64,000 nucleotides of DNA from Planctopirus ephydatiae (GTDB lineage Bacteria; Planctomycetota; Planctomycetia; Planctomycetales; Planctomycetaceae), in assembly GCF_007752345.1 (NCBI RefSeq), contig NZ_CP036299.1:558001-622000 (forward strand), given 5' to 3'. Position 1 is the first letter of the stretch, and every line of letters begins with the position of its first letter. Below are positions 1-64,000 of the stretch, piece after piece. Made by a program: the position numbers and the translations under genes. The notes under the pieces were generated by a model that ran no database searches, was not told where the DNA came from, and saw only the letters and a program-made list of their open reading frames with translations.

Positions 1-128
1 CTCATCGAGGCGTGCTGGGCCCCGCTTCAGACTTCACCTCCTTACCTCCAGTGGGCCCTGCCACCCAGATCCCCCAAGGTGACAAAGCCTCCAAACCCGT
101 ATCGACCGATGTGATCAAGCAGGGCTGA
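1..128 (+). CDS. C-terminal tail of a gene upstream of nuoJ (probably nuoI), cut by window edge
   Basis: The window opens inside a reading frame (codons starting at position 3) that stays open to a TGA at 126-128. The 41 visible residues are rich in Pro, Ser, Thr and Gly and end in DVIKQG, so they look like a disordered tail and carry no diagnostic motif. In standard nuo operons the gene before nuoJ is nuoI, the 2[4Fe-4S] subunit, so this is probably an extended NuoI C-terminus. That rests on position only; another protein cannot be excluded. The 210 bp between this stop and nuoJ show no clear gene. Confidence 0.45.
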   Translation, partial: HRGVLGPASDFTSLPPVGPATQIPQGDKASKPVSTDVIKQG

Positions 129-338
129 ATGTGGCCAGGTCGCCTTTGATTTCTCGAATCAACTTCTCATTTGGCGAATGAATTCTCTTGGATGACTTGA
201 GGGAGCAGCGGGAGGAACATACTCTGGGGCACAGAATTCGGTCTAAGTCTGTTGCCTGACGGTCTCCCGGAAGTCTTTGCAGAACTTTGCTCATGCTTGC
301 ATCACAGTTTTAATGACGGAACTTCTCTTTCTCTTTGA

Positions 339-1067
339 ATGCAGTCTATGAACTGGGTTTCCGAGAACATCGCTTTGATCGGAACGCTCGTCCTGCTGGG
401 GGCGAACATTCTCCTGCTGTTTCCATCGACTGGCCGCAAGTCAGGGATTCCGGGCTTTCTCCTGCTGCCGGTCACCTTGGCCGCTTTAGGCTGGGTGTTT
501 TTGCAGCCCACAGGCGATCTTGTTCGCGATATCCTGTTTTACATGGCTGCCGGGACGGCTGTCCTGGGTGGCCTGCTGATGACGACACAGCGGAATCCGG
601 TCTATGCCGCCCTGTGGTTTGCCGTGGCCACGCTGGGAGTCTGTGGTCTATTTGTGATCAACTCGGCACCATTCCTGGCGGCTGTCACCATCATCGTCTA
701 TGCCGGTGCCATCGTCGTCACGTTCGTCTTCGTGATCATGCTGGCTCAGCAGGAGCAGGGATCAGGTTACGATCGCATTCCGCAACAACCTTTCCTCGCC
801 ACGGTTCTCGGCTGCCTGCTCGTGGGGACGATGCTCCTGGGGATCGAAAAAACCTTCGGGCCAGATTCTTCCAGACTTTCAGTCGATCGAACGGCACTTC
901 ACGTTTCTTCGCTGTCCGTTGAGAACGATCTCGGCTCGCCAGGTGGCGTGGGCCGGTCGCTCTTCACCGATTATCTGTTCGCAGTCGAACTCGCTGGAAC
1001 AGTTCTACTCGTGGCTACCATTGGTGCCATTGCGATTGCACCTCGCCGTCCACAGGGGAGTTTATGA
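339..1067 (+). CDS. nuoJ: NADH-quinone oxidoreductase subunit J
   Basis: This is a membrane-arm subunit of respiratory complex I. The 242 residues form about five hydrophobic segments, and the middle holds the family signature: RNPVYAALWFAVATLG, then a segment with AAVTIIVYAGAIVVTFVFVIML. The C-terminus is longer than in E. coli NuoJ (about 184 residues), with a loop of some 60 residues before the last helix (FAVELAGTVLLVATIGAIA). The ATG at 339 is used; an in-frame ATG at 348 is also possible and neither has a strong Shine-Dalgarno. The stop overlaps the nuoK start by 4 bp (ATGA), indicating translational coupling. Confidence 0.95.
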   Translation: MQSMNWVSENIALIGTLVLLGANILLLFPSTGRKSGIPGFLLLPVTLAALGWVFLQPTGDLVRDILFYMAAGTAVLGGLLMTTQRNPVYAALWFAVATLGVCGLFVINSAPFLAAVTIIVYAGAIVVTFVFVIMLAQQEQGSGYDRIPQQPFLATVLGCLLVGTMLLGIEKTFGPDSSRLSVDRTALHVSSLSVENDLGSPGGVGRSLFTDYLFAVELAGTVLLVATIGAIAIAPRRPQGSL

Positions 1068-1540
1068 GTCCTGATCCTTCCCATTACCTTGTCGTGGGTG
1101 CCTTGCTCTTCGGCCTGGGTGCAATTGGCTTTCTCACACGCCGCAACCTGATCCTGATGATGCTCTCATCGGAAATGATGCTTCACGGCGTCTCCGTCAA
1201 CCTGACAGCATTCAGCCAGTACCATGGCCAGCATGATGGTCAGGCACTGACAATTTTTGTCCTGACCATTGCGGCATGTGAGGCCGGCTTATCGCTGGCC
1301 ATTATTCTGGCTCTCTACCAGCGAACCCGCTCGCTCGATATCCGGCTGTGGACGACTTTGGGCGAAGAGGAACTCATGCCACCGATGGCCGATTCGGCAT
1401 CGCGTGAAATTGAACCTCAAGCAGAACCACTTCCCAAACTTGTTCCCGCCGGCCGCCGTCCAGTGATTGGTGCAGATGGCCATGTCGTGACACCCGTATT
1501 GTCAAATTCACAGGTGAGTGGCAAGGGGGCCAAAGCCTGA
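1064..1540 (+). CDS. nuoK: NADH-quinone oxidoreductase subunit K, with long C-terminal extension
   Basis: Small proton-channel subunit of complex I. Residues 1-100 cover the usual three-helix NuoK: RRNLILMMLSSEMMLHGVSV in helix 2 carries the membrane glutamate, and helix 3 contains LTIAACEAGLSLAIILALYQR with the second conserved glutamate. The protein is 158 residues instead of about 100. The extra ~55 residues (from about 105) are polar and Pro/Glu-rich, probably a soluble tail. It overlaps nuoJ by 4 bp. After its stop there are 230 bp before nuoL, an unusual gap inside this otherwise tight operon. Confidence 0.95.
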   Translation: MSPDPSHYLVVGALLFGLGAIGFLTRRNLILMMLSSEMMLHGVSVNLTAFSQYHGQHDGQALTIFVLTIAACEAGLSLAIILALYQRTRSLDIRLWTTLGEEELMPPMADSASREIEPQAEPLPKLVPAGRRPVIGADGHVVTPVLSNSQVSGKGAKA

Positions 1541-1617
1541 ACAGATCCAAATCCCAATCATCTGTCAGGTTAAATGTCTTCATGTCGTCCATCGCAGTTG
1601 ACCCGACTGAGATGAGT

Positions 1618-1671
1618 CCGATGGGTTTAACCTCCAGATAGAGCCTGATGAGTTTAACCCGCAGAGTGGGC
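1618..1671 (+). repeat. Imperfect direct repeat in the nuoK-nuoL gap
   Basis: Two copies of a ~26-bp unit (1618-1643 and 1646-1671) share the core GATGRGTTTAACCYSCAGA. They lie in the 230-bp gap 1541-1770, which has no open gene. With only two units it is not a CRISPR; function unknown. Confidence 0.5.
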
Positions 1672-1770
1672 CTCGATTCACAGGCAGTGTTCATAAAACC
1701 CGATTGAAAAGCAGATTGCAGAGTCCTCTCGAAGCCTGGTTTCGAGGCGAAAAATAAAGGAAGTAAGGCT

Positions 1771-3861
1771 GTGGCAAACTGGTCTGACATCGCCCTGGCG
1801 ACGATTCCCGCTGCACCTCTGGCTGCCGCCATCTGGTGCGGCACAGTCGCTCAGGTTGTCCGCCGCACAACAGCCCACCGGCCCGTTGTGCTCGCCCTGG
1901 CACTTTCATTGGTGGCGGCTGCCTATGTCCTGTTCGTCGTCGTTCCGGGTTCAGTCGTCGATTCACCCGCCGCTCACAGCCAGATAACACCCATCGAGAG
2001 CTCTGGCGAAAGCCTGGTAAAGCCCGTCTCGTTGATAGCTTCCGAAACCCCTGCTTCAGCAACCGGCGAACATCATGGGCCAGCCCATAAGGCTTACATT
2101 TTTGAAGTCTATCGCTGGATGTCTGTGGGCGGGTTGACTGTCGATATCGTGCTCCGAGCCGACGCGATGACAGCCCTCATGCTTGTGATGGTCAACTTTG
2201 TCAGTCTGCTGGTGGCGATTTTTGCATCAAGTTACATGCATGGCGATAAGGGGTATCCGCGCTTCTTTGGAGCCATGGCTCTGTTCGTCTTCTCCATGAA
2301 CATGCTTGTACTGGCGGGGAACTTCATTGAAGTCTTTATCTTCTGGGAAGCCGTCGGGCTCTGCTCTTATCTGCTCATTGGCCACTGGTATCATAAACCT
2401 TCCGCCGCCGCCGCCGCCCGCAAGGCCTTTGTGGTGAATCGAATTGGCGACTTCGGTCTGATGACGGCCATTTTCCTGATTTATCGCACTTTTGGCTCAG
2501 TGGATTTTGAAACCGTTCTCGATCCTGCCAGGCTGGCCGAACTCGCTGCTGCTCAGCCCGGCTTAGTCACCACGATTGCCTTGCTGCTACTCCTGGGGGC
2601 GATTGGTAAATCGGCACAGTTCCCTTTACATGTCTGGCTTCCCGATGCGATGGAAGGCCCCACTCCCGTCAGTGCGCTGATCCATGCCGCCACGATGGTG
2701 ACTGCCGGTGTCTATCTCATTGCCCGCACCACGCCGATTTTCGTCCATTCGCCAACCGCACAGTTAGTCGTGGCCGGTGTGGGAGCAATCACTGCTCTGG
2801 TGGCGGCAATCACGGCACTTTGCCAATACGACCTTAAACGCGTGCTGGCGTACTCCACAGTCAGTCAGCTCGGTTACATGTTCATGGCTTTAGGAGCCGC
2901 AGCAGCGAGTCCTGCCCTTGCGGCTCATGCCGAAACGTTCGCGATGTTTCACCTGCTGACTCATGCGTTTTTCAAAGCTGTCCTCTTCCTGGCAGCAGGG
3001 AGCGTGATGCACGCCATGGGGGATGTCATCGACATGCGGCGCTTCAGTGGATTAAGGAAAGCACTCCCCATCACGCATATCACCTTCCTCTGCGGGGCAT
3101 TGGCACTGGCGGGCTTCCCGCTCCTCTCGGGCTTCTGGAGCAAAGACGAGATTCTGGCTGTGGTCTGGGAAGCGACTCAGACCGGCGATTACAAAACCTA
3201 CTTCTACCTGATCCTGGGTGTCGGTCTGCTGACAAGTCTTCTCACCGCGTTCTATACATTCCGTGCTTACTATCTCACTTTCCATGGCCCGGAACGATTT
3301 CCAGAAGAGGCCGGCCATCATCCTCACGATGCCTCACCAGCCATGGCCATTCCGCTCTACATACTGGCGGCACTGGCTGTCGTTGCAGGCCTGATTCTCG
3401 GCCCCACACACATCTATGCTCACTACATTGAAATGACCCCCAATTTCCCCACGGCTGCTCCCGCAGGGATGAATGTGGGCATGATGGTTTTGAGCACAAT
3501 CCTGGCGCTGGGTGGCATCGGATTGGCCTATACCATCTATGGCAAAGCCACTCGTCCCGAATACTCAGATGCTCGACCACTCAGCCTGTGGGAAAATGTT
3601 TCTCTCAATGGGCTTTACCTGGATCAACTCTATGGAGCCTTGATTGTCCGCCCTATGGCGACTTTGTCGGCTGTCTGTGAATTTGTTGATCGCATGATCC
3701 TCGACAAGATTGTGGATGCCGTCGGGCTCATCCCGATCATTGCGGGGGGGATGATTCGGCCATTACAAAATGGACTCGTCAGTTCGTATGCAGCCGTCAT
3801 GCTGCTGGGTGTGATTGTGGCATTGGCCAGTGTTTTAAGAGCCATCGCCAGTGTGACCTGA
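1771..3861 (+). CDS. nuoL: NADH-quinone oxidoreductase subunit L
   Basis: Largest antiporter-like subunit of complex I, at the distal end of the membrane arm. The 696 residues contain the family landmarks: FIFWEAVGLCSYLLIGHWY with the TM5 glutamate, the channel stretch GKSAQFPLHVWLPDAMEGPT, SALIHAATMVTAGVYL, and THAFFKAVLFLAAGSVMHA. The C-terminal region fits the long lateral helix plus last TM helix. Start is GTG at 1771, preceded by AAAGGAAGTAAGG, a good Shine-Dalgarno. An insert at about residues 55-110, between TM1 and TM2, is Ser/Pro/Glu-rich and longer than in E. coli. nuoM follows after 93 bp. Confidence 0.97.
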   Translation: MANWSDIALATIPAAPLAAAIWCGTVAQVVRRTTAHRPVVLALALSLVAAAYVLFVVVPGSVVDSPAAHSQITPIESSGESLVKPVSLIASETPASATGEHHGPAHKAYIFEVYRWMSVGGLTVDIVLRADAMTALMLVMVNFVSLLVAIFASSYMHGDKGYPRFFGAMALFVFSMNMLVLAGNFIEVFIFWEAVGLCSYLLIGHWYHKPSAAAAARKAFVVNRIGDFGLMTAIFLIYRTFGSVDFETVLDPARLAELAAAQPGLVTTIALLLLLGAIGKSAQFPLHVWLPDAMEGPTPVSALIHAATMVTAGVYLIARTTPIFVHSPTAQLVVAGVGAITALVAAITALCQYDLKRVLAYSTVSQLGYMFMALGAAAASPALAAHAETFAMFHLLTHAFFKAVLFLAAGSVMHAMGDVIDMRRFSGLRKALPITHITFLCGALALAGFPLLSGFWSKDEILAVVWEATQTGDYKTYFYLILGVGLLTSLLTAFYTFRAYYLTFHGPERFPEEAGHHPHDASPAMAIPLYILAALAVVAGLILGPTHIYAHYIEMTPNFPTAAPAGMNVGMMVLSTILALGGIGLAYTIYGKATRPEYSDARPLSLWENVSLNGLYLDQLYGALIVRPMATLSAVCEFVDRMILDKIVDAVGLIPIIAGGMIRPLQNGLVSSYAAVMLLGVIVALASVLRAIASVT

Positions 3862-3954
3862 CATTTGAAATTCTTAGTCGCATCAAGCAGATCGAATCGG
3901 GTTCTGATCGATCAGAGTGAATGAGCCAGTAGTTCGAGTGAAGGTTGGAAAACT

Positions 3955-5754
3955 ATGACAACGCTGGTCTTTGCCATGTTGCTGCTACCAGCTATAGCCG
4001 CCGTGTTGATGCTGGTGCTCGATGCCAAAGCCACAGCAGCGCGGGCACGGGGTTTTGCTCTGGTGGCAACTGTCGCCACGCTGATTCTTTCGTGGAGTGT
4101 GGCCTATCAATTGCCAGCCACTCCTCAGCAGGCAGGCCCGGTCACCACACGCTGGGAATGGCGGAAGACCTGGCTGACATTAGCCAGTCCCGCACCGGCC
4201 CCCACAGTCGTCAACAATGAAGCTTTTTCGCCGCACGTGGTGCGCGGGCAATCGCCAGACGAGACGAAGAACCCCGCCAGCACTTCGAAGCCTCAAGATC
4301 CCTCCACATCCCGCTCTTCGAGTGGCGACTTCATCAATCTCGAATTTTATCTCGGGCTCGATGGCCTCGGGATGGCCATGATCCTGCTGACCACAGGCCT
4401 CTGTGTTTCTGCCATCCTCGTCTCCTGGAGTGAAATTCGAGAGCGATCTGCTGAATTCTATGCCGGGATTCTCATTCTCGAAGCCGGTCTGATTGGCGTC
4501 TTTCTCGCCTATGACCTCATTCTGTTCTACGCATTCTTCGAATTCACCCTGCTGCCACTCTTCCTCACCATTGGTGTCTGGGGTGGCCCCAAACGTCGTT
4601 ATGCGGCTGGCAAGTTCTTCATTTACACTCTGGCTGGCAGCCTCGTCATGCTTCTGGGGCTGGTCTCTCTGGTGGTTGAAACTCAGAGCCTGACTGGGAT
4701 CTCCACACCATTCTCCATGCCCGACATGGCGCGTGCTCTGCAGGATCAGCCTTTGCCTGTCGAGACACAAACAATTCTGTTCCTGCTGATTGCCACCGGC
4801 TTCCTGATTAAAGTTCCCATGTTCCCCTTCCACACCTGGTTGCCGCTGGTGCATGTGGAAGCTCCTACGGCTGGCTCTGTCGACCTGGCTGGTGTGCTGC
4901 TGAAGCTGGGTTGCTACGGATTTTTGCGAATTGCGATCCCCATGCTTCCCGACGCCAGTCTCACCGTGGGTCAACCACTGGTGGCGATGCTGGCAGTTAT
5001 CGGCGTGGTCTATGGCTCGCTCTGTGCTTATCACCAGACAGATATCAAGCGGATGGTGGCCTACAGCTCGATTGCTCACCTCGGGGTCTGCATGCTCGGG
5101 TTGTTCGCCCTGAATGCCGAAGGCTTGAGTGGCGGGATCTGCATGATGATCAATCATGGTCTGGCGACGGGTGCTCTCTTCTCCCTCGTGGGCATGATTC
5201 ATGAGCGATATCACACGAGATCGCTGACCGATCTGGGTGGTCTGGCAAGTCGCATTCCTGTGCTGTCCGCACTTCTTGTTTTCATCTCGTTTGCCAGTAT
5301 CGGACTGCCCGGCCTCAATGGCTTTATTGGCGAAATCCTCTCCCTTTTAGGCATGTTCCAGGTCAGTGCGATCTACGCCGTCATTGGCACCACGGGCGTG
5401 GTCTTGAGTGCCTGGTATCTGCTGCGAATGGTTCAAGTCGGGTTGTTCGGTCCACTCCGTGAACCCGCCGGTGATCACTCGCATGTGTCTGATCTGACAG
5501 TTCGTGAAGGTCTCGCGATCTGGCCTCTGGCTCTGGCCTGCCTCGGATTAGGACTCTTCCCCCAGACATTGCTCAACCTTATCGAGCCGGATGTGAATGC
5601 ACTCGCTGTGATTTACCAGGAGCCAGATGAGGTGATCGTCCAGAAAACAGCTGCTATACAGCCCTCATTCGCCATGACGAATTCCACATCGATCGTGACG
5701 TCTGACCATGCTGTCGAGACAATTTCTTCGATTCAGACAGGAGAGCGGCGATGA
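3955..5754 (+). CDS. nuoM: NADH-quinone oxidoreductase subunit M
   Basis: Antiporter-like proton-pumping subunit of complex I, 599 residues. Signatures include LILFYAFFEFTLLPLFLTIG (TM5 glutamate), KVPMFPFHTWLPLVHVEAPT, VDLAGVLLKLGCYGFLRI, and IAHLGVCMLGLFALN. The core matches the family, but residues about 80-125, between TM2 and the conserved YLGLDGLGMAMILL segment, are a polar Ser/Thr/Pro insert not seen in E. coli NuoM, and the C-terminus has a ~40-residue polar tail. Start is ATG at 3955. The stop overlaps the nuoN start by 4 bp (ATGA). Confidence 0.97.
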   Translation: MTTLVFAMLLLPAIAAVLMLVLDAKATAARARGFALVATVATLILSWSVAYQLPATPQQAGPVTTRWEWRKTWLTLASPAPAPTVVNNEAFSPHVVRGQSPDETKNPASTSKPQDPSTSRSSSGDFINLEFYLGLDGLGMAMILLTTGLCVSAILVSWSEIRERSAEFYAGILILEAGLIGVFLAYDLILFYAFFEFTLLPLFLTIGVWGGPKRRYAAGKFFIYTLAGSLVMLLGLVSLVVETQSLTGISTPFSMPDMARALQDQPLPVETQTILFLLIATGFLIKVPMFPFHTWLPLVHVEAPTAGSVDLAGVLLKLGCYGFLRIAIPMLPDASLTVGQPLVAMLAVIGVVYGSLCAYHQTDIKRMVAYSSIAHLGVCMLGLFALNAEGLSGGICMMINHGLATGALFSLVGMIHERYHTRSLTDLGGLASRIPVLSALLVFISFASIGLPGLNGFIGEILSLLGMFQVSAIYAVIGTTGVVLSAWYLLRMVQVGLFGPLREPAGDHSHVSDLTVREGLAIWPLALACLGLGLFPQTLLNLIEPDVNALAVIYQEPDEVIVQKTAAIQPSFAMTNSTSIVTSDHAVETISSIQTGERR

Positions 5755-7259
5755 GCCAGCCAGATGCCGCAATGATTTCTTCAGTCACCAGTGCTGCAGG
5801 AAAGGTCATTCCTGAACTGGTGCTGCTGGGGACGGTCTGCATCAATTTTCTGGTGGGCCCGTTTCTTGTTTCACCGAGTGGTCGCGCTCTTCCAGGGCTC
5901 CGGCATCGCTGGGGTGGCATTGCCATCGCAGCACTCTGTACAGCCCTTTATCTCTGGTGGACAGGCTCGACAGAAGTCGTCACCACCGGCCCCTTTCGCG
6001 TCGATAACATTGTCTGGTATGTGCGGGGCGTCATGCTGATTGCTGCCCTGCTGCTGGTGCTGGTCAACTGGTCTCAGATTGAAGATGGTAAAGCTGCCGA
6101 GAGCCATGCCTGCCTGCTGGCCATCACTGCGGGTGTCAACCTCGTGGCACTGGCCAACGATCTCACCACGTTGTTTCTGGCACTCGAACTGATCAGTATC
6201 CCGACATATCTGTTCCTGTTTTTGCCTCGAAAAGATTCCGCCACACAGGAAGCGGGTGTCAAATACTTCCTGCTCAGCGTCTTCTCATCAGCTATTATGC
6301 TTTATGGCTTCAGCCTGATTTACGGCATGGCCGGAACAACCGATCTCCCGGCCATTCAAACAGCACTGGCCAACAGTAATCAAACACCAGTGCTGGCCAT
6401 TCTGGGAATGGTCTTCGTGGTCGCGGGATTGGCCTTCCGTCTGACAGCCGTCCCTTTCCACTTTTATGCACCCGATGTGTTTCAAGGTTCTGCTGCCAGT
6501 GGTGCTGCCCTGCTCTCGTTTGTCCCGAAGCTCGCCGGTTTTATTGCACTGATCCGTCTGCTGGAACCTGTCGTTGATGCTGCTCCGGGCTTACTGCTGG
6601 CCGATGTCATGCTCCCGATGCTCTGGTGGCTCTCGGTGATCACGATGTTTGTCGGGAACTTCCTGGGGATTCTGCAGAACGATCTCCGGCGTATGTTGGC
6701 CTATTCGGGGGTGGCTCATGTGGGCTACATGCTGGTTGGTCTCAATGTCGGGCATCACACGACATCCGTCCCGGATGGTATTGAAGCCCTGCTCTTTTAT
6801 CTTGCAGTCTATGGCTTGATGACCATCGGTGCTTTTGCCGTGCTGATTGCAGCCGAACGAGATAACAAACCGCTCGAAACGTTGGATCAACTGGCCGGAC
6901 TCCACCGCGTCAGGCCAGGTCTGGCTCTAATGCTGATGGTCTTCATGTTCAGCCTCGCGGGCATGCCACCCACTGCAGGGTTTCTGGCCAAATTGAATCT
7001 CTTCTTTGCGGCCTGGGCACAGGGAGATGTTTCCAATCGCTGGCTGGCTCTCTTCATGGTCATCAATGCCGCCATGGGTTCGTGGTACTATCTGCGGGTC
7101 GTCGGAGCCATGTATCTGCGTGAACCTCTCGACGAGCATCATGGATCTCACGCACCAGCTCCCATCATCGCTTCTGTCGCCTGTACGGCTATGGTGATCA
7201 CACTCTTCTTTGTTCCGACCTGGCTCTGGACCATGGTGCAGACCGTCCGCAGTAGTTAG
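5751..7259 (+). CDS. nuoN: NADH-quinone oxidoreductase subunit N
   Basis: Third antiporter-like subunit of complex I, 502 residues with about 14 hydrophobic segments. Diagnostic stretches are LTTLFLALELISIPTYLFLF (TM5 glutamate), LTAVPFHFYAPDVFQGS (channel lysine region), RRMLAYSGVAHVGYMLVGLN and SLAGMPPTAGFLAKLNLFFA. It overlaps nuoM by 4 bp and is the last nuo gene, so the window holds the J-K-L-M-N half of the operon in canonical order. It ends 79 bp before the Dabb gene; no hairpin terminator is obvious in between, so read-through is possible. Confidence 0.97.
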   Translation: MSQPDAAMISSVTSAAGKVIPELVLLGTVCINFLVGPFLVSPSGRALPGLRHRWGGIAIAALCTALYLWWTGSTEVVTTGPFRVDNIVWYVRGVMLIAALLLVLVNWSQIEDGKAAESHACLLAITAGVNLVALANDLTTLFLALELISIPTYLFLFLPRKDSATQEAGVKYFLLSVFSSAIMLYGFSLIYGMAGTTDLPAIQTALANSNQTPVLAILGMVFVVAGLAFRLTAVPFHFYAPDVFQGSAASGAALLSFVPKLAGFIALIRLLEPVVDAAPGLLLADVMLPMLWWLSVITMFVGNFLGILQNDLRRMLAYSGVAHVGYMLVGLNVGHHTTSVPDGIEALLFYLAVYGLMTIGAFAVLIAAERDNKPLETLDQLAGLHRVRPGLALMLMVFMFSLAGMPPTAGFLAKLNLFFAAWAQGDVSNRWLALFMVINAAMGSWYYLRVVGAMYLREPLDEHHGSHAPAPIIASVACTAMVITLFFVPTWLWTMVQTVRSS

Positions 7260-7338
7260 CTATCACTTTTTACCTGGCAGAAGCTTCATCGCGGCTGCAA
7301 AACCAGAATACCCCGGTCCTTCAGTTTCGAGACGTATC

Positions 7339-7650
7339 ATGGCTCCACTTGTTCATGTCGTGTACTTCGAGTTGCACGAACCCACCCCCGAGAACACACG
7401 CAAGCTGACTGAAGCCTGCCATAAGTATCTCAAAGATCACCCGGGAGTGGTGTACTTTGCCGCTGGCGGGCTGGTGGAAGAACTGGCCAGACCTGTCAAC
7501 CAGCGCGACTTTCAAGTGGCCCTCTGTGTCGCGTTCGCCACAAAAGCCGATCACGACGTTTACCAGACAGCCCCCAGCCACCTGCAGTTCATTGAAGAGC
7601 ACAAACCCACCTGGAAGCGTGTCCGCGTTTTCGATTCCTGGGGTGCGTAA
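7339..7650 (+). CDS. Dabb (stress-responsive alpha/beta-barrel) domain protein
   Basis: A 103-residue protein with the Dabb/ferredoxin-like pattern: a first strand HVVYFELHEPTPENTRKLTEAC, then GVVYFAAGGLV, DFQVALCVAF, and a conserved HDVYQTAPSHLQFIEEHKP segment near the end. Dabb proteins are small dimeric alpha/beta barrels; their substrates vary and none can be inferred here. The open frame extends upstream to 7210 inside nuoN, but homology-like sequence starts at the ATG at 7339, which is the likely start. It lies 79 bp after nuoN and may be cotranscribed. Function unproven. Confidence 0.85.
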   Translation: MAPLVHVVYFELHEPTPENTRKLTEACHKYLKDHPGVVYFAAGGLVEELARPVNQRDFQVALCVAFATKADHDVYQTAPSHLQFIEEHKPTWKRVRVFDSWGA

Positions 7651-7688
7651 TGCGTCCCATTCCTTCGGCGGCTGGCCCGGCTTTGTGT

Positions 7689-7733
7689 GCCATGCTTGCG
7701 GCCTGTCTTGAGTTAATACCGAGCAAGCATGCT
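7689..7733 (+). repeat. Intergenic inverted repeat, family B copy 1
   Basis: The arms CATGCTTGC (7691-7699) and GCAAGCATG (7723-7731) are perfect inverted repeats separated by 23 bp, in the gap between two convergent genes. A closely similar element (GTGCCATGYTTGCRGC on the left, GCAAGCATG on the right) is found at 59308-59340. This suggests a dispersed palindromic repeat; it could also act as a bidirectional terminator. Confidence 0.6.
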
Positions 7734-7773
7734 GGATAGACTCTCAACCAGCCATTGATTTCTGAGGTGGCCC

Positions 7774-8250
7774 TCATTCCTTCGGCTCGATGCTCCCATC
7801 GGGCCGGCGCGTCAGGACAGGTGACGATTCGCGTGGTGGCAGCGAATAGACCTTCAGCCGCAAGGGCTCGTTGTCGCTGGTACCGGTAATCGTCAGGAAC
7901 GATCGGCTCGATTCGGGTTTTGAAGCACTCACGCTCCAGGCAATGGCAGGAGGTTCATCGAAGACCGCCACCAGCCTTGCGACGTCGAGTTCAAAGCTGG
8001 CACCCTGCCAGTCACCATCGTACTTGCCACCGACCACTTCGGTCATGCCCAGGTACATCCGCAGTTCCCAGCCCCAGTCCGTCCACTCGCATTCATAGCC
8101 CACCCGACCCACTTCGCCCAGTGGATCAAAGGCATCGGCAAAGCGATCAGCAGCAGCAATCAGCCATTTTGGCCGCTTGTCTTTGCGAACCTGCGATTGC
8201 CCCTCGATTTGTTTAAGCAGATGCTGAATGACCAGGTGAGAATGCGCCAC
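7774..8250 (-). CDS. Conserved-looking protein of unknown function
   Basis: A 158-residue soluble protein, not recognised. It has a helical start (HLVIQHLLKQIEGQS), a Trp-rich middle (ECEWTDWGWELRMYLGM) and a beta-rich end, finishing in DGSIEPKE. The frame is open back to a TTG at 8334, but the GTG at 8250 is preceded by AAGAGGAGAGG at ideal spacing, so that start is preferred. It ends convergently with the Dabb gene and lies 126 bp downstream of the FtsQ-like gene on the same strand, possibly in one transcript. No signal peptide or TM segment. Confidence 0.75.
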   Translation of the reverse strand: MAHSHLVIQHLLKQIEGQSQVRKDKRPKWLIAAADRFADAFDPLGEVGRVGYECEWTDWGWELRMYLGMTEVVGGKYDGDWQGASFELDVARLVAVFDEPPAIAWSVSASKPESSRSFLTITGTSDNEPLRLKVYSLPPRESSPVLTRRPDGSIEPKE

Positions 8251-8376
8251 AGAACCTCTCCTCTTGCGCCAACTTCGATTTGTGACGCTGTTTTCTGAGG
8301 TTATCGGGATCTCAGGACTCAAATCCAAAGTCAAAACAACGCTTCATCTGCCCAGAACCGATCAAACTCGCAAACT

Positions 8377-9375
8377 CTAGTGGCGCTGGGGAACTCCACG
8401 GCCCGCTGTCATCGGCCGGCGACTGATCTCGTGCCAATGCCTTAAATCAATCGCATAACCAGACCCCAGTTCGCCAATTTCGCTTACATAACGATTGAGT
8501 CGCCCCAACTTCTGTGCAGCAGTCGGCTCACCAGGTCGATCGTCTCCTGGTGCTCGTCCCCACTCAATCTGAGACCCGGAATGTGTGAAAATGACAAACT
8601 CCGCAGGATGATCTTCTTCCGCAGGTTGATTGCCTGGTGCAATTGGTTCATTCAGCACAGCCGGGCCACGAAATCCATCGACTTCACGCCGTCGTTCCGA
8701 ACGCGAAACCTCGCCCCACGAACGCACATGGGCAGCATCTTCGGCAGTTGTCGCCGGTACAATGGCCTTAAGTCCCAGTCGCTCCCAGTCAGCCGCAAGA
8801 AGTTCCGCCAGTCGTGCCGCACTTTCCACCACAGGGTCTCCCCAGACCGTTCCCGCTGCACCCTGCGGAGATGAGTGAATGCCACGAATCTGCGGATAAG
8901 TGTTGACGCTGGATGTGCGAAAGTCTTCTGGCGGAAGCAGCACTCCATCATGAGCGATGGGGTACATCCCTTGTGGCCTCTCGACAATCGCCACCGGTTC
9001 TCGATAGGTCAGCCGAACACTGGCCTTCGCAGGGAAGGCCAGTCTGACTTCATCAACCTGCTGCACCCACGGATGTTTGGAAAGTGCCCAGGCGATTTTC
9101 TCAGCAGCCCGTTCATCGAACAGCGAAAGACTTTCCACACCCGTCATCTGCTCGAGTTGTTGAGGAAGATTGACAGGCAGTTCTTTAGGCCCGGGAGGCA
9201 GCTCGATCTGCGACCACTTCACTCGATAATCAGTCCGAGTCTCCAGGCGCGGTAGCCGCTTGAGCCAGGTAGGGAGCATGGCCACAGCAGCCAGCGATAG
9301 AGCCAGCACAAACAGCACACGAGGTCGGAACAATCGCATCCAGATCGATTTTCCCTCGCTGGCTGGAGTCATCAT
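8377..9375 (-). CDS. FtsQ/DivIB-like POTRA-domain membrane protein
   Basis: The 332-residue protein has the bitopic FtsQ layout: a short cytoplasmic start, one TM helix (about residues 18-38, LFVLALSLAAVAMLP), then a POTRA-like domain. The FtsQ pattern is visible in ALSKHPWVQQVDEVRLAFPA followed by RLTYREPVAIVER and an AHDGVLLP turn. The C-terminus has AAQKLGRLNRYVSEI then GSGYAIDLRH, which resembles the FtsQ beta-domain end. A Pro/Glu-rich low-complexity insert lies at about 215-255. Known FtsQ links the divisome in the periplasm; no other division gene is adjacent here. The frame opens at a GTG (9384), but the ATG at 9375, with GGAG eight bases upstream, is the better start. FtsQ homology is by pattern only. 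Confidence 0.65.
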   Translation of the reverse strand: MMTPASEGKSIWMRLFRPRVLFVLALSLAAVAMLPTWLKRLPRLETRTDYRVKWSQIELPPGPKELPVNLPQQLEQMTGVESLSLFDERAAEKIAWALSKHPWVQQVDEVRLAFPAKASVRLTYREPVAIVERPQGMYPIAHDGVLLPPEDFRTSSVNTYPQIRGIHSSPQGAAGTVWGDPVVESAARLAELLAADWERLGLKAIVPATTAEDAAHVRSWGEVSRSERRREVDGFRGPAVLNEPIAPGNQPAEEDHPAEFVIFTHSGSQIEWGRAPGDDRPGEPTAAQKLGRLNRYVSEIGELGSGYAIDLRHWHEISRRPMTAGRGVPQRH

Positions 9376-9384
9376 CAGAGCCAC

Positions 9385-9729
9385 TCCATCATCAGATCGA
9401 GTCTATGGGCAAAAGCTTCTCCTCATTGAGAAACCTTGACGACCGGAGTGATGAGAGCCAGCCACCTTGCTGGAAGACAGAACGATTCAATACCAGGCTC
9501 TATACAAAACTGCTTATCAATCGTTGATCGGCAGAAAATGCCGATCAACTTGAATCGAATGCAGGAATATGAGTCCACCAGTTGCAATCACGGGGTGATC
9601 AAGCCACGCAAGGACAGTCCGGAAATCAATTTCAAGCAGATACCTCCCTTTTTGAGAAACTTTCTCAAGCTTGCTCAAGAGCCCTGTTCCTCTCTGGAAA
9701 TGTACTTGGCCACTTCGTTAGTGTGAAAG
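9385..9729. other. Divergent intergenic region without a gene
   Basis: About 345 bp between the FtsQ-like gene (minus) and the DUF2617-like gene (plus). Open frames here start at rare codons and have no protein character. It presumably carries the two divergent promoters, but no clear -35/-10 pair is seen. Confidence 0.5.
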
Positions 9730-10368
9730 ATGTCCGGGAGTAATGGTCGCATCTGTCAGATGGTCATGAACTCCACACCCTTCAGCAGAAAGTTCAACAT
9801 GCGCGTCGATTCCATCCGGCCCGACGTGACATCGCTGATCCTTCAGGTCAGTCAGAAAGCTCCTCACCCGGAACTTCTCAAGTCTGTGGAAAAGGATGTC
9901 TTTCGCACCCACGATGTAACGGCTGAAGTGGCTTTGACACCCATGGGCCATGCCGTCATCTGGAAGCGTCAATCCAGTGTCCTCTGCGAACTGATTGCCG
10001 AACAATCCCTGGCGTCAACAGCCACTCGCTCATGCCTGCTGCAGAAAATTCGCGGCTGCAAAACGCACATTGTTCGCCCGGCAACAGGGAACTGGGAATA
10101 CTCCGTCAGCAGTCAACTCGAACTCCTGGAACCCGATCAGTTCCTCGGTGCACACGAAGATCTGCTCAGCGACCTGCACCGCGCCACCATCAGCCATGTC
10201 TTCCCCACGCGCAACCGCTTAAGCCCCGCACCACTCAGCCTCCTGATGCTCGAAGTGACTGGCCACGCGATCTCGGTCCACTCGTTCCATTCCTTCCCTG
10301 CCCATTGCGGCATCGTCCGAACTCAGTCACTGCTGGAACTCAACCCCATGCCCGGCTTCAGCAGCTGA
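9730..10368 (+). CDS. DUF2617-like protein of unknown function
   Basis: A 212-residue soluble protein with an alternating hydrophobic pattern. It resembles what I recall of the DUF2617 family, but this assignment is tentative and no catalytic motif is visible. Features include VALTPMGHAVIWKRQ in the middle, LEPDQFLGAHEDLLSDLH and a C-terminal LLMLEVTGHAISVHSFHSFP. The ATG at 9730 gives the longest form; ATGs at 9760 and 9766 are equally plausible, and the first 12 residues look non-conserved. It stands alone: divergent from the FtsQ-like gene, and 254 bp before the S9 peptidase with a REP-like element between. Confidence 0.7.
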   Translation: MSGSNGRICQMVMNSTPFSRKFNMRVDSIRPDVTSLILQVSQKAPHPELLKSVEKDVFRTHDVTAEVALTPMGHAVIWKRQSSVLCELIAEQSLASTATRSCLLQKIRGCKTHIVRPATGNWEYSVSSQLELLEPDQFLGAHEDLLSDLHRATISHVFPTRNRLSPAPLSLLMLEVTGHAISVHSFHSFPAHCGIVRTQSLLELNPMPGFSS

Positions 10369-10395
10369 TAAGCTCTGTGTATAGCAGCCAGAACA

Positions 10396-10414
10396 GGGCA
10401 GGCTCCCGCCTGCC
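10396..10414 (+). repeat. Intergenic palindrome, family A copy 1
   Basis: GGCAGGC-TCCC-GCCTGCC, a perfect 7-bp inverted repeat (10397-10414) preceded by AG. An almost identical element is at 35257-35274 and a degenerate one at 32371-32391. All are intergenic, which fits a REP-like dispersed repeat. Confidence 0.65.
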
Positions 10415-10622
10415 GATTGTGTGTGACCGAAAAAGGCAATGTTGAATGCGCGCGAAGCTCAACTGAGCAGAACAGCCAGCGATTGAGTGTCAAATTCTTC
10501 GACTGATGCTTCCATAGGCTATCCGTGCCTTTGTCAGGATAGTTCTTTCGTGGCGTGTGCATGATCGTTAACTTGCAAACTTGATAAGTCCATATCAGGT
10601 TTGAACCCAGGACCAGCAATTC

Positions 10623-12728
10623 ATGAGCCATAGCGACGTTTTCATACGACTCTCCCTACGAACTTTATTGTGCGGGGCGATATCCGTTTATCTTCTCGTT
10701 TTTACGCATGAATTGACTGCTCAAGTTACCGATGCACCAGACTGGCAAAGCCAGGCGGAAACTCGCTTGAAGGCGATCTACGACCGTGGCGAGTTTCGCG
10801 CGAAGAATTACCGACCCACATGGCTCCCCGACAGTTCAGGCTTTATCATCGAGGAGTTTGATCCGCAGACGAAAAAGGCCACTCGATTCTTCTATGAAGC
10901 AACATCAGGCCAAAAGCGAGCATGGCCAGCCGATGAAAAAATACCGGCCCCCGAAAGTGAAAGACTTTCACCCGCAGGAACTCATCGACTTGTCGTTCGC
11001 GACAGAAAACTGCTGTCCGTGAGCCAGGCCAACCAGCAGGAGATTCTGCTGGCAACACCTGCTCCAGATCGATTTGTCGCTTATCGCAATCCTGTCTGGA
11101 GTCCCGATGGTTCGCGCGTCCTCTTCATCGAAGCCGACTTCACCGACGTGCGGCAACGATCAGTCATCGTACCGGGTGATCCCAGTTACCCGGGGGTTGA
11201 GAAACATCGCTTTGCCAGAGTGGGCGGCTCCATCGAACAACTAAGGGTTGGCGTCGTGAATGCCGACGGCCAGCAACTCGTCTGGCTCCCCATCGAAATT
11301 CCCAGTGAAGGCATCTATCTCGGTCAGGTCGAATGGGCGGGCAACTCTCAAGAAATCCTTGTCGAAAAGTTCAGTCGCTTCCGTGATCAGCGTGAATTCC
11401 TGCTCGCCACCACCACTGGGCAGATCAAAACGATTTTCTCGGAATCAAACGAAGCCTGGGTCGAGTCGAGCCAGGGGAAAAATTCCGGACTGGTATGGAT
11501 TCAAGAAGGCCAGGCATTTGTCGTAATCACCGAAAAAGATGGCTGGCGGCACGCCTATCGCTGCTCACGCGATGGTAACGAAGTGACACTCTTGACCTCT
11601 GGAAACTACGACATCATCGATCGTGCTGTCATCGACGAGAAACGGGGTTGGTACTATTTCTACGCCTCGCCCGATGACGCGACACAGAAGTATCTCTATC
11701 GCGTCCCGCTGGATGGCTCGGGCCAGCTTCAGCGAATCACACCACCAGATCAGATCGGCACACATAGCTATCAATTCTCACCCGATGCGACCTGGGCCAT
11801 CCATACGTTTTCCACGCTGGATTCGCCTCCATCGCATGAACTGATCGAAGTCGAGGGACACCGCGTAGTCAACTCTCTCGAAAGCCATGACGATCTCCGT
11901 GAACGGATGAAGCTGATCGGCTCACGACCGGCTGAGTTTTTGAAACTCGACATCGGCAAGGGGCTTGTCTTCGATGCCTGGATGCTCAAGCCCAAGGACT
12001 TTGATCCCTCAAAAAAGTATCCCTTGTTCATCTACGTTTATGGTGAGCCGCATTCGCAGACGGTCTTAAACGAATGGGGCGCTGCGCAGATCGACTTCCA
12101 CCGCGTGGTCGCCGATCACGGATACGTCGTAGTATCGATTGATAATCGTGGGACTCCTGCTCCGAAAGGAGCCGCCTGGCGACGCGCTGTTTTCGGTTGC
12201 CTGGGATTACTTTCCACAGAAGAGCAGGAAGCCGGCTTAAAGGCTCTGGCCAAGGGACATCCCTTTATTGATACATCCCGCGTCGGTATTTGGGGCTGGA
12301 GCGGCGGTGGTTCGAATACACTCAACGCCCTCTTTCGCAAGCCCGATTCATATCATGTCGGCATAGCCGTCGTCCCCAAGCCACAACCGCATCTGTACAA
12401 CGCCTGGTTCCAGGAAATCTTCATGCGCACCCGTGAAGTGAATCCCGATGGCTATCAGAAAGCCGCTGCCATCAATTACGCCGATGGTCTCAAGGGAAAG
12501 CTCCTGATCATCACTGGATCGGGTGAGACGAACACTCACATTCAGATCATCGAAGGATTGGTCGATCGGCTCATCGCGCTGGGGAAGCCATTTGACTACA
12601 TGGTTTATCCTTACCGTGATCATGGACTGCGTGAGGGAGATGGTACGCAAGTCCACGTCCGGATGTTGATTCTGAGATATCTGATGCAGAATCTTCCGGC
12701 AGGCCCGCAACCAGCCACACATCAATAA
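10623..12728 (+). CDS. Secreted S9 family (dipeptidyl-peptidase IV-like) serine peptidase
   Basis: A 701-residue protein with an N-terminal signal (TLLCGAISVYLLVFTHELTAQ). It has a DPP-IV-type beta-propeller (about 60-430, with NPVWSPDGSRVLFIEADF) and a C-terminal alpha/beta-hydrolase domain (about 470-690). The nucleophile elbow is GWSGGGSNT with Ser560; S9B enzymes usually read GWSYGG. His667 sits in YRDHGLREGDGT. The position of the catalytic Asp, normally in ADDN, reads GETN (Thr636), so the triad may be altered. VYGEPHSQ resembles the oxyanion-hole loop. It probably cleaves peptides in the periplasm or outside, if active. The sulfatase gene starts 12 bp after its stop, so the two form one transcriptional unit. 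Confidence 0.9.
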   Translation: MSHSDVFIRLSLRTLLCGAISVYLLVFTHELTAQVTDAPDWQSQAETRLKAIYDRGEFRAKNYRPTWLPDSSGFIIEEFDPQTKKATRFFYEATSGQKRAWPADEKIPAPESERLSPAGTHRLVVRDRKLLSVSQANQQEILLATPAPDRFVAYRNPVWSPDGSRVLFIEADFTDVRQRSVIVPGDPSYPGVEKHRFARVGGSIEQLRVGVVNADGQQLVWLPIEIPSEGIYLGQVEWAGNSQEILVEKFSRFRDQREFLLATTTGQIKTIFSESNEAWVESSQGKNSGLVWIQEGQAFVVITEKDGWRHAYRCSRDGNEVTLLTSGNYDIIDRAVIDEKRGWYYFYASPDDATQKYLYRVPLDGSGQLQRITPPDQIGTHSYQFSPDATWAIHTFSTLDSPPSHELIEVEGHRVVNSLESHDDLRERMKLIGSRPAEFLKLDIGKGLVFDAWMLKPKDFDPSKKYPLFIYVYGEPHSQTVLNEWGAAQIDFHRVVADHGYVVVSIDNRGTPAPKGAAWRRAVFGCLGLLSTEEQEAGLKALAKGHPFIDTSRVGIWGWSGGGSNTLNALFRKPDSYHVGIAVVPKPQPHLYNAWFQEIFMRTREVNPDGYQKAAAINYADGLKGKLLIITGSGETNTHIQIIEGLVDRLIALGKPFDYMVYPYRDHGLREGDGTQVHVRMLILRYLMQNLPAGPQPATHQ

Positions 12729-12740
12729 GGACGACAGCCC

Positions 12741-14309
12741 ATGAGCCATCGCACAACAAGAGGCTGGTTCTGTTCTTGTCTGGCAAGTCTTTGCACGCTG
12801 GTGTTGTTGAATTTTGATCAATCGATCGTTGCCGGTGAGCAACCGAACATCCTGCTGATTCTGGCCGACGATCTCGGGTATGGCGATCTTCGCTGCTACA
12901 ACAGCCAGTCGAAAGTATCGACACCACATATTGACCGACTTGCCAGCGAGGGGATGAGATTCACCGATGCGCATAGCCCCAGCACAGTCTGCACTCCGAC
13001 TCGCTACGGATTGATGACGGGACAGATGCCATTTCGGATCCCGAACGGCGGCACAGTCTTTACCGGAGTTGGCGGGCCTTCGCTGATTGCACCGGGCCGA
13101 CTGACCTTGCCGATGATGCTCCGTGAGCGAGGATATTCGACAGCCTGTGTCGGCAAGTGGCATATCGGACTGACGTTTTGTGACCGTGATGGCCGGCCCG
13201 TTCACAGTAATGCCGTTGAAGCGGTCAAGCGAGTCGATTTCAGTCGCCGGATCGACGGCGGCCCGGTCGATCATGGCTTTGATTCATTCTTTGGCACCGC
13301 CTGCTGTCCCACGACTGACTGGTTGTATGCCTTCATCGAGAATGATCGCGTCCCTGTGCCCCCCGCCGGATTGCTCGAAAAGTCAGCACTTCCCAAACAC
13401 CCTTATGCTCATGACTGCCGGCCCGGACTCATCGCACCAGACTTCGCCATGGAAGAGATCGATCTGATCTTTCTGGAGAAGAGTCGTCAGTTCCTCAATC
13501 AGCATGTTCGCCAAAATCCCGGCAAACCATTCTTCCTCTTCCATTCGACACAGGCGGTTCATCTCCCCTCATTTGCTGCGAAGCAATTTCAGGGAAAGTC
13601 GGAGGCCGGGCCACACGGCGATTTTCTTCTCGAACTGGACCATATCGTTGGCGAACTCATGAAGACCTTGGAAGAGCTTCATGTCGCTGAGAGGACGCTG
13701 GTCATCTTCACGAGTGACAACGGCCCGGAAGTAACGAGCGTTATTCACATGCGAAGCGACCATGGTCATGATGGTGCGCGTCCCTGGCGGGGAATGAAGC
13801 GAGACGCCTGGGAAGGAGGGCATCGCGTCCCATTCATCGTGCGGTGGCCTGGTAAAGTCAGGCCCGGCACGACCAATTCGCAACTGACGAGTCTGACCGA
13901 TGTGATGGCGACAGTGGCCGCGATTGTGGATGCTCAACTCCCCGACCATGCCGCCGAAGACAGCTTCAACATGCTCCCGGCATGGCTTGATGAAAGTGCC
14001 CCGCCGATTCGGCCCTACCTGCTGACGCAATCCTTCGGCGGCTTGCGCACTCTCTCGATGCGGCAGGGCGAGTGGAAATATCTCGACCACACTGGTTCAG
14101 GAGGCAACCGCTACGAAAATGATCCTGGCCTGAAGCCATTCATCCTCCCCGATGCCGCCCCCGATGCTCCGGGTCAGCTCTACAACCTTTCGACGGATCC
14201 GGGAGAATCCACAAATCTCTATCATACCCAAGAAGAAGTCACATCCAGATTAAAAACACTTCTCGAACAGTCCAAAACAAATGGCCGCAGCCGACCAACG
14301 CGACCGTAA
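12741..14309 (+). CDS. Type I sulfatase (formylglycine-dependent), exported
   Basis: A 522-residue arylsulfatase-family hydrolase for sulfate esters. After a signal sequence (CSCLASLCTLVLLNF, about 11-25) comes the metal-binding ILADDLGYGDLRC, and CTPTRYGLMTG holds the C-x-P-x-R motif with Cys84 as the formylglycine precursor. VGKWHIG and the metal-site segment FTSDNGPE are also present. Substrate is unknown; planctomycetes are rich in such enzymes for sulfated algal polysaccharides (family knowledge). AAGGACG precedes the ATG. Gene order with the S9 peptidase, 12 bp apart, suggests coexpression. Confidence 0.95.
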   Translation: MSHRTTRGWFCSCLASLCTLVLLNFDQSIVAGEQPNILLILADDLGYGDLRCYNSQSKVSTPHIDRLASEGMRFTDAHSPSTVCTPTRYGLMTGQMPFRIPNGGTVFTGVGGPSLIAPGRLTLPMMLRERGYSTACVGKWHIGLTFCDRDGRPVHSNAVEAVKRVDFSRRIDGGPVDHGFDSFFGTACCPTTDWLYAFIENDRVPVPPAGLLEKSALPKHPYAHDCRPGLIAPDFAMEEIDLIFLEKSRQFLNQHVRQNPGKPFFLFHSTQAVHLPSFAAKQFQGKSEAGPHGDFLLELDHIVGELMKTLEELHVAERTLVIFTSDNGPEVTSVIHMRSDHGHDGARPWRGMKRDAWEGGHRVPFIVRWPGKVRPGTTNSQLTSLTDVMATVAAIVDAQLPDHAAEDSFNMLPAWLDESAPPIRPYLLTQSFGGLRTLSMRQGEWKYLDHTGSGGNRYENDPGLKPFILPDAAPDAPGQLYNLSTDPGESTNLYHTQEEVTSRLKTLLEQSKTNGRSRPTRP

Positions 14310-14339
14310 AATCAAAAATATATGCTCTATACACACCAT

Positions 14340-14362
14340 AAATCCTGCAGGAGGATTTGTTT
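14340..14362 (+). terminator. Probable terminator of the S9 peptidase-sulfatase unit
   Basis: AAATCCT (14340-14346), a 5-base loop, AGGATTT (14352-14358), then GTTTT. The hairpin is short and lies 30 bp after the sulfatase stop. Confidence 0.5.
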
Positions 14363-14404
14363 TCTATGATGTTGCTTACATTCAGTGGGTATCAGTCTCA
14401 GCCC

Positions 14405-14620
14405 CTAAAGGTCTTCAATCTTGCCAGCCAATCCAACATGGAGAGGCATACGCGAATCGAGACCTTCGACGACATCAGCGATGATCCGGCAATACTCTCG
14501 TTGCTCAAGCACATGTTCTGGCTGTCCCAGCTTGACAGTACCCCATTCAACTGAGGGGCCAGACCATGTGATGTCAACAAGGTCGAAAATGGGACGGATG
14601 GAGGTTGTATCAGTTTGGAA
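14405..14620 (-). pseudogene. Decayed 3' end of an unidentified gene
   Basis: On the minus strand, 71 codons without interruption run from 14620 to a TAG at 14405-14407 and read like real protein, e.g. RPIFDLVDITWSGPSVEWG, LGQPEHVLEQREYCRIIADV and DSRMPLHVGLAGKIEDL. Just upstream there is an in-frame TGA and no start codon or ribosome site, and the sequence beyond has lost coding character. This looks like the C-terminal stump of a deleted gene. Family not recognised. The rest of the 14310-14791 gap holds no gene. Confidence 0.4.
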
Positions 14621-14791
14621 TCATCGACTGTGTTACAATACGCAATCATAATGACTGTGTTGTACATCTTTACCAACAATCGCTCTCTGGTACTTTCACC
14701 ACACTGATAGCGTGCTGACGGGCAAACTGTGCCCTCCAGCGAAGGGATTGTCGAGGATGAGTTTAGACGATTCACGTTTCTGCCCAGTTAT

Positions 14792-14831
14792 CAGCTGAAT
14801 CTAAAGCTGATTCAGCTGATCGATAATCAGC
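14792..14831 (+). promoter_or_regulatory. Two overlapping inverted repeats upstream of the DUF1254 gene
   Basis: CAGCTGAATC (14792-14801) pairs perfectly with GATTCAGCTG (14809-14818). GCTGAT (14815-14820) also pairs with ATCAGC (14826-14831). The two hairpins share bases 14815-14818, so they are mutually exclusive. They end 9 bp before the first possible start. They could be an operator palindrome or an RNA switch; function is inferred only from position. Confidence 0.4.
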
Positions 14832-14840
14832 AAGCTCAGA

Positions 14841-16403
14841 ATGAAAGTGAAGTATAATTCTCTCATGAACACCAAGTACAAAAGAATTCTGCTGGCCTTC
14901 TCTCTTGTTGTGCTGCTCGGCACCATGCTTAACGTACAGGCTCAGGAGCGTTACTCAATCCCCGCCGATCCAAAGCTCAAGTATTCGACGCCCATCGCGC
15001 CAGGCGTGGCGCTGCCCGACAAGATCGAAAGCTCCATCGGCACGCTCAATCTCAGCTACGGCTATCCTTCGGCCGATACGGTCGAAAAGATCTACGACAA
15101 CCTCGACCGCTCCCGCGCCCTGCAGGCCTACCTCATGGCGATTCCCATCGTGAATCAGGCGGGTATGCGCGACTCGTTGAGCAAGTTCGGCCCGGCCAAC
15201 CAGACCGACGTCATCTGGGAAAACCTCGTCGATCCGCGTACTGTCGAACTCACCGCCAACGACAATACGATCTACAACTTCATGTGGATTGATACGAAGA
15301 AAGGCCCGCTGGTTCTCGAAGTCCCTCCCGAGGTGCTCGGGCTGGTGAATGACTTCTGGTATCGCTGGGTCGGCGATGTCGGCATTACGGGCGAGGATCG
15401 CGGCAAGGGTGGCAAGTATCTCGTCCTTCCACCGGACTACAAAGGCGAAGTGCCGCCAGGGTATTTCGTACTGCGGCCGAGCACCTACGGCAACTGGTTC
15501 GTCTTTCGGGCCTTCGTTGTGGATGGCTCCACCAAGCCCGGCGTGGAGTCGGTCAAGAAGAACCTCAAGATTTATCATCTCTCCGAAGCCGCAAACCCGC
15601 CGGCAATGAAATTCGTCGACGGGTCGGGTGTTCCCGCGAACTTTGTCGCCCCCGGTGACTACACCTTCTGGGAGATGCTTAACCAGGTCATTCAGGAAGA
15701 ACCTGCCGGCGGCAGCGACCCGACGACGCTCGGCCTCTTCGCTTCGATCGGCATCGTGAAGGGCAAACCATTCGCACCCGATGAGCGGATGAAGAAGATC
15801 CTGACGGACGCCGCAAACATCGGGGCGGTGACGGCACGGACCATCGCTTTCAAGATCCGCGACAAGGACGCCTACTACTTCCCCGACAGCACGTGGCGAC
15901 TGCCATTCTTCGGCGGTTACAAGTTCGAGAGTGCGCCCGGTGTCACGAACATGGACGGCTACATCTTCTATTACTACTTCGCAACCGGTGTCACCCCGGC
16001 CATGGAAATGAAGATGGTCGGCAAAGGCTCTCAGTATCCGTGGTCTGTGCAGGACTCGAATGGCAACCCCTTCGATGGTGGCAAGAATTACCGGATGCGC
16101 CTTCCGCCCAATGTGCCTGTGAAGGACTTCTGGTCCGTGATTGTTTATGACAACCAGACGAGATCCATGGTTCAGACAGATCAAAAAGCACCGAGCGTGA
16201 GCAGCCAGGACAAGGAATTGAAGAAGAACCCCGACGGTTCAGTCGACGTCTTCTTCGGCCCCAAGGCCCCGGCTGGTTTCGAGAACAATTGGGTGCAGAC
16301 GATCCCCGGCAAAGGCTGGTTCATGATCCTGCGTCTCTATGGCCCGCTCGAGCCGTGGTTCGACAAAACCTGGCGCCCCGGCGAGATCGAACTCGTGAAG
16401 TAA
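14841..16403 (+). CDS. DUF1254/DUF1214 domain protein, exported
   Basis: A 520-residue protein starting with a signal sequence (ILLAFSLVVLLGTMLNVQAQE). It then has the DUF1254 part (about 85-215, with QAYLMAIPIVNQAGM and DNDTIYNF-like text reading ANDNTIYNFMWIDTKKGP) and the DUF1214 part (about 365-510, with NMDGYIFYYYFATGVTPAMEM, MRLPPNVPVKDFWSVIVYDN and NWVQTIPGKGWFMILRLYGP). The biochemical role of this family is not established. Starts at 14841 or 14865 are possible. The gene stands alone, flanked by decayed sequence, and its strongly GC-ending codons contrast with the AT-rich flanks, so acquisition by transfer is possible. Confidence 0.85.
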   Translation: MKVKYNSLMNTKYKRILLAFSLVVLLGTMLNVQAQERYSIPADPKLKYSTPIAPGVALPDKIESSIGTLNLSYGYPSADTVEKIYDNLDRSRALQAYLMAIPIVNQAGMRDSLSKFGPANQTDVIWENLVDPRTVELTANDNTIYNFMWIDTKKGPLVLEVPPEVLGLVNDFWYRWVGDVGITGEDRGKGGKYLVLPPDYKGEVPPGYFVLRPSTYGNWFVFRAFVVDGSTKPGVESVKKNLKIYHLSEAANPPAMKFVDGSGVPANFVAPGDYTFWEMLNQVIQEEPAGGSDPTTLGLFASIGIVKGKPFAPDERMKKILTDAANIGAVTARTIAFKIRDKDAYYFPDSTWRLPFFGGYKFESAPGVTNMDGYIFYYYFATGVTPAMEMKMVGKGSQYPWSVQDSNGNPFDGGKNYRMRLPPNVPVKDFWSVIVYDNQTRSMVQTDQKAPSVSSQDKELKKNPDGSVDVFFGPKAPAGFENNWVQTIPGKGWFMILRLYGPLEPWFDKTWRPGEIELVK

Positions 16404-16839
16404 TCTCCCTGATGTAATCGGAAGAACTACGATCGAAACGCCGGGTCGCCCGGCAGAAATCACTGTTTTTCCGAATGAACTTCATGTCACGGGAGGTTTA
16501 AAACAAGTCAGTCTTAAATTGCACGTACTCTATATCCTGTTCAGAAAATCTACATTCTAAATGTAGAAATAAATGAATGCGAATCCATTGAGAAATCATT
16601 GATGCAGTTTCCCGTCCAGCAATTTTCCATGTTGCCTATTCTGGAGCTGAGGAACGTTGATTTCTAATACAGTCTCTCTGATGATTACCGATGGTTCTCA
16701 GTAATGAAAAGATAAATCTGGTTCAGTAGTGTTCAGGGATGAGATCGCTTTCCCATCGAATCTGCTTGAACACAATTCATTGTAGTGCCCGGTTTCATAC
16801 TGTTTCCTTCCAATGATGTCGTTCGCGGGAATTGTGGTT
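16404..16839. other. AT-rich gap without a gene; one small hairpin
   Basis: No coding sequence is seen. A perfect 8-bp hairpin (TCTACATT-CTA-AATGTAGA, 16549-16567) lies about 145 bp after the DUF1254 stop. It has no good T-tract on the plus strand, so terminator function is uncertain. Confidence 0.4.
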
Positions 16840-17703
16840 ATGGCCAGTATCGAAATTTCTGATCTGCATCGAACTCCCGGTGGCAGTAATGGCTTCAGGA
16901 AGCAATTGCAGGTGGCGACTCAGTGTGCACGAGAACTTATCGATGAACTCAACGGCAGTCGCAAAGCCGATATGCTCGCCTCGGGTGCCATTCATGGCCT
17001 GGCTCTACTGGCGAAGGAAGCTTCACGTCGTAGTCTGCCCGTTTCAGAGAAGGAGGTGGACTACTGGAAGGAGGTATTTTTCAAGTGGTTTGAGTCCGTC
17101 AAACGTCACTTTGCCGAGCCCGTGCGGGACGAGTTCAGAAGTAAGGCGGAAGCGGACTTTGCCTTAATTCGTGAGAAGGCAGATATCCTGTCAGAGACTC
17201 CCTGGGAACAACTCCGCACGCGCTATGTGCATCCCGTTCGGTTTCCAACTCGAGAGGCTTTCGATCTCGCGTGTGATCGAGCGAAGGCGAAGCACCCCGT
17301 TAACCTCGGCATAGCCCTCGATAAGTATCTGGCGGCCTGTGTGCAACGTCTCCTGGAGGCTGACGATGTGGATCAGCCACTCGTCGTCAAGGTCAAAGAA
17401 AAGCCACCGGAAGATCGTCCGGGAACTGTGGCTCCGCGCTTTATCACATTCGACGACGGAGTCCATTCAATCGTCGTTACGTCATTCGGTGGTTTGCCGC
17501 GTCCCGCGAACTCGGGATTGGGTCTGCAAAAAGCCGTTCAACAGCAGCTTCGCAAAACGGCACCAGGCTCGCTGAATGAGCTAGAGTTCGACTCGGAAAG
17601 TTCCATGTTCACAGTCCGGTCACGTTCGCTGGATTCCCTTGCTGCCGTTTCACAGGCGATCTTCTCGATAGCGGCAGCCGCCAAGGCAAACAGCTCTTCC
17701 TGA
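16840..17703 (+). CDS. Protein of unknown function
   Basis: A 287-residue soluble protein, not recognised. The first two-thirds are predicted helical and charged (KQLQVATQCARELIDELNG, WKEVFFKWFESVKRHFAEP). A short beta-rich part follows (HSIVVTSFGGLPRP), then an Ala/Ser-rich end (AVSQAIFSIAAAAKANSSS). The frame opens at ATG 16813, nine codons upstream; the ATG at 16840 is preferred because the extra residues are hydrophobic and not obviously part of the fold. No signal peptide. It is isolated, with more than 350 bp of non-coding sequence on either side. Confidence 0.65.
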   Translation: MASIEISDLHRTPGGSNGFRKQLQVATQCARELIDELNGSRKADMLASGAIHGLALLAKEASRRSLPVSEKEVDYWKEVFFKWFESVKRHFAEPVRDEFRSKAEADFALIREKADILSETPWEQLRTRYVHPVRFPTREAFDLACDRAKAKHPVNLGIALDKYLAACVQRLLEADDVDQPLVVKVKEKPPEDRPGTVAPRFITFDDGVHSIVVTSFGGLPRPANSGLGLQKAVQQQLRKTAPGSLNELEFDSESSMFTVRSRSLDSLAAVSQAIFSIAAAAKANSSS

Positions 17704-17859
17704 TGACAGACGATGTGCGAACGACAGGCCGATAAGACAGGCATCACGGATCGTGGATCTTTGAGATCAACGTTGTTCACTTGGCGAGATTAAAAATACT
17801 GACGAGGGCAATATCGCGAGGAACCCTTCTATTCAACCCATGAGCATTTCAAGCCACCC

Positions 17860-17913
17860 CTACGGCACAAAGGTAAATTCTAAGCTGTTGAGCAAGACAT
17901 CCGCGAAATCGCC
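17860..17913 (-). pseudogene. Remnant of the 3' end of a PSD1 (DUF1553) gene
   Basis: On the minus strand 17 codons plus TAG read GDFADVLLNSLEFTFVP, the typical C-terminus of PSD1/DUF1553 proteins. The DNA from 17855 to 17903 matches the 3' end of the intact PSD1 gene at 21064-21111 with only about two to three mismatches, and similarity fades a few tens of bases beyond. The rest of the gene is absent. The gap 17704-18066 otherwise shows no convincing gene. Confidence 0.6.
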
Positions 17914-18066
17914 CCGACTTCGGGATGCTGATCATGCGCATGATGGCCAATGAGCCCCCAGTAGACGCTATGGCCCGACAATATCCTGATTCCCGGCACC
18001 GAGGAAGCCGTCATGGGGCCTTGTCTCCCCAAAGGTTACTACACCACTTAAGAGGAGTTTGAGTCG

Positions 18067-18711
18067 ATGGCAGATCAAGTCACCATGACCACTGGGCAGG
18101 GCAAGACCATGACCCTCACGATGCAGATACTGCCAAAGTCACGCGGCTATCAGTATTGCGAGCTGCTCTTCGACTACGGAGAGAAGGGCCTCGATATCTA
18201 CAGCACGTCCCCGCTGGCCCCGGCCCGAATCGACTGGTGGGACAAACTGGATCTTGAAGCCCTTGCCAGGGAATTTGGTGCCAAATCAGTGCACAAGAAC
18301 GGACCACAGTGGTGGTCAATGGACGAAGTGGGAGTGATGGCATCCCCCCCCGTGAAAGTTGCCGGCGTCGACATGGTCTTCGGCGCCCATCTCCCGCCCG
18401 GTACGGTGGGCATACCAAAGTACAAGGTGTTCAACCCGGCCAAGACGCAGACTCTCCTGTGGAAAGCTGGCGAGCCCGTGTATCAACTCGTAGACCCAGA
18501 CGGGCATGTCTACGTTCTGCAAGGGCATAAAGTGCCAGAACAATTACTTGCCACTCTGGCTGAACGCTTGAAGCAATTGCCAGCCGGATGGGCGTATCGA
18601 GTGAACGTCCTCACCGAAGACCTCTCGATGAAACTGTCGCCCCAAACGCCGATCCCCTCCGTGCAGGATGAATTCGACCAGATCTACATCCGGATTCCGG
18701 AAGCAAAATAA
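18067..18711 (+). CDS. Protein of unknown function
   Basis: A 214-residue soluble protein without signal peptide, not recognised. It starts MADQVTMTTGQGKTMTL, has a Trp-rich centre (ARIDWWDKLDLEALAREFG, GPQWWSMDEVG), then YKVFNPAKTQTLLWKAGEPV and a segment DGHVYVLQGHKVPEQLL. The pattern suggests a single alpha/beta domain; 'PDGHVYVLQG' looks like a beta hairpin. AAGAGGAGTTTGAGTCG gives a strong ribosome site for the ATG at 18067. It lies between the PSD1 remnant and the beta-helix gene, in a patchy region. Confidence 0.75.
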   Translation: MADQVTMTTGQGKTMTLTMQILPKSRGYQYCELLFDYGEKGLDIYSTSPLAPARIDWWDKLDLEALAREFGAKSVHKNGPQWWSMDEVGVMASPPVKVAGVDMVFGAHLPPGTVGIPKYKVFNPAKTQTLLWKAGEPVYQLVDPDGHVYVLQGHKVPEQLLATLAERLKQLPAGWAYRVNVLTEDLSMKLSPQTPIPSVQDEFDQIYIRIPEAK

Positions 18712-18971
18712 ATCGCCTGGTGACCCGTGCTGGTTTCACCTCAATCGGCCTCGACCATAATGCCACCACAGGTTGACGAGGATCAAAATGGGCTTGTTGA
18801 GGGTGATCACGGTCTTGGCTTATCGACCATCTTGCAATGTTTATTGAAGTGAGTGAAAGTACTTTGGTTCGCCCGGCATCTGCCTCTTGAGCTTTCAGCA
18901 CACAATTCGCCAGCAGTCGTGGTAACTGGTGCCATGCAGGCGAAAAGCATATCGATCGGATGGTGTTGGTC

Positions 18972-20369
18972 ATGAGACGATTTCACTCATGTCTACTGGT
19001 TTTTTCGTTCTGGTTGTTTGCCGTGGCGGTACACGCCAACGAGCCAATCCAAACAACGGAAGACCTCATCGCAGCGGTGAAGGCCGCAAAAGAGGGTGAC
19101 ACAATTGAACTTGCTTCAGGAACGTTTGAGATAGACGCCACACTCGAACTGAATAGTGGGTTAACGCTCAAGGGGGCAGGGATCGACAAGACCACTCTGA
19201 CCTGTGGGAAGACGTGGAAGCCGTCTACAAAAACCCTGCCTGACCCTGAAATGAAACTGGAGGGGCTTGATACTGATGCTTACCTGATTCGCGTCAAGCG
19301 GGATACGTCCGGCGTGACCATTTCGGACATGACACTGCAAGCACCGCGCCTGCACGGTGCCATATTCAGCTGGTTCCACACCGATCTCCACCTGCACCAA
19401 CTGCGTGTTAAGGAGACCATGTGGTGCGGAATCCGCACGTTCGGAATGAAGGGGGGAAAGATCCACGACTGCGAGTTCGTGGATGCCGGTGGGCGTTGGT
19501 CGGATGGCCATCCGGGCGTGAATGGCGGCATCACCGGCGGAGGTATCTTTGCCGTTTGGATGAGTGAGTGTCAGATCTTCAACAATCGCTTCATGCGTAC
19601 CCGCATGTCAAAGGAACATGAGTTCTATGGTATTAAAGTGCGGCAGAGCAAGAGGTGCCGGGTGCATCATAACACCATAAATGTGAACTTCTCGATGGAG
19701 TTTCCGTTCGAGAACGACGAGGACAACGAACTCGATCACAACGTCTGCTACGGAACTGTCTCGATTCCCAAGTACGCGGGTGGGCCCTTGCCTAAAAGTG
19801 GCAAAACCTTTCATATCCATCACAACTACTTCAAGGACAGTTATAGCATCGAGTTCGTGCGGAACGGCGTGGAGATTGACCACAACCTGTTCGACTTTGA
19901 CCCTGAAGCCGACCACGGCAATCTGATTTCGGGATTCGGAAACGCCGATGCCCAAGGGCCGGCGGTATTCCACAACAATCTGGTAAGCAATCCAGGCCGC
20001 GGGGTTATCTGGATCAAAGAGGTGTTCAACAATCTTGAGGTACGGAACAACCACATTCTCACCCGCACCACGATCACACCGCGGAAGGAAGGGTTGTTCG
20101 GTTTCAACTCGAAGTGTGACTTCAAGACGATCACCATTAAGGACAACCTGATCGAGTGTGTGGGCGAACCCCGCCCATTGCTGCGGTGCAAAGAGAGTTA
20201 CGACGCGGTGGTCGAAAACAACAAGCTGGTGAACGTTAGCGACACCAACAAACTGACGAACCCGAAGACTGGCCGGGTGGTGGGACTGGAACTGCCGCTC
20301 AAGTTTGAGTGTGGAGTGAAGGGCGAATACTCCGTGGACGGGTGGAAAGTACTGCGAACGACGAGATAA
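18972..20369 (+). CDS. Secreted right-handed parallel beta-helix protein (NosD/pectate-lyase-like fold)
   Basis: About 465 residues with a signal peptide (MRRFHSCLLVFSFWLFAVAVHA). The first domain has the usual beta-helix entry TTEDLIAAVKAAKEGDTIEL and LTLKGAGIDKTTL. Repeated short strands with Asn/His turns follow: IHDCEFVDAGG, CQIFNNRFMRTRM, CRVHHNTINVNF, FHIHHNYFKD, VEIDHNLFDFDPE, VFHNNLVSNPG, LEVRNNHILTR and ITIKDNLIECVG. Such proteins bind or cleave polysaccharides; no catalytic residues can be assigned. The frame opens at ATG 18960, but ATG 18972 gives a standard signal peptide. The 260 bp before it hold nothing recognisable. Confidence 0.85.
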   Translation: MRRFHSCLLVFSFWLFAVAVHANEPIQTTEDLIAAVKAAKEGDTIELASGTFEIDATLELNSGLTLKGAGIDKTTLTCGKTWKPSTKTLPDPEMKLEGLDTDAYLIRVKRDTSGVTISDMTLQAPRLHGAIFSWFHTDLHLHQLRVKETMWCGIRTFGMKGGKIHDCEFVDAGGRWSDGHPGVNGGITGGGIFAVWMSECQIFNNRFMRTRMSKEHEFYGIKVRQSKRCRVHHNTINVNFSMEFPFENDEDNELDHNVCYGTVSIPKYAGGPLPKSGKTFHIHHNYFKDSYSIEFVRNGVEIDHNLFDFDPEADHGNLISGFGNADAQGPAVFHNNLVSNPGRGVIWIKEVFNNLEVRNNHILTRTTITPRKEGLFGFNSKCDFKTITIKDNLIECVGEPRPLLRCKESYDAVVENNKLVNVSDTNKLTNPKTGRVVGLELPLKFECGVKGEYSVDGWKVLRTTR

Positions 20370-21068
20370 GCCATGTAATTGCCCACAGTGACTTATTGAG
20401 CGCACATTGTTGAGATACTGCTATGGTTGAATTTTCCGAGTATGGAGGCTCCGGCTTGGCAGGCTTTAGTTGCTCGCAAGGCGCTCTCTCGCGAGGACAC
20501 GGCATTGCGTTTCAAGGGGGATCTCACAGAGTTACGGGGATACTGCGACTGGAGGACAATGGGATTGGTGAAGGAACATGCGGCTCGTCTTGGAATTTTG
20601 TGCACCTTCGACGGTTCCGAATTGTGTGAGCGACAGTGTGTTTCCGCAGGCCATCGGAAGTGGGCGTTTTCCGTCGGCTTAGTTTTTTTGTAGCTTGAAG
20701 GTGGTACATACCGCTGCGCAGCATGACTCCTCAAGGAGTAGAAATGCGGGCTCACTCGAAGGTCGCGAAGAGTGGAATGGAGGTGTTGGTGAGCCGAAGG
20801 CAAACGAGGCGATTGATATTGGGTATTTGGTCAGAAGTGGAGGTTTACTCAGAGCCGCAAGGCACGTAAGCGTAGTTCACCACTGAAGACACTCACCGCA
20901 AACGCCACCGCCCTGACTCATATCAGTGTCGTCAGCTTTCGAAATAAAGGGTGACAGTCAGCGGCAGAGAATGAATGCTCTCACTTAAGCAATATACTGA
21001 ATAGAGAATGATGATGTATATTGTTTTATATATGAATAAGTAAATAGCTATAAAAAGTTGCACCACCC
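20370..21068. other. 699-bp gap without a supported gene
   Basis: Short open frames on both strands (e.g. 20427-20693) begin at rare start codons and lack protein-like composition or a ribosome site. The last ~70 bp before the PSD1 stop are very AT-rich. The gap lies downstream of both flanking convergent genes; no clear hairpin terminator is seen. Confidence 0.5.
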
Positions 21069-24000
21069 CTACGGCACAAAGGTAAATTCTTTGCTGTTGA
21101 GCAAGACATGCGCGAGGTCGCGCCAGGCGGGGGATGGGTCGTTGGCGCCGTATTCTTTGGACTGTTCATCGACGAATTCGAGTGCCTCGCGAGATTCATC
21201 TGAGCTGGGAGGGCGACCATAAGCGGCGAGCCACAAGGCTTCGACCCGTGAGGCGGGCTCTAATATCTTCGTCTGCTGGGCCGCTCGATCGGCTTCAGCA
21301 AGAATCAAAGGATTATTGAGCAGCACAAGTGCCTGAGCAGGGACATTACTGGTCGACCGTCTTCCCATGGTGGTGAATGGTGTGGGGAAGTCGAAGGCCA
21401 GAAAGACCGGGTTCAAAAAGTTTCGCCGCACACTCAGGTACAGACTTCGCCGACCATCGCCATCAAGTGGGCCAGATTGCCCCGGACGCCCCCGACCTTC
21501 CATAAAGGGAGTCAAATGAAGCGGAATGGGTGGGCCGTACATCGTCCTGTTGAGGCGGCCTGAAAAAGCCAGGATCGAATCTCGCACAGCTTCCGCTTCG
21601 AGTCGGCGGGGGTTCATCCGATGCAGCAGAATGTTCTGTGGATCTTTCGCGTCGATTTCACTGGCTGCCAGATCGCTCGATTGCTGCCATGTGGCCGAAT
21701 TCAGAATCAGGCGATGGAGATGCTTAAGTGACCAGCCGGAGTCAATCAATTCAATCGCCAGCCAATCGAGGAGTTCAGGATGCGAAGGGGGTTGCCCCAT
21801 CTTGCCAAAGTCATCCGGCGTCGGAACCAATCCTCGCCCGAAGTGGTAATGCCACAGTCGATTCACGATGACGCGCGCCACAAGTGGGTTTTCCGGGCTG
21901 ACCAGATTCTCGACGAGTTCGAGACGCCCACTCCCTTTTTCAGGTGCTTTGATCTTCAACCCACCCAGCACTTCCAGCGGTCGACGTGGCTCAACGGGGC
22001 CAGGCTTCTTGTGATTTCCCCGCAGCAAGACATGATCATCTTCCGCGGTACCATCGGCCATAGCGAGAACAAACTCTGGCTCGGGAAGTTGACCCATAGC
22101 TGCCTGCCAGCGGGCCTGCTGCTGCTCGACTTGCTGCCGCTTCGACTTCCAGGCAGATCCTTCAGGAAAGAGTTGCTCATCCTGGACGCCCGCCTGCCAG
22201 AGATCGCGCAGAGCCTGCGTGAATGAGCTCGAAGGAAACTCCTTTTTCTCTTGACCACCACCACTTTGCCACCATGCCGCATATCGGGCGGCCAATTGCT
22301 CGGGTTCGACAATGGCTGGATCGTTGAGCCATTCCAAGAGGGCTGGGGGAACTTCGTCAACCGCCCGCGGGCCATCCGTCACTCGGACCTCATCAACAGC
22401 GATCCAGCCATCGGCCGCCTCATCGACAATCTCGAGATAGACCCTGCTCCCCATCGCCCGGGAAAGATCCAATCGAAACCACCGCCATTCACCGTCGTTG
22501 GGAACATTCAAGGTGAACGATCCATAGAGCGGATCTTTAATGAGTTGAAAACCATCCATAATGACATGGACTTGCCCATTCTTGATCTGCCTTCCGGGTT
22601 GTGGCGGCCCGCCCAGTCGGGCAACTCGAAGATCCAGATAACGATGCTTAAGTTCAAAAGTGGGTGAACTGAGTGACCCGATCAGCTTTCTTGAGACATC
22701 CCCGGAGTGAGCTGTCCCTGCTTCCTGAAGCGAAACTTCACCTTCACCGGGCCGCCCGTCATCAATCAGGAGTGAGTTTTCATTCAACGAAAACGCTGCT
22801 CCGGTTTTGATCCAGTCGTTGTAAGTTCCCGGCTCAAAATTGTTGAGAATCGTGGCGGCTTGGCGAGCCGCCACAGCCTGCTGCTGCTGAATTTCCAGCG
22901 CACGGGCCATGTTCTGTTTTTTGGCGGCAAACTCGTCTTTGTTCGCAAGAGATCCCAGCTGCAGCCAGGGCGAGAGCCAGTCGGTCGGATGGGCCGTAAT
23001 CCGCTTCTGATACCTGTTCGTTATCGCGCTCAACCACCTGGCAGGCTGATTGAACAATTCCGGCTGAATCTCCAGGATCGCTTTCCATCGTCCATCATGA
23101 TGCCGGGCGGCATCAGTGATCATCGCCTCATAGGTGCTTAAGGGAACTCGATTGACCACATCCCGCCGGCTGCTCTGCAGATACCCCGCGAGTGCGTAGT
23201 AATCGCGAATCCGAATCGGGTCAAACTTGTGATCATGGCAGCGTGCACAGGCCACCGTCATTCCCAGGAATGTCTTGCTGAAGACATCGAGTTGATTGTC
23301 GACTGTATCGCACTCTTCCGAACGGATATCGACCGGCGAATGCTTGCCTTGAGACAACCACCAGAACGCCGTTCCGCAGATCGATTCATTCAAACCAGTG
23401 GCCGGATCAAGGCGCGGCTGGGGGAGCAGGTCTCCCGCGACGTGTTCAGCGACAAACTGGTTGTAAGGGACATCGGCATTGAAGGCTCGAATCAGATAAT
23501 CACGGTAAGGCCAGGCATACGGGATCTCGTAGTCGAACTCGTGGCCATGCGTCTCGGCATAGCGTGTCAGATCCATCCAGTGCCGGGCAAAGCGTTCGCC
23601 GTAGTGAGGTGAATTCAGATAATGATTCACCCAATGCTGCCACGCATCCGGGCGAACGTCGGCCTGGAACTCGGCGATTTCCTGGGCAGTGGGTGGCAGC
23701 CCTGTGAGATCAATTGCCAATCTCCTCAAACGAGCCAGAGGTGCAGCCTGAGGAGCATGTGGCAACTGGGCCGATTCCAACTTGGAAAGCACAAACTGAT
23801 CGATGGGATTGCGAGCCCAGCCAGCCTCTTGAACATGGGGGACTTCAGGTCTGGTGAACGGCTGGAACGACCAGTGCTTCGCCCGCTCTTCAAAATTGAA
23901 CTCGGCTGCCGTGCCTTTCTCGGCGGGAGCATCACCTGCGGGCCATGGCATTCCCAGCTCTACCCAGCGAGAAAGATCGGCAATAGCCTCTGCAGGGAGC

Positions 24001-24401
24001 TTCCCTTTGGGAGGCATCTGATAACCATCAGCTTCATACTGAATGGCCTCGATGAGCAGACTTTCTTTCGGCTTTTGAGCAACGGCGGAAGCCCCCGATT
24101 CGCCGCCGCGCAAGATCGCGTCGCGAGAATCGAGTCTCAAGCCAGCTTTCTGCTGGCTGGCTCCATGGCAACTCTGGCAGTTCTCGACCAGGATGGGCCG
24201 GATCTTCTTTTCGAAAAACTCGATCTGCTCTGGCGGAAAAGTGGGTGCCTCGTCAGCACTTGTCGCCGGGCTGCCATAGAGCCATGCGAGCGACACGCCG
24301 AAAACCATTAATGACTTGAAACACCAGGCGAATTGACAGGTGGCGGGAAGAGGCTGGGGCATGTCACATCTCAGCAGCAGTGGAGGCTCGGCAGGAATCA
24401 T
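21069..24401 (-). CDS. PSD1 and planctomycete cytochrome-c domain protein (DUF1549/DUF1553)
   Basis: An 1110-residue exported protein typical of planctomycetes. After a signal segment (about 27-48) comes a cytochrome-c-like domain with FFEKKIRPILVENCQSCHG (heme site CxxCH, Cys75/Cys78/His79) and GLRLDSRDAILRGGESG. The DUF1549 domain follows (about 200-405, NPIDQFVLSKLE, RRLAIDLTGLPPTAQE, ACARCHDHKFDPI with a second CxxCH), then a beta-rich insert with DGWIAVDEVRV, then DUF1553 (about 830-1095, ARVIVNRLWHYHFGRGLV, NPRRLEAEAVRDSILA, HVLLNSKEFTFVP). The family is thought to act in polymer breakdown but its reaction is unknown. ATG 24401 or 24362 may be the start. A remnant of a second copy's 3' end lies at 17860-17913. 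Confidence 0.95.
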   Translation of the reverse strand: MIPAEPPLLLRCDMPQPLPATCQFAWCFKSLMVFGVSLAWLYGSPATSADEAPTFPPEQIEFFEKKIRPILVENCQSCHGASQQKAGLRLDSRDAILRGGESGASAVAQKPKESLLIEAIQYEADGYQMPPKGKLPAEAIADLSRWVELGMPWPAGDAPAEKGTAAEFNFEERAKHWSFQPFTRPEVPHVQEAGWARNPIDQFVLSKLESAQLPHAPQAAPLARLRRLAIDLTGLPPTAQEIAEFQADVRPDAWQHWVNHYLNSPHYGERFARHWMDLTRYAETHGHEFDYEIPYAWPYRDYLIRAFNADVPYNQFVAEHVAGDLLPQPRLDPATGLNESICGTAFWWLSQGKHSPVDIRSEECDTVDNQLDVFSKTFLGMTVACARCHDHKFDPIRIRDYYALAGYLQSSRRDVVNRVPLSTYEAMITDAARHHDGRWKAILEIQPELFNQPARWLSAITNRYQKRITAHPTDWLSPWLQLGSLANKDEFAAKKQNMARALEIQQQQAVAARQAATILNNFEPGTYNDWIKTGAAFSLNENSLLIDDGRPGEGEVSLQEAGTAHSGDVSRKLIGSLSSPTFELKHRYLDLRVARLGGPPQPGRQIKNGQVHVIMDGFQLIKDPLYGSFTLNVPNDGEWRWFRLDLSRAMGSRVYLEIVDEAADGWIAVDEVRVTDGPRAVDEVPPALLEWLNDPAIVEPEQLAARYAAWWQSGGGQEKKEFPSSSFTQALRDLWQAGVQDEQLFPEGSAWKSKRQQVEQQQARWQAAMGQLPEPEFVLAMADGTAEDDHVLLRGNHKKPGPVEPRRPLEVLGGLKIKAPEKGSGRLELVENLVSPENPLVARVIVNRLWHYHFGRGLVPTPDDFGKMGQPPSHPELLDWLAIELIDSGWSLKHLHRLILNSATWQQSSDLAASEIDAKDPQNILLHRMNPRRLEAEAVRDSILAFSGRLNRTMYGPPIPLHLTPFMEGRGRPGQSGPLDGDGRRSLYLSVRRNFLNPVFLAFDFPTPFTTMGRRSTSNVPAQALVLLNNPLILAEADRAAQQTKILEPASRVEALWLAAYGRPPSSDESREALEFVDEQSKEYGANDPSPAWRDLAHVLLNSKEFTFVP

Positions 24402-24483
24402 TTGTCATACGCCACAAAGCCCTTCGATGCAATGAAAATCCAATCCACTCGGCGGCCTGATCAGGACAACAGTCAGCGATTCA

Positions 24484-26274
24484 TCAATCCTCATCGCGGA
24501 CGCTGAACTCGAGTTTCCACTTTCCTTCGCTGCGTGTGCTGACGCACCAGAGTTCCAACACACCGAGTTCGGTGATCTTCGAGTGGAACTTGACGGGGAC
24601 ATAATGTTCCTCGGCCGAATCTCCGGCCGAAAGCATCGTTTCGAGAGAGTCGGTTTCTGAAAGATCATCGGGCGACCAGGCTGTCAGTCGACTTCCCGCA
24701 CGATCATCCTTGCGGACCGATGAACTGAAGAAGCGAAACTGTGCGGGCTGACCCACAATCAAGCCAATCGCGTCGGAAGGGACATCCACCTCTGTCCCCT
24801 CTTCCATCCCGAACGGCACAACACATAACGCGCGCAACGGCCGGGGAGCACCGGGAACAGCCAGCCCTGCGGTTTCAATTCCCACATAGTACGAGCGAGC
24901 TGTCCCACCACGAATGCGAACCCCGCCATGCTGCTTGGCCCAGCCGTAATAGGCGGCACCGCGAGCGACGGCATGATCAAGATCTGGTTCCCCTGCCAAC
25001 AGTTTTACCGGGGTGGCGGGATACCAGCTTCCGAGAACCTGCGCCAATCGCTGAGCCAGCGCAGGAGCTTTGAAGACACCACCATTCAGCAGCAGATGAG
25101 TAGGCCCCGTCGAAACACCGGCAGCATGTGTCGCCAGGAAAGCCGCCACATGGCGGGTAATGCCGGTATCGGTTTCATAGGGCAATCCCAGTTCCTGAAA
25201 ACCCGATTGCCGACGTTTTTGCGGCAGACTATCCAGCGAACATTCCGGGAAGAACCCATCCGTCAACAGTTGTGCCACAGCCGCTCGATCAACCTCAACA
25301 CTCACGGCACCGCCAATCAGCTTGCTGCCCCGTCCTTTGATCGAGATGGTGTGCGTTTTGGGGCCATCAGGGGCCAGCAGCACTTCTTTAGCCTGCCGGC
25401 AAGTATGCCAGAGCGAAATCGATTGCCACGGATCGAGTTGGACCCCCTTGGCCTGAAACAATTCCGCGACATGAAAGGCGAGTGCCAGATCCATGTTATC
25501 GCCGCCGACCAGCAGGTGATTTCCGACAGCCATGCGCTGGAGGATGAGTTCACCCTCTTCTTCGAGCATCTGCACAATGGTGAGGTCTGTGGTACCGCCA
25601 CCCACATCGCACACGAGAAGTGTTTCCCCCACCTTGAGTTGCTTGCGCCATTTCTCTCCCTGACTCGTGAGCCAGGCATAGACGGCAGCCTGTGGTTCTT
25701 CGAGAAGAATCAGCGAATCGGGTAAACCCGCAGCAAAAGCCGCTTCACGAGTCAACTCTCGAGCACTGGCATCAAACGAAGCGGGGACAGTCAGCACGAC
25801 CAGTTGTTCGCTGATCGGCGCATCGGGAAACGCCTGCTTCCAGGCACTCACGAGATGCTCAAGGTATCTGCGGGAAGCGGTGACCGGCGAAATCTTCGTG
25901 ACGATCCCCGTCGCGCTCTCTTCACTGCCGACCGGCAACAGGGCTTGATGGCGATCCACCTTGCTATGTCCCAGCCAGCTTTTGGCCGCCATGACCGTTC
26001 GCTCGGGGTAATCGGCCGACTGCCGGCGAGCCAGTTCGCCCACACTGAAATCACGATCTTTACTCCAGGGAACATCGAGCGAACCGGGAGCATCATGTGG
26101 CCCCGCACAGTACAGAAACGACGGCAGTGAAGTGCGTGCTTCGGTTGTCTGAGGCGCGACGAGTTGTGGAATCGGCAGCAGCCCGACATCTGGCTTTTCA
26201 TCACTCAGACGAACGTAGGAAACCACACTGTTGGTTGTTCCCAGATCAATGCCGACGGCAAATTGATGTGCCAT
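24484..26274 (-). CDS. Hsp70/DnaK-like ATPase-domain protein, atypical
   Basis: A 596-residue protein with the Hsp70/actin nucleotide-binding motifs: FAVGIDLGTTNSVVSY (phosphate 1), AAKSWLGH, LTVPASFDASARELT, LILLEEPQAAVYAWL, LLVCDVGGGTTDLTIV (phosphate 2) and HLLLNGGVFKAPALAQRL (adenosine region). The C-terminal part (about 470-596) is short and beta-like and does not resemble the DnaK substrate lid. It is therefore one of the divergent Hsp70-family proteins whose clients are unknown, not the housekeeping DnaK. Cytoplasmic; no grpE or dnaJ nearby. It lies 82 bp upstream of the PSD1 gene on the same strand. Confidence 0.9.
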   Translation of the reverse strand: MAHQFAVGIDLGTTNSVVSYVRLSDEKPDVGLLPIPQLVAPQTTEARTSLPSFLYCAGPHDAPGSLDVPWSKDRDFSVGELARRQSADYPERTVMAAKSWLGHSKVDRHQALLPVGSEESATGIVTKISPVTASRRYLEHLVSAWKQAFPDAPISEQLVVLTVPASFDASARELTREAAFAAGLPDSLILLEEPQAAVYAWLTSQGEKWRKQLKVGETLLVCDVGGGTTDLTIVQMLEEEGELILQRMAVGNHLLVGGDNMDLALAFHVAELFQAKGVQLDPWQSISLWHTCRQAKEVLLAPDGPKTHTISIKGRGSKLIGGAVSVEVDRAAVAQLLTDGFFPECSLDSLPQKRRQSGFQELGLPYETDTGITRHVAAFLATHAAGVSTGPTHLLLNGGVFKAPALAQRLAQVLGSWYPATPVKLLAGEPDLDHAVARGAAYYGWAKQHGGVRIRGGTARSYYVGIETAGLAVPGAPRPLRALCVVPFGMEEGTEVDVPSDAIGLIVGQPAQFRFFSSSVRKDDRAGSRLTAWSPDDLSETDSLETMLSAGDSAEEHYVPVKFHSKITELGVLELWCVSTRSEGKWKLEFSVRDED

Positions 26275-26363
26275 TGAAATCCGTTTCCTCGAAAAGATAT
26301 CTCATGGATCGTCGAGCCGAAGTCCCGTCTCGCTGATCCGTCAATTGCTGATGCTGGTTAGCG

Positions 26364-26855
26364 TCAGATGCGGATGGGTTTGCCCAGTTGACGACGAAGA
26401 GGCACAAACTGACCGGCATGCATCAGAGGATGACTGGCAATGAGCACCACAATCGATCCCACTGTAGAAAACATGGGAGGAAATCCAGGTGGCCCCGGAT
26501 GATCGAGATCTGCTTCTGTCATTGACAGAAAGAGTTTTCTGGCAGCCTCATTCACACGATCAAACAACGCGAAGTAATCTGCCTTGGCGAGATAAGCCGG
26601 AGTGACGCCGCTTTCGGTGGCTGCTTTGGAATAGGCTTTCGAAAAGCCCTCAGGGAGTTCCATACCACTCCCGGGTTTAAGGCCTTCCAGCATGTGATTG
26701 GCTGAGCTGATCAGATGTCCGAGTTGCCAGGCAGCACAATGACAACCCTGCCCCGCGGGCAATAGAAACTCTTCTTCGCTCAAATCATCCAGGTACGTTT
26801 TCAGTACCATGGAGCTCATATTCAGGCTCTCAACCGCGATCTGCATCGCCTGCAT
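26364..26855 (-). CDS. DinB-like four-helix-bundle protein
   Basis: A 163-residue protein with the DinB/YfiT pattern: helix 1 MQIAVESLNMSSMVLKTYLDDLS, then AAWQLGHLISSANHML with the first metal-ligand-type His, and IASHPLMHAGQFVPLRRQLGK with the C-terminal H-x3-H pair. DinB-fold proteins bind a metal and include thiol transferases and metal-dependent hydrolases; the exact reaction cannot be read here. ATG 26855 follows GGGAGAGAAATC, a good ribosome site. It lies 89 bp upstream of the Hsp70 gene on the same strand. Confidence 0.88.
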   Translation of the reverse strand: MQAMQIAVESLNMSSMVLKTYLDDLSEEEFLLPAGQGCHCAAWQLGHLISSANHMLEGLKPGSGMELPEGFSKAYSKAATESGVTPAYLAKADYFALFDRVNEAARKLFLSMTEADLDHPGPPGFPPMFSTVGSIVVLIASHPLMHAGQFVPLRRQLGKPIRI

Positions 26856-26999
26856 GATTTCTCTCCCGGAATTCAGATCTCAGGGAGATTGCTGGACACA
26901 GCCGATAGTTTCTCCCTCCCGGAGAGTTTAGCGTTCCAACCTGCGGGAGGCACCCAACCCGCCATGCTCGATGCTCGACACACTCCGGAAGTTCAATCA

Positions 27000-28298
27000 T
27001 CAAGCCCAGTGACGTTCGGGCCTCGATCTCAGCAGATTGGCTTCGGGATCATTCACGAAGCTCTCGCTCACGGGGTCAAAAGTCAGCTTACGCCCCAGAA
27101 TCCAGGCAATGGCTGCGGCATGGCTGGCAATGTGAGACCGCCGCATGACATCCGGATTCGAGGCTGTCTTGCCGCGAGTGCGAATGCAGTCGAAGAAGTC
27201 TCGGGCATGCACAGAAACATCCAGCCCCTTCACCCGCTTTTCCGCAGGTGGCTGATCTTTGGCCAGCGCTTCGGGCTGAACGACCAGTTCGCCACTATCG
27301 CCCGTTTCGACCCAGCCTTCATCGCCAATAAATCGCACCGGGCAGGTCCCTAAACGAGTGATGTATTGAGGCGAACGTTCCCCAAACGGAGTTTCGAGGA
27401 AATCGACAATCAGCTTCACACCATTGGCATAAGTACAAACGATCGTTTTTTCCTGTGGCTCATAACTGATCGGCATGGTGTTATCGGCCTGATTGGCCCA
27501 CTGACACAGATCAATCGTATGAGCACCCCAGTCGAGCAGTCGGGCTCCGGAATCGAAATCCCATTGGCCACGCCAGCCACCATCGACATACTTCTGATTG
27601 AACGGTCGCCAGGCGGCTGGCCCCAGCCATAAGTTCCAATCCACTTCCTGCTTGGCAGGCGTCTTCTGAGCGGGCAACCACGTGTTATCCAGCACAGGAA
27701 TATAGACCGAGGCATGCATCGTATGCAGCTTGCCGAGCTTCCCCGTGTGAACCAGTTCGACGGCTTTCTGGAAGTTGGGAACACTCCGCCGCTGTGTTCC
27801 CGCCTGGAAGACACGCTGCTGGCTGTGCATCGTATCGGCTAATTGCTGACAGGCTTCGATGGTGATGCCACAAGGCTTCTCGCTGTAGACATCTTTACCC
27901 GCCTTGGCAGCGAGGATCGAAGCAGCGGCATGCCAGCGATCCCCCGTTGCGACAATCACGGCGTCAATATCTTTGCGATCCAGGAGTTCTCGAAAGTCGT
28001 TATAAAGACGACAGTCGCTGTTCTTGTAATGCTCATCGACCAGCTTTTTGCCGGCATCCCGTCTTCTTGCCTGAACATCGGCAATGGCGACGCACTGGAC
28101 ATCAGGGAACTGCAGCATCGCCTTCAGATCATAAGTGCAACGCGGTCCAATCCCGATCACGCCCAGCGTGATCTTCTCAGAGGGAGCGGTCGATTGTTCA
28201 CGCCCCAGCACATGGGCCGGCAGAATTGTCGCTGCTGCAATCGCCGCAGTACTGGATTGCAGGAACGATCGACGTGAAGGCTGGCTTCGCTCGGACAT
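27000..28298 (-). CDS. Gfo/Idh/MocA family oxidoreductase with Tat signal
   Basis: A 432-residue NAD(P)-dependent sugar/inositol dehydrogenase-family protein. The N-terminus is a twin-arginine signal (SRRSFLQ, then an Ala-rich hydrophobic stretch ending in VLGREQ), so it is exported folded. The Rossmann part has ITLGVIGIGPRCTYDLKAM and CVAIADVQARRRDAGKKL. The catalytic-region signature YSEKPCGITIEACQQLADT follows and supplies the conserved EKP lysine. The C-terminal domain contains GGWRGQWDFDSGARLLDWGAHT. Exported Gfo/Idh/MocA proteins are common in planctomycetes; the substrate is unknown. The frame extends to 28328, but ATG 28298 directly precedes the Tat signal. Confidence 0.93.
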   Translation of the reverse strand: MSERSQPSRRSFLQSSTAAIAAATILPAHVLGREQSTAPSEKITLGVIGIGPRCTYDLKAMLQFPDVQCVAIADVQARRRDAGKKLVDEHYKNSDCRLYNDFRELLDRKDIDAVIVATGDRWHAAASILAAKAGKDVYSEKPCGITIEACQQLADTMHSQQRVFQAGTQRRSVPNFQKAVELVHTGKLGKLHTMHASVYIPVLDNTWLPAQKTPAKQEVDWNLWLGPAAWRPFNQKYVDGGWRGQWDFDSGARLLDWGAHTIDLCQWANQADNTMPISYEPQEKTIVCTYANGVKLIVDFLETPFGERSPQYITRLGTCPVRFIGDEGWVETGDSGELVVQPEALAKDQPPAEKRVKGLDVSVHARDFFDCIRTRGKTASNPDVMRRSHIASHAAAIAWILGRKLTFDPVSESFVNDPEANLLRSRPERHWA

Positions 28299-28455
28299 GA
28301 CTCTCAATCTCCCAAGGTGCTGATGCATGTTCTTGCAGTATATGCAAATCTGTTGATGAGATAACAGCCTGTTCTTTTCATGACAGGATTCGTCACCACA
28401 ATGGCATCCGTGGGCGAGTCATCATCTGTGAACAGGGATCACGTCAGCGGATCCG

Positions 28456-29595
28456 CTACTTCACCATTGCACCCTGGACGTAGTCTCGTGACTTCCAGAC
28501 CGAAGGGAGCCCGCGCAGTTTTCGCACCATGGCCGACCATTGAATGGCCAGGAAAATCAGCACGGAGAGTGGATGCAGCACCCAGCCCAATAGACTTTGG
28601 CGATAGCTCACCAGAGCCAGCGTGCGCGGAAGCCAGGCACAGAAAAGACTCGCTGCTGCGACCACGAGCGTCCAGGTGCAGTCACATTGCATGGCGAGAA
28701 TCACCCACAGCAAAGGCAGAATCTGGCCCATACTCAAGATGATGGTCGTCGGCACAATCAGAGCCGGAGATCCCAGCCCCGCTGTGGCGTTCTTTTCCAA
28801 TCCCTTCCAGGTCTCGTATTCCGAGTGGTACATGCGGCACACCGCCGTCGATGTCGCATCGAAGAGATCGGTTCTCAAGCCATGACGACGGTACAGCCGG
28901 GGTAATTCCAATCCATCATGCAAAGACTGTTTCACCTGCTCATGGCCAGATGTTTTCTCGTAGCCCGATCTGGTCGAAAGGATCAACTGGCCACAGGCAG
29001 CTCCCACAGCCGGATCTGTGGTCTTCCGCATGCGACCCATCGGCAGAAAGCCCAGCAGCACAAAATGGATGAGGGGAATCAGCAGCCGATCGAGAAACCC
29101 CGAAAACTCCTGCCGGGGTACTCCACTGACCAGATCAACCTGCGTCTGCTGCAGAAAGCTCACTGTCCGAGCAGCACCTGTGGGTTCGAGCGAGACATCC
29201 GCATCGATGAACAGAAACAGGTCATAGCGGGCACGTTGAGAAAGTGCCCAGCAGGCGTGCTGTTTACCACACCAGCCTGAGGGTAAAGGTGGAGCCGACT
29301 CCAGCCGGACCCGGGGATCCTGCTGGCTGAATTCCCGCACAATCTCTGCAGTCCGATCGGTCGAGGCATCATCAAGGACGACGACTTCGAATTCGATCCC
29401 CTTTGTCTGCAGAGCACTTTCCAGCACCCGGCCAATCGATCGTTCTTCATTGCGTGCCGGAATGAGGATCGAAACTGGTGGTAAAGGCTCCGTCGCAAGT
29501 GACGGCGTGCGATACCTCATCCAGTTAATGACAAACATTAACGCCGGCCCACCAGCCAGGAACAGACTCGCCAATGACAGCAAGAACAGCAGCAA
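28456..29595 (-). CDS. Membrane-associated family 2 glycosyltransferase (CrtQ/HpnB-like)
   Basis: A 379-residue GT2 enzyme with an N-terminal TM helix (LLFLLSLASLFLAGGPALMF). The GT-A nucleotide-binding start is PVSILIPARNEERSIGRVLE, followed by VVVLDDASTDRTAEIVREFS and the DxD-type FLFIDADVSLEP. There are two to three C-terminal TM helices (about 275-355). SGWCGKQHACWALSQ and the end WKSRDY match carotenoid/hopanoid-type GT2 proteins. It likely glycosylates a lipid at the inner membrane; the acceptor is unknown. Start is TTG at 29595, supported by GGGAAGGG seven bases upstream. It lies 60 bp after the small gene upstream, so probably in one transcript. Confidence 0.88.
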   Translation of the reverse strand: MLLFLLSLASLFLAGGPALMFVINWMRYRTPSLATEPLPPVSILIPARNEERSIGRVLESALQTKGIEFEVVVLDDASTDRTAEIVREFSQQDPRVRLESAPPLPSGWCGKQHACWALSQRARYDLFLFIDADVSLEPTGAARTVSFLQQTQVDLVSGVPRQEFSGFLDRLLIPLIHFVLLGFLPMGRMRKTTDPAVGAACGQLILSTRSGYEKTSGHEQVKQSLHDGLELPRLYRRHGLRTDLFDATSTAVCRMYHSEYETWKGLEKNATAGLGSPALIVPTTIILSMGQILPLLWVILAMQCDCTWTLVVAAASLFCAWLPRTLALVSYRQSLLGWVLHPLSVLIFLAIQWSAMVRKLRGLPSVWKSRDYVQGAMVK

Positions 29596-29655
29596 GTTCT
29601 GACCCTTCCCGATGACCGTACCGATGCACCCACAACAAGTTTGGGGGAGTATAGC

Positions 29656-29970
29656 CTAACCACCCACTTCCAGCCGGATGTGCTGAATGTTGTGCTTGAC
29701 CAGCCATTCGAGCCAGCGCTCCTGGTCTTCCGTGATCTCCAGTTCCGTCCGGCTGCTGCTGTCGAGTGGTGAGACAATCGTCAGCACACCATCCTCCAGC
29801 GTGACCTTGGCATCGGCCGCATTGATCCAATACTCCCGGGGCGATAACTGTGCGGGGGCGTCGCCCGTCCCCGCAGGAGATGCAAAGTAGGTCACGTCAT
29901 GCCGGAAGCGATCCGGCATGACGCACGCGGCAACATCGGTTCGATCAACAGCAATTACTCGAATGGCCAT
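29656..29970 (-). CDS. Small protein of unknown function, coupled to the SMP-30 gene
   Basis: A 104-residue soluble protein, not recognised. It contains RVIAVDRTDVAACVMP, a segment REYWINAADAKVTLEDGVLT and ends LVKHNIQHIRLEVGG. The open frame reaches 30009, but the ATG at 29970-29968 shares one base with the stop codon of the SMP-30-like gene (TAATG), the classic arrangement for translational reinitiation, so this start is preferred. It may act with the SMP-30 protein or the GT2 enzyme downstream; there is no direct evidence. Confidence 0.7.
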   Translation of the reverse strand: MAIRVIAVDRTDVAACVMPDRFRHDVTYFASPAGTGDAPAQLSPREYWINAADAKVTLEDGVLTIVSPLDSSSRTELEITEDQERWLEWLVKHNIQHIRLEVGG

Positions 29971-31025
29971 TACCAGCCTGCTCCCTTGGTCTTGGTTGGA
30001 ATCCGGCACAGGTACATATCTGCCGTAATATACAGCGTCGAACCATCGTCGCCCCAGGCACAGTTCGCTGTGGCTTCTTTAGTATCAATTCTTCCCAGAA
30101 GTTTTCCTGCGGGGGAATAGACATGCACACCGCCAGGGCCTGTTGCCCACAGCCGACCCTGGACATCGACTTTGAGACCATCGGGTAAGCCTTTGTGCTT
30201 CCCGACCATACTGGTGACATCGACCAGTGTCGTCCCTTCCCCAAGCGTGCCGTCCTCCTTAACGGGAAATTTTTTGATGATGGCGGCTTTCGGATCGGAC
30301 TGGGCGACATACAAGAACTTTTCATCAGGCGAGAACGCAATCCCGTTCGGGCGAGTCATTTCCTTGGTGAGCAGCGTGAGCTGATGGCGACCATCGGCTT
30401 GCAACGCCAGCTGATAAACACCGCAGAAGTCCAGTTCGCGAAGTGGGTCTTCAGCACCTTTCGGGAGTCCGTAAGGCGGATCAGTGAAGTAGTAATCGCC
30501 ATTCGATTTCATGCAGACATCATTGGGGCTGTTGAGCCGCTTACCCTCGTAGTTATCGACGAGTGTCCGCTTGCCGCCCTGATGCGTCAGCACCGAAAGG
30601 CGGCGGTCGCCATGTTCGGCAGAAACGAGCTGGCCCTTGCCATCAAAGATCAAGCCATTGCAGCCGGGTTCATTGCCATAACCGGTCGGGCCGGTGAAGC
30701 CAGAAAGTTTGAGGAACAACGACGACCCTTTGCCCAGTTCCCACTTCATCACGCTATTGCGGGGAATATCCGAAAAAAGCAGATACTTCCCTTCGCGATT
30801 CCAGACCGGCCCTTCGGCCCATTCGAAGCCACTGGAGATCACTTCAATCTTCGCATCGGGCGCCAGCACTTCATCGAGTTCTGGTGAGACGCGAATTACT
30901 TCACCCAGAATCGGAAAGTTGGTGGTGTTCTGAGCCTTGGCCACAGAGACCACACCCATCGCGAGAGTGGCTGCAATGGTGCAGGTGAAGAGAGACCAGC
31001 GGTGGAGCGTAAGCCGCAAGTTCAT
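29970..31025 (-). CDS. Exported SMP-30/gluconolactonase-family protein
   Basis: A 351-residue six-bladed beta-propeller protein with a signal peptide (LFTCTIAATLAMGVVSVAKAQ). Family motifs: FEWAEGPVWNREGKYLLFSD (metal-ligand Glu in blade 1), GCNGLIFDGKGQLVSAEHGDR, LNSPNDVCMKSNGDYYFTDP (conserved Asn), TRPNGIAFSPDEKFLYVAQS and LPDGLKVDVQGRLWATGPGG (metal-ligand Asp). Enzymes of this family hydrolyse sugar lactones; with Glu, Asn and Asp ligands kept, activity is plausible. The substrate is unknown. Its stop overlaps the start of the next gene by one base. Confidence 0.93.
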   Translation of the reverse strand: MNLRLTLHRWSLFTCTIAATLAMGVVSVAKAQNTTNFPILGEVIRVSPELDEVLAPDAKIEVISSGFEWAEGPVWNREGKYLLFSDIPRNSVMKWELGKGSSLFLKLSGFTGPTGYGNEPGCNGLIFDGKGQLVSAEHGDRRLSVLTHQGGKRTLVDNYEGKRLNSPNDVCMKSNGDYYFTDPPYGLPKGAEDPLRELDFCGVYQLALQADGRHQLTLLTKEMTRPNGIAFSPDEKFLYVAQSDPKAAIIKKFPVKEDGTLGEGTTLVDVTSMVGKHKGLPDGLKVDVQGRLWATGPGGVHVYSPAGKLLGRIDTKEATANCAWGDDGSTLYITADMYLCRIPTKTKGAGW

Positions 31026-31062
31026 CAGAGATGCCTTTCAAAGGTAGTTAATTCATGTCGGG

Positions 31063-32286
31063 TCAATTTGAAAACTCATTCCAGTAGATCACCACATTGT
31101 GCGTGGCGCGGCCGCCGGTGATGAGATCAGGTTGGCCATCGCCGTTGAGGTCGGCAGCGAGAGCGTCTTCGACAGCGCAGCCGCCATCATCAATCACATG
31201 CCTTTTCCACGTTGATCCTGTTGGGCCATCGGAACTTTTGGCGTCAACACACTCAAAAACCATCAAGCCCGGCCCCTTGGTCAGAGCCGTCCCTTTCTCT
31301 CGAAATCCCACCACGACTTCATCGTAACCATCATGATTGAGATCGACAGTCCACAATGCATGCCCCTGCTTCAGGCCCGTTTCCAGAACCACCCGCTTCC
31401 ACTGGGTTCGTTCGTCATTTTCCGAAACGTAGACCACGGCATCTGTCCCATGCATCGGTTCGATCGTTGCCAGATATTGTCTGCTGGAGAGAATCGAGCC
31501 CCCCTTGGCATTCCAACTCAACTGACCAGACTTGACTTCTCCAGCCCCTTTTTGCTCGGCCGATGTCCCACTGGCACCTTCGACCACCTTTCGTTTCCCA
31601 GAGAGACCAGGCCGCTTCAAGTCGATCAAGTGGACACCCTCCTGTGAAGCTGTCAACGTTTCGAGATCTCGCCCCGGATTCCATTCGATATGCGTATGCG
31701 CATGAAGTCTATTAAGAGTCGAGTCGATCGGAACTGGCTGCCAGCGGTCAGTCACAGGGTTCTTCGGAATCTCAAAGGCCAGCAGCCTGGCCCCTTCCGC
31801 CACGGAGCGATTGAGCGGTGAAACCACCAGTTGCGGCTTTCCCTTCCCCAGTACATCCGCAAACGACATCCGGTGCGTGCTGAGTTCTTGACCAATAAAG
31901 TTGACCTTCCAGAGCGCCTTGGGATCGGCCTGCCGGCTGATCCATTGCAACGTGCCAATTTTCGTCCAGCCGGCGCCCACTGCGAAGTCGATCTGACCAT
32001 CACCATCGATATCGTGAGCGGCCAGACAAACGTTATCCCGCTCAGTCTGGTCTTCGAGAATTACATGCTTTTGCCAGGTGGGATTCTCATACCACTGAAT
32101 GCGGTTCTCACTCACCGCCACCACATCCGGCTTGCCATCGCCATTCACATCAGCCGTACTGACGGCATAACAGACCTTGCCAATCTCGGGGTCGATCACC
32201 TGCCGCCGAAACTTCGGAAACTCGGCTGCCGTGGCAGTACCAGTAAGCAAGGCCAACGTCAGGAGCGACCTGAGGGAAGTGAACAT
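31063..32286 (-). CDS. Secreted FG-GAP/VCBS-repeat beta-propeller protein
   Basis: About 407 residues with signal peptide (MFTSLRSLLTLALLTGTATAAE). It carries repeated calcium-binding-like blades DxNGDGKPD: VSTADVNGDGKPDVVAVSEN, HDIDGDGQIDFAVGAGWT, WTVDLNHDGYDEVVVGFRE and AADLNGDGQPDLITGG. Such propellers bind ligands or partners outside the cell; no enzyme motif is visible. The frame extends to 32325, but ATG 32286 starts a clean signal peptide. It lies 37 bp before the SMP-30 gene, so the two are probably cotranscribed. Confidence 0.9.
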   Translation of the reverse strand: MFTSLRSLLTLALLTGTATAAEFPKFRRQVIDPEIGKVCYAVSTADVNGDGKPDVVAVSENRIQWYENPTWQKHVILEDQTERDNVCLAAHDIDGDGQIDFAVGAGWTKIGTLQWISRQADPKALWKVNFIGQELSTHRMSFADVLGKGKPQLVVSPLNRSVAEGARLLAFEIPKNPVTDRWQPVPIDSTLNRLHAHTHIEWNPGRDLETLTASQEGVHLIDLKRPGLSGKRKVVEGASGTSAEQKGAGEVKSGQLSWNAKGGSILSSRQYLATIEPMHGTDAVVYVSENDERTQWKRVVLETGLKQGHALWTVDLNHDGYDEVVVGFREKGTALTKGPGLMVFECVDAKSSDGPTGSTWKRHVIDDGGCAVEDALAADLNGDGQPDLITGGRATHNVVIYWNEFSN

Positions 32287-32370
32287 AGTGGGGATCCTTG
32301 GTGCAAACTCAGTGCCGTCGGCCAATCAGGTGGCATTTCGTTGTACCCTATTGGGTAGGGGGAAAGACAG

Positions 32371-32391
32371 AGGCAAGAATGCCTGCCCTAC
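32371..32391 (-). repeat. Degenerate family A palindrome, copy 2
   Basis: Read on the minus strand, GTAGGGCAGGC-ATTC-TTGCCT matches the family A elements at 10397 and 35257 in its left arm; the right arm is shortened. It lies just before the RlmI-like stop. Confidence 0.45.
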
Positions 32392-32392
32392 G

Positions 32393-33670
32393 CTAATCCA
32401 GTTGCATCAAGGCGAATTTCAAATAGCGGAATTCTCGCAGGGCCAAAGGAGCGGGATGATCGGCGGGGGGGCCGTTGAACGTGAGAATGCGTCCGCGCCG
32501 GCGGGCTGCACTCAACGATTCTTCGCAGATCTCTAAAAACTGCTGATCACGCAAATGGCTCGAACAGGAGGCGACGGCTAACAGACCGGATGCACTCACC
32601 AGTTCAGCCGCCATGCCAAACAGCCGCTCGTAGCTCGCAATCGCCCGGGTCAGTGATTCCTGGGAGGGTGCGAAAGAGGGTGGGTCAACCACCATCACTT
32701 CCCAGCGATGGCCAGCCTTCTTGGCTTCCGCGAGAAAATCAAAGACATCAGCTGCAATCGCCTCGTGCTGACTGGCCGGAAGTTCGTTGAGTTCCCAATG
32801 CTGCCGGGCCACTTCAATTGCCGGTTCTGCCACATCGACGCTCGTCACATGTTGAGCACCACCCACGCCTGCAGCAATCGAGAATCCACCGGTATAACTG
32901 AAGAGATTGAGCACACGGCGATTGTAAGCCAGCTTCCGGATGAGAGCCCGATTCTCCCGCTGATCGAGAAAGAACCCGGTCTTCTGACCATGCAGCACAT
33001 CCGCAGTGAACTTCAGCCCGTACTCGAGAAAGGGGACGGCCGCCTCTGTCAGTTCACCCGCAATCACGCGGGCTTCCTTTCCTCGATCGCGTTCCCGCTG
33101 CACCACAGCCTTGACCCTGGTGGCCTGCATCAGCCACTCCGCAATCCCTTCGGCCTGCCAGAAGGTGGTGGCTGCGGGCCCATCAAGCTTTATGACAGCC
33201 ACATCCCCGTAAACATCCACGACTAATCCCGGCAGGCCATCTCCTTCCCCATGGAACAGCCGAAAACCGGTGGTCAGATTCGGGCGTCCTGCCATGTCAT
33301 CGACCGGGGCCACACCTTCGATCTGATCTCGCGCCGAACCATCTCGCGAAAACGGATTGCGAAACAGCGCCTTTCTCAAACGATAGGCCCGGTCAAACTG
33401 CCGCCTCGCCCAGCGATCATCAAGTCGATCTTTTTCGTCGCACGTACAGGCGCGGAAGGCAATGGGGCTATGGGGATCGACATACCCTTTGGCGATCTCG
33501 CGATTGTGCTTGTAATCGAGCAAGACGGCTCTCGATCCTGCCGGGACTTTCGGAATCTCGCGCAGAGACTCTGCATAAACCCACGGATGCCCCCTCCGAA
33601 TGGAACGCGAGAGATCTCGCGCCAGGCGTAAATGAACAGGGGGACGATCAACAGGACGAATCAGCGACAT
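32393..33670 (-). CDS. RlmI-like class I SAM-dependent rRNA methyltransferase
   Basis: About 425 residues in the layout of the RlmI/YccW family: an N-terminal PUA domain (about 10-90, with IRRGHPWVYAESLREIPKV and KGYVDPHSPIAFR), a central EEHEE domain (FRLFHGEGDGLPGLVVDVYG) and a C-terminal Rossmann methyltransferase. SAM-site text is VLNLFSYTGGFSIAAGVGGA, and the catalytic-type motif is VMVVDPPSFAPSQ. RlmI makes m5C in 23S rRNA; the exact base here is inferred from family only. The first codon of the frame is GTG (33673); ATG at 33670 follows directly. A cytoplasmic enzyme, at the head of the long minus-strand block. Confidence 0.92.
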   Translation of the reverse strand: MSLIRPVDRPPVHLRLARDLSRSIRRGHPWVYAESLREIPKVPAGSRAVLLDYKHNREIAKGYVDPHSPIAFRACTCDEKDRLDDRWARRQFDRAYRLRKALFRNPFSRDGSARDQIEGVAPVDDMAGRPNLTTGFRLFHGEGDGLPGLVVDVYGDVAVIKLDGPAATTFWQAEGIAEWLMQATRVKAVVQRERDRGKEARVIAGELTEAAVPFLEYGLKFTADVLHGQKTGFFLDQRENRALIRKLAYNRRVLNLFSYTGGFSIAAGVGGAQHVTSVDVAEPAIEVARQHWELNELPASQHEAIAADVFDFLAEAKKAGHRWEVMVVDPPSFAPSQESLTRAIASYERLFGMAAELVSASGLLAVASCSSHLRDQQFLEICEESLSAARRRGRILTFNGPPADHPAPLALREFRYLKFALMQLD

Positions 33671-33840
33671 CACGCCAGTTTGACAAGAAATCTCCCATCT
33701 CGCCAGCGGTCGGCCCGCTTCGCCGGGATTGATCGGGTGAGCCGGTTCGATCTGTCATGCCGAACCGTTTCCAGCTAAACTCATCTCTTCAACGTTCCGA
33801 GTGTTTCTATCGAGATCACACCAAGAAATTCATGAATTCA

Positions 33841-33920
33841 GTGAACATGCGGGTTCACTCCCCATTTGGGAATGCCCGCAAATTCGCCGCCTGTATCGAC
33901 GAACCGCCTGTATCGACGAA
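33841..33920 (+). repeat. Hairpin and tandem 17-bp duplication in front of the sulfite-oxidase-like gene
   Basis: GTGAAC-ATGCGG-GTTCAC (33841-33858) is a perfect 6-bp inverted repeat. CCGCCTGTATCGACGAA is present twice in tandem (33887-33903, 33904-33920), ending 30 bp before the likely start codon. This is the 276-bp gap between divergent genes, so a regulatory role is possible but unproven. Confidence 0.45.
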
Positions 33921-33949
33921 CTCCCCGAGAATCATCAAGGGCTTCCCCC

Positions 33950-35173
33950 ATGCTGCACATGTCTCATCCATCCAGCCGCCGTCAGTTTATGGGTCAATCG
34001 GCAGGGCTCCTGGCTGCGATGGGTCTGTTGAACGCCAACTTCGGGCCACTCGAACGCCAACTGCGTGCCGACGAACCGGCTCTCGACCTGATCAGTGCTG
34101 ATATCAAGCGGCTCATTACCAGGCAGGCCACCCCTTACAATGCCGAGCCACCCGCTCCGGAATTGACTTCGCAATGGCTCACACCCACCCGCAGCCTCTA
34201 TGTCCGCAGTCATGGGAAGATTCCCCGGATTGACGAAAAGAGTTTCCGGCTCAGCATCAGTGGTCTCGTCGAGCGTCCTGTGACGTTCACTTTGCCGGAA
34301 CTTCAAGAACGTTTCCCCGCCACTTCGACTCTCGCCACCATGGTTTGTGCCGGTAATCGACGCAATGAGTTCGCACTCGGCGGACGCAAAGCCCCGGGTG
34401 TTCCCTGGGATGTCGGTGCGATTGGCACGTGTGACTGGCAAGGCGTTTCGCTGGCTCAAGTTCTTAAGCATTGCGGCGTCAAAGCCGAGGCCAAACATAT
34501 CTGGTTCGAAGGACTGGATGCCGTCGAAGGCCACGGAGATCCCTTTCCTTTCGGGGCCTCCATTCCTCTCGAAAAAGCGATGCAGGAGCAACCGGGAGAA
34601 GAGACCTTGCTCGCCTGGGGGATGAATGGTGATCCCCTGCTTCCGGAACATGGCTTCCCGCTGCGTAATGTTGTTCCAGGCTACATTGGTGCCCGCAGTG
34701 TGAAATGGCTGGCCAAGATCATTGTGAGTGATCAACCCTCTCCCAATTTTTTTGTGCAGGATGTGTACAAGGTTGTCTACGACGACAAGCCCGAATCAAC
34801 AGCGAATGCGGCTCCGATTATGGAGTTCATTCTGAACTCGGCCATCACCGAAATTCGCCGCTTCGATAACAACCTGCGCATTCGCGGCTTCGCACTCGCT
34901 CAAGGGAGTCTGGGCAATGCGATCGAGCGCGTCGAAATCAGCACCGATCGCGGCAAGAACTGGCAGCCGGCCCGGATCATCACTGCTCCCGGGAAAAACA
35001 CCTGGTCATTATGGTCAGCGACAATCCCGGCTGAGGGAGTGAAGACGGTCACTGTCCGCGCGTTTGACCGTGCCGGTAACTCCCAGCCCGAATCGCAGAA
35101 GTTCAATATTAAAGGCTATCAACTCAACTCCTGGCACACACTCCCCGTAGCCGGTGCGGGTCAGGGCGCGTAA
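33950..35173 (+). CDS. Sulfite-oxidase-type molybdopterin oxidoreductase, Tat-exported
   Basis: A 407-residue enzyme. The Tat signal is PSSRRQFMGQSAGLLAAMG. The Mo-cofactor domain starts near residue 70, and LATMVCAGNRRNEF contains the Cys that ligates molybdenum in the sulfite oxidase family. VPWDVGAIGTCDWQGVSL, DGFP-type text HGFPLRNVVPGYIGARSVKW and a C-terminal dimerisation domain (IRGFALAQGSLGNAIERVEI, TVTVRAFDRAGNSQPE) are as in sulfite dehydrogenases. There is no heme domain, so electrons must go to a separate carrier. The frame extends to 33866; the ATG at 33950 (or 33959) precedes the Tat signal. Confidence 0.92.
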   Translation: MLHMSHPSSRRQFMGQSAGLLAAMGLLNANFGPLERQLRADEPALDLISADIKRLITRQATPYNAEPPAPELTSQWLTPTRSLYVRSHGKIPRIDEKSFRLSISGLVERPVTFTLPELQERFPATSTLATMVCAGNRRNEFALGGRKAPGVPWDVGAIGTCDWQGVSLAQVLKHCGVKAEAKHIWFEGLDAVEGHGDPFPFGASIPLEKAMQEQPGEETLLAWGMNGDPLLPEHGFPLRNVVPGYIGARSVKWLAKIIVSDQPSPNFFVQDVYKVVYDDKPESTANAAPIMEFILNSAITEIRRFDNNLRIRGFALAQGSLGNAIERVEISTDRGKNWQPARIITAPGKNTWSLWSATIPAEGVKTVTVRAFDRAGNSQPESQKFNIKGYQLNSWHTLPVAGAGQGA

Positions 35174-35251
35174 GCCAGGTTCATAAAATACACACGGCAA
35201 TACACAGAAAAATATCAACAGTAGTTATATAGTCGTGATGGTATCGTAATT

Positions 35252-35277
35252 CGTAGGGCAGGCCCCCGCCTGCCTTC
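35252..35277 (+). repeat. Intergenic palindrome, family A copy 3
   Basis: GTAGGGCAGGC-CCCC-GCCTGCCTT; the perfect arms GGCAGGC and GCCTGCC lie at 35257-35263 and 35268-35274. It is nearly identical to 10397-10414 and sits in the 224-bp gap between convergent genes. Confidence 0.65.
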
Positions 35278-35397
35278 CTTAGTTAATTCGGCAAGGTGTA
35301 ATAATCTGCAATCAATTGTAATTTCGCTACCACGGGCAAAATCAGAATGTCAACCGGGATACCCTGCGGCGTATGGCTGTTCGCTCTCCTAGCCTTA

Positions 35398-35793
35398 TTA
35401 GATGCTTATTGCGTCATTTGCAGCTCTTTCGACGTGGCGGAGAAATGGCTCAAAATACCGGGAGTAAACTGAATCCAGAAGGTCGTGTGGTGTTTGAGTA
35501 TCCGAGCGGGCGAATGCCCCAACGAGTTCCCATGCTTGACCCTTGTCTCGGAAAGTGAAGAGCCACCAATCCCCGTGCGTGTTCGTCATACGAAACGCAA
35601 ATAAATGAGCATCATGAACAGAAGCACTTCCCGGTTCCATCTGATGCGAAATCTTTGAGAGCAGTTCCTCGATCGTTTCCTCAACTGGTTCATCGGGCGG
35701 CATCGAGAAATCACCGCTCTTGACCGTCTCCCAATACTTGCGAACAAACGCCTCAGCGAACAACTCGAACCTGGAATGGGTGGTGGAGTTCAT
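35398..35793 (-). CDS. Small protein of unknown function
   Basis: A 131-residue soluble protein, not recognised. It begins MNSTTHSRFELFAEAFVRKY, continues with an acidic stretch (PPDEPVEETIEELLSK), an aromatic core THGDWWLFTFRDKGQAWELV and a C-terminal helix YSRYFEPFLRHVERAAND. It could be a single-domain NTF2-like or immunity-type fold, but this is not demonstrable. The frame reaches 35826; ATG 35793 is the likelier start. The DUF4375 gene lies 47 bp upstream on the same strand. Confidence 0.65.
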   Translation of the reverse strand: MNSTTHSRFELFAEAFVRKYWETVKSGDFSMPPDEPVEETIEELLSKISHQMEPGSASVHDAHLFAFRMTNTHGDWWLFTFRDKGQAWELVGAFARSDTQTPHDLLDSVYSRYFEPFLRHVERAANDAISI

Positions 35794-35840
35794 GTTCGTC
35801 TCGTGATACTGCTTATGAAGGTGCATTCGAGATTTTTCGA

Positions 35841-36386
35841 CTATGCGTCACTAACCCGCGCGAGCTCTTCAAGTATGTCAGGTCGATTGGCGTCAACGAA
35901 GGCGTCGAGTAACGACCACACGTCCTCGCTACACCCGGACTCGGCATAGACGAAAAGCCGCTGTGCTTCACGTTCAACTTCTTCCGGAAGTGATCCTAGG
36001 TCGCCATGTAGTTCGTTGAAATTCGTAACCTGATAGAGCGTAGTCCTATCAAAGTCGGATCGCAATTGCGAAGTCGATACACCGTGCGTATCGAGAATCC
36101 CATGTATGTTTTGCAGGATTGTGGCTGTCGCATGTGCTCCGATTTGGTGGAAGGACTCGATTGTCTCAGAGAGATAGCGGCCCGTCGAGTTCTGCAGAAA
36201 GCCAAGCATTCCCTGCATGTTGACCTCAGTGTCGAAGTCAAGCACGAGTACCACCACACGAAGCAAGGACGGAACGGCGAATATCTGGTCGCGAGCTTTG
36301 CAAAAAGAAGGATCGTAAATTCGAGTCGACAGCCGCTCAATCAACTCTCGTGACGTCAGATGTTCAAATTCTGAGAGAAATTTCAT
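35841..36386 (-). CDS. DUF4375 domain protein
   Basis: A 181-residue protein matching the DUF4375 pattern: a hydrophobic helix FAVPSLLRVVVLVLDFDTEV, then NMQGMLGFLQNSTGRYLSET (usual NGGFxQFxxNSxG, here altered to MQGMLGFLQNSTG), then FHQIGAHATATIL. The role of this family is not established; related proteins are often found near polymorphic-toxin immunity genes, but no toxin is seen here. ATG 36386 is preferred over the frame opening at 36437. Cytoplasmic by appearance. Confidence 0.75.
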   Translation of the reverse strand: MKFLSEFEHLTSRELIERLSTRIYDPSFCKARDQIFAVPSLLRVVVLVLDFDTEVNMQGMLGFLQNSTGRYLSETIESFHQIGAHATATILQNIHGILDTHGVSTSQLRSDFDRTTLYQVTNFNELHGDLGSLPEEVEREAQRLFVYAESGCSEDVWSLLDAFVDANRPDILEELARVSDA

Positions 36387-36504
36387 GTGTTTCCGCTCGT
36401 GGCCAACGAGTAACCCTGACTGTGCAACACGGCACATGGGACGCTCAGTCTGCCCTCTCGACGCTCAAGCTGGGTTCCCTGCAGCAAACGGTTAGAGACC
36501 GAAA

Positions 36505-36855
36505 TCATGCCTGAGTCAACTCCACTTTGTGTCCGTCCGGATCGATAACAACGGCTCGACGGCCCCATTCAGAGTCACGAGGTGCGCTGGCGACTGTGTC
36601 TGGATAATCGCTCAATGCGACTATTGCCTCATCAACCGATGGGACTCGAAAGCCAATGCGAGTGCCCAGTGTGGATGCTCCGTCGGACTCTGGATAAAGC
36701 TCGAACACACCGCCCCCCGGCAACTCTGCGGCGTAGTGCTCAGGCCCCGCACCATGCCTTTGCTTGCTGAAGTGCAAACCAAGGCGTGAGTAGAATGCAG
36801 CGGCACGCGTTATGTCCGGCGACCTCAAGACGACGAGATTCAGGGTGATATTCAT
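36505..36855 (-). CDS. VOC-superfamily (glyoxalase/bleomycin-resistance-like) protein
   Basis: A 116-residue single VOC unit pair: LNLVVLRSPDITRAAAFYSRLGLHF at the start, a middle strand GGGVFELYPES, TRIGFRVPSVDEAIVAL opening the second beta-alpha-beta3 module, and the end RRAVVIDPDGHKVELTQA. Metal-ligand Glu residues are plausible at ELYPE and VELTQ. VOC proteins include isomerases, dioxygenases and antibiotic-binding proteins; no specific function can be assigned. Start ATG 36855; the frame continues upstream to 36978 but without homology-like sequence. Confidence 0.85.
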   Translation of the reverse strand: MNITLNLVVLRSPDITRAAAFYSRLGLHFSKQRHGAGPEHYAAELPGGGVFELYPESDGASTLGTRIGFRVPSVDEAIVALSDYPDTVASAPRDSEWGRRAVVIDPDGHKVELTQA

Positions 36856-36984
36856 TACGCGTAACAGGCTCCTGGCAACACATTGTACCGAATGCGGCGA
36901 GTGATGCTTATCGTCGCAGCAGATACCAAGCCGCATCCGGTGCATGCGATGTTTTGGATTATCACCACGTTCCTTCAAGAGACT

Positions 36985-37118
36985 TCGAGCAGTTGTCGTG
37001 CTCGAACATCAATCGACCGCAGTAGACCGAATTGTGGTTCCTGCACCAACACCAATCGGCTGAGGTTAGGCTGCTGGAACTCAATATCGAGGATCTACGC
37101 CCACTCGAAAAGCGATAA
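36985..37118 (+). pseudogene. Frameshifted 3' end of an unidentified gene
   Basis: Plus-strand text reads RAVVVLEHQSTAVDRI in one frame, then after a shift ELWFLHQHQSAEVRLLELN and IEDLRPLEKR, ending in TAA at 37116-37118. A strong hairpin begins at the last base of the stop, as expected for a real gene end. No start exists upstream. Family not recognised. The remainder of the 36856-37322 gap shows no gene. Confidence 0.35.
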
Positions 37119-37146
37119 GGCTCTTCGATCAGTTATCGAAGAGCCT
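37118..37146 (+). terminator. Strong intergenic hairpin, terminator-like
   Basis: AGGCTCTTCGAT (37118-37129), loop CAGTT, ATCGAAGAGCCT (37135-37146): a perfect 12-bp stem. A T-rich run on the plus side is weak (CTGTGTTA). It fits as the terminator of the decayed gene just before it. Confidence 0.55.
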
Positions 37147-37322
37147 CTGTGTTACATCCAAGCGGAGAGAACAGGACGCCGTTTGAACTTTTAGCCGAAG
37201 GCGTGCGCGGATGGGACGCCGATTTTAGGCAACTTTTTTCCTCGTCGGAAAGTGGAAGGTGAAGTTGAGAAATGTTTTAGGAGCGGGACAACACCAAGCT
37301 GCGTTCATGAGATAGGCCCTAT

Positions 37323-38120
37323 TTACCCGCGCCGGCCAGGCGGAACGCCTGGTTTGGCAAAGATGCGCTTGCAGTGTCCGCACGCCTCCGCGTATCCCGG
37401 GACCGAATTCGTGCAGTAAGGGCATTCCTTGACCCGACTTCTCTCAGCTGCCTCGATCAACCCAGCCGCAGATTCGCGGCCGTCGGTCGATTCGGTTACT
37501 GATTCGCGGCTGCTGGTCGCGTTGACCAACTCAGGCGGCGGTTGCATCCGTCCGATCACCAGATCGGTGGAATCGCACGGCAGCCCGAACCTGCCAGTCA
37601 TTCGTTTTAATTCGCAGCCGGTCATCTCGGCGATCGTCTCGCCATGGCGCTCATGTTCGCTGACCAGCACCCGCTGGCCGGTGCAGAGCTGCACGAACAC
37701 CCCGTAGTCGGGCGGGTTATCCGTCGTATATCGGATCACGTGGTACTCGACGCCGATCACGTCGTCGAGCGGCACCACCCAGAGAACATTGTCCAGCCGC
37801 CTGACCTCCCGCAGGCAGGTGAGGCTACCATGGTCGCTGTCGAACCAGTAGACCCGGCGACCACGCCGGAGGAGGGACAGTGTCAACAGGGCAGGCAGGA
37901 TGCCCACACCGCCGCAGAACAGGCCAACCACGGCCAACTGTTCATTTAAGTTCGGTCGGCCGACCACCCACCAATTGATTGCAGCATCAACAACGAGGAG
38001 AACAATGATCAGAACGATGATGGCGCCCCACAACACCGTAACGATGAGCAGGGGCGGCAGCAGGCAACCGGGAGGCTCACCAACGGTGCATCGGAGAACG
38101 AGGGGTGCATCGCGTCTCAT
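37323..38120 (-). CDS. Membrane protein with two TM helices, beta-rich domain and C-terminal zinc ribbon
   Basis: 265 residues. Two TM segments (about 22-44 and 62-84) are followed by a beta-rich, PH-like stretch (about 88-180: RVYWFDSDHGSLTCLREVRR, WVVPLDDVIGVEYHVI, FVQLCTGQRVLVSEHERHGE). A polar linker and a zinc ribbon CPYCTNSVPGYAEACGHC (Cys233, 236, 247, 250) complete it. Function unknown. The divergent neighbour at 38499 has the same order of parts twice, so the two are probably related. The ATG at 38120 is the start; a 378-bp gap separates them. Confidence 0.75.
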   Translation of the reverse strand: MRRDAPLVLRCTVGEPPGCLLPPLLIVTVLWGAIIVLIIVLLVVDAAINWWVVGRPNLNEQLAVVGLFCGGVGILPALLTLSLLRRGRRVYWFDSDHGSLTCLREVRRLDNVLWVVPLDDVIGVEYHVIRYTTDNPPDYGVFVQLCTGQRVLVSEHERHGETIAEMTGCELKRMTGRFGLPCDSTDLVIGRMQPPPELVNATSSRESVTESTDGRESAAGLIEAAERSRVKECPYCTNSVPGYAEACGHCKRIFAKPGVPPGRRG

Positions 38121-38498
38121 GTCCAGCGTCCTCAGCAGAGTGTCCGATGAAATGAAACTGAGATCGATTATTTGCGAGACAAGTTCAATGGAATCTCACA
38201 ATAGCAAACTTGCAGGAGAATAAGGAGAATCCAGTCGCGCGAAGTGACCGAGCAACTCTTGCGAGGCAGAACCAAGAGATGAGCTGAGTGACCAATGCAA
38301 AGTAGCGAGCAAAACTCGGCTACTGGCTGCAAGCACCGTCCCTTCAAAAACTGCAAATTTCGCTTGCGAATGTTCCGTTAATTTCTCCTTTTTCCGTAGC
38401 AGGCGGATACCTTTAGGGAGAACGACATTTGAAAATTAACTCGACGATTGCAAGGCGGTCACCGTGATGTGGTTCCAACTCAAATGTAGTCGATAGCC
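38121..38498. other. Divergent gap between two zinc-ribbon membrane protein genes
   Basis: No gene is seen. The region must contain both promoters; no convincing -35/-10 or operator could be picked. Confidence 0.45.
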
Positions 38499-40034
38499 GT
38501 GTCCCGATTTATGACCGATCATTCCCCAGACATCCCTGGGCTGATTCTCCATGATCGGTCCCTGGACCGGGTCATTTTCTCTGCTGACACCCAGGGGACG
38601 ACGATTCAAGGCGCGAGGCTGACAGCGGCGCTGCTCATTGGAGGGAGTACGCTCCTGCTGGGAGCGCTCGGGATCATGGGGGCTGCTGTTGGAGGGCCCG
38701 GCTGGCTCGTGGTCTTCGGATCGTTGTGGCTGTTTGTCATTGGTTTCGTGGCCCCGGGTCTTCTGGAAATCGAGCGGACGGCTGCTTCTAAGACAATTGA
38801 GATCACTGGCGACACAGTCACCGTGAAATACCAACTGCTCTGGGGCGTACACACGGAAACCTATCCTGCTGAGTACGATCTGGTGGTCAAGTGGCTGGTT
38901 GTTGTACCAACTGAGCCACGCAATGAACCCAGGTATCACATCGAATTGGTGGGATCCTATTGGCGCATCCCGTTCGGATACGACTGGCCCAAAGATGTGC
39001 AAGCACAATTTGTGCGATGGCTGCGTCTTCAAGTCGGACAAACCTTGCGGGCGACTTGCCCGAGTTGCCAGTCTGGTCTCTCGGTGCGAAACGTTGATCG
39101 TGCGAGCGGTCGACAACACTGTTCAAACTGCGATTGGAGCAGTCGGGGCCGACAGTCCCCGATGCTGAGCACGGCTGAGGGGAATCTTTTACTGCCACCC
39201 TTATCGGCAGGGCCACTGCGTGTCGAACTCGCGACACCTGAGGCGCTTATTGTTCGGATCGGGACGCGGCTCACGAGCTGGCTGGTCCTGTTAGCAATGC
39301 TGCTGGTCGTTGCTACCTTTTCGATGTGCTGCGTGGCCGGTTTGCTCGTTCCGGCGAGGAACAATCCGCAACAGGCCGTTGACATCGTGGGCAGCGTTTG
39401 GGTGGGCGCGATCGCGATTGGTCTGGTGGTTTGCGTCGTACTGTATTGGCACCGCCACTACCGGCAGACGATCACGCTCACAGCGAATCGATCGCGCCAA
39501 GAGGTGGAGATTGAACGCAGCGTCGGCGGACTCCCCATCCGTACATGGGTCACATTGGAAGGAGGTGGCTACGTCAGTGGCGAGCCCGTTCCGTGGCCAT
39601 GGGCAGGCTTGGTCAGCGGACCTCTTCGAGCAGTCACGGAAACAGACCCGGACGTGCAACTCGTCGACGCTAACACACATCGAGTTCACAGCTTGGGACA
39701 ACGCTTACGGCATTCTGAGCGCCGCTGGTTGAGCGTTGTGCTTAACAGGTTTCTCGGCACGCCACAATTTTCTACGCCGGATGGCCAACCATATCCGGAA
39801 ACGTGTGGGCTGTGTGGCAGAGACTTATCTCCGGAGCAAATTGACACGGAATCTGGCGTGTTATGCTGTGCCGGGTTTCCGGATTGCCTCTGGAGCACGT
39901 CGGTCGGCTCCCACGATCACGAAGCGGCGGAAAAACTCGCACAGACGCAAGCTGCTATCGACAAAGTCCGGCAACAATGGAGCGAAGGAGTGAAAGGTTG
40001 GGGCCGGTGGCAAGCAAGATTCCGCAGGAAATAA
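38499..40034 (+). CDS. Membrane protein with a duplicated two-TM / beta-rich / zinc-ribbon module
   Basis: 511 residues. Module 1: TM 41-63 and 68-90, a beta-rich stretch 98-180 (IEITGDTVTVKYQLLWGV, YHIELVGSYWRIPFGY), zinc ribbon with Cys187, 190, 208, 211 (CPSC...CSNC). Module 2: TM 258-283 and 296-317, beta-rich 322-412 (ITLTANRSRQEVEIERSVGG), then a second Cys cluster CGLCGRD...CCAGFPDC (436, 439, 456/457, 463). A short charged helix closes the protein. Function unknown; the likely orientation is with ribbons in the cytoplasm. GTG 38499 or ATG 38511 may be the start. It diverges from the one-module protein at 37323. Confidence 0.75.
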   Translation: MSRFMTDHSPDIPGLILHDRSLDRVIFSADTQGTTIQGARLTAALLIGGSTLLLGALGIMGAAVGGPGWLVVFGSLWLFVIGFVAPGLLEIERTAASKTIEITGDTVTVKYQLLWGVHTETYPAEYDLVVKWLVVVPTEPRNEPRYHIELVGSYWRIPFGYDWPKDVQAQFVRWLRLQVGQTLRATCPSCQSGLSVRNVDRASGRQHCSNCDWSSRGRQSPMLSTAEGNLLLPPLSAGPLRVELATPEALIVRIGTRLTSWLVLLAMLLVVATFSMCCVAGLLVPARNNPQQAVDIVGSVWVGAIAIGLVVCVVLYWHRHYRQTITLTANRSRQEVEIERSVGGLPIRTWVTLEGGGYVSGEPVPWPWAGLVSGPLRAVTETDPDVQLVDANTHRVHSLGQRLRHSERRWLSVVLNRFLGTPQFSTPDGQPYPETCGLCGRDLSPEQIDTESGVLCCAGFPDCLWSTSVGSHDHEAAEKLAQTQAAIDKVRQQWSEGVKGWGRWQARFRRK

Positions 40035-40186
40035 CAGTAAAAAACCAGTTGAACTCTGCCCCACCACGAAGTCGAACGCCCTCACCGACCGGTTTCATAC
40101 CATGCGTCCGGGACGCTTTCTTGGGCAATCGCTCGCCAAGGCATCAACGCCACCGCAACACGAACGCAACGTCAATGCAATATGAG

Positions 40187-40273
40187 CGGAGAGGGAGGGA
40201 TTCGAACCCTCGGTACCCTTTCGAGTACACAGCATTTCCAGTGCTGCACAATCGACCGCTCTGCCACCTCTCC
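40187..40273 (-). tRNA. tRNA-Ser, anticodon GGA
   Basis: On the minus strand the acceptor GGAGAGG pairs with CCTCTCC, followed by discriminator G. The anticodon stem CAGCA/TGCTG encloses CTGGAAA (anticodon GGA, reading UCC/UCU). There is a long class II variable arm (TGTACTCGAAAGGGTACC), and the T-arm is GAGGG-TTCGAAT-CCCTC. 87 nt; the 3' CCA is not encoded. Confidence 0.97.
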
Positions 40274-40371
40274 AGAAGGAATGGCCAAAGCCATTCTTGT
40301 CTCAGCCAAAGTTCAGGCGATGCTTCAACTCGCCAGGAGACCTATGGCTCGAATATTTCTCAGCTGTCTTA

Positions 40372-40614
40372 TTACTCAGCGGCTTCTGTGCCGGCCTTGC
40401 GGGCAGCGACCAGTTCGTTGTTCTTTTCAATCACGGCGACGGCATTCAGCCGGCGGGAAATCTTCAGGCAGTTGGCAGAAAGCTCGCGGTAGGCTGGGTA
40501 CTTCGAGAACTTCGACTGCTCAACACCAGCCTTACCCAGTGTTTCAGCCTGCTGAGCCAGTGCTTTGCGGGCGGAGGAAAGCTGACGTTCGAGAACTTCA
40601 CGGCTGAGTGGCAT
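40372..40614 (-). CDS. Small helical protein of unknown function
   Basis: An 80-residue soluble protein predicted to be almost entirely helical: MPLSREVLERQLSSARKAL, QQAETLGKAGVEQSKF, ISRRLNAVAVIEKNNELVAA. The length and heptad-like spacing suggest a coiled coil or helical hairpin. Not recognised. The frame opens at 40656; ATG 40614, just before the conserved-looking start, is preferred. It lies 98 bp downstream of the tRNA-Ser gene on the same strand-reading side (transcribed toward it). Confidence 0.7.
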   Translation of the reverse strand: MPLSREVLERQLSSARKALAQQAETLGKAGVEQSKFSKYPAYRELSANCLKISRRLNAVAVIEKNNELVAARKAGTEAAE

Positions 40615-41278
40615 GGAAAAAACCTTTCGATACAGCTTCAACTTCTGCAAAGACATACGACAAAGGCAGAGTTGAATTGATTTAGCCTAAGCTGATGTCT
40701 GTGAGAATCTTTTGTCGGGATCTGGCCAGAGCCAGTTCAGTTCAACCATTTCAATATGAACAGAATTCGCAGATCAAGGTCGACAATAAAACAACACAAT
40801 GCCGGGACTTAATCCGCGAAAGAAACGGGCAGTTTCGCAGATTAGCCGCTGTCCTTCAACTCCACGGCATATCAGATTTTTCAGCAGGCCCATGCAGCAC
40901 CCCATGGCTGCTGCGGATCCTCCCGAGCTTGGTCGAGCTTGTTCAGATCGCTGAACTCCCCGGTGACTTTTGGCCACAGGCAGGGAGCTTTCACCACGAG
41001 TGTTTCTTTTTCACCTCAAAGCCCTGTTGCCAATTTCCCACAGTGGCTTTTGTGGAATGCATAATTCGCAAGCTTCTTCCATGAAACGCTTTATGTCGAA
41101 ATCAGAGCGGCTGAAGTGTCATCCCATGTGGCCTTCTGGCAACGTGATCAAGTGGAAGTGAATTCGAAAGGAGATGTGCTTATAAAACAAAGGCCGAGCC
41201 GTAACATTATGGATATAAACGAGTTGCAGTGATTAACCTGCCTCGAAAGTGTTCAGTTGGTGGAACGGTGGATCCCGT
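40615..41278. other. Gap without a supported gene
   Basis: About 660 bp between the small helical protein and the pilin promoter. The longest open frame (40695-41084, plus) has no coding character or homology I recognise. Confidence 0.45.
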
Positions 41279-41297
41279 TTGGCATTCAAGGTGCTTT
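41279..41297 (+). promoter_or_regulatory. Candidate sigma-54 (-24/-12) promoter of the pilin-like gene
   Basis: TTGGCATTCAAGGTGCTTT has GG at 41281-41282 and GC at 41293-41294, exactly ten bases apart, and TTGGCA agrees with the sigma-54 -24 element. The -12 box reads GTGCT (consensus TTGCW). The start of transcription would be near 41306, giving a leader of about 80 nt before the ATG at 41386. Confidence 0.55.
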
Positions 41298-41385
41298 ACA
41301 TTCTGTCATCACCCGGCAACAACTCAACACTGCTGGTAACGCTTAACTGCCACCACAAAACTTCGACTCAGAAAGATCTCGAATC

Positions 41386-41694
41386 ATGGCTCATCTGCTC
41401 AACCAACTGATCAACGACGAAGCTGGTTTCATCGTTTCGGCTGAACTCGTCCTCGTCTCGACCATTGCTGTCCTGGCCATGATCGTCGGCCTGTCCGAAG
41501 TCGCCCTTAACATCAACAACGAACTCGAAGACGTCGGTGCTGCCTTTGGCAACATCAACCAGTCTTACAAGGTCGGTGGACTCGATGGCCACATGGGTGG
41601 TACCTACGGCTCTAAGTACAGTGATCGTCAAGACTTCTGCGATAACTACTGCAATATCGTTCCGAACGGTGACTTCTCAGGCGAACGCCCATAA
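41386..41694 (+). CDS. Small pilin-like single-TM protein
   Basis: 102 residues. A short N-terminal part (HLLNQLINDEAG) is followed by a hydrophobic helix with an early Glu (FIVSAELVLVSTIAVLAMIV) and an amphipathic continuation (ALNINNELEDVGAAFGNI), the layout of type IVb/Flp-like prepilins. If cleavage is after Gly14, Glu is at +6, not the usual +5, so this is not a standard Flp. The exposed tail is Gly/Asp-rich with two Cys (FCDNYCNIV). Probably a membrane-anchored surface subunit. It has a candidate sigma-54 promoter upstream and a strong terminator downstream, so it is a one-gene, likely highly expressed unit. Confidence 0.7.
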   Translation: MAHLLNQLINDEAGFIVSAELVLVSTIAVLAMIVGLSEVALNINNELEDVGAAFGNINQSYKVGGLDGHMGGTYGSKYSDRQDFCDNYCNIVPNGDFSGERP

Positions 41695-41733
41695 GGCTAA
41701 CGCTCCATCGATCGCAGATTCAGAGACACCCAA

Positions 41734-41787
41734 AAGCCAAGAGCCTGTTGGACGGCAATCCAACAGGCTCTTGGCTTGAATGTTTTT
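41734..41787 (+). terminator. Strong intrinsic terminator of the pilin-like gene
   Basis: A perfect 19-bp stem: AAGCCAAGAGCCTGTTGGA (41734-41752), loop CGGCAA, TCCAACAGGCTCTTGGCTT (41759-41777), then GAATGTTTTT. It lies 40 bp after the stop. Confidence 0.9.
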
Positions 41788-41869
41788 AATGAACAGTCAC
41801 GTTACAGCGCAATACCCTGGCCAACCAGATCTGGCTGTCGGCTGGAAGTGGCGCTTCTTCAGTTCAAAA

Positions 41870-41968
41870 TTACGTACGAACCTTAGCTCGCTTGGCCTTC
41901 CGGGCCTTCGAACTGGCAGGACGTGTACCATGATTGGCGGGCTTCAGTTTGCGTGTGTTCTTGGCCAT
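41870..41968 (-). CDS. 32-residue very basic mini-protein
   Basis: On the minus strand an ATG at 41968-41966 opens 32 codons and a TAA (41872-41870). The product begins MAKNTRKLKPANHG, continues TRPASSKARKAKRAKV and ends RT; 13 of 32 residues are Lys or Arg and none is acidic. It has the look of a small ribosome- or nucleic-acid-binding protein (compare short basic ribosomal proteins such as bTHX), but it is not a known ribosomal protein that I can name. The codons are unbiased and free of stops in a gap otherwise without genes. It reads toward the pilin terminator, which could end it too. Confidence 0.6.
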   Translation of the reverse strand: MAKNTRKLKPANHGTRPASSKARKAKRAKVRT

Positions 41969-42208
41969 GTTGGGCTACTTTTGAGAAAGCACTAGACGAA
42001 CTACAGAAATTTTTCCTTGGTAAGCAAGGAGAAAAGAGTGTAATCGAGTCCTTTCCCTTTGCCAAGCGAGTGCCGGAAGAGCCAGATTCACTGCTCGGAA
42101 AGAATGGCATAACTTCATTCAATGCATGGCGTTATTGCGATCTAAGCGATATTCTTCAGAGACTGGTTTTGGCTGGGTCAGGTTCTGAATTCAGGAAAGT
42201 GCGGGACA

Positions 42209-43189
42209 ATGAAAGGGCCTTGGGGACGCATACAGACCGATTGCCGCCGCGTCTGGAAATGCCCGGCATGCGGAGCACAGCGCTTATTGCCAGCCACGAT
42301 CACTTCGGTCGTTTGCCAATGTTCTGGACGTGAAGGTTCGAATCGCGGAAGTTCTGGTCAGAGTTCTCCGGATTCGCCCCGGTGGATGATTCTCGAAGAA
42401 GCCAGCCTCCGGAAGCTGCGTCCTATTGTCGAGTTCGACCCTCACGCGCCACGCGGCCCTCAATTTCTGGAGGATGCGGATCCCCATCGCATTTCTCAGC
42501 CCGGTGTCGTGCAACCTCGCACAGTTCCGAAAGGGCCCAAGCCTCCCTACCAAGGAACTGGTACCAGCTCTCGACAGCCATCAGTTCCTGTCGCTCCGCA
42601 AACGCCCGCATCTGCCGCGAAGTCCGAAGACCAAACGCTCTCTCGCAATGCGGATGGTTTTCAAGAAACACACGGGAATGAGAGTGTGCCCGAGGTAAAT
42701 CCTCAGCAACCGGCAGCGGATAGACGTGCGCACGAGAGCCGATCATCTCACAAGCGTCGAGGTGTTGAGGAAATCCCCGGCAGTGAGAATCAGGAGTTAT
42801 TGGAACCTGATCTCCATCATGAGTCAGAACCGCAACCCGCTCTTCCTCCCGATGTTCCTGAGATCAAAACGGCATCCGCAGCACGCGAAGCCAGGCGAAA
42901 GTCTCCCCATCAAGAGCCTCGCAGTTCGACAGGTTTAAGCCCGACAAGTTCTCGCCCGGCAAGTGCCAGTCGTGTTAGTAGTGCCCCAGAATCAAACGAT
43001 GATTTTGCAGCCGGGCTTGATCTCGCGGAGACTTCAGATTCCCCTCAGACAAGTTCTCGCCCGGTTCATCAACGTCGGCCACAAACACCGCTTCAGCAGC
43101 CTGCCAACGACAAAAAACGATCTGAGACGAAGCCTGCTAAAATGCCACAGCCAGATGATGAGGCCTTTGGAGAAGGATTGATTTCCTGA
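42209..43189 (+). CDS. Disordered protein with N-terminal zinc-ribbon-like motif, unknown function
   Basis: 326 residues. Only the start looks folded: VWKCPACGAQRLLPATITSV then VVCQC, a likely zinc ribbon (Cys18, Cys21 and a later Cys-x-Cys). The remainder is Pro/Ser/Glu/Gln-rich and low in hydrophobics, hence probably disordered, with near-repeats such as SPTSSRPAS and SPQTSSRPV. It ends in an acidic DDEAFGEGLIS. The next gene begins 55 bp later on the same strand, so the two may be a functional pair. Not recognised. The 240-bp gap before it shows no gene. Confidence 0.65.
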   Translation: MKGPWGRIQTDCRRVWKCPACGAQRLLPATITSVVCQCSGREGSNRGSSGQSSPDSPRWMILEEASLRKLRPIVEFDPHAPRGPQFLEDADPHRISQPGVVQPRTVPKGPKPPYQGTGTSSRQPSVPVAPQTPASAAKSEDQTLSRNADGFQETHGNESVPEVNPQQPAADRRAHESRSSHKRRGVEEIPGSENQELLEPDLHHESEPQPALPPDVPEIKTASAAREARRKSPHQEPRSSTGLSPTSSRPASASRVSSAPESNDDFAAGLDLAETSDSPQTSSRPVHQRRPQTPLQQPANDKKRSETKPAKMPQPDDEAFGEGLIS

Positions 43190-43243
43190 GACGAAGCCTG
43201 TCAGAACCTGCACAATGTTTGATGATCTGGATTACCAGGCGCG

Positions 43244-46200
43244 GTGGAAACGAACCTGAAGCAGAAAGTCTCGACGATGGGTTCGCCAATTGAAAATGGT
43301 CAGGCAGGATTCGCAGGTGGAGGAATCAATCCTCTCGCAGCGGCTGACTGGACCATTGATGTCGAAGCGGAAATCCATCAGCTGGACCACCGGGCCTTTG
43401 TGGTCATGCCGCGTGTCCTGCGACGGGTGATTCGCAGTGAGCTGGAGTTGTCGAGCATCTGGCTGAGCGTGCCCCACTCGAGAACCTATGTGATTCCTCG
43501 CGACAGGCTGGTCTGGTTTGTGGCTCGTGATGAGCTGGGAATCGAGATCGGCGAAAGTTTGCCCGATACGATCATTCTCCTTGCACGCGAAGATCGATTT
43601 GCGGGGACGCCGATTGAAAACAAGCCTCAATTGCTGCGGCTGTACTGGCGGGCGCTCTTTCATGCCCGGCTCGATCTGGCCATGTATCAGAAGGTCGAGC
43701 CCGGCCGTTTTTCCCTGGCGGAACTGCGTTCGAGAATCGACCAGATTGGTCAAACAGAATTCGATGAGATCAAAGGGGTCTTAAAGAGTGAAGGTCTGCT
43801 TCTCGATTCAGAAAACCACCGGCAGATTTACGCGGAATTCGCCGCTTTGTTCTTCGAATTGAAGTTTTTTGAGCCAGACCTGCTGTCGTACTACTTTCCT
43901 TCCCTTGGCATCAACGCTGCACTCGAAACCATGCTGCGCGAAGGGATTGCTGTCGAAGAGATCTATCGGGAAACATGCCCGCAGGAGCTGAAGACCACAG
44001 TGATTCAGGAAGATCAGGTTATCCCCACTGAGGTATCGCCTGAATCTGGCCATCGAAAACGACAGAAACGATCAGCAATCAGAGCCAGATGGTTTGTTCG
44101 AGCTGCCATCAAGCCCGCCGCGAGAGGTAACGATGCTCGTGCGGCGATTCTTCTGGCCAGCGCGCTGGAAGCGGCACCTGCGGAGATGACTCGGGACATT
44201 CAGTCGCAATTCGAAACTCATCTGGATCGTCTGGCAACACGGCTGATTCATGCTCTCGAGCTGGAGGCATCGACCCATACTCGCTGGAAGGAAGTTCTCG
44301 CTTCTGTGGCAGAAGCTGCCCAGTATGGATTTTGGAATAACGCCTCGCGACTGGTTTACGACCTGCAGAAAGTTTGCATCGATTCCGAGCGGGAAACCTA
44401 TCAGATCGATACCTGGCAATGGCTGTTTTCCTTCGGACGTAAACCACTCAAAACGCCACTTCCCAATCAGAAGCTCGTGCTCATTACCCGCCATTTGCGG
44501 TTGGCCATTTCCCGCATCGGAGCCGCACAGATTGCTCCCCGGCATCGCGAAGAACTTTATCTGCTGCTCGAGGATGCGGCCCATTCTGCCGAGAAACTGG
44601 CACGCCGGCAATTGAAGCCCTTGATCGAAGAAGCCCTGCGCACTTCGGGTCTGGTGAGTACGAACTTTGTCGAGACCATGGCCTTTGGCAGAGTCGTCGA
44701 TGAACTGCTTGATCACGTCGTTGAACAAGGCTTCTTTGGGCTGGGACATGTGCGCGATGCACTCTCGCGGAACGCTCTCAAGCTATCTGATCTTTCGAGT
44801 GTCAAGGAGTTCTTTGGCGGAGACGCCTTGCTGAAAACTGATCGCGCACTGGAAAAACCACTGGCAGGCGTTTATCAGCGCGGGCCGCTCTACCTGCGAG
44901 GTTTTCAGCGGTTGAGTTCGCTCGCTTTTGGTTTACCTGCTGGTCGGATCTTTACCAAATTTGTCGCGCTTCCTTATGGCGGTGCGTACGTGATCCTCGA
45001 AGGCTTGCAGCATCTCATCGGGCCGATTGTCGAATGGATGACGGAACATCATCTGCATCTGGCCACGCTGGAAAGTGTGTTTGTCTGCGGCACGTTTCTG
45101 TTGGCACTGATTCATGTTCCTACTTTTCGACAGAAGCTGTGGAGCCTGACAGAATCGACCTGGAAATTTCTGCGAGCCGTGGCTTATGACATTCCCCATT
45201 GGCTGCTGAAGCAGAAGCTCGTGCAGGCTTTCTTACGCAGCTTACCAGTGAAGATCATCCGCCGGTACCTGTGGACTCCAGCCCTGGTGACAATGGCCAT
45301 CTGGCTGGCTGTCTGGACAAGTGGACAGTTGCCTCAGCGATGGAACTGGATGGCCATGGGGACATTTGTATTGAGCATGTTGCTGCTCAACTCGCGAATG
45401 GGACGGGACACCGAAGAACTCGTGACTGAATGGGCCTCAGAAATCTGGCATCAGTTCCGCGTTCGAGTGGTCGTAGCACTGTTTTCATTCATCCTCGATA
45501 TGTTTCGTCGTCTGATGGATCTGATCGAACGTGTACTCTACACTGTCGATGAATGGCTGCGATTCCGATCGGGGGAATCAGCCATCTCGCTGGGCTTTAA
45601 GGCCGTGCTGGGAGCGTTCTGGGGAATTGTCGCTTCCGTCGTCAGGTTCTGTGTCACCCTTTTGATTGAGCCACAGGTCAACCCCATCAAGCACTTTCCT
45701 GTGGTGACAGTTTCTCACAAGCTACTGTTACCACTCGCCATTCCACTGACCAAGTGGAGTGCTCCGCTATTGTCACCCGTTTTTTCAGCGTTTATTGGTC
45801 ATCGATTTGGTCATTGGCTGGCCAACGCGATGGGGACCATCATCATTACCTGCATCCCGGGTGTATTTGGTTTTCTGGTCTGGGAACTCAAAGAGAACTG
45901 GCGACTCTATAAAGCCAATCGCAGGAAGGATGTCGGGCCAGCCATTATCGGACATCATGGCGAGACCATGCTCCGTCTACTCAAGCCCGGCTTTCACTCC
46001 GGAACAATCCCGAAGCTCTTTGCACGCCGACGCAAAGCCGCCCGGCTCGATAAGCCGGAAGACCGCCTGCGCAAGCTGGCTCGTACAGAGACACAACTCG
46101 AACAACTGATCGAGTCGTTGCAGCATTTCATCGAGCGTGACCTCCTACGGTTTCTGGAAGCTTCCGAGCTTTGGACACGACCAGCGCCAGAGATCAAAGC

Positions 46201-46807
46201 GATGTCGATTGCGACCAATCGAATCGTTATTCAGCTCAGTGATCCTCAACCTAGTGATCGTCAACTCAGTGATTCTGAATCTCTCCATGAAGATGCCGAA
46301 CTGGAATTTGCCGAACAATCCGGGCTGATTGTGGCTGGCTGGAGAAAATCGGGCTGGATTCAACATCTTCCCGAGGCAGAAAGCCAGGTCTTACGACTGG
46401 CCCTGTTGGGTTTTTACAAATCCGGCACCGTGACTGTCATTCGCGAACAGATTGAAGCCAGACTGTGCGATCATAATCGGCGTTACGACATTGGGACGGA
46501 AGGGATCATTCTGTGGCCTGATCCCAGCTATCGCGAAGAAGTGATCTACTCACTCAGCGATCAGCCCATAATTCACCCGCGTCCTCGCGCCGTTGCCAAA
46601 GCGAATGGCCTCGAATCGATTCGCCGTGATGAAGTCCTTTATCAGGATCAGACTCTCGAATGGGATGCGTGGGTCGCTGCCTGGGAATGCCAGAAGCCCG
46701 CTGAATTAATGACTGATGGAGGACAACCTCGATTGTTGCCCTCCATCATGGTCTTCTCGGCAGAAGATAAACCGGCTGATAATCAGGCCGCTGCGACTGA
46801 AGGTTGA
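43244..46807 (+). CDS. Very large multi-TM protein of unknown function
   Basis: 1187 residues, not recognised. Residues 1-570 are soluble and mostly helical (ELRSRIDQIGQTEFDEIKGV, ARAAILLASALEAAPAEM). About seven hydrophobic segments follow between 575 and 885 (e.g. LESVFVCGTFLLALIHV, VTMAIWLAVWTSG, MGTFVLSMLLLN, VVVALFSFILDMF, LGAFWGIVASVVRFCVTLLI, IIITCIPGVFGFLVW). A soluble C-terminal part has a coiled coil (ETQLEQLIESLQHFIERDLL) and three copies of a 5-residue unit QLSDP/QPSDR/QLSDS. Start is GTG 43244; ATG 43277 is an alternative. Its 3' end overlaps the convergent TylF-like gene by 25 bp. Confidence 0.8.
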   Translation: METNLKQKVSTMGSPIENGQAGFAGGGINPLAAADWTIDVEAEIHQLDHRAFVVMPRVLRRVIRSELELSSIWLSVPHSRTYVIPRDRLVWFVARDELGIEIGESLPDTIILLAREDRFAGTPIENKPQLLRLYWRALFHARLDLAMYQKVEPGRFSLAELRSRIDQIGQTEFDEIKGVLKSEGLLLDSENHRQIYAEFAALFFELKFFEPDLLSYYFPSLGINAALETMLREGIAVEEIYRETCPQELKTTVIQEDQVIPTEVSPESGHRKRQKRSAIRARWFVRAAIKPAARGNDARAAILLASALEAAPAEMTRDIQSQFETHLDRLATRLIHALELEASTHTRWKEVLASVAEAAQYGFWNNASRLVYDLQKVCIDSERETYQIDTWQWLFSFGRKPLKTPLPNQKLVLITRHLRLAISRIGAAQIAPRHREELYLLLEDAAHSAEKLARRQLKPLIEEALRTSGLVSTNFVETMAFGRVVDELLDHVVEQGFFGLGHVRDALSRNALKLSDLSSVKEFFGGDALLKTDRALEKPLAGVYQRGPLYLRGFQRLSSLAFGLPAGRIFTKFVALPYGGAYVILEGLQHLIGPIVEWMTEHHLHLATLESVFVCGTFLLALIHVPTFRQKLWSLTESTWKFLRAVAYDIPHWLLKQKLVQAFLRSLPVKIIRRYLWTPALVTMAIWLAVWTSGQLPQRWNWMAMGTFVLSMLLLNSRMGRDTEELVTEWASEIWHQFRVRVVVALFSFILDMFRRLMDLIERVLYTVDEWLRFRSGESAISLGFKAVLGAFWGIVASVVRFCVTLLIEPQVNPIKHFPVVTVSHKLLLPLAIPLTKWSAPLLSPVFSAFIGHRFGHWLANAMGTIIITCIPGVFGFLVWELKENWRLYKANRRKDVGPAIIGHHGETMLRLLKPGFHSGTIPKLFARRRKAARLDKPEDRLRKLARTETQLEQLIESLQHFIERDLLRFLEASELWTRPAPEIKAMSIATNRIVIQLSDPQPSDRQLSDSESLHEDAELEFAEQSGLIVAGWRKSGWIQHLPEAESQVLRLALLGFYKSGTVTVIREQIEARLCDHNRRYDIGTEGIILWPDPSYREEVIYSLSDQPIIHPRPRAVAKANGLESIRRDEVLYQDQTLEWDAWVAAWECQKPAELMTDGGQPRLLPSIMVFSAEDKPADNQAAATEG
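46232..46276 (+). repeat. Tandem 15-bp repeat inside the large membrane protein gene
   Basis: Three consecutive 15-bp units with core CTAGTGAT/CTCAGTGAT encode QLSDP-QPSDR-QLSDS. It keeps the reading frame and could vary in copy number between strains. Confidence 0.7.
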
Positions 46808-47730
46808 GCCTGCGGGACTCGCCAGTAGACGCCGGTGCCATCAATGTTGAACATTTGGGCCTTGATCTTGTGGAGTTCGCGGAACTCGTCAATCGCTTCC
46901 CGGCAACCACTCCAGGCCAGGTAGTCATCCACAACGACAAACCCGCCAGGGACTACGTTCTGATAGAGCGGCTTAAGGACATCCATGGTGGATTCGTACA
47001 AATCGCCGTCCAGCCGCAGTAACGCCAGCTTCCCCGGGTTGGCATGTGGCAGTGAATCACAGAACCAGCCTTTGAGAAACCTGACGTTCTCGTCGAGGAG
47101 GCCAAATCGTTCAAAGTTGGCCGAGACCGTTTCAATCGAGACCTTGAGGAAGTCGCATTCGGAAAGATCGTGCCGCTTATCTTTGGTATCCGGGGCCAGA
47201 CGCGGTTTGGGCAGCCCTTCAAAAGAGTCGGCCAGCCATAATTGGCGATGACCTTCTCCCAGATGATTCAGCAGAGCTTTCATGAACATGCTGGCTCCAC
47301 CACGCCAGACGCCCGCTTCGAGAATATTCCCAGGGATCTGTTCAGCTGCAATGGTGCGGATGGCGACTTCGAGTTGATCGAGCCGTCGTTTTCCGACCAT
47401 GGAGTAGCCAAACAGAGGCCAGTCTGTTCCCAGTTCTCGCTTTTTGGCATCGAAATGCTGGGCTTTCACGACCAGATAGCCGCGTTTGGCCCAACGCTTA
47501 AGGAAGAATTGTCTCAGTGATTTCAGTGGACGGAACTTATCGCGGTGATAACCATCTTCACGGCGCCAGGCACTTTCTTCGTAGACAGCCCCGGTAAGTA
47601 CGTTTTTCAGCAGTTCAATATAAGGGTCAGTACCAGCGACACCCGTCAAGGGTGGCATATCCGTCAATGGCGCTGCCAGATGGGACATCGCAGTTTCCGT
47701 AGTCTCAACGTGGTTGGGCATTTCTGTCAT
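46783..47730 (-). CDS. TylF/MycF-family SAM-dependent O-methyltransferase
   Basis: 315 residues. Residues about 100-300 match the TylF (macrocin O-methyltransferase) family: PGNILEAGVWRGGASMFMKA (SAM-binding Glu-Ala-Gly), QLWLADSFEGLPKP, VRFLKGWFCDSLP, and LALLRLDGDLYESTMDVLKP with the metal-ligand Asp. GGFVVVDDYLAWSGCREAID completes the metal site. Members methylate sugar hydroxyls in antibiotics and surface glycans; here no glycan cluster is adjacent, so the acceptor is unknown. The N-terminal ~95 residues are extra. ATG 47730. It overlaps the convergent large gene by 25 bp. Confidence 0.9.
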   Translation of the reverse strand: MTEMPNHVETTETAMSHLAAPLTDMPPLTGVAGTDPYIELLKNVLTGAVYEESAWRREDGYHRDKFRPLKSLRQFFLKRWAKRGYLVVKAQHFDAKKRELGTDWPLFGYSMVGKRRLDQLEVAIRTIAAEQIPGNILEAGVWRGGASMFMKALLNHLGEGHRQLWLADSFEGLPKPRLAPDTKDKRHDLSECDFLKVSIETVSANFERFGLLDENVRFLKGWFCDSLPHANPGKLALLRLDGDLYESTMDVLKPLYQNVVPGGFVVVDDYLAWSGCREAIDEFRELHKIKAQMFNIDGTGVYWRVPQAQPSVAAA

Positions 47731-47893
47731 CGTGACGACGACAGCAGGCTGAAGTCCGTCTTCATGCTGAAGCGGGAGTTCATACAGCGAATCGCCAATT
47801 TCTCCAATATCAGAAATTGAGACAGCTCAGAAACTCGTACGCCACCCGTGAGCCTGAAATCTGCAGTCTCTGGCTGACCTGAAGAGGCGAAAC

Positions 47894-50509
47894 TCAGGAG
47901 ACATCGGCCTTGATGGCAGTCGGCGGCGCCAGTGGCTGCTGGGCCGCTGCCGGTGAGTTGGCTGGCGAAGTCGATTTTCCTTTTTCGGAAGGATCCGATG
48001 AGCCCTGATCTTTCCGCAGTTGATCTCTTTGTGGCTGATCTTTCGCCAGTTGATTGAGTGGCTCCAGAGCCGAGGCGGGTGTTCCCGCAGGACGTGGTTG
48101 AGGATACGTCACATTCTTCAATGAAGTGGGATGCAGCAATCGCTGGGATTCCTTCAGGAGAAAATCGACATCCATAAATGGATCCGCGCCCAGATCATGC
48201 CAGCGGATCAGGCCTTGTCCATCAATGAGGAACGTGCCATGGATGGGCTGGTTTTCGAAGTCATCGTAGGCTTTGAACCGTTTGAAAACTTCCAGGCTGT
48301 CGTCGCTCAGGAGGGGAATCGAGATCTGTGAGCCAAAGCGATCGATCGACTTTTTGAGGTCACTCAGATCGTCAGTACTGATCGCCACCACTGAGATTCC
48401 AGCGGCTTGAAAATCGTTGACCTTCGGGAGAAATTTCTGGATCTGTTCGACACAGTGCAGGCAGCCGGCCCCCAGATAAAAGATGACGATGGTCGGTTTG
48501 CCACGATAATCGTGACTGGAAACGGTACTGATTTCGGTTGAATCCGGGAGATGGCCGGGGAGCTGCCAGGTGGCACTCGCAGGAGGAGTCCACTGGATGG
48601 GCCCTAACGAGGCGAGTGTCGGACGGGCACCGATATCTGTCGGCAGAATGCGGGAAACTCGCCAATCGTCGGCAAAACCCCAGACTCGGGCCTTTTTCGA
48701 AATCCGCTGTAGGGCGGGAGCGTCGAGATCAGCACTATGCGCCACCAAACGAAGCTGTTCAAAACGAGTCCTGGCGGCCGCTTCATCATTCAGATCGATC
48801 AGTAACTCCACCAGCCAGGCCAGCGGCAAAACTTCTTCAGCATGCTGGCTGACATACTTTTCAAGTTCCTTACGGGCTTCTTCTTTCTGACCCGCTGCCA
48901 GCCTCAACCGGGCCAGTTCACGCGCACTGGCTCCTCCCGCTGTATTCAACTTGCGAATGGCTTCGGCGTACTCCCCTTTTCGTGCCAGTTCGATCGCCGT
49001 GATTTCATCGATGGCCCGATCAAGTTGCCGCAGAGTATCGTCCGTAGATCGAACGGCCGACTTTCGAGCCGATTCGATCGCCTTCTCATCGCGTGGTTTG
49101 CCCGGCTCTTTAGCCAGAACCCTGGCTTCTGCCCGCGTCATCTCCAGTTCGCGATCTTCGACCAGTCGCTCGCGCCAGCCGCGAATGATCGCAGTGGTTT
49201 CGTTGAATTTCGCGAAATCATCTGTCGCATCGTAAGCACGGGCCAGGGCTCTCAATCGCTTGATCTGTTCCGGAGTATGATCTGTAGGCGAAAGGACCGA
49301 TTGATCGGCCGATTCAATCAGCTTTTCCCAAAGTTCAAACTGAGAGTATGCCTCCCACAAGCGCAAACGCCCGAAGTGCTGGCTGCCATTGCTGGGAAAG
49401 CGGTTGTATTTGGGGTGCATGGGCATCGAGGCCATGTTGCCGGCGACATTGATGACGTCGTGCATCCGCCCCAGGAAGATCAGATTTCGGCACAGCCACT
49501 CGTTGTTGTGGGCAAAATTATGAATCTGGTCGGGCATCACCATATCACGCGTCATGTAGGCATGATCCACCCTCGCTGAAGCCTCCTGCTGGAAGGCCGC
49601 ATCGGCATATCGTTTCAGCCCCGAATAAATGTGCCCAGGCATATGCCACATGTGGGCAATCCCGGGAGCTGACTGACCACATTGCGCCGCCGATGCCAGC
49701 GCCTGTTCGCGGCGTTCGTAATCCCACAGATGAATGACGAAATGATGGCTGGGATGCTGCGGGTTTTTGGCGAGAATCGAATCCAGCAAAGCACTCATCG
49801 CCAGATGATTGGTAATCGGCAGATCATTCCGCACCTGCCACGTCTGCAATGCAAGAAAGGCCTTGGCTTCGAGATCAGCAGGGTTCTCGTAGACAATCTT
49901 TTCGTAGTCTTTGATGCTCTTTTGAGCCCGCTCTCGCTTTTTGTCACCTTCTCCTTTGGTATCAAAGGCATACCAGTTCGCAAGGGCATCGATATACAGT
50001 TTTTCGCGAGGGCTGGCCTGCTCTTTGCGTTTCACGGCCTCTTCGATGAACTTCTTGGCTCGGGTTTCATTATTGGTATTGGCCATCGCCATGCCCCAAT
50101 AGGCAATGGCACAATCGGGATCAAGTTGAGCAGCCTGCCGGAAGGATCGTTCGGCTTCAAAATACCAGAACCCGTGGAGTTGGCCGACGCCTTGATTGAT
50201 CCATGCCTGCACCTGGCTGTGCTGACTTGTCACAGGAAAGTGTATCTGCCCCGTCGTTCCCATCAGGTAGGCAGCTTGCCTGGGGCCCTGATCAAAGGCA
50301 TCGCCATGATAGGAATGCCCTGCAACCACTGCATTCTCTGGTGCAACAGCACTGGCCGGCGCTTCGGCAGCGTTCAAGGAAACCGAAGTATCAGCAAACC
50401 ATGCTTCCCATGGAGAGGTTCCCCAGAATGCCGCAGCCAGACATGTGACCGTGATGCCAAAACGAAAAGGGGACCGTGAATGGTGCAGCAGGTGGGAAGT
50501 ATGCGACAT
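47894..50509 (-). CDS. Exported TPR protein with C-terminal redoxin (AhpC/TSA-like) domain
   Basis: 871 residues. A long N-terminal hydrophobic signal (about 18-32) is followed by TPR-like helices from about 100 to 600 (FWYFEAERSFRQAAQLDPDC, AIAYWGMAMANTNNE, MWHMPGHIYSGLKRYADAA). A thioredoxin-like domain lies at about 670-800, where IVIFYLGAGCLHCVEQIQKF provides a C-x2-C pair (CLHC) and FRIP-like text IHGTFLIDGQGLIRWHDLG the cis-Pro side. The last 60 residues are Pro/Ala/Gln-rich. It likely acts outside the cytoplasm in thiol-disulfide or peroxide chemistry, with TPRs binding a partner. GGAAGCGATCC precedes ATG 50509. Confidence 0.88.
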   Translation of the reverse strand: MSHTSHLLHHSRSPFRFGITVTCLAAAFWGTSPWEAWFADTSVSLNAAEAPASAVAPENAVVAGHSYHGDAFDQGPRQAAYLMGTTGQIHFPVTSQHSQVQAWINQGVGQLHGFWYFEAERSFRQAAQLDPDCAIAYWGMAMANTNNETRAKKFIEEAVKRKEQASPREKLYIDALANWYAFDTKGEGDKKRERAQKSIKDYEKIVYENPADLEAKAFLALQTWQVRNDLPITNHLAMSALLDSILAKNPQHPSHHFVIHLWDYERREQALASAAQCGQSAPGIAHMWHMPGHIYSGLKRYADAAFQQEASARVDHAYMTRDMVMPDQIHNFAHNNEWLCRNLIFLGRMHDVINVAGNMASMPMHPKYNRFPSNGSQHFGRLRLWEAYSQFELWEKLIESADQSVLSPTDHTPEQIKRLRALARAYDATDDFAKFNETTAIIRGWRERLVEDRELEMTRAEARVLAKEPGKPRDEKAIESARKSAVRSTDDTLRQLDRAIDEITAIELARKGEYAEAIRKLNTAGGASARELARLRLAAGQKEEARKELEKYVSQHAEEVLPLAWLVELLIDLNDEAAARTRFEQLRLVAHSADLDAPALQRISKKARVWGFADDWRVSRILPTDIGARPTLASLGPIQWTPPASATWQLPGHLPDSTEISTVSSHDYRGKPTIVIFYLGAGCLHCVEQIQKFLPKVNDFQAAGISVVAISTDDLSDLKKSIDRFGSQISIPLLSDDSLEVFKRFKAYDDFENQPIHGTFLIDGQGLIRWHDLGADPFMDVDFLLKESQRLLHPTSLKNVTYPQPRPAGTPASALEPLNQLAKDQPQRDQLRKDQGSSDPSEKGKSTSPANSPAAAQQPLAPPTAIKADVS

Positions 50510-50692
50510 GGATCGCTTCCGGGAATGGCGGGGAAATCAAAAGGTTTGATCAATCCTGTGATTCTGAAAAATCGACAGAATTAGTCTTATGAAAAAAGTA
50601 TATCCCCAGGTGGGGACATTGCTGTTTGAATCTGGCAGGAAATGGGCGAATCCTGCAGACAGTCTTCTCGATCAATCATCACCAAGTATTCA

Positions 50693-50731
50693 AAGCATCA
50701 CCTGGCTGAAAACGCAAACCAGGTGATGCTT
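50693..50731 (-). terminator. Hairpin terminator of the first TlpA-like gene
   Basis: A perfect 13-bp stem AAGCATCACCTGG / CCAGGTGATGCTT with a 13-base loop, 70 bp after the tlpA-like stop on the minus strand. The T-run after it is short. It separates this gene from the TPR-redoxin gene downstream. Confidence 0.7.
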
Positions 50732-50800
50732 CGTGATCAAAGGATATCAGGACATTGCCCTTGTCGAGCATTACGGCAAAGCTCCTGAGAACTGGTCCAT

Positions 50801-52168
50801 TTACTTCTGGTCGCCAGCCTTTTCTTCAACTTCAGGGAGCGGGCCATAAATTTTGGCCAGTGCATCTTCGAGAACCTGCCCGCGGGCCTTGACGGTAATC
50901 ACTTTTCCATCGGCACCAATTAGAATACAGGTTGGAATTGCATTCACACCATAGAACTTGGCAATCGGGTTGCTCCAGCCTGCAGCCTTGGTTTCCGAGG
51001 TGTTAGCCGGGTACAGGTTGACCCAGGGGATTTCCCGCTTCTCGATGAATTCCTTCAAGGGCTCAATACTGTTATCCAGGCTGATCCCGACGACTTCAAA
51101 GCCTTTGTCGTGATAGGCCTCATGGAGCTTCTTGACTCGTGGAATCTCAGCAATGCAGGGGCCGCACCAGGTGGCCCAGAAGTCCACGAGAACCACTTTG
51201 CCTTTGAGTGAAGCGAGGTCGAAATCCTTGCCTTCCACGGTGGTGCCGACAACTTCCATGGAATTGCCAACCAGTCCCAGACGACGCGAAATACCGCGAA
51301 CTCGTTCCGCAATCGGCGTGACCGTTTCCTTGTCAGTCGATTCCAGCAGGTCGGCCAGACGGGACATATAGCTGGCAGCGAGGGCAGGATCTTTGCCGTA
51401 TTCGAGTGTGCGACCTGCTTCTGAAGCGAGCTTGATGCTCTCTGTCGAGAAATCAGCCACTTTGACACGGTTGAGTGTCTCAGCAAGCAGGGTATCCACC
51501 GCTGCCGGTTCCAGTTGAGGAATGGTCAGAATCCGCAAGCCATCGATCTTTTCTGAGGCCATCTTGGCAATGACCGGGCGGGAATCTGCTGCCAGGCGAT
51601 TGGCAATCGCGATTGCCGACTGTGCCGAACCAGGTGCTTCGAGTCTCAAGAGCATCGACTGCGCATTAAGGAGCAGACCGGCAGCCTGCAAAGCCTGCTT
51701 TTCATTGGCGGCTGGATCAGCCAGAACTTTTTCAGTGGCTGTGGTGACGAGGTTATTGGCCTTGAGCCTGAGGGCATTCATCTCTTCGAATGAGCTGACC
51801 TTCTGCCTGGAAAGAGCCATCGGCGAGGAGAGTCGTCGAGCCGAGGCCAGCAGTTCAGGAATGCCGCTTTCAGGGAGTTGGAAGATATCTTCGGGGAGCT
51901 TCAGATCGAGATCTTCCGGGAGCAACCCCTGCATGGCGGCAGCTCGAATTTTGGCGGCTTTGGCCTTGGCTTCATCGGCTGCCTGCTTGTCGTCTGTCGG
52001 CTTTGCTTCCGAGTTCCCCGTGGTGATTTGTGCCGCTGGTACTGTCGCTGGTTTTTCCTGGGCCAGGGACATACTGCTTGTCATGGCCATGACAGCCAGT
52101 GCCGCCCAGTTTTTGCCCACACTCGCCACCGAAATCCGGGAAAACCAATGTTCATTGATCTGACGCAT
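50801..52168 (-). CDS. TlpA-family thioredoxin-like protein, exported (paralogue 1)
   Basis: 455 residues. A signal segment (WAALAVMAMTSSMSLAQE) is followed by a long helical N-terminal domain (about 60-300) and a TlpA/ResA thioredoxin domain (about 305-445). Active site: VLVDFWATWCGPCIAEIPRV (WCGPC). FEVVGISLDN and AIPTCILIGADGKVI with cis-Pro are typical. TlpA-type proteins reduce disulfides in the periplasm, often for cytochrome c maturation; the role of the helical domain is unknown. The frame opens at TTG 52207, but ATG 52168 with GAGGG upstream is the better start. The gene at 52495 is a clear paralogue. Confidence 0.92.
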   Translation of the reverse strand: MRQINEHWFSRISVASVGKNWAALAVMAMTSSMSLAQEKPATVPAAQITTGNSEAKPTDDKQAADEAKAKAAKIRAAAMQGLLPEDLDLKLPEDIFQLPESGIPELLASARRLSSPMALSRQKVSSFEEMNALRLKANNLVTTATEKVLADPAANEKQALQAAGLLLNAQSMLLRLEAPGSAQSAIAIANRLAADSRPVIAKMASEKIDGLRILTIPQLEPAAVDTLLAETLNRVKVADFSTESIKLASEAGRTLEYGKDPALAASYMSRLADLLESTDKETVTPIAERVRGISRRLGLVGNSMEVVGTTVEGKDFDLASLKGKVVLVDFWATWCGPCIAEIPRVKKLHEAYHDKGFEVVGISLDNSIEPLKEFIEKREIPWVNLYPANTSETKAAGWSNPIAKFYGVNAIPTCILIGADGKVITVKARGQVLEDALAKIYGPLPEVEEKAGDQK

Positions 52169-52381
52169 AACCGAAGCCCTCAAAGATAGAAAATGGACAG
52201 TTTTCAAGATGATCCAGAACGAGTTCCACAGACCTGGAATCTCTGGAAATGAAGAATTCTCTCCAGGGAAATCTTCAGTGAGCGTACCTGCGTTGTATCA
52301 ATCCGATTCGCAAAATGCACGAAGAAAGTTAGAGAACTCGGGAATGATCCCAGTTCCAGCAATTTCAGGTTGAACAGGAAG

Positions 52382-52409
52382 CAAAACAGCCCTTCACAAC
52401 GAAGGGCTG
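52382..52409 (-). terminator. Intrinsic terminator of the second TlpA-like gene
   Basis: CAGCCCTTC-GTTGT-GAAGGGCTG on the minus strand followed at once by TTTTGC, 86 bp after the stop: a 9-bp GC-rich stem plus T-run. Confidence 0.85.
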
Positions 52410-52494
52410 CTCTGAAAATTCGATCGGTCATGCAGATCAGGTCTGGCGATCGAACATGCTGCCTGATCGCAAGAGGCCTGACTTCTTTTCGGCG

Positions 52495-53787
52495 TTACTT
52501 CTTTTTTGCAGGAGCGTCGTCTGTTGTCTCGTCTTTCGGCTCTTCCTTGACTGGTCCCAGCAATTTGGCGAGTTCATTGGTCAGATTCTCGCCGCGTGCT
52601 TCCAGAGAGATCACCTTGCCTTCGGCATTGATCAGAATGCAGGTGGGAATGCCACTGATGCCGTAGTAAGCAGCCTGTGGGCTGGACCAGCCACCGGGTG
52701 CCTCTTCAGTCCCCTCGTGAAAGAGAGTTATCCAGGGAACATTCTTCTCTTTAAGGAAGCCCATCAGATCTTCCTTGCTGTCATCGAGGCTCACCCCCAC
52801 AACTTCAAAGCCCTTATCGTGATAAGCCTCGTAAGCTTTCTTGAGGTTGGGCATTTCAGCAATGCAGGGGCCGCACCATGTCGCCCAGAAATCGACCAGC
52901 ACAACTTTCCCTTTCAGGCTGGCCAGATCAAAGGGCTTGCCATCGACAGTCGTCCCCTTCAGAACCATCGTATTGCCTGGCAGGTTGATGCGGCGGGCCA
53001 TCCCACGCACCTGTTCTGCCGCCTGCTTGATTTCTTTCTTATCCGCTTTGTCCAGCAGGTTAGCGAGATCACCGAGGAAATCTACAGCGGGGCCAGTTTC
53101 GGGCATCGATTCGAGCACCATCGCCAATTGCATCCCCATGCCAATACTCTCTTCGGAGTACTTGGTCGTCTCGATGGCTTTGAGAATATCGGCCGAGAGT
53201 GTGGCTCGTTCCTGAGCAGTCAATGTCGGTGCCGAGAGCACGCGTAACATGAGGAGCTGCTGATTCGCCAATTCCGAAATTTCTTTGCGAGTATCCGCCT
53301 TCAGTTTGGTCGCTGCAGCCAGGGCAGCTTCCTGAGCGCCATCAATCTGCGCGCTTGCTAACAAAGTGTGTGCCTGGAGATGCATTTCTGCCGCTTCGAC
53401 GGCTGTATCCAGCTCCACCTTAGGCATGGCCAGAACTTGCCCAGTCCCTTCGATAATCGTTTTTTGAACTCGAATGGCGTGTTCGATCGCCTGCTGACGA
53501 CTCTTGAGTCGCGGACGCTTCTGCTGCAGATCTTCGAGGAATTCGAGAATATCATCCGCCGATCCCTTGGGGATGGCATACAAGGCATCGCTGACTTCTT
53601 CCTGCTTCAGTGGGTCTTGCGGTGCAGGTTTTGCAGCGGCAGCAGGGGGGGCTCCGGCTTCCTGTGCCATGGCCGAAAACTGGCTGCCAGCCATCAGCGC
53701 GACGGCAAATACAAACTTCCCAGCCACCACTGGCCAGGTGCCGAAATTCGTGGACATCGACGGCTGGTGCGTTGAATTTTGTGTCAT
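52495..53787 (-). CDS. TlpA-family thioredoxin-like protein, exported (paralogue 2)
   Basis: About 430 residues with a signal (VAGKFVFAVALMAGSQFSAMAQE), a helical middle (about 60-280) and a C-terminal TlpA domain with VLVDFWATWCGPCIAEMPNL, FEVVGVSLDDSKEDLMGF and SGIPTCILINAEGKVISLEA. It shares layout and long near-identical stretches in the TlpA domain with the gene at 50801, so they arose by tandem duplication; each has its own terminator. The charged tail EEPKDETTDDAPAKKK is unique to this copy. Start codons at 53838 (rare codon), 53814, 53787 or 53757 are possible; none has a clear ribosome site. Confidence 0.9.
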   Translation of the reverse strand: MTQNSTHQPSMSTNFGTWPVVAGKFVFAVALMAGSQFSAMAQEAGAPPAAAAKPAPQDPLKQEEVSDALYAIPKGSADDILEFLEDLQQKRPRLKSRQQAIEHAIRVQKTIIEGTGQVLAMPKVELDTAVEAAEMHLQAHTLLASAQIDGAQEAALAAATKLKADTRKEISELANQQLLMLRVLSAPTLTAQERATLSADILKAIETTKYSEESIGMGMQLAMVLESMPETGPAVDFLGDLANLLDKADKKEIKQAAEQVRGMARRINLPGNTMVLKGTTVDGKPFDLASLKGKVVLVDFWATWCGPCIAEMPNLKKAYEAYHDKGFEVVGVSLDDSKEDLMGFLKEKNVPWITLFHEGTEEAPGGWSSPQAAYYGISGIPTCILINAEGKVISLEARGENLTNELAKLLGPVKEEPKDETTDDAPAKKK

Positions 53788-54208
53788 TGACCAGCGGATT
53801 CGGGATCGAAGCATGTGATGACTTTCAGGCTGTTCCATGAGTGATTGGCGGGCGTTCGTGCATCCTCGCCGAACGTTGCCGTGTGAATTGTCATCTTCAT
53901 GAACCAGAAATGCACCTCAATTCTGCGGGGAATTGCTCGATTTTCCTCACATTCCCCCTGGAATCTGCCCAGGGCATGAACGCCGATTTTCAAAGTCATC
54001 GAGTGACATGAGGGAATCTCTACAGGCCGGAATTCCAGGAAAAATTCGGGCAACCGCATCAACCACTCGCAAACAGTGGAAAACAAATCAACACTCGCTT
54101 GTGTCATGCTGGGGTGAGCAGGCAAGATATGTCGAATTGTCATTTTGTAGGTATTTCTTCTTCGTTTTTGCCGATCCCAGTTCAATTCTCTCGTTGAGTG
54201 TGTGGCCC
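53788..54208. other. Divergent promoter region between tlpA-like and DUF1080 genes
   Basis: No gene is supported. The open frames here are upstream extensions of the two flanking genes. Confidence 0.45.
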
Positions 54209-55861
54209 ATGATTAAGCATCCGTGGTTTCGGTCGTTGTCGATGCGCATTTTGGCGGCTGGTGTTCCCTTTTTTGTCAGCCAGATGTCGGCTCCCGCAGC
54301 TTATCAAATTCTCGCTGAGGATGTTCAGCCAGCATCGGCCATGAATCCGATGAACTCGGCTGCAGCCGGTCAGGAAACGAGTGCCAATCCACCCGTCGAA
54401 AAGCCTATGCCACCCCCACCGAATTCACCCGTGATGATGGTCGACGAAGTGGTTCCTCCAGCAGTTCCCAAAGAGACTCCCTCTTCGCCCATGCCCACTT
54501 CGCCCATGCCAGATAAAGCCGGCGCGCAAGCATCGGACGCAAAACAGCCGACAAAGCAGCCGGAGCCAAAACCAAAGAGCGCAGATCAACCTGCGGAACC
54601 CAAAAAAACTGAGCCAGCGAAGCAGCCAGCACCACCCAAACCGGCACCATCGAAGCCCGCGCCACCAAAGCCGGCTCCGACCAAGCCAGCCGCACCACCC
54701 AAACAAGTCGATAAACCCTTTCTGTCACCGACCGGCGTGGATCTGAAAAAAGGGGCGATTCGGGTAGAGGATGCCGGGCCCGATTTTGCTCTCCAGGGCG
54801 AATATATGGCCTGGGATTGGTCTGCAGAAAAAGGTTGGCACTGGTTGGGAATTCAAGTCGTTGCCACAGGAGATGGGACGTTTGAAGCCATCGCTTATCC
54901 CGGCGGATTACCCGGCAATGGAGTCGCTTCACGTGCCACCATGCCCATCGGAACTCCGCAAATCAAGGCCGATTCGGAGTTATTGCCAACGCTTTGGCAA
55001 GGGAGTGGCAAAGCCACACCGGAAGGTTTGATGATCACCTTTAATGAACCTTCCGAAGGACGAAAATTCGTCACGAAAGATGGGCAGACCGGCCAACTCT
55101 TCAGAGGTGACGGTGCCTTGATTTCCCAGGCCGTCAAGTGGTCGCGAAAGAGCCAGCGTGAGGGAGCACGACCACCAGCCAATGCCGTGATACTGTTTGA
55201 TGGGACAGACAACGGCCAGTTGAAAAACTTGAAAATTTCGCCCGAAGGTCTCATGCAGATTGGTTCCGAAACCAAAGGGGCTTGGCAGAACTTCCATTTT
55301 CATGCCGAGTTCAAGACCCCCTTTATGCCGTTCGCTAAAGGTCAGGCACGGGCCAACAGCGGCTTTTATCTGCAGAAACGCTATGAGGTGCAGGTACTGG
55401 ATTCGTTTGGGCTGATTCCGCAGTTCAACGATGCCGCTGCCATCTATCGCAACAAAATGCCCGACTTGAACATGTCGTTTCCGCCACTTTCCTGGCAGAC
55501 CTATGACATCCAGTTCCAGGCACCCCTGTTCGACGAACAGGGAACCAAAATTCAGAATGGGCGACTGACAGTCTGGCACAACGGCATCGTGGTCCAGAAT
55601 CACGTTTCATTGGAAAACAAAACCGGGGGTGGCAGCAAAGAAGGGCCTGAAGCGCTGCCGATTCTGTTCCAGAATCACGGAAATCCTGTTGAATTCCGCA
55701 ATCTCTGGTTAGCGGAACTGTCACCCCAGGTGCTACTGGCCAGCACAACTCAGCCAGTGCCCGCATGTTTACCAGTCGTTGCCACGCCCCACGCCTGTGT
55801 TTCGACCACGCCCTGTTGTCCTCCCGCAAAACATCGTCGTCCGGCACGCTGCCGAAGATAA
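54209..55861 (+). CDS. Exported DUF1080 (3-keto-disaccharide hydrolase-like) protein with Pro-rich linker
   Basis: 550 residues. Signal peptide about 8-25 (MRILAAGVPFFVSQMSAPAA), then a disordered Pro/Lys-rich linker (about 60-170) whose core repeats KPAPPKPAPSKPAPPKPAPT. A beta-sandwich region and the DUF1080 domain follow (about 325-500: NAVILFDGTDNGQLKNLK, FHFHAEFKTPFMP, NSGFYLQKRYEVQVLDSFG, WQTYDIQFQAPLFD, VWHNGIVVQNHVSL). Some DUF1080 proteins hydrolyse 3-keto-sugars; activity here is untested. The Cys/Pro-rich tail (CVSTTPCCPPAKHRRPARC) is odd. The ATG at 54209 is chosen; the frame is open 92 codons further up without homology-like text. Confidence 0.9.
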   Translation: MIKHPWFRSLSMRILAAGVPFFVSQMSAPAAYQILAEDVQPASAMNPMNSAAAGQETSANPPVEKPMPPPPNSPVMMVDEVVPPAVPKETPSSPMPTSPMPDKAGAQASDAKQPTKQPEPKPKSADQPAEPKKTEPAKQPAPPKPAPSKPAPPKPAPTKPAAPPKQVDKPFLSPTGVDLKKGAIRVEDAGPDFALQGEYMAWDWSAEKGWHWLGIQVVATGDGTFEAIAYPGGLPGNGVASRATMPIGTPQIKADSELLPTLWQGSGKATPEGLMITFNEPSEGRKFVTKDGQTGQLFRGDGALISQAVKWSRKSQREGARPPANAVILFDGTDNGQLKNLKISPEGLMQIGSETKGAWQNFHFHAEFKTPFMPFAKGQARANSGFYLQKRYEVQVLDSFGLIPQFNDAAAIYRNKMPDLNMSFPPLSWQTYDIQFQAPLFDEQGTKIQNGRLTVWHNGIVVQNHVSLENKTGGGSKEGPEALPILFQNHGNPVEFRNLWLAELSPQVLLASTTQPVPACLPVVATPHACVSTTPCCPPAKHRRPARCRR

Positions 55862-56093
55862 CCTGTTGTTGGTAAACATGTTGTGGTGGATGGCGTAAAT
55901 GTCAGTGTCAGCGGAATCATGGACCCTCTTTCCACGATTCAGCCAAGACAATGCTGACAAGTGCGATACTCTCCCCTGAACTGAGGGTTAAAACAGTGCG
56001 TAGGCACATCGCGAACCTGCGGTGCTACGCATGATTTTTCCTGAATCACTGCCATGGGCAGCCTGGAGCAAGCCAATGCCCGGTTCCACCACA

Positions 56094-57140
56094 ATGACCA
56101 GAGTTGCTGAAAACGGCCTTCGATGGGGCTGCTGTCTATTGTTTGTGGCCTCGTTTTCCTGGGGAAATATCGCTGCGGCACAGGAGGGCGAAGACCGCTC
56201 GGCTCGGTTCTGGGGCATGATGGATCGCGATGGCGATGGTGTGCTCTCCGGCGAGGAACTCGATCGCGTGCCTGGCTTTTTGCGAGGCCGCCTCGAAGAA
56301 AGTGGCGTTGATCTATCGCGCCCTGTCAGTCGGGAAGACTTCTCCGGAGTCATGGATCAACTGCGTCGGCAACGCGAAGAATCGGGTGGTGGATTCGGTG
56401 GTGGCCCTCCAGGTGGATTCGGCGGTGGCCCGCCTGGCGGATTTGGCGGCGGCCCACCAGGTGGTTTTGGTGGTGAAGGCTTTGGTAGCCGTGGCAGTCG
56501 CGGCGGTGATGATCGAAGTGAAGGCGGTCGCGACAGAGATCGCGGAAGTGACCGGGGCAAAAAAACGGAAGTTCCCAAGTACGATTTTCCCCGCACGTTG
56601 CCTGATGATTACAAACCCCTTGATCTGGATGCAGACAATCAGATTTCGTTTGCTGAGTGGCCACGCTCCCGCAGAACAGATTTCGCTTCCTATGACCATA
56701 ACGGCGATGGGTACATCACTCCCGCAGAGATTCGGCTACCCGCCTTTGTAACGAAAACTGCAGACGAAATTGTCAGCGAAGCCATGGCTGCACGAATCAT
56801 TGGTGGCACAATGAGCGGATCAACTGTAGCGAGCAATCTCTCGGCCACATCGGCAAGTTCAGGAGCGACACCCGGAAGTGAGGGGCGCGACCGTGGTTCT
56901 CGTGATCGAGGCGGACGAGGAGGCCCTCCTCAGGCCGGAAGTTCGTCAGGTGAAGACGCCATTACCGTCGAAGCCAAAGGGTATTTCGACAGGCTCGACA
57001 CCAACCGGAATGGTTCCGTCGATCCCGATGAGTGGAGTGTAAGTAGACGACTGAAGCCACTGTTTGAAAAAGTTGGGGCTGACCTCACAAAATCACTGAC
57101 TCTCGAAGAGTTCACTGTCAGTTATCGCAAGACCAAGTAG
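56094..57140 (+). CDS. Exported EF-hand protein with Gly-rich repeats
   Basis: 348 residues. Signal peptide about 10-28 (WGCCLLFVASFSWGNIAAAQ). Four EF-hand-type loops: DRDGDGVLSGEEL (from 44), DLDADNQISFAEW (177), DHNGDGYITPAEI (201), DTNRNGSVDPDEW (302). Between the first and second is a Gly/Pro stretch of repeated GGFGGGPP units (about 99-127, DNA 56389-56475) followed by Arg/Asp/Gly-rich low complexity. It probably binds calcium outside the cytoplasm; a partner is unknown. The frame begins at 56022; of the ATGs at 56031, 56076 and 56094 the last gives the cleanest signal peptide. Confidence 0.85.
   Translation: MTRVAENGLRWGCCLLFVASFSWGNIAAAQEGEDRSARFWGMMDRDGDGVLSGEELDRVPGFLRGRLEESGVDLSRPVSREDFSGVMDQLRRQREESGGGFGGGPPGGFGGGPPGGFGGGPPGGFGGEGFGSRGSRGGDDRSEGGRDRDRGSDRGKKTEVPKYDFPRTLPDDYKPLDLDADNQISFAEWPRSRRTDFASYDHNGDGYITPAEIRLPAFVTKTADEIVSEAMAARIIGGTMSGSTVASNLSATSASSGATPGSEGRDRGSRDRGGRGGPPQAGSSSGEDAITVEAKGYFDRLDTNRNGSVDPDEWSVSRRLKPLFEKVGADLTKSLTLEEFTVSYRKTK
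56389..56475 (+). repeat. Tandem 24-bp repeat (GGFGGGPP) inside the EF-hand gene
   Basis: About three and a half units of a 24-bp motif around GGTGGATTCGGCGGTGGCCC, in frame. Likely to vary in copy number. Confidence 0.8.
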
Positions 57141-57213
57141 TCGATAGAGCACGTCGCTTGGTCACTGCGACCGCGCGATTGAGTTCTGCCAGAGATTCAT
57201 TCAGAGGCTCGTC

Positions 57214-57750
57214 ATGCCCACACCTCTCGAACAGGCAGCAGCCAGGCTGGCGGGCAAACTAGCCGATAGCAAACAGAGGTTAATCCTTGCCGAGAGCTGT
57301 ACGGCTGGATTGGTCAGCGCCACCTTGGCACAGACTCCCGGCATCAGTACCTGGCTCTGTGGATCTGCCGTCGTCTATCAGGAACAGACCAAAACCACTT
57401 GGCTGGGAGTTTCTCCATCAACTTTGGCCCAGTACACCGCCATCAGTCGTGAAGTGGCTCAAGAGATGGCGACTGGTGTGCTGCAGTTGACCCCTCAGGC
57501 AGATATCGCTGCCGCCATTACAGGTCATCTGGGGCCCCATGCACCGATCCCACAGGATGGTGAAGTCCATGCAGCGATCGTTTTTCGAGACACAACTCAT
57601 TTACTGAAAAGCACTTACTGGCATTTGCCCTCTCAAGTTCCTGCGGAGAATTCCGAAACACTACGCGTCTGGCGGCAACACGAAGTCGCACGCCTGTTCC
57701 TCGAATTTGTGACAGAACAGATCCTTGGCCCCAGCCAGAATCTCCAATAA
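57214..57750 (+). CDS. CinA C-terminal domain protein (nicotinamide-nucleotide amidase, PncC-like)
   Basis: A 178-residue stand-alone CinA domain. It shows RLILAESCTAGLVSATLAQ, PGISTWLCGSAVVYQEQTKT, the segment AISREVAQEMATGVLQLTPQ and AAITGHLGPHAP (usual AVTGIAGPxGG, here with a different Gly turn). PncC deamidates NMN in NAD salvage; the conserved Ser/Thr in AESCTAG is present, so activity is plausible, but the altered ITGHLGP loop is worth noting. Cytoplasmic. ATG 57214. The sulfatase follows after 117 bp. Confidence 0.9.
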   Translation: MPTPLEQAAARLAGKLADSKQRLILAESCTAGLVSATLAQTPGISTWLCGSAVVYQEQTKTTWLGVSPSTLAQYTAISREVAQEMATGVLQLTPQADIAAAITGHLGPHAPIPQDGEVHAAIVFRDTTHLLKSTYWHLPSQVPAENSETLRVWRQHEVARLFLEFVTEQILGPSQNLQ

Positions 57751-57867
57751 AATAAGTGACTATCAAAATGGTGATAGATAATCTCCTGGCCAGGTAAACA
57801 TGTTTTTGAGTCAGGCGGCCAGCCTGTCATCTGTTGGTTGTCTCTGAATTCTCAGAAGGTAGGCATT

Positions 57868-59280
57868 ATGGTTTGGCGTCACAGCGTCCATTTCTCTTCG
57901 ATCTGTCTCGTGGGGATCTGTCTGGTGGGGATCTCGTCGATTTCCGATTGGGCACAAGGTGCTGAGCAAACTCAGACCACCGGGAAGCCGAATGTCATCA
58001 TCTTCTACGCGGATGACCTCGGATGGGGGGAAACCGGGATTCAGGGGAATCCGCAGATCCCCACGCCACACATCGACTCACTCGCTAAAAATGGGATACG
58101 GTGCACTCAAGGTTATGTCGCAGCGACCTACTGCAGTCCTTCCCGAGCCGGCTTGTTGACCGGCCGCTATCCCACCCGCTTCGGGCATGAGTTCAATCGT
58201 ATTGCCAATGTCTCCGGCCTCGATCTTCAGGAAACAACTCTGGCTGATCGCCTGCATAACTTAGGCTACAAAACAGCCTGTGTCGGCAAATGGCACCTCG
58301 GAGACGGCCCCGAGTATCGACCCACAAAACGAGGTTTTGACGAGTTCTTTGGCACACTCGCGAACACCCCGTTTTTTCATCCCACAAAGTTTGTCGATTC
58401 CCGAGTCTCGAATGATGTCGCAGAAGTCTCCGACGAAAACTTTTACACCACAGACGAATACGCCAAACGCTCGGTGGAGTGGATTGAACAGCAACAGCAG
58501 TCACCATGGTTTTTGTATCTTCCATTCAATGCACAGCATGCTCCACTGCAGGCTCCCCAGAAGTACCTTGATCGCTTTGAATCGATCACAGATCCCAAGC
58601 GTAAACTCTTCGCAGCCATGATGTCCGCCATGGATGACGCCATTGGTCAGGTACTGGGCAAGGTGCGAGAACTGGGGCAGGAAGAAAACACTCTGGTCTT
58701 CTTCATCGCAGACAATGGGGGCCCGACTCAGGGCACGACATCTCAGAATGGGCCTTTGCGAGGCTTCAAAATGACCACCTTCGAAGGGGGCACACGCGTG
58801 CCGTTCCTCGTTCAATGGAAAGGTAAGCTCCCTGCCGGAAAAACTTACAACAATCCCGTCATCAACCTGGATGTTCTGCCGACCGTGCTGACCGCAGCAG
58901 GGAGCAAAATCGATCCCGCCTGGAAGCTGGATGGCGTCGATCTGGTGCCTTATTTCACAGGTTCGATCGCAAACAAGCCCCACGAAACCTTGTACTGGCG
59001 ATTTGGTGAGCAATGGGCTGTTCGCCATGGTGATTGGAAGCTGGTAGTCGCCCGCGGTGGCAGTGGACAACCCGAACTCTACGATCTGGCCAGCGATATT
59101 GCCGAGTCGAAAAATCTCGCTGCAGAAAACCCGGCCAAGGTCAAAGAATTGCAGGCTCTATGGGATCAATGGAGTCACGAACAGGCCGCTCCCAAAGTTA
59201 TTGACCAGCCCAACAACGCCAAGAAGGCTGGAAACAAAAAAGGAGCCAAGAAGAAAGCCGCAACCGGTTCCGCCACCTAG
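57868..59280 (+). CDS. Type I sulfatase (formylglycine-dependent), exported
   Basis: 470 residues. Signal peptide about 8-31 (SICLVGICLVGISSISDWAQG). VIIFYADDLGWGETGIQGN forms the metal site. YCSPSRAGLLTGRYPTRFG has C-x-P-x-R with Cys89 to be converted to formylglycine. VGKWHLGDGPEYRPTKRGF, FFIADNGGPTQGTTSQNGPL and FEGGTRVPFLVQWKGKLP complete the family pattern. A Lys/Ala-rich tail ends the protein. Substrate unknown; it is a different subfamily from the sulfatase at 12741. The ATG at 57868 with AGAAGGTAGGC upstream is preferred over the TTG at 57838. Confidence 0.95.
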   Translation: MVWRHSVHFSSICLVGICLVGISSISDWAQGAEQTQTTGKPNVIIFYADDLGWGETGIQGNPQIPTPHIDSLAKNGIRCTQGYVAATYCSPSRAGLLTGRYPTRFGHEFNRIANVSGLDLQETTLADRLHNLGYKTACVGKWHLGDGPEYRPTKRGFDEFFGTLANTPFFHPTKFVDSRVSNDVAEVSDENFYTTDEYAKRSVEWIEQQQQSPWFLYLPFNAQHAPLQAPQKYLDRFESITDPKRKLFAAMMSAMDDAIGQVLGKVRELGQEENTLVFFIADNGGPTQGTTSQNGPLRGFKMTTFEGGTRVPFLVQWKGKLPAGKTYNNPVINLDVLPTVLTAAGSKIDPAWKLDGVDLVPYFTGSIANKPHETLYWRFGEQWAVRHGDWKLVVARGGSGQPELYDLASDIAESKNLAAENPAKVKELQALWDQWSHEQAAPKVIDQPNNAKKAGNKKGAKKKAATGSAT

Positions 59281-59305
59281 CACCGTTTTGCAAAAAAGGT
59301 ACAGC

Positions 59306-59340
59306 TATGTGCCATGTTTGCAGCTCTGGGCAAGCATGTT
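59306..59340 (+). repeat. Intergenic inverted repeat, family B copy 2
   Basis: GTGCCATGTTTGCAGC at the left and GGCAAGCATG at the right, arms CATGTTTGC (59313-59321) and GCAAGCATG (59330-59338). It resembles the element at 7689-7733 but with a shorter loop; it lies between two convergent genes, as copy 1 does. Confidence 0.55.
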
Positions 59341-59420
59341 GTCGCAACCAACAATGCGCTGTTGTTTACAGGGAAACGTACGAGTACAGCTTTCCACAAA
59401 CCATCAGCCCGTGGAAAAGC

Positions 59421-60248
59421 TCACGACTCTGAGGGCATTGAAAGGATCATGCCCCAGAGCCCCAGGGCAGGAACCAGGCGCGCTCGTGGGAATTCACCCG
59501 CCAGAATTCCTGCACTTCCCCCCGTCAGCAGCAGGACGGGGGGCTGAGTGTGGGCCGATAATCGAGTCGAAATTTCGCGAATCGCTCCCACATGCCCCCA
59601 GAAGAGTCCGCTCGACATGGCAGCACGGGTATTCCGGCCAATCACATGAGGATGAGGAGCACTCAGTTCCTGCCGGCCGATCAGTGGAAGTAACGCTGTG
59701 TACTGATGCAGAGCGCGAGCCCCCAGTTCAATCCCGGGAAGTATCGCACCTCCACAGAACCGGCCTGTCGAATCGACCCAGTCAATGGTGGTCGCTGTTC
59801 CTGCATCGACCAGTATGGCTGGTTGATCGGGTAAGCGAATCGTGTTCCCCGCAACTGCGTTGAAAAGTCGATCCAGACCCACACGTTCCGGGGCATCGAC
59901 ATCAATGACGATCGGCAAATCCAGGCCACTCCTCAGCACGTGGGGGCGTGGCCAGAAGCTCTGTTCCGCTGCATCATCAGAACTCATGGCAACTTCTGGC
60001 CAGGCAGCCAGCAAACAATCGAGTGCTCTTGGATTGGATCCACCAGCAATCGATTGCAGCTTATTGGCACCCGAGGCCAAAGCCCTCCGGCACCATTGTT
60101 TCAGGATCTCGACCGGCAGGGGAGATTGCAGATCGAGCGCCAGAAATTCGATCGGCTCTTCGAATTGAGCATGGCTTTGATCGCGAAAGAGGCCAAATTT
60201 TACCCGGCTGTTTCCCGAATCAATCGCCAGAGACCAGGTCTGCGTCAT
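59421..60248 (-). CDS. coaX: Type III pantothenate kinase
   Basis: A 275-residue kinase that phosphorylates pantothenate in the first step of CoA synthesis. Family motifs: SLAIDSGNSRVKFGLF (ATP-binding phosphate 1 with Asp), ERVGLDRLFNAVAGN (usual GxDR), AILVDAGTATTIDWVD (phosphate 2) and GGAILPGIELGARALHQYTA. The usual length is about 255. The ASN ribose/adenosine end is VLLLTGGSAGILAGEFP. ATG 60248 starts a clean N-terminus; the frame opens at 60359. It diverges from the DUF3467 gene. Confidence 0.92.
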   Translation of the reverse strand: MTQTWSLAIDSGNSRVKFGLFRDQSHAQFEEPIEFLALDLQSPLPVEILKQWCRRALASGANKLQSIAGGSNPRALDCLLAAWPEVAMSSDDAAEQSFWPRPHVLRSGLDLPIVIDVDAPERVGLDRLFNAVAGNTIRLPDQPAILVDAGTATTIDWVDSTGRFCGGAILPGIELGARALHQYTALLPLIGRQELSAPHPHVIGRNTRAAMSSGLFWGHVGAIREISTRLSAHTQPPVLLLTGGSAGILAGEFPRARLVPALGLWGMILSMPSES

Positions 60249-60409
60249 AACAAATTCTCGAACGATCTTTCGTAGAAACAGAATTGACCCACATCGGGAA
60301 TCGTCGGATGATCTGGGCAGACTCGAATGATTCACACTTGAGCTTGTCTCGTGAAACAAACGTGTGAATTAAGGATAGTTGTTTGCTTGCCTGCAAGGAA
60401 GGATGCCTC

Positions 60410-60760
60410 ATGGCCGATGCACAATCTGCGACTGGTTCGAATGGAAACAGCACTCTGAACGTGGCACAGCCGCAAATTCAGGAACCTGCCGATCTCAAAC
60501 CGCTGTACTCAAATTTCGCGCGTGTCGCGGGGACACCCGAGGAAGTTGTCGTCGATTTCGGGCTGGATCCCATGCCGTTTTCAAATACGGCTCGTCAGAT
60601 CAAGATTTCCGAGCGAGTCGTCATGAACTACTACACCGCCAAGCGGCTGTGGGCAGCTTTGGGAGCCTCACTGCAGCGATTCGAGCAGGCTTTTGGCCCA
60701 CTGGAAATTGATGTTTCCAAACGTGCCAAGCAGCTTCCAGAAACCAATCGAAATAGCTGA
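60410..60760 (+). CDS. DUF3467 domain protein
   Basis: A 116-residue soluble protein. After a polar start it matches DUF3467: YSNFARVAGTPEEVVVDFG, then RQIKISERVVMNYYTAKRLW and ALGASLQRFEQAFGPLEID. The function of the family is unknown. AAGGAAGG at 60395-60402 is a strong ribosome site for ATG 60410; the frame opens nine codons earlier. It is followed by a strong terminator, so it is monocistronic. Confidence 0.88.
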   Translation: MADAQSATGSNGNSTLNVAQPQIQEPADLKPLYSNFARVAGTPEEVVVDFGLDPMPFSNTARQIKISERVVMNYYTAKRLWAALGASLQRFEQAFGPLEIDVSKRAKQLPETNRNS

Positions 60761-60820
60761 TCCATCGTAGGAAATCACAAAATAAACCTCAGCATAGCCA
60801 ACAAACGGCTTGTTACAGTT

Positions 60821-60870
60821 CCTCTCCTGCACGGGTTCTACTTCTGAACTCGACAGGAGAGGTTTGTTTT
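60821..60870 (+). terminator. Intrinsic terminator of the DUF3467 gene
   Basis: CCTCTCCTG (60821-60829) pairs with CAGGAGAGG (60854-60862), with an inner GGGTTC/GAACTC pairing, followed by TTTGTTTT (60863-60870). Confidence 0.9.
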
Positions 60871-60924
60871 CAATGATCGAATCGTTCGAAATCTCAACCA
60901 GCGTTCCTGATCGAGTACGTTCCG

Positions 60925-61371
60925 ATGACCCCCAATTTATCACCCCTGCAGGCTCTGGAATTGTGGAAAAGCTACATGCAGGCTTTGAAAAAGCTCTCTG
61001 CTGATCAGGCACAACTCATCGAGCAGGAAAACTACGCCGATCTCATCGCTTTATTAACTCACAAACAGCAACTGCTCGATTCCATGGCCGAACACCGCAA
61101 GGCTTATCGCGATGTCTGGGAATTGATTCGCACCCAGGGCCAATCACTCCCAACCACAGCTCAAGAACTCTTCTCAACCCGTATTCGAGAGATCACCACG
61201 CTCACCGAAGAGCTGCTGGCCGTAGAATCCAAGGCTTCCACAGCACTTTCTGCCCGCAAAAATGAGGTGCAAGCAGCACTTTCTGCCGCTTCTTCTGCTC
61301 AGGCAGCGGCCTCCGCCTACGATTCTGCAAATTTTGCGGAAAATAGGGCTCGCGTCGTTTGGGAAAGTTAG
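60925..61371 (+). CDS. FlgN-like flagellar export chaperone (probable)
   Basis: 148 residues, nearly all helical: ALELWKSYMQALKKLSADQA, LIEQENYADLIALLTHKQQL, ELFSTRIREITTLTEELLAV and an Ala-rich C-terminal amphipathic helix. This is the size and three-helix layout of FlgN, the chaperone for hook-filament junction proteins FlgK/FlgL. The location just before a flagellar gene cluster supports it. Sequence similarity is too low to be sure; FliT-like or another coiled-coil protein is possible. Confidence 0.55.
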   Translation: MTPNLSPLQALELWKSYMQALKKLSADQAQLIEQENYADLIALLTHKQQLLDSMAEHRKAYRDVWELIRTQGQSLPTTAQELFSTRIREITTLTEELLAVESKASTALSARKNEVQAALSAASSAQAAASAYDSANFAENRARVVWES

Positions 61372-61743
61372 TTACATACCACGCACCGCTGACGTTCATG
61401 TCAGTTTCGCCTCACAAAAAACCTGCCTTGCTCCCCTCTCCAAGTTTTCAGTAGTCCTTTCGCATCGCCTCGAAATTCAGCCACTGGCCATGCTGCTCAA
61501 TCGAGCTGTGATCAATGGATGAATCGCTCAAAAACCTTCTCGCCTAGTGAATCTGCTTCTGCATCCTTTCGCTGAAACTCCCACGACCTTTTCGATTTTC
61601 CCGTCTTTGTATTCACCTCGCTAGACAGTCAGGCTGAGACCTTTCAGTGCTCACTGTTGATCGATAAAGGCTCTTCCCGAGCCTGCCTTTCCCCTCCTGC
61701 CGTTTAATTCCCGCCCCCCCTCCCTCCTGTCGAAGATCACTGT
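61372..61743. other. Gap before the regulator gene
   Basis: No gene or -24/-12 site with GG-N10-GC spacing is seen on the plus strand. The last 60 bp are C-rich (polypyrimidine), which may impair a normal ribosome site for 61744. Confidence 0.45.
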
Positions 61744-63228
61744 ATGAATCCCGACATCATTCCATTCCCACGGCGTGTGGCTGCTCCTGTCGACAGCTCG
61801 ATCAGCGTGCTGGTCGTAACGAATGATCCTTCGATCGGCGACCGTCTCGCGGCCGACGTTCAAACAGCAGGCTTCCACCTGAAGCGCTGTGCGACCGTCG
61901 ATGCAGCCGTGCAGATTCTGTCGACTGTCCCTTCGGACATCTGTATCGTCGGACCACTTGGCCTACAGGATTCTGTTGCCCAACTGGCTGGCCAGATCTC
62001 TCAACGAGGCTGGGCAACTCAGTTGCTCCAGGTGGCTTCTCACCCCGGCGAGTTCGCACAGCACTCCACAGTGGCTGGTGTCGAACACCTGACCTGGCCT
62101 GTCAACTCGACAGTCTTCTATCAGCTTGTCTCGGGTGCTGCCCAGCGTGGCCGCCTCAGTTCAGAAAACCGCCGGCTGAAGCGTCAGATTTCCAATCGAA
62201 ATCTGCGCGATATGGTGGGCCACAGCCCTGCCATGCAGACCTTCCGCCAGCAGATTCAGCATGCCGCCGAGCAGGCCGGTTCAGTACTGATTGTGGCTGA
62301 ACCTGGTGCCGGTGCAACGATTGCTGCTCAATCGATTCACGAAGCCAGTCGACGTGGCTCCCGCCCATTCATCCGCGTCGATTGCCATGTCCTTTCAGTC
62401 GAAGCTCTCGAAGTGGAACTCTTTGGTGCACCCTGCCCACCACAAGAAGATGGTCGCCAGCACCTGCCGGGCCGTATCCATCAGGCCGAAGGCGGAACAA
62501 TTTACCTTGACGGGATTGATAACCTCGCCATTCCTGCTCAGCGGCGATTGCTGAACCTCGTACGCCAGCAAAGACGCGAGCACCCGATCACTGGCGAACC
62601 CATTCGGGCCGATGTGCGGATCATGGCCTCGACTTCCATCCGGTTGACACAACTCGTCAGCCGCAATCTCTTCCGGGCTGATCTGGCGGAAGCTCTGCAG
62701 GATTATGTTGTCGAAGTTCCCGCCCTTCGTGAACGACCCGAAGACATCGCCACACTGGCTGAACACTTCCTGCACCGTGTTTCCGTTCGCGAAGGCCGTC
62801 CCCCACGCATGCTGACTGTCGAAGCTATCGATCGATTGCGTCAGTGGAAATGGCCCGGCAACATCCGTGAACTCGAAAACGTGATTGACCGAGCCTGTTC
62901 AATCGACTGCAGCCACAAACTCACAGCCGATATGATCGAGCCCTGGATTCAAAAGCCACTGGCCCAGGAAGAAGAAGATATCGTGCCCGGCCTGACTCTG
63001 GCCGAAATGGAACGCAAGCTCATCGAATCGACCTTCACCCGCTTTGAAGGAAATCGCGAAAAGACAGCTCGTGCCCTCCAGATCGGCATTCGCACACTCT
63101 CAGGCAAGCTCCGTGAATACGGCTACCCACCACGAGGGGGGCCCGGCTCAAACCGCATTGCAGCACCGGCCGAGACAGTCGAAACTGTCGAGCCGATGAT
63201 CAGCACGTTCGAAACCCGTGCTGCCTGA
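61744..63228 (+). CDS. Degenerate sigma-54 activator-like (NtrC family) regulator
   Basis: 494 residues with the three NtrC-type parts. Residues 20-130 are receiver-like, but the phosphoacceptor region reads SDICIVGPLGL (Asp missing). Residues about 158-385 are AAA+-like: GHSPAMQTFRQQIQHAA, then AEPGAGATIAAQSIH (Walker A Lys lost), ELFGAPCPPQEDGRQHL (no GAFTGA loop), GGTIYLDGIDNL (Walker B Glu replaced by Gly), FRADLAEALQDY and WPGNIRELENVIDRA (kept). The C-terminus is a Fis-type HTH (NREKTARALQIGIRTLSGKL). It should bind DNA but probably cannot hydrolyse ATP or remodel sigma-54 holoenzyme. It sits directly before flgB, so a flagellar regulatory role is inferred. Confidence 0.88.
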   Translation: MNPDIIPFPRRVAAPVDSSISVLVVTNDPSIGDRLAADVQTAGFHLKRCATVDAAVQILSTVPSDICIVGPLGLQDSVAQLAGQISQRGWATQLLQVASHPGEFAQHSTVAGVEHLTWPVNSTVFYQLVSGAAQRGRLSSENRRLKRQISNRNLRDMVGHSPAMQTFRQQIQHAAEQAGSVLIVAEPGAGATIAAQSIHEASRRGSRPFIRVDCHVLSVEALEVELFGAPCPPQEDGRQHLPGRIHQAEGGTIYLDGIDNLAIPAQRRLLNLVRQQRREHPITGEPIRADVRIMASTSIRLTQLVSRNLFRADLAEALQDYVVEVPALRERPEDIATLAEHFLHRVSVREGRPPRMLTVEAIDRLRQWKWPGNIRELENVIDRACSIDCSHKLTADMIEPWIQKPLAQEEEDIVPGLTLAEMERKLIESTFTRFEGNREKTARALQIGIRTLSGKLREYGYPPRGGPGSNRIAAPAETVETVEPMISTFETRAA

Positions 63229-63241
63229 TACAGACTGCACC

Positions 63242-63280
63242 ATACGCCATACTCGTTCACCGGGTATGGCGTATTGGTGT
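63242..63280 (+). terminator. Hairpin terminator after the regulator gene
   Basis: ATACGCCATAC (63242-63252) and GTATGGCGTAT (63264-63274) form an 11-bp stem, followed by TGGTGTTTTG. It separates the regulator from flgB. Confidence 0.75.
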
Positions 63281-63385
63281 TTTGATGGTGGTTGAATTCC
63301 CTCTCCGGCTTCTCCCCTTCTCCCCCTTTTTCCCTTCCCCCCTTTTTGAACTCTCCCTTCTCAGCTTCACCCTGAGGCACGTTCC

Positions 63386-63862
63386 ATGTTCAATCACCTG
63401 CTCACATCACAAACGTCAAACCTGCTCAAACAAACAGCCAAGTTTGCAGAACTCAGGCAGGATGTCCTCGCAGGAAACGTAGCCAATATCGATACTCCCG
63501 GCTATCGCATGCGCGATCTGCCTGTAGCCGACTTTCAGAATGCACTCAAAAAAGCTTATGAATCACAGACAGCACAGCCAGCCAGTCTGCATCCGCCTTT
63601 AGCAAATCCGGAAAATCCTTTAACAGAACTCATCTCACCTTCAGCCACATCAGTTCACACCACGAATTTCTTTCCCGAGTCTCTCTTCCAGGCCAGTGAA
63701 AAGAAAACCCAGCCGGGTATTACCTTTCAGGATGCAAACAATCGCAGCATCGAACAGCAGATGACACAGATCTCCAAAAACTCGATGTTGCAAAGTTTTG
63801 CGACCGAATTATTGAATCTGCAATATAACCAGCTTCAATCAGTCATCAGCGAACAGGTCTAA
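63386..63862 (+). CDS. flgB: Flagellar basal-body rod protein FlgB
   Basis: 158 residues, one of the proximal rod proteins of the flagellar basal body. The N-terminal rod signature is FAELRQDVLAGNVANIDTPGYRMRDL (visible as LAGNVANIDTPGYR), and the C-terminal helix IEQQMTQISKNSMLQSFATE with LLNLQYNQLQSVISEQV mates with it, as in axial proteins. A Pro/Thr/Ser-rich middle (about 75-110) replaces the variable domain. It starts at ATG 63386, 6 bp before flgC in stop-to-start distance. Confidence 0.95.
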   Translation: MFNHLLTSQTSNLLKQTAKFAELRQDVLAGNVANIDTPGYRMRDLPVADFQNALKKAYESQTAQPASLHPPLANPENPLTELISPSATSVHTTNFFPESLFQASEKKTQPGITFQDANNRSIEQQMTQISKNSMLQSFATELLNLQYNQLQSVISEQV

Positions 63863-63868
63863 TCTATC

Positions 63869-64000
63869 ATGTTCCATACTCTTGATATCAGTACCAGCGG
63901 TTTGATTGCCCAGCGAACACGAATGGATACGATAGCTGGCAATATCGCTAACGTGAATACGACACAGAATGAAGAGGGGAAGATTGCTCCTTTTCAAAGA
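63869..64000 (+). CDS. flgC: Flagellar basal-body rod protein FlgC, cut by window edge
   Basis: The first 44 codons are visible: [20 protein letters not shown] then [17 protein letters not shown], the N-terminal rod-protein signature (ANIANVNTT) of FlgC. Usual length is about 135-145 residues, so most of the gene lies beyond the window. ATG 63869 follows the flgB stop by 6 bp, so the two are cotranscribed in the canonical order flgB-flgC. Confidence 0.92.

Follow-up and report, generated by a model that had tools for sequence, protein, structure and literature searches.

A divergent, tandem-module membrane protein of Planctopirus ephydatiae from a planctomycete family with a predicted split PH-like fold

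The window analysed here is a 64,000-nucleotide stretch of Planctopirus ephydatiae DNA in which two divergent genes encode proteins of 265 and 511 residues, referred to as P0001 and P0002. Our comparisons give good support to placing P0002, as a divergent member, in a planctomycete family with a (ribbon)-TM-TM-PH layout. We propose tentatively, at somewhat short of an even chance, that P0002 consists of tandem split-PH modules and that this module family acts as assembly, stability or regulatory factors for polytopic membrane proteins; we infer such a role because the predicted fold is analogous to that of EROS/CYBC1 and because many relatives are coupled to MATE transporters.

The P0002 gene (38499..40034, plus strand) encodes 511 aa from a GTG start, with an ATG in frame four codons on, and the P0001 gene (37323..38120, minus strand) encodes 265 aa from an ATG. 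Across 36500-42000 a tRNA was the sole Rfam match, a promoter scan found none, and five terminator-like sites were observed against 3.3 (sd 1.9) in shuffles. Every Pfam match of P0002 (RNHCP, DctQ and others) was under the cut-off. The initial annotation had read the order TM-TM-beta-ribbon twice in P0002, and the ribbons that it placed at residues 187-211 and 436-463 agree with the cysteines. All parts lie on the plus strand, in the order module 1, ribbon 1, module 2, ribbon 2 and C-terminal helix. Module 1 (38556..39050; residues 20-184) has a TM hairpin (38601..38774; residues 35-92) followed by PH-like strands and a helix, and zinc ribbon 1 (39057..39131; C187, C190, C208 and C211) aligns with the N-terminal ribbon of the relatives. 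Module 2 (39210..39764; residues 238-422) contains the second TM hairpin (39276..39458; residues 260-320), and zinc ribbon 2 (39804..39887; C436, C439, C456/457 and C463), in which the last knuckle is C-x5/6-C instead of CxxC, aligns with the relatives' middle ribbon. The C-terminal helix (39912..40028; residues 472-510) has a block-mean pLDDT of 84-90 over residues 481-510. Both hairpins are placed by the AlphaFold model (helices 35-64/68-92 and 260-283/290-320) together with hydropathy (41-91 in three overlapping stretches, then 250-287 and 292-319), and the cysteine spacing fits the prediction that both clusters are zinc ribbons.

The AlphaFold model builds module 2 from two strands (240-245 and 249-255), the two TM helices, five strands reaching to residue 402 and a helix (405-418), with block-mean pLDDT values of 74-92 except for 39-59 at residues 351-390; the P0002 model as a whole has a mean pLDDT of 65. 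The module 1 model resembles that of module 2 at low confidence (block-mean pLDDT 33-74), with strands and helices between residues 24 and 182, including a single strand ahead of the TM pair; this module lies outside the part that relatives cover in the input alignment. The best VIA-align match of module 2 was 8kei_D (rmsd 3.7 over 149 of 164 residues), at a Z of 9.2, only modestly higher than the 7-8 usually reached by the top match when a model has no clear counterpart. The second row (Z 7.7) covered the TM hairpin only and was followed by PH/PTB domains at Z 4.5-6.3. The 8kei entry is titled NOX2 with p22phox and EROS, and chain D is presumably EROS, judged from its length and the match. 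Foldseek with the P0002 model returned no match at E <= 0.001 and gave 8kei_D at E 0.087. In the module 2 model a TM pair separates strands 2 and 3 of the barrel, as in an EROS/Ycf4-type split PH, and reading module 2 as a PH-like barrel interrupted by a TM hairpin is fairly supported by this prediction.

A search beyond the window found matches to the module family at E <= 1e-9 in 39 of 377 genomes of the class, the window's own genome counted. Family proteins carry one to several modules, singly, in pairs or in larger arrays, and module duplication or fusion is seen in many relatives. Many of the first weak matches to P0002 and P0001 were ribbon-only or lay in frames with stops, and others read as unrelated (cardiolipin synthase-like, methyltransferase-like and MscL-like); reading of the ORFs retained proteins of 450-510 aa, plus L003 and L092. 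Alignment A1 includes L007 (437 aa, with a different arrangement) and L008 (truncated by a contig end), both of which A2 omits, and L062 is omitted from A3 and A4. Within a small set of relatives, BLASTP aligned P0002 residues 186-457 with residues 5-261 of L063 (E 1.8e-8), and in alignment A6 the same stretch is colinear with the relatives' ribbon-TM-TM-PH-ribbon. P0002 was also the only match to the A2 profile in its own genome up to E 10 (E 1.6e-4).

Profile comparison with hhalign extends this relationship to both modules. Module 2 matched A3 with a Prob of 88.9 over 177 columns and matched a 42-module profile, assembled from domains scoring >20 bits to m1 with identical ones removed, with a Prob of 93.8 that 0 of 100 column shuffles reached in score. 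Against the 42-module profile module 1 gave 73.8 alone and 94.3 with ribbon 1 (0 of 100 column shuffles), the latter match spanning only residues 99-215. Of the two m1-type profiles only this larger one finds module 1, the first, smaller one having left it within the range of shuffles (100 and 83 of 1000). Direct BLASTP of module 1 against module 2 gave nothing convincing, with an 88-residue stretch at E 0.26 and a 15-residue, out-of-register stretch at E 0.006, and of the two modules only module 2 carries the helix motif E-K/R-x-W-L ... N-x-F-L. Because a profile of the relatives' second module (m2) found no match in either module, P0002 is not simply the usual module pair. At the level of sequence, these comparisons support P0002 as two homologous TM-TM-PH modules with ribbons that both match one family profile. 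The duplication and fusion proposed in the initial annotation is consistent with this homology and with the duplicated and fused relatives, whereas the membership of P0001 is unproven; its description of the module as undescribed is accurate for the exact family, which is new in the libraries searched, but not for the split or TM-linked PH fold class, already described in DUF304/DUF1200/DUF2244 and EROS/PIGH.

The ORF, TM pair and cysteines of P0001 are as first annotated, with a single TM-TM-beta-ribbon series whose beta fold is of low confidence. On the minus strand, a TM hairpin (37863..38060; residues 21-86; model helices 21-53/58-86, hydropathy 16-55 and 60-85) is followed by a beta-rich region (37596..37859; residues 88-175), a linker and a zinc ribbon (37371..37424; C233, C236, C247 and C250) that sits far behind the beta region. 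The only close relative found, L003 of a sister species (203 aa, 47% identity), conserves the beta region and lacks the ribbon, and no relative emerged when the genome was scanned with P0001. The PH-like fold anticipated initially appears in the P0002 model, but the single-sequence model of P0001 (mean pLDDT 47.9, with two strands of at least three residues in a beta region that is not confident) is too poor for this comparison or for a structure search.

One alternative is that P0001 and P0002 are unrelated small membrane proteins that share their layout by coincidence, with P0002 a poorly constrained orphan without a selected partner. Direct BLASTP detected no likeness between the two proteins (E 0.22), and hhalign gave a Prob of 1.7 and 8.0 for P0001 against family modules, 0.2 for P0002 module 1 against the P0001 set and 2.2 for P0001 with L003 against the 42-module profile, where 45 of 100 shuffles score at least as well. 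The module profile scored 5.8 bits on P0001 (46 of 1000 shuffles) and -1.2 bits on L003 (880 of 1000). The absence of a ribbon in L003 likewise favors coincidence, as does the failure to find P0002 in three same-genus genomes, one of which gave weak matches (E 0.017 and 0.043); P0002 may therefore be a recent acquisition or dispensable. Against this, P0002 retains both ribbons, both TM hairpins and, in module 2, the family helix motif, P0001 is conserved in the sister species, and P0001 is weakly linked over 145 columns to the module-like L092 family (hhalign Prob 40.7, 2 of 100 shuffles). We give coincidence roughly one chance in four. The L092 family itself matches the module profile (Prob 93.7), and its own profile scored 9.2 bits on P0001 (26 of 1000 shuffles), 12.1 bits on L003 (24 of 1000), -2.7 bits on P0002 module 1 (781 of 1000) and 3.4 bits on module 2 (85 of 1000); in hhalign the P0002 modules matched it poorly (Prob 0.9 and 4.7). 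Since the profile that collected this family contained both P0001 and L003, the family may lean towards them, and L092 alone, at E 0.0037 in a search of 397 genomes, was not significant. Any tie of P0001 to the module family would thus be weak and indirect, through L092. We also considered that P0001 might have arisen recently by duplication of a P0002 module, which is unproven given the missing BLASTP likeness and hhalign scores near shuffle level.

The clue to function comes from the genomic setting of the relatives. By tblastn of six MATE proteins (E <= 1e-6), a MATE gene follows immediately, behind module paralogues or within ~2 kb at 21 of 42 distinct relative loci (15 named, L063-L077, and 27 unnamed). 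Two of these lie behind single-module paralogues (L063 and L098) and two at a distance (L137, ~1.35 kb; L138, ~2 kb, with a second weak module ORF in between), and the others are L064, L065, L067-L069, L071-L075, L109, L110, L114, L116, L121, L122 and L125. No MATE is nearby at the other 21 (L066, L070, L076, L077, L130-L136, L139-L142 and L144-L149), where L070 offers ~0.9 kb downstream only and some other contigs are short. L143 (= L066) and unnamed loci repeating named ones (L100-L105 in part) were counted once, and L108 (contig end) and G167, G379, G125, G111, G018 and G045 (no long flanks) were excluded. MatE (PF01554) was found in seven of seven downstream proteins scanned, and at eight of ten named loci with MATE next the end of the module gene overlaps the in-frame MATE ATG by 8 bases. 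This overlap is shared even though identity falls to 44% among 11 MATEs and to 26% among module proteins, and many relatives are probably translationally coupled to MATE, which suggests a role in making or controlling membrane proteins. No MATE was detected within the window at the same threshold, the neighbors of P0002 include neither a MATE nor another recognized transporter, and the genome's own MATE relative (C1:411853-413193) lies ~183 kb from P0002 with no module gene recognized beside it. The initial view that nothing indicates a function thus stands for the P0002 locus, whereas the recurrent coupling in relatives supplies a functional clue.

In the mechanism that we propose, each P0002 module would form a PH-like barrel that takes in two TM helices near the start, is closed by a C-terminal helix and leads into a zinc ribbon. 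We picture the TM hairpin as packing against helices of the client and the cytosolic PH face as binding its loops; the ribbons may fix module geometry or mediate further contacts, and MATE would be the client in many relatives. A more specific version, which we hold to be possible but unlikely, takes the family to be planctomycete EROS-like chaperones, arrayed with ribbons and coupled to MATE: the MATE-coupled modules would fold, stabilize or gate MATE, the family would have multiplied by tandem duplication, and P0002 would be a rearranged copy (module-ribbon-module-ribbon) with another client.

The same coupling, to a multidrug-type transporter, could also be read as sensing. PH domains classically bind lipids or peptides, and most relatives have one or two ribbon motifs per protein, so that ribbons or PH faces might detect metal, redox, lipid or drug and gate the transporter or signal elsewhere, with no role in assembly. 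Several relatives, however, keep PH modules without CxxC pairs, with a MATE nearby (L123/L137, L124/L138 and L125) or without one (L126/L139, L127/L140 and L129/L142), which argues that the ribbon is not the family core, and no known sensor domain occurs in the scanned proteins; we judge sensing improbable, at about one chance in five. If the preferred reading of an assembly or regulatory factor is true, a widespread bacterial split-PH family that is ribbon-fused, tandem-amplified and repeatedly MATE-coupled would offer a tractable test of the split-PH chaperone role, namely whether split-PH proteins are membrane-protein chaperones in general, and would point to accessory proteins for MATE transporters.

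Among known systems, the YdbS/YdbT proteins of Bacillus (DUF304, bPH_2) share the general build of TM helices plus PH repeats. By analogy the modules might confer tolerance of envelope stress or antimicrobial peptides, protecting the membrane or aiding peptide export, which we regard as quite unlikely. Zinc ribbons are not known in YdbS/YdbT, which counts against it. In its favor, L140 and L142 score 13.8 bits (E 0.069) and 12.6 bits (E 0.17) with bPH_2, under the cut-off of 22 bits; against it, P0001, P0002 and L061 have no bPH_2 match, and the family is absent among the 25 of 51 Pfam families listed for A2 members. Also in its favor, DUF304, DUF1200 and DUF2244 are described as PHb families and potential TM proteins, proposed as one bacterial PH group (PMC2817789), and the PH proteins DdE/DdF are reported to be needed for export of enterocin DD14 (PMC8657885), which is equally a precedent for the role that we prefer. 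Like DUF2244 (PF10003), DUF304/bPH_2 (PF03703) and DUF1200, P0002 joins TM helices to a PH-like domain; the PHb alignments suggest a missing strand 1, whereas module 2 has two strands before its TM pair, and the available parts of that account mention no ribbons (PMC2817789). Membership in DUF2244 was discarded as unspecific: three of seven relatives match under the cut-off (best E 0.0027; L061, 15.2 bits against 27), weak scores also occur in 12 of 14 control genomes, and neither P0001, P0002 nor the rest of the genome has a match. DdE/DdF resemble the MATE-linked relatives, by description alone, as bacterial PH-domain proteins genetically linked to a transport system, and differ in serving an ABC exporter and a bacteriocin rather than MATE.

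The assembly or regulatory role that we prefer draws on EROS/CYBC1 (C17orf62), a human chaperone of NOX2. Pfam models of EROS/Ycf4 are not matched by P0001, P0002, L061 or ten further proteins and are absent among the 25 of 51 families listed for A2, and their solved chains are not among the PDB profile matches up to E 10; judged by sequence, P0002 is built like EROS/Ycf4 and not a member of that family. P0002 has tandem PH modules, unlike the single PH domain described for EROS, and ribbons, which the accessible portions of PMC9767466 and PMC5379978 do not mention for EROS/Ycf4; the clients reported there are NOX2, P2X7/P2X1 and photosystem I, with MATE not among them. PIGH, a subunit of a GPI-synthesis enzyme that is likened to P0002 by description alone, is predicted to share the split organization of EROS (PMC9767466). 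The PH domain of EROS is made up of residues 1-20 and 62-166, and its second and third strands are separated by two TM helices (PMC9767466); the membrane-anchored PH-like barrel predicted for P0002 module 2 has its antiparallel TM pair at the same position. EROS binds immature gp91phox, prevents its degradation and regulates P2X7 (PMC9767466), and both EROS and Ycf4, described as its plant relative, are assembly and stability factors of membrane complexes (PMC9767466, PMC5379978).

The initial annotation placed two divergent genes here, and both are indeed open reading frames, one on the minus strand encoding a 265-aa protein (P0001, window 37323-38120) and one on the plus strand encoding a 511-aa protein (P0002, 38499-40034), in a host genome that is a single 5.2 Mb contig (window at C1:558001-622000). 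The layout proposed for them, with a TM pair, a beta region and a ribbon once in P0001 and twice in P0002, is borne out by sequence reading and models. In P0001 a TM hairpin and a beta-like region are joined through a linker to a C4 zinc-ribbon motif, and P0002 has the series of TM pair, beta region and ribbon twice in succession and then a C-terminal helix. The second P0002 ribbon (window 39804-39887), ending in C-x5/6-C with a G-F-P-D-C pattern, resembles the C-terminal zinc fingers of topoisomerase I more than CxxC ribbons. One sister species carries a P0001 counterpart with 47% identity that lacks the ribbon. Searches at E <= 0.001 found no P0002 counterpart in three same-genus genomes; weak matches in one of them (E 0.017 and 0.043) are unsupported, as the family profile has no match there at E <= 0.01, and the remaining two genomes yield family-profile matches of ribbon length only.

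The first leads for P0002 were weak matches, near its residues 380-445, to proteins of 450-510 aa in other planctomycetes. Seven of these relatives align well with one another (alignment A2) in the shared order [ribbon]-TM-TM-PHlike-[ribbon]-TM-TM-PHlike, some members being without one or other ribbon, and their strongest conservation lies in a helix motif, E-K-x-W-[LFI] ... I-N-x-F-L. Scanning named genomes with A2 returned 15 loci, 14 from planctomycetes and one labelled just 'bacterium', three of which (L067, L076 and L077) encode one ribbon-TM-TM-PH module each, of about 260 aa. In the host genome the A2 profile matches P0002 alone (E 1.6e-4), even with the cut-off raised to E 10. With P0002 as the first row of the alignment (A6), the ribbon-module-ribbon of the relatives is colinear with P0002 residues 187-470. 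Of the 377 genomes of the class, 110 have matches to A6 at E <= 0.01, most of the weak ones covering just the ribbon end of the model, which a second place in the host genome also matches weakly (E 4.3e-4); matches at 1e-9 or better occur in 39 of the 377, a count that includes the host genome and several genomes whose proteins sit in the A6 profile. Extra genes resembling single ribbon-TM-TM-PH modules, identified mostly by reading the sequence rather than by profile, lie beside the two-module gene at L063 (four, 6605-9566), at L062 (two, 37-1579) and in the region common to L061 and L098 (at least one, L098 10017-10733). Adjacent ORFs of 530 and 749 aa at L145 (404-4224) hold about two and three modules, and L133 (708-3809) has two family genes in tandem.

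That the three segments are copies of one module held for both in P0002, which match a profile of 42 family modules, and not directly for P0001. Family modules 1 and 2 align with each other at hhalign Prob 92.1 over 109 columns, and P0002 module 2 (residues 238-422) aligns with family module 1 at Prob 88.9 over 177 columns. P0002 module 1 (residues 20-184) matched the first small profiles weakly (Prob 24.4 and 11.9) and did not rise above its own shuffles with an earlier 17-sequence profile (100 and 83 of 1000). Against the 42-module profile, module 1 alone gives Prob 73.8 and module 2 Prob 93.8, scores that none of 100 column-shuffled controls reach in either case; module 1 with ribbon 1 gives Prob 94.3 in register over residues 99-215 (0 of 100 shuffles). 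In hmmsearch with this profile, one of 1000 local shuffles reaches the score of module 1 and one of 1000 decoys scores as high as module 2, both falling to none of 1000 when the ribbon is included. Because a profile of the relatives' second module picks up neither of the two in P0002, and a direct comparison of these two gives no match, P0002 reads as a module-ribbon unit repeated twice, most two-module relatives reading as ribbon-module-ribbon-module, and its duplication may be independent of theirs. P0001 shows no direct match to the family module profile. It has a weak link to a small family around the relative L092 (Prob 40.7, 145 columns, 2 of 100 shuffles), a link favoured by that family having been gathered with a profile containing P0001; the L092 family itself aligns with the module profile at Prob 93.7 over 169 columns, a score that none of 100 shuffles reaches. 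P0001 could be a distant relative with a single module.

In the relatives, a MATE transporter gene often lies directly 3' of the module gene or 3' of the extra single-module genes, which at L063 and L098 sit between the two-module gene and the MATE gene, and MatE was found in all seven scanned proteins encoded downstream of module genes. Counting MATE genes that are next, behind module paralogues or within about 2 kb, 21 of 42 relative loci are linked (11 of the 15 at L063-L077, the one-module gene L067 among them, and 10 of 27 further loci); MATE was not found at the other 21. At eight of the ten L063-L077 loci with MATE next (L064, L068, L069 and L071-L075), an in-frame MATE ATG lies within the end of the module gene as ATGnnTGA, an 8-base overlap, and at L072-L075 longer in-frame MATE starts are also present upstream. 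Identity falls to 44% among the 11 MATE proteins and to 26% among their module proteins, and retention of this arrangement across such divergence would not be expected by chance. The overlap, kept despite these minima, suggests coupled translation of the module gene and MATE. By sequence reading, distant module relatives at two of the 21 loci lacking a MATE hit lie next to an amino-acid-permease-like gene (L149 4470-7097) and a cation-antiporter-like gene (L146 5450-8683), and two kinds of gene recur upstream of the family gene (at L063, L065, L067 or L072-L075, L130), which we take to be class III aminotransferase-like or Nif3-like.

P0002 itself has the divergent P0001 on one side and a tRNA-Ser on the other. 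Four of nine other nearby proteins match Pfam (glyoxalase-like, DMP19-like, molybdopterin oxidoreductase-like and methyltransferase-like), five have no match at E <= 0.01, and no recognised transporter is among the nine. One MATE relative was found in the host genome (49% identity, C1:411853-413193), with no recognised module gene alongside. A 1187-aa protein (window 43244-46807) has several hydrophobic stretches and a short ORF (41386-41694) has a Flp-type pilin look, both by reading and both with no Pfam match at E <= 0.01.

AlphaFold2 modelled P0002 from A6 (16 rows) with a mean pLDDT of 65 and a pTM of 0.47. Module 2 has strands at 240-245 and 249-255, TM helices at 260-283 and 290-320, then strands at 324-330, 335-342, 345-352, 385-389 and 396-402 and a helix at 405-418, with confidence in blocks of ten of 74-92 except 39-59 at 351-390. 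Module 1, modelled at low confidence in a region covered by no relative in the input alignment, follows a comparable order, with a strand at 24-28, two helices at 35-64 and 68-92, five strands at 97-103, 106-113, 116-123, 133-138 and 145-150, and a helix at 165-182. The initial annotation had raised a PH-like fold, and the module 2 model (238-422) agrees with it: among solved chains VIA-align ranks 8kei_D first (149 of 164 residues, rmsd 3.7, Z 9.2), followed mostly by lone TM hairpins or by domains of the PH, PTB and related kinds, which score no higher than Z 6.3. Foldseek by itself ranked 8kei_D second (E 0.087, probability 0.87). The entry is an EROS/NOX2/p22phox structure (PMC13296129), and chain D is taken to be EROS, judging by its length and its match.

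The EROS PH domain is described as comprising residues 1-20 together with 62-166 and as interrupted by a pair of TM helices after strand 2 and before strand 3, an arrangement that its authors call unobserved in known structures, PIGH being predicted alike (PMC9767466). The module 2 model shares this element order, with the TM pair between strands 2 and 3. Because P0002 has no sequence match to EROS, and Pfam gives none over cut-off for P0001, P0002 or L061 (for the other six A2 members, counts are shown for 25 of 51 families), the modelled module is better called 'built like EROS' than 'is EROS'. Building on the observed family, order, model and linkage, we tentatively propose, as the leading reading, that these repeated modules, each a TM hairpin set within a cytosolic PH fold and accompanied by ribbons, form a membrane-protein assembly or regulatory factor, in which a P0002-type module would bind a client membrane protein. 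This reading draws on the fit of the parts, on the stabilisation of client membrane proteins by EROS (PMC9767466, PMC13296129, PMC5379978) and on the coupling of the relatives to a transporter. Among bacteria, enterocin DD14 offers a precedent for PH proteins being required with a transport system (PMC8657885), and DUF304, DUF1200 and DUF2244 had earlier been put forward as PH domains with TM helices in bacteria (PMC2817789). Open-licence literature, partly judged by title among the matches listed, yielded no publication on this planctomycete module family (DUF2244; planctomycete zinc ribbon and MATE; Ycf4 and PH domain in bacteria; pairs of DUF2244, DUF304, EROS, PIGH and planctomycete). The fold class is already known from EROS/Ycf4 and bacterial PHb; the fusion with ribbons, the tandem arrays and the coupling to MATE appear to be new.
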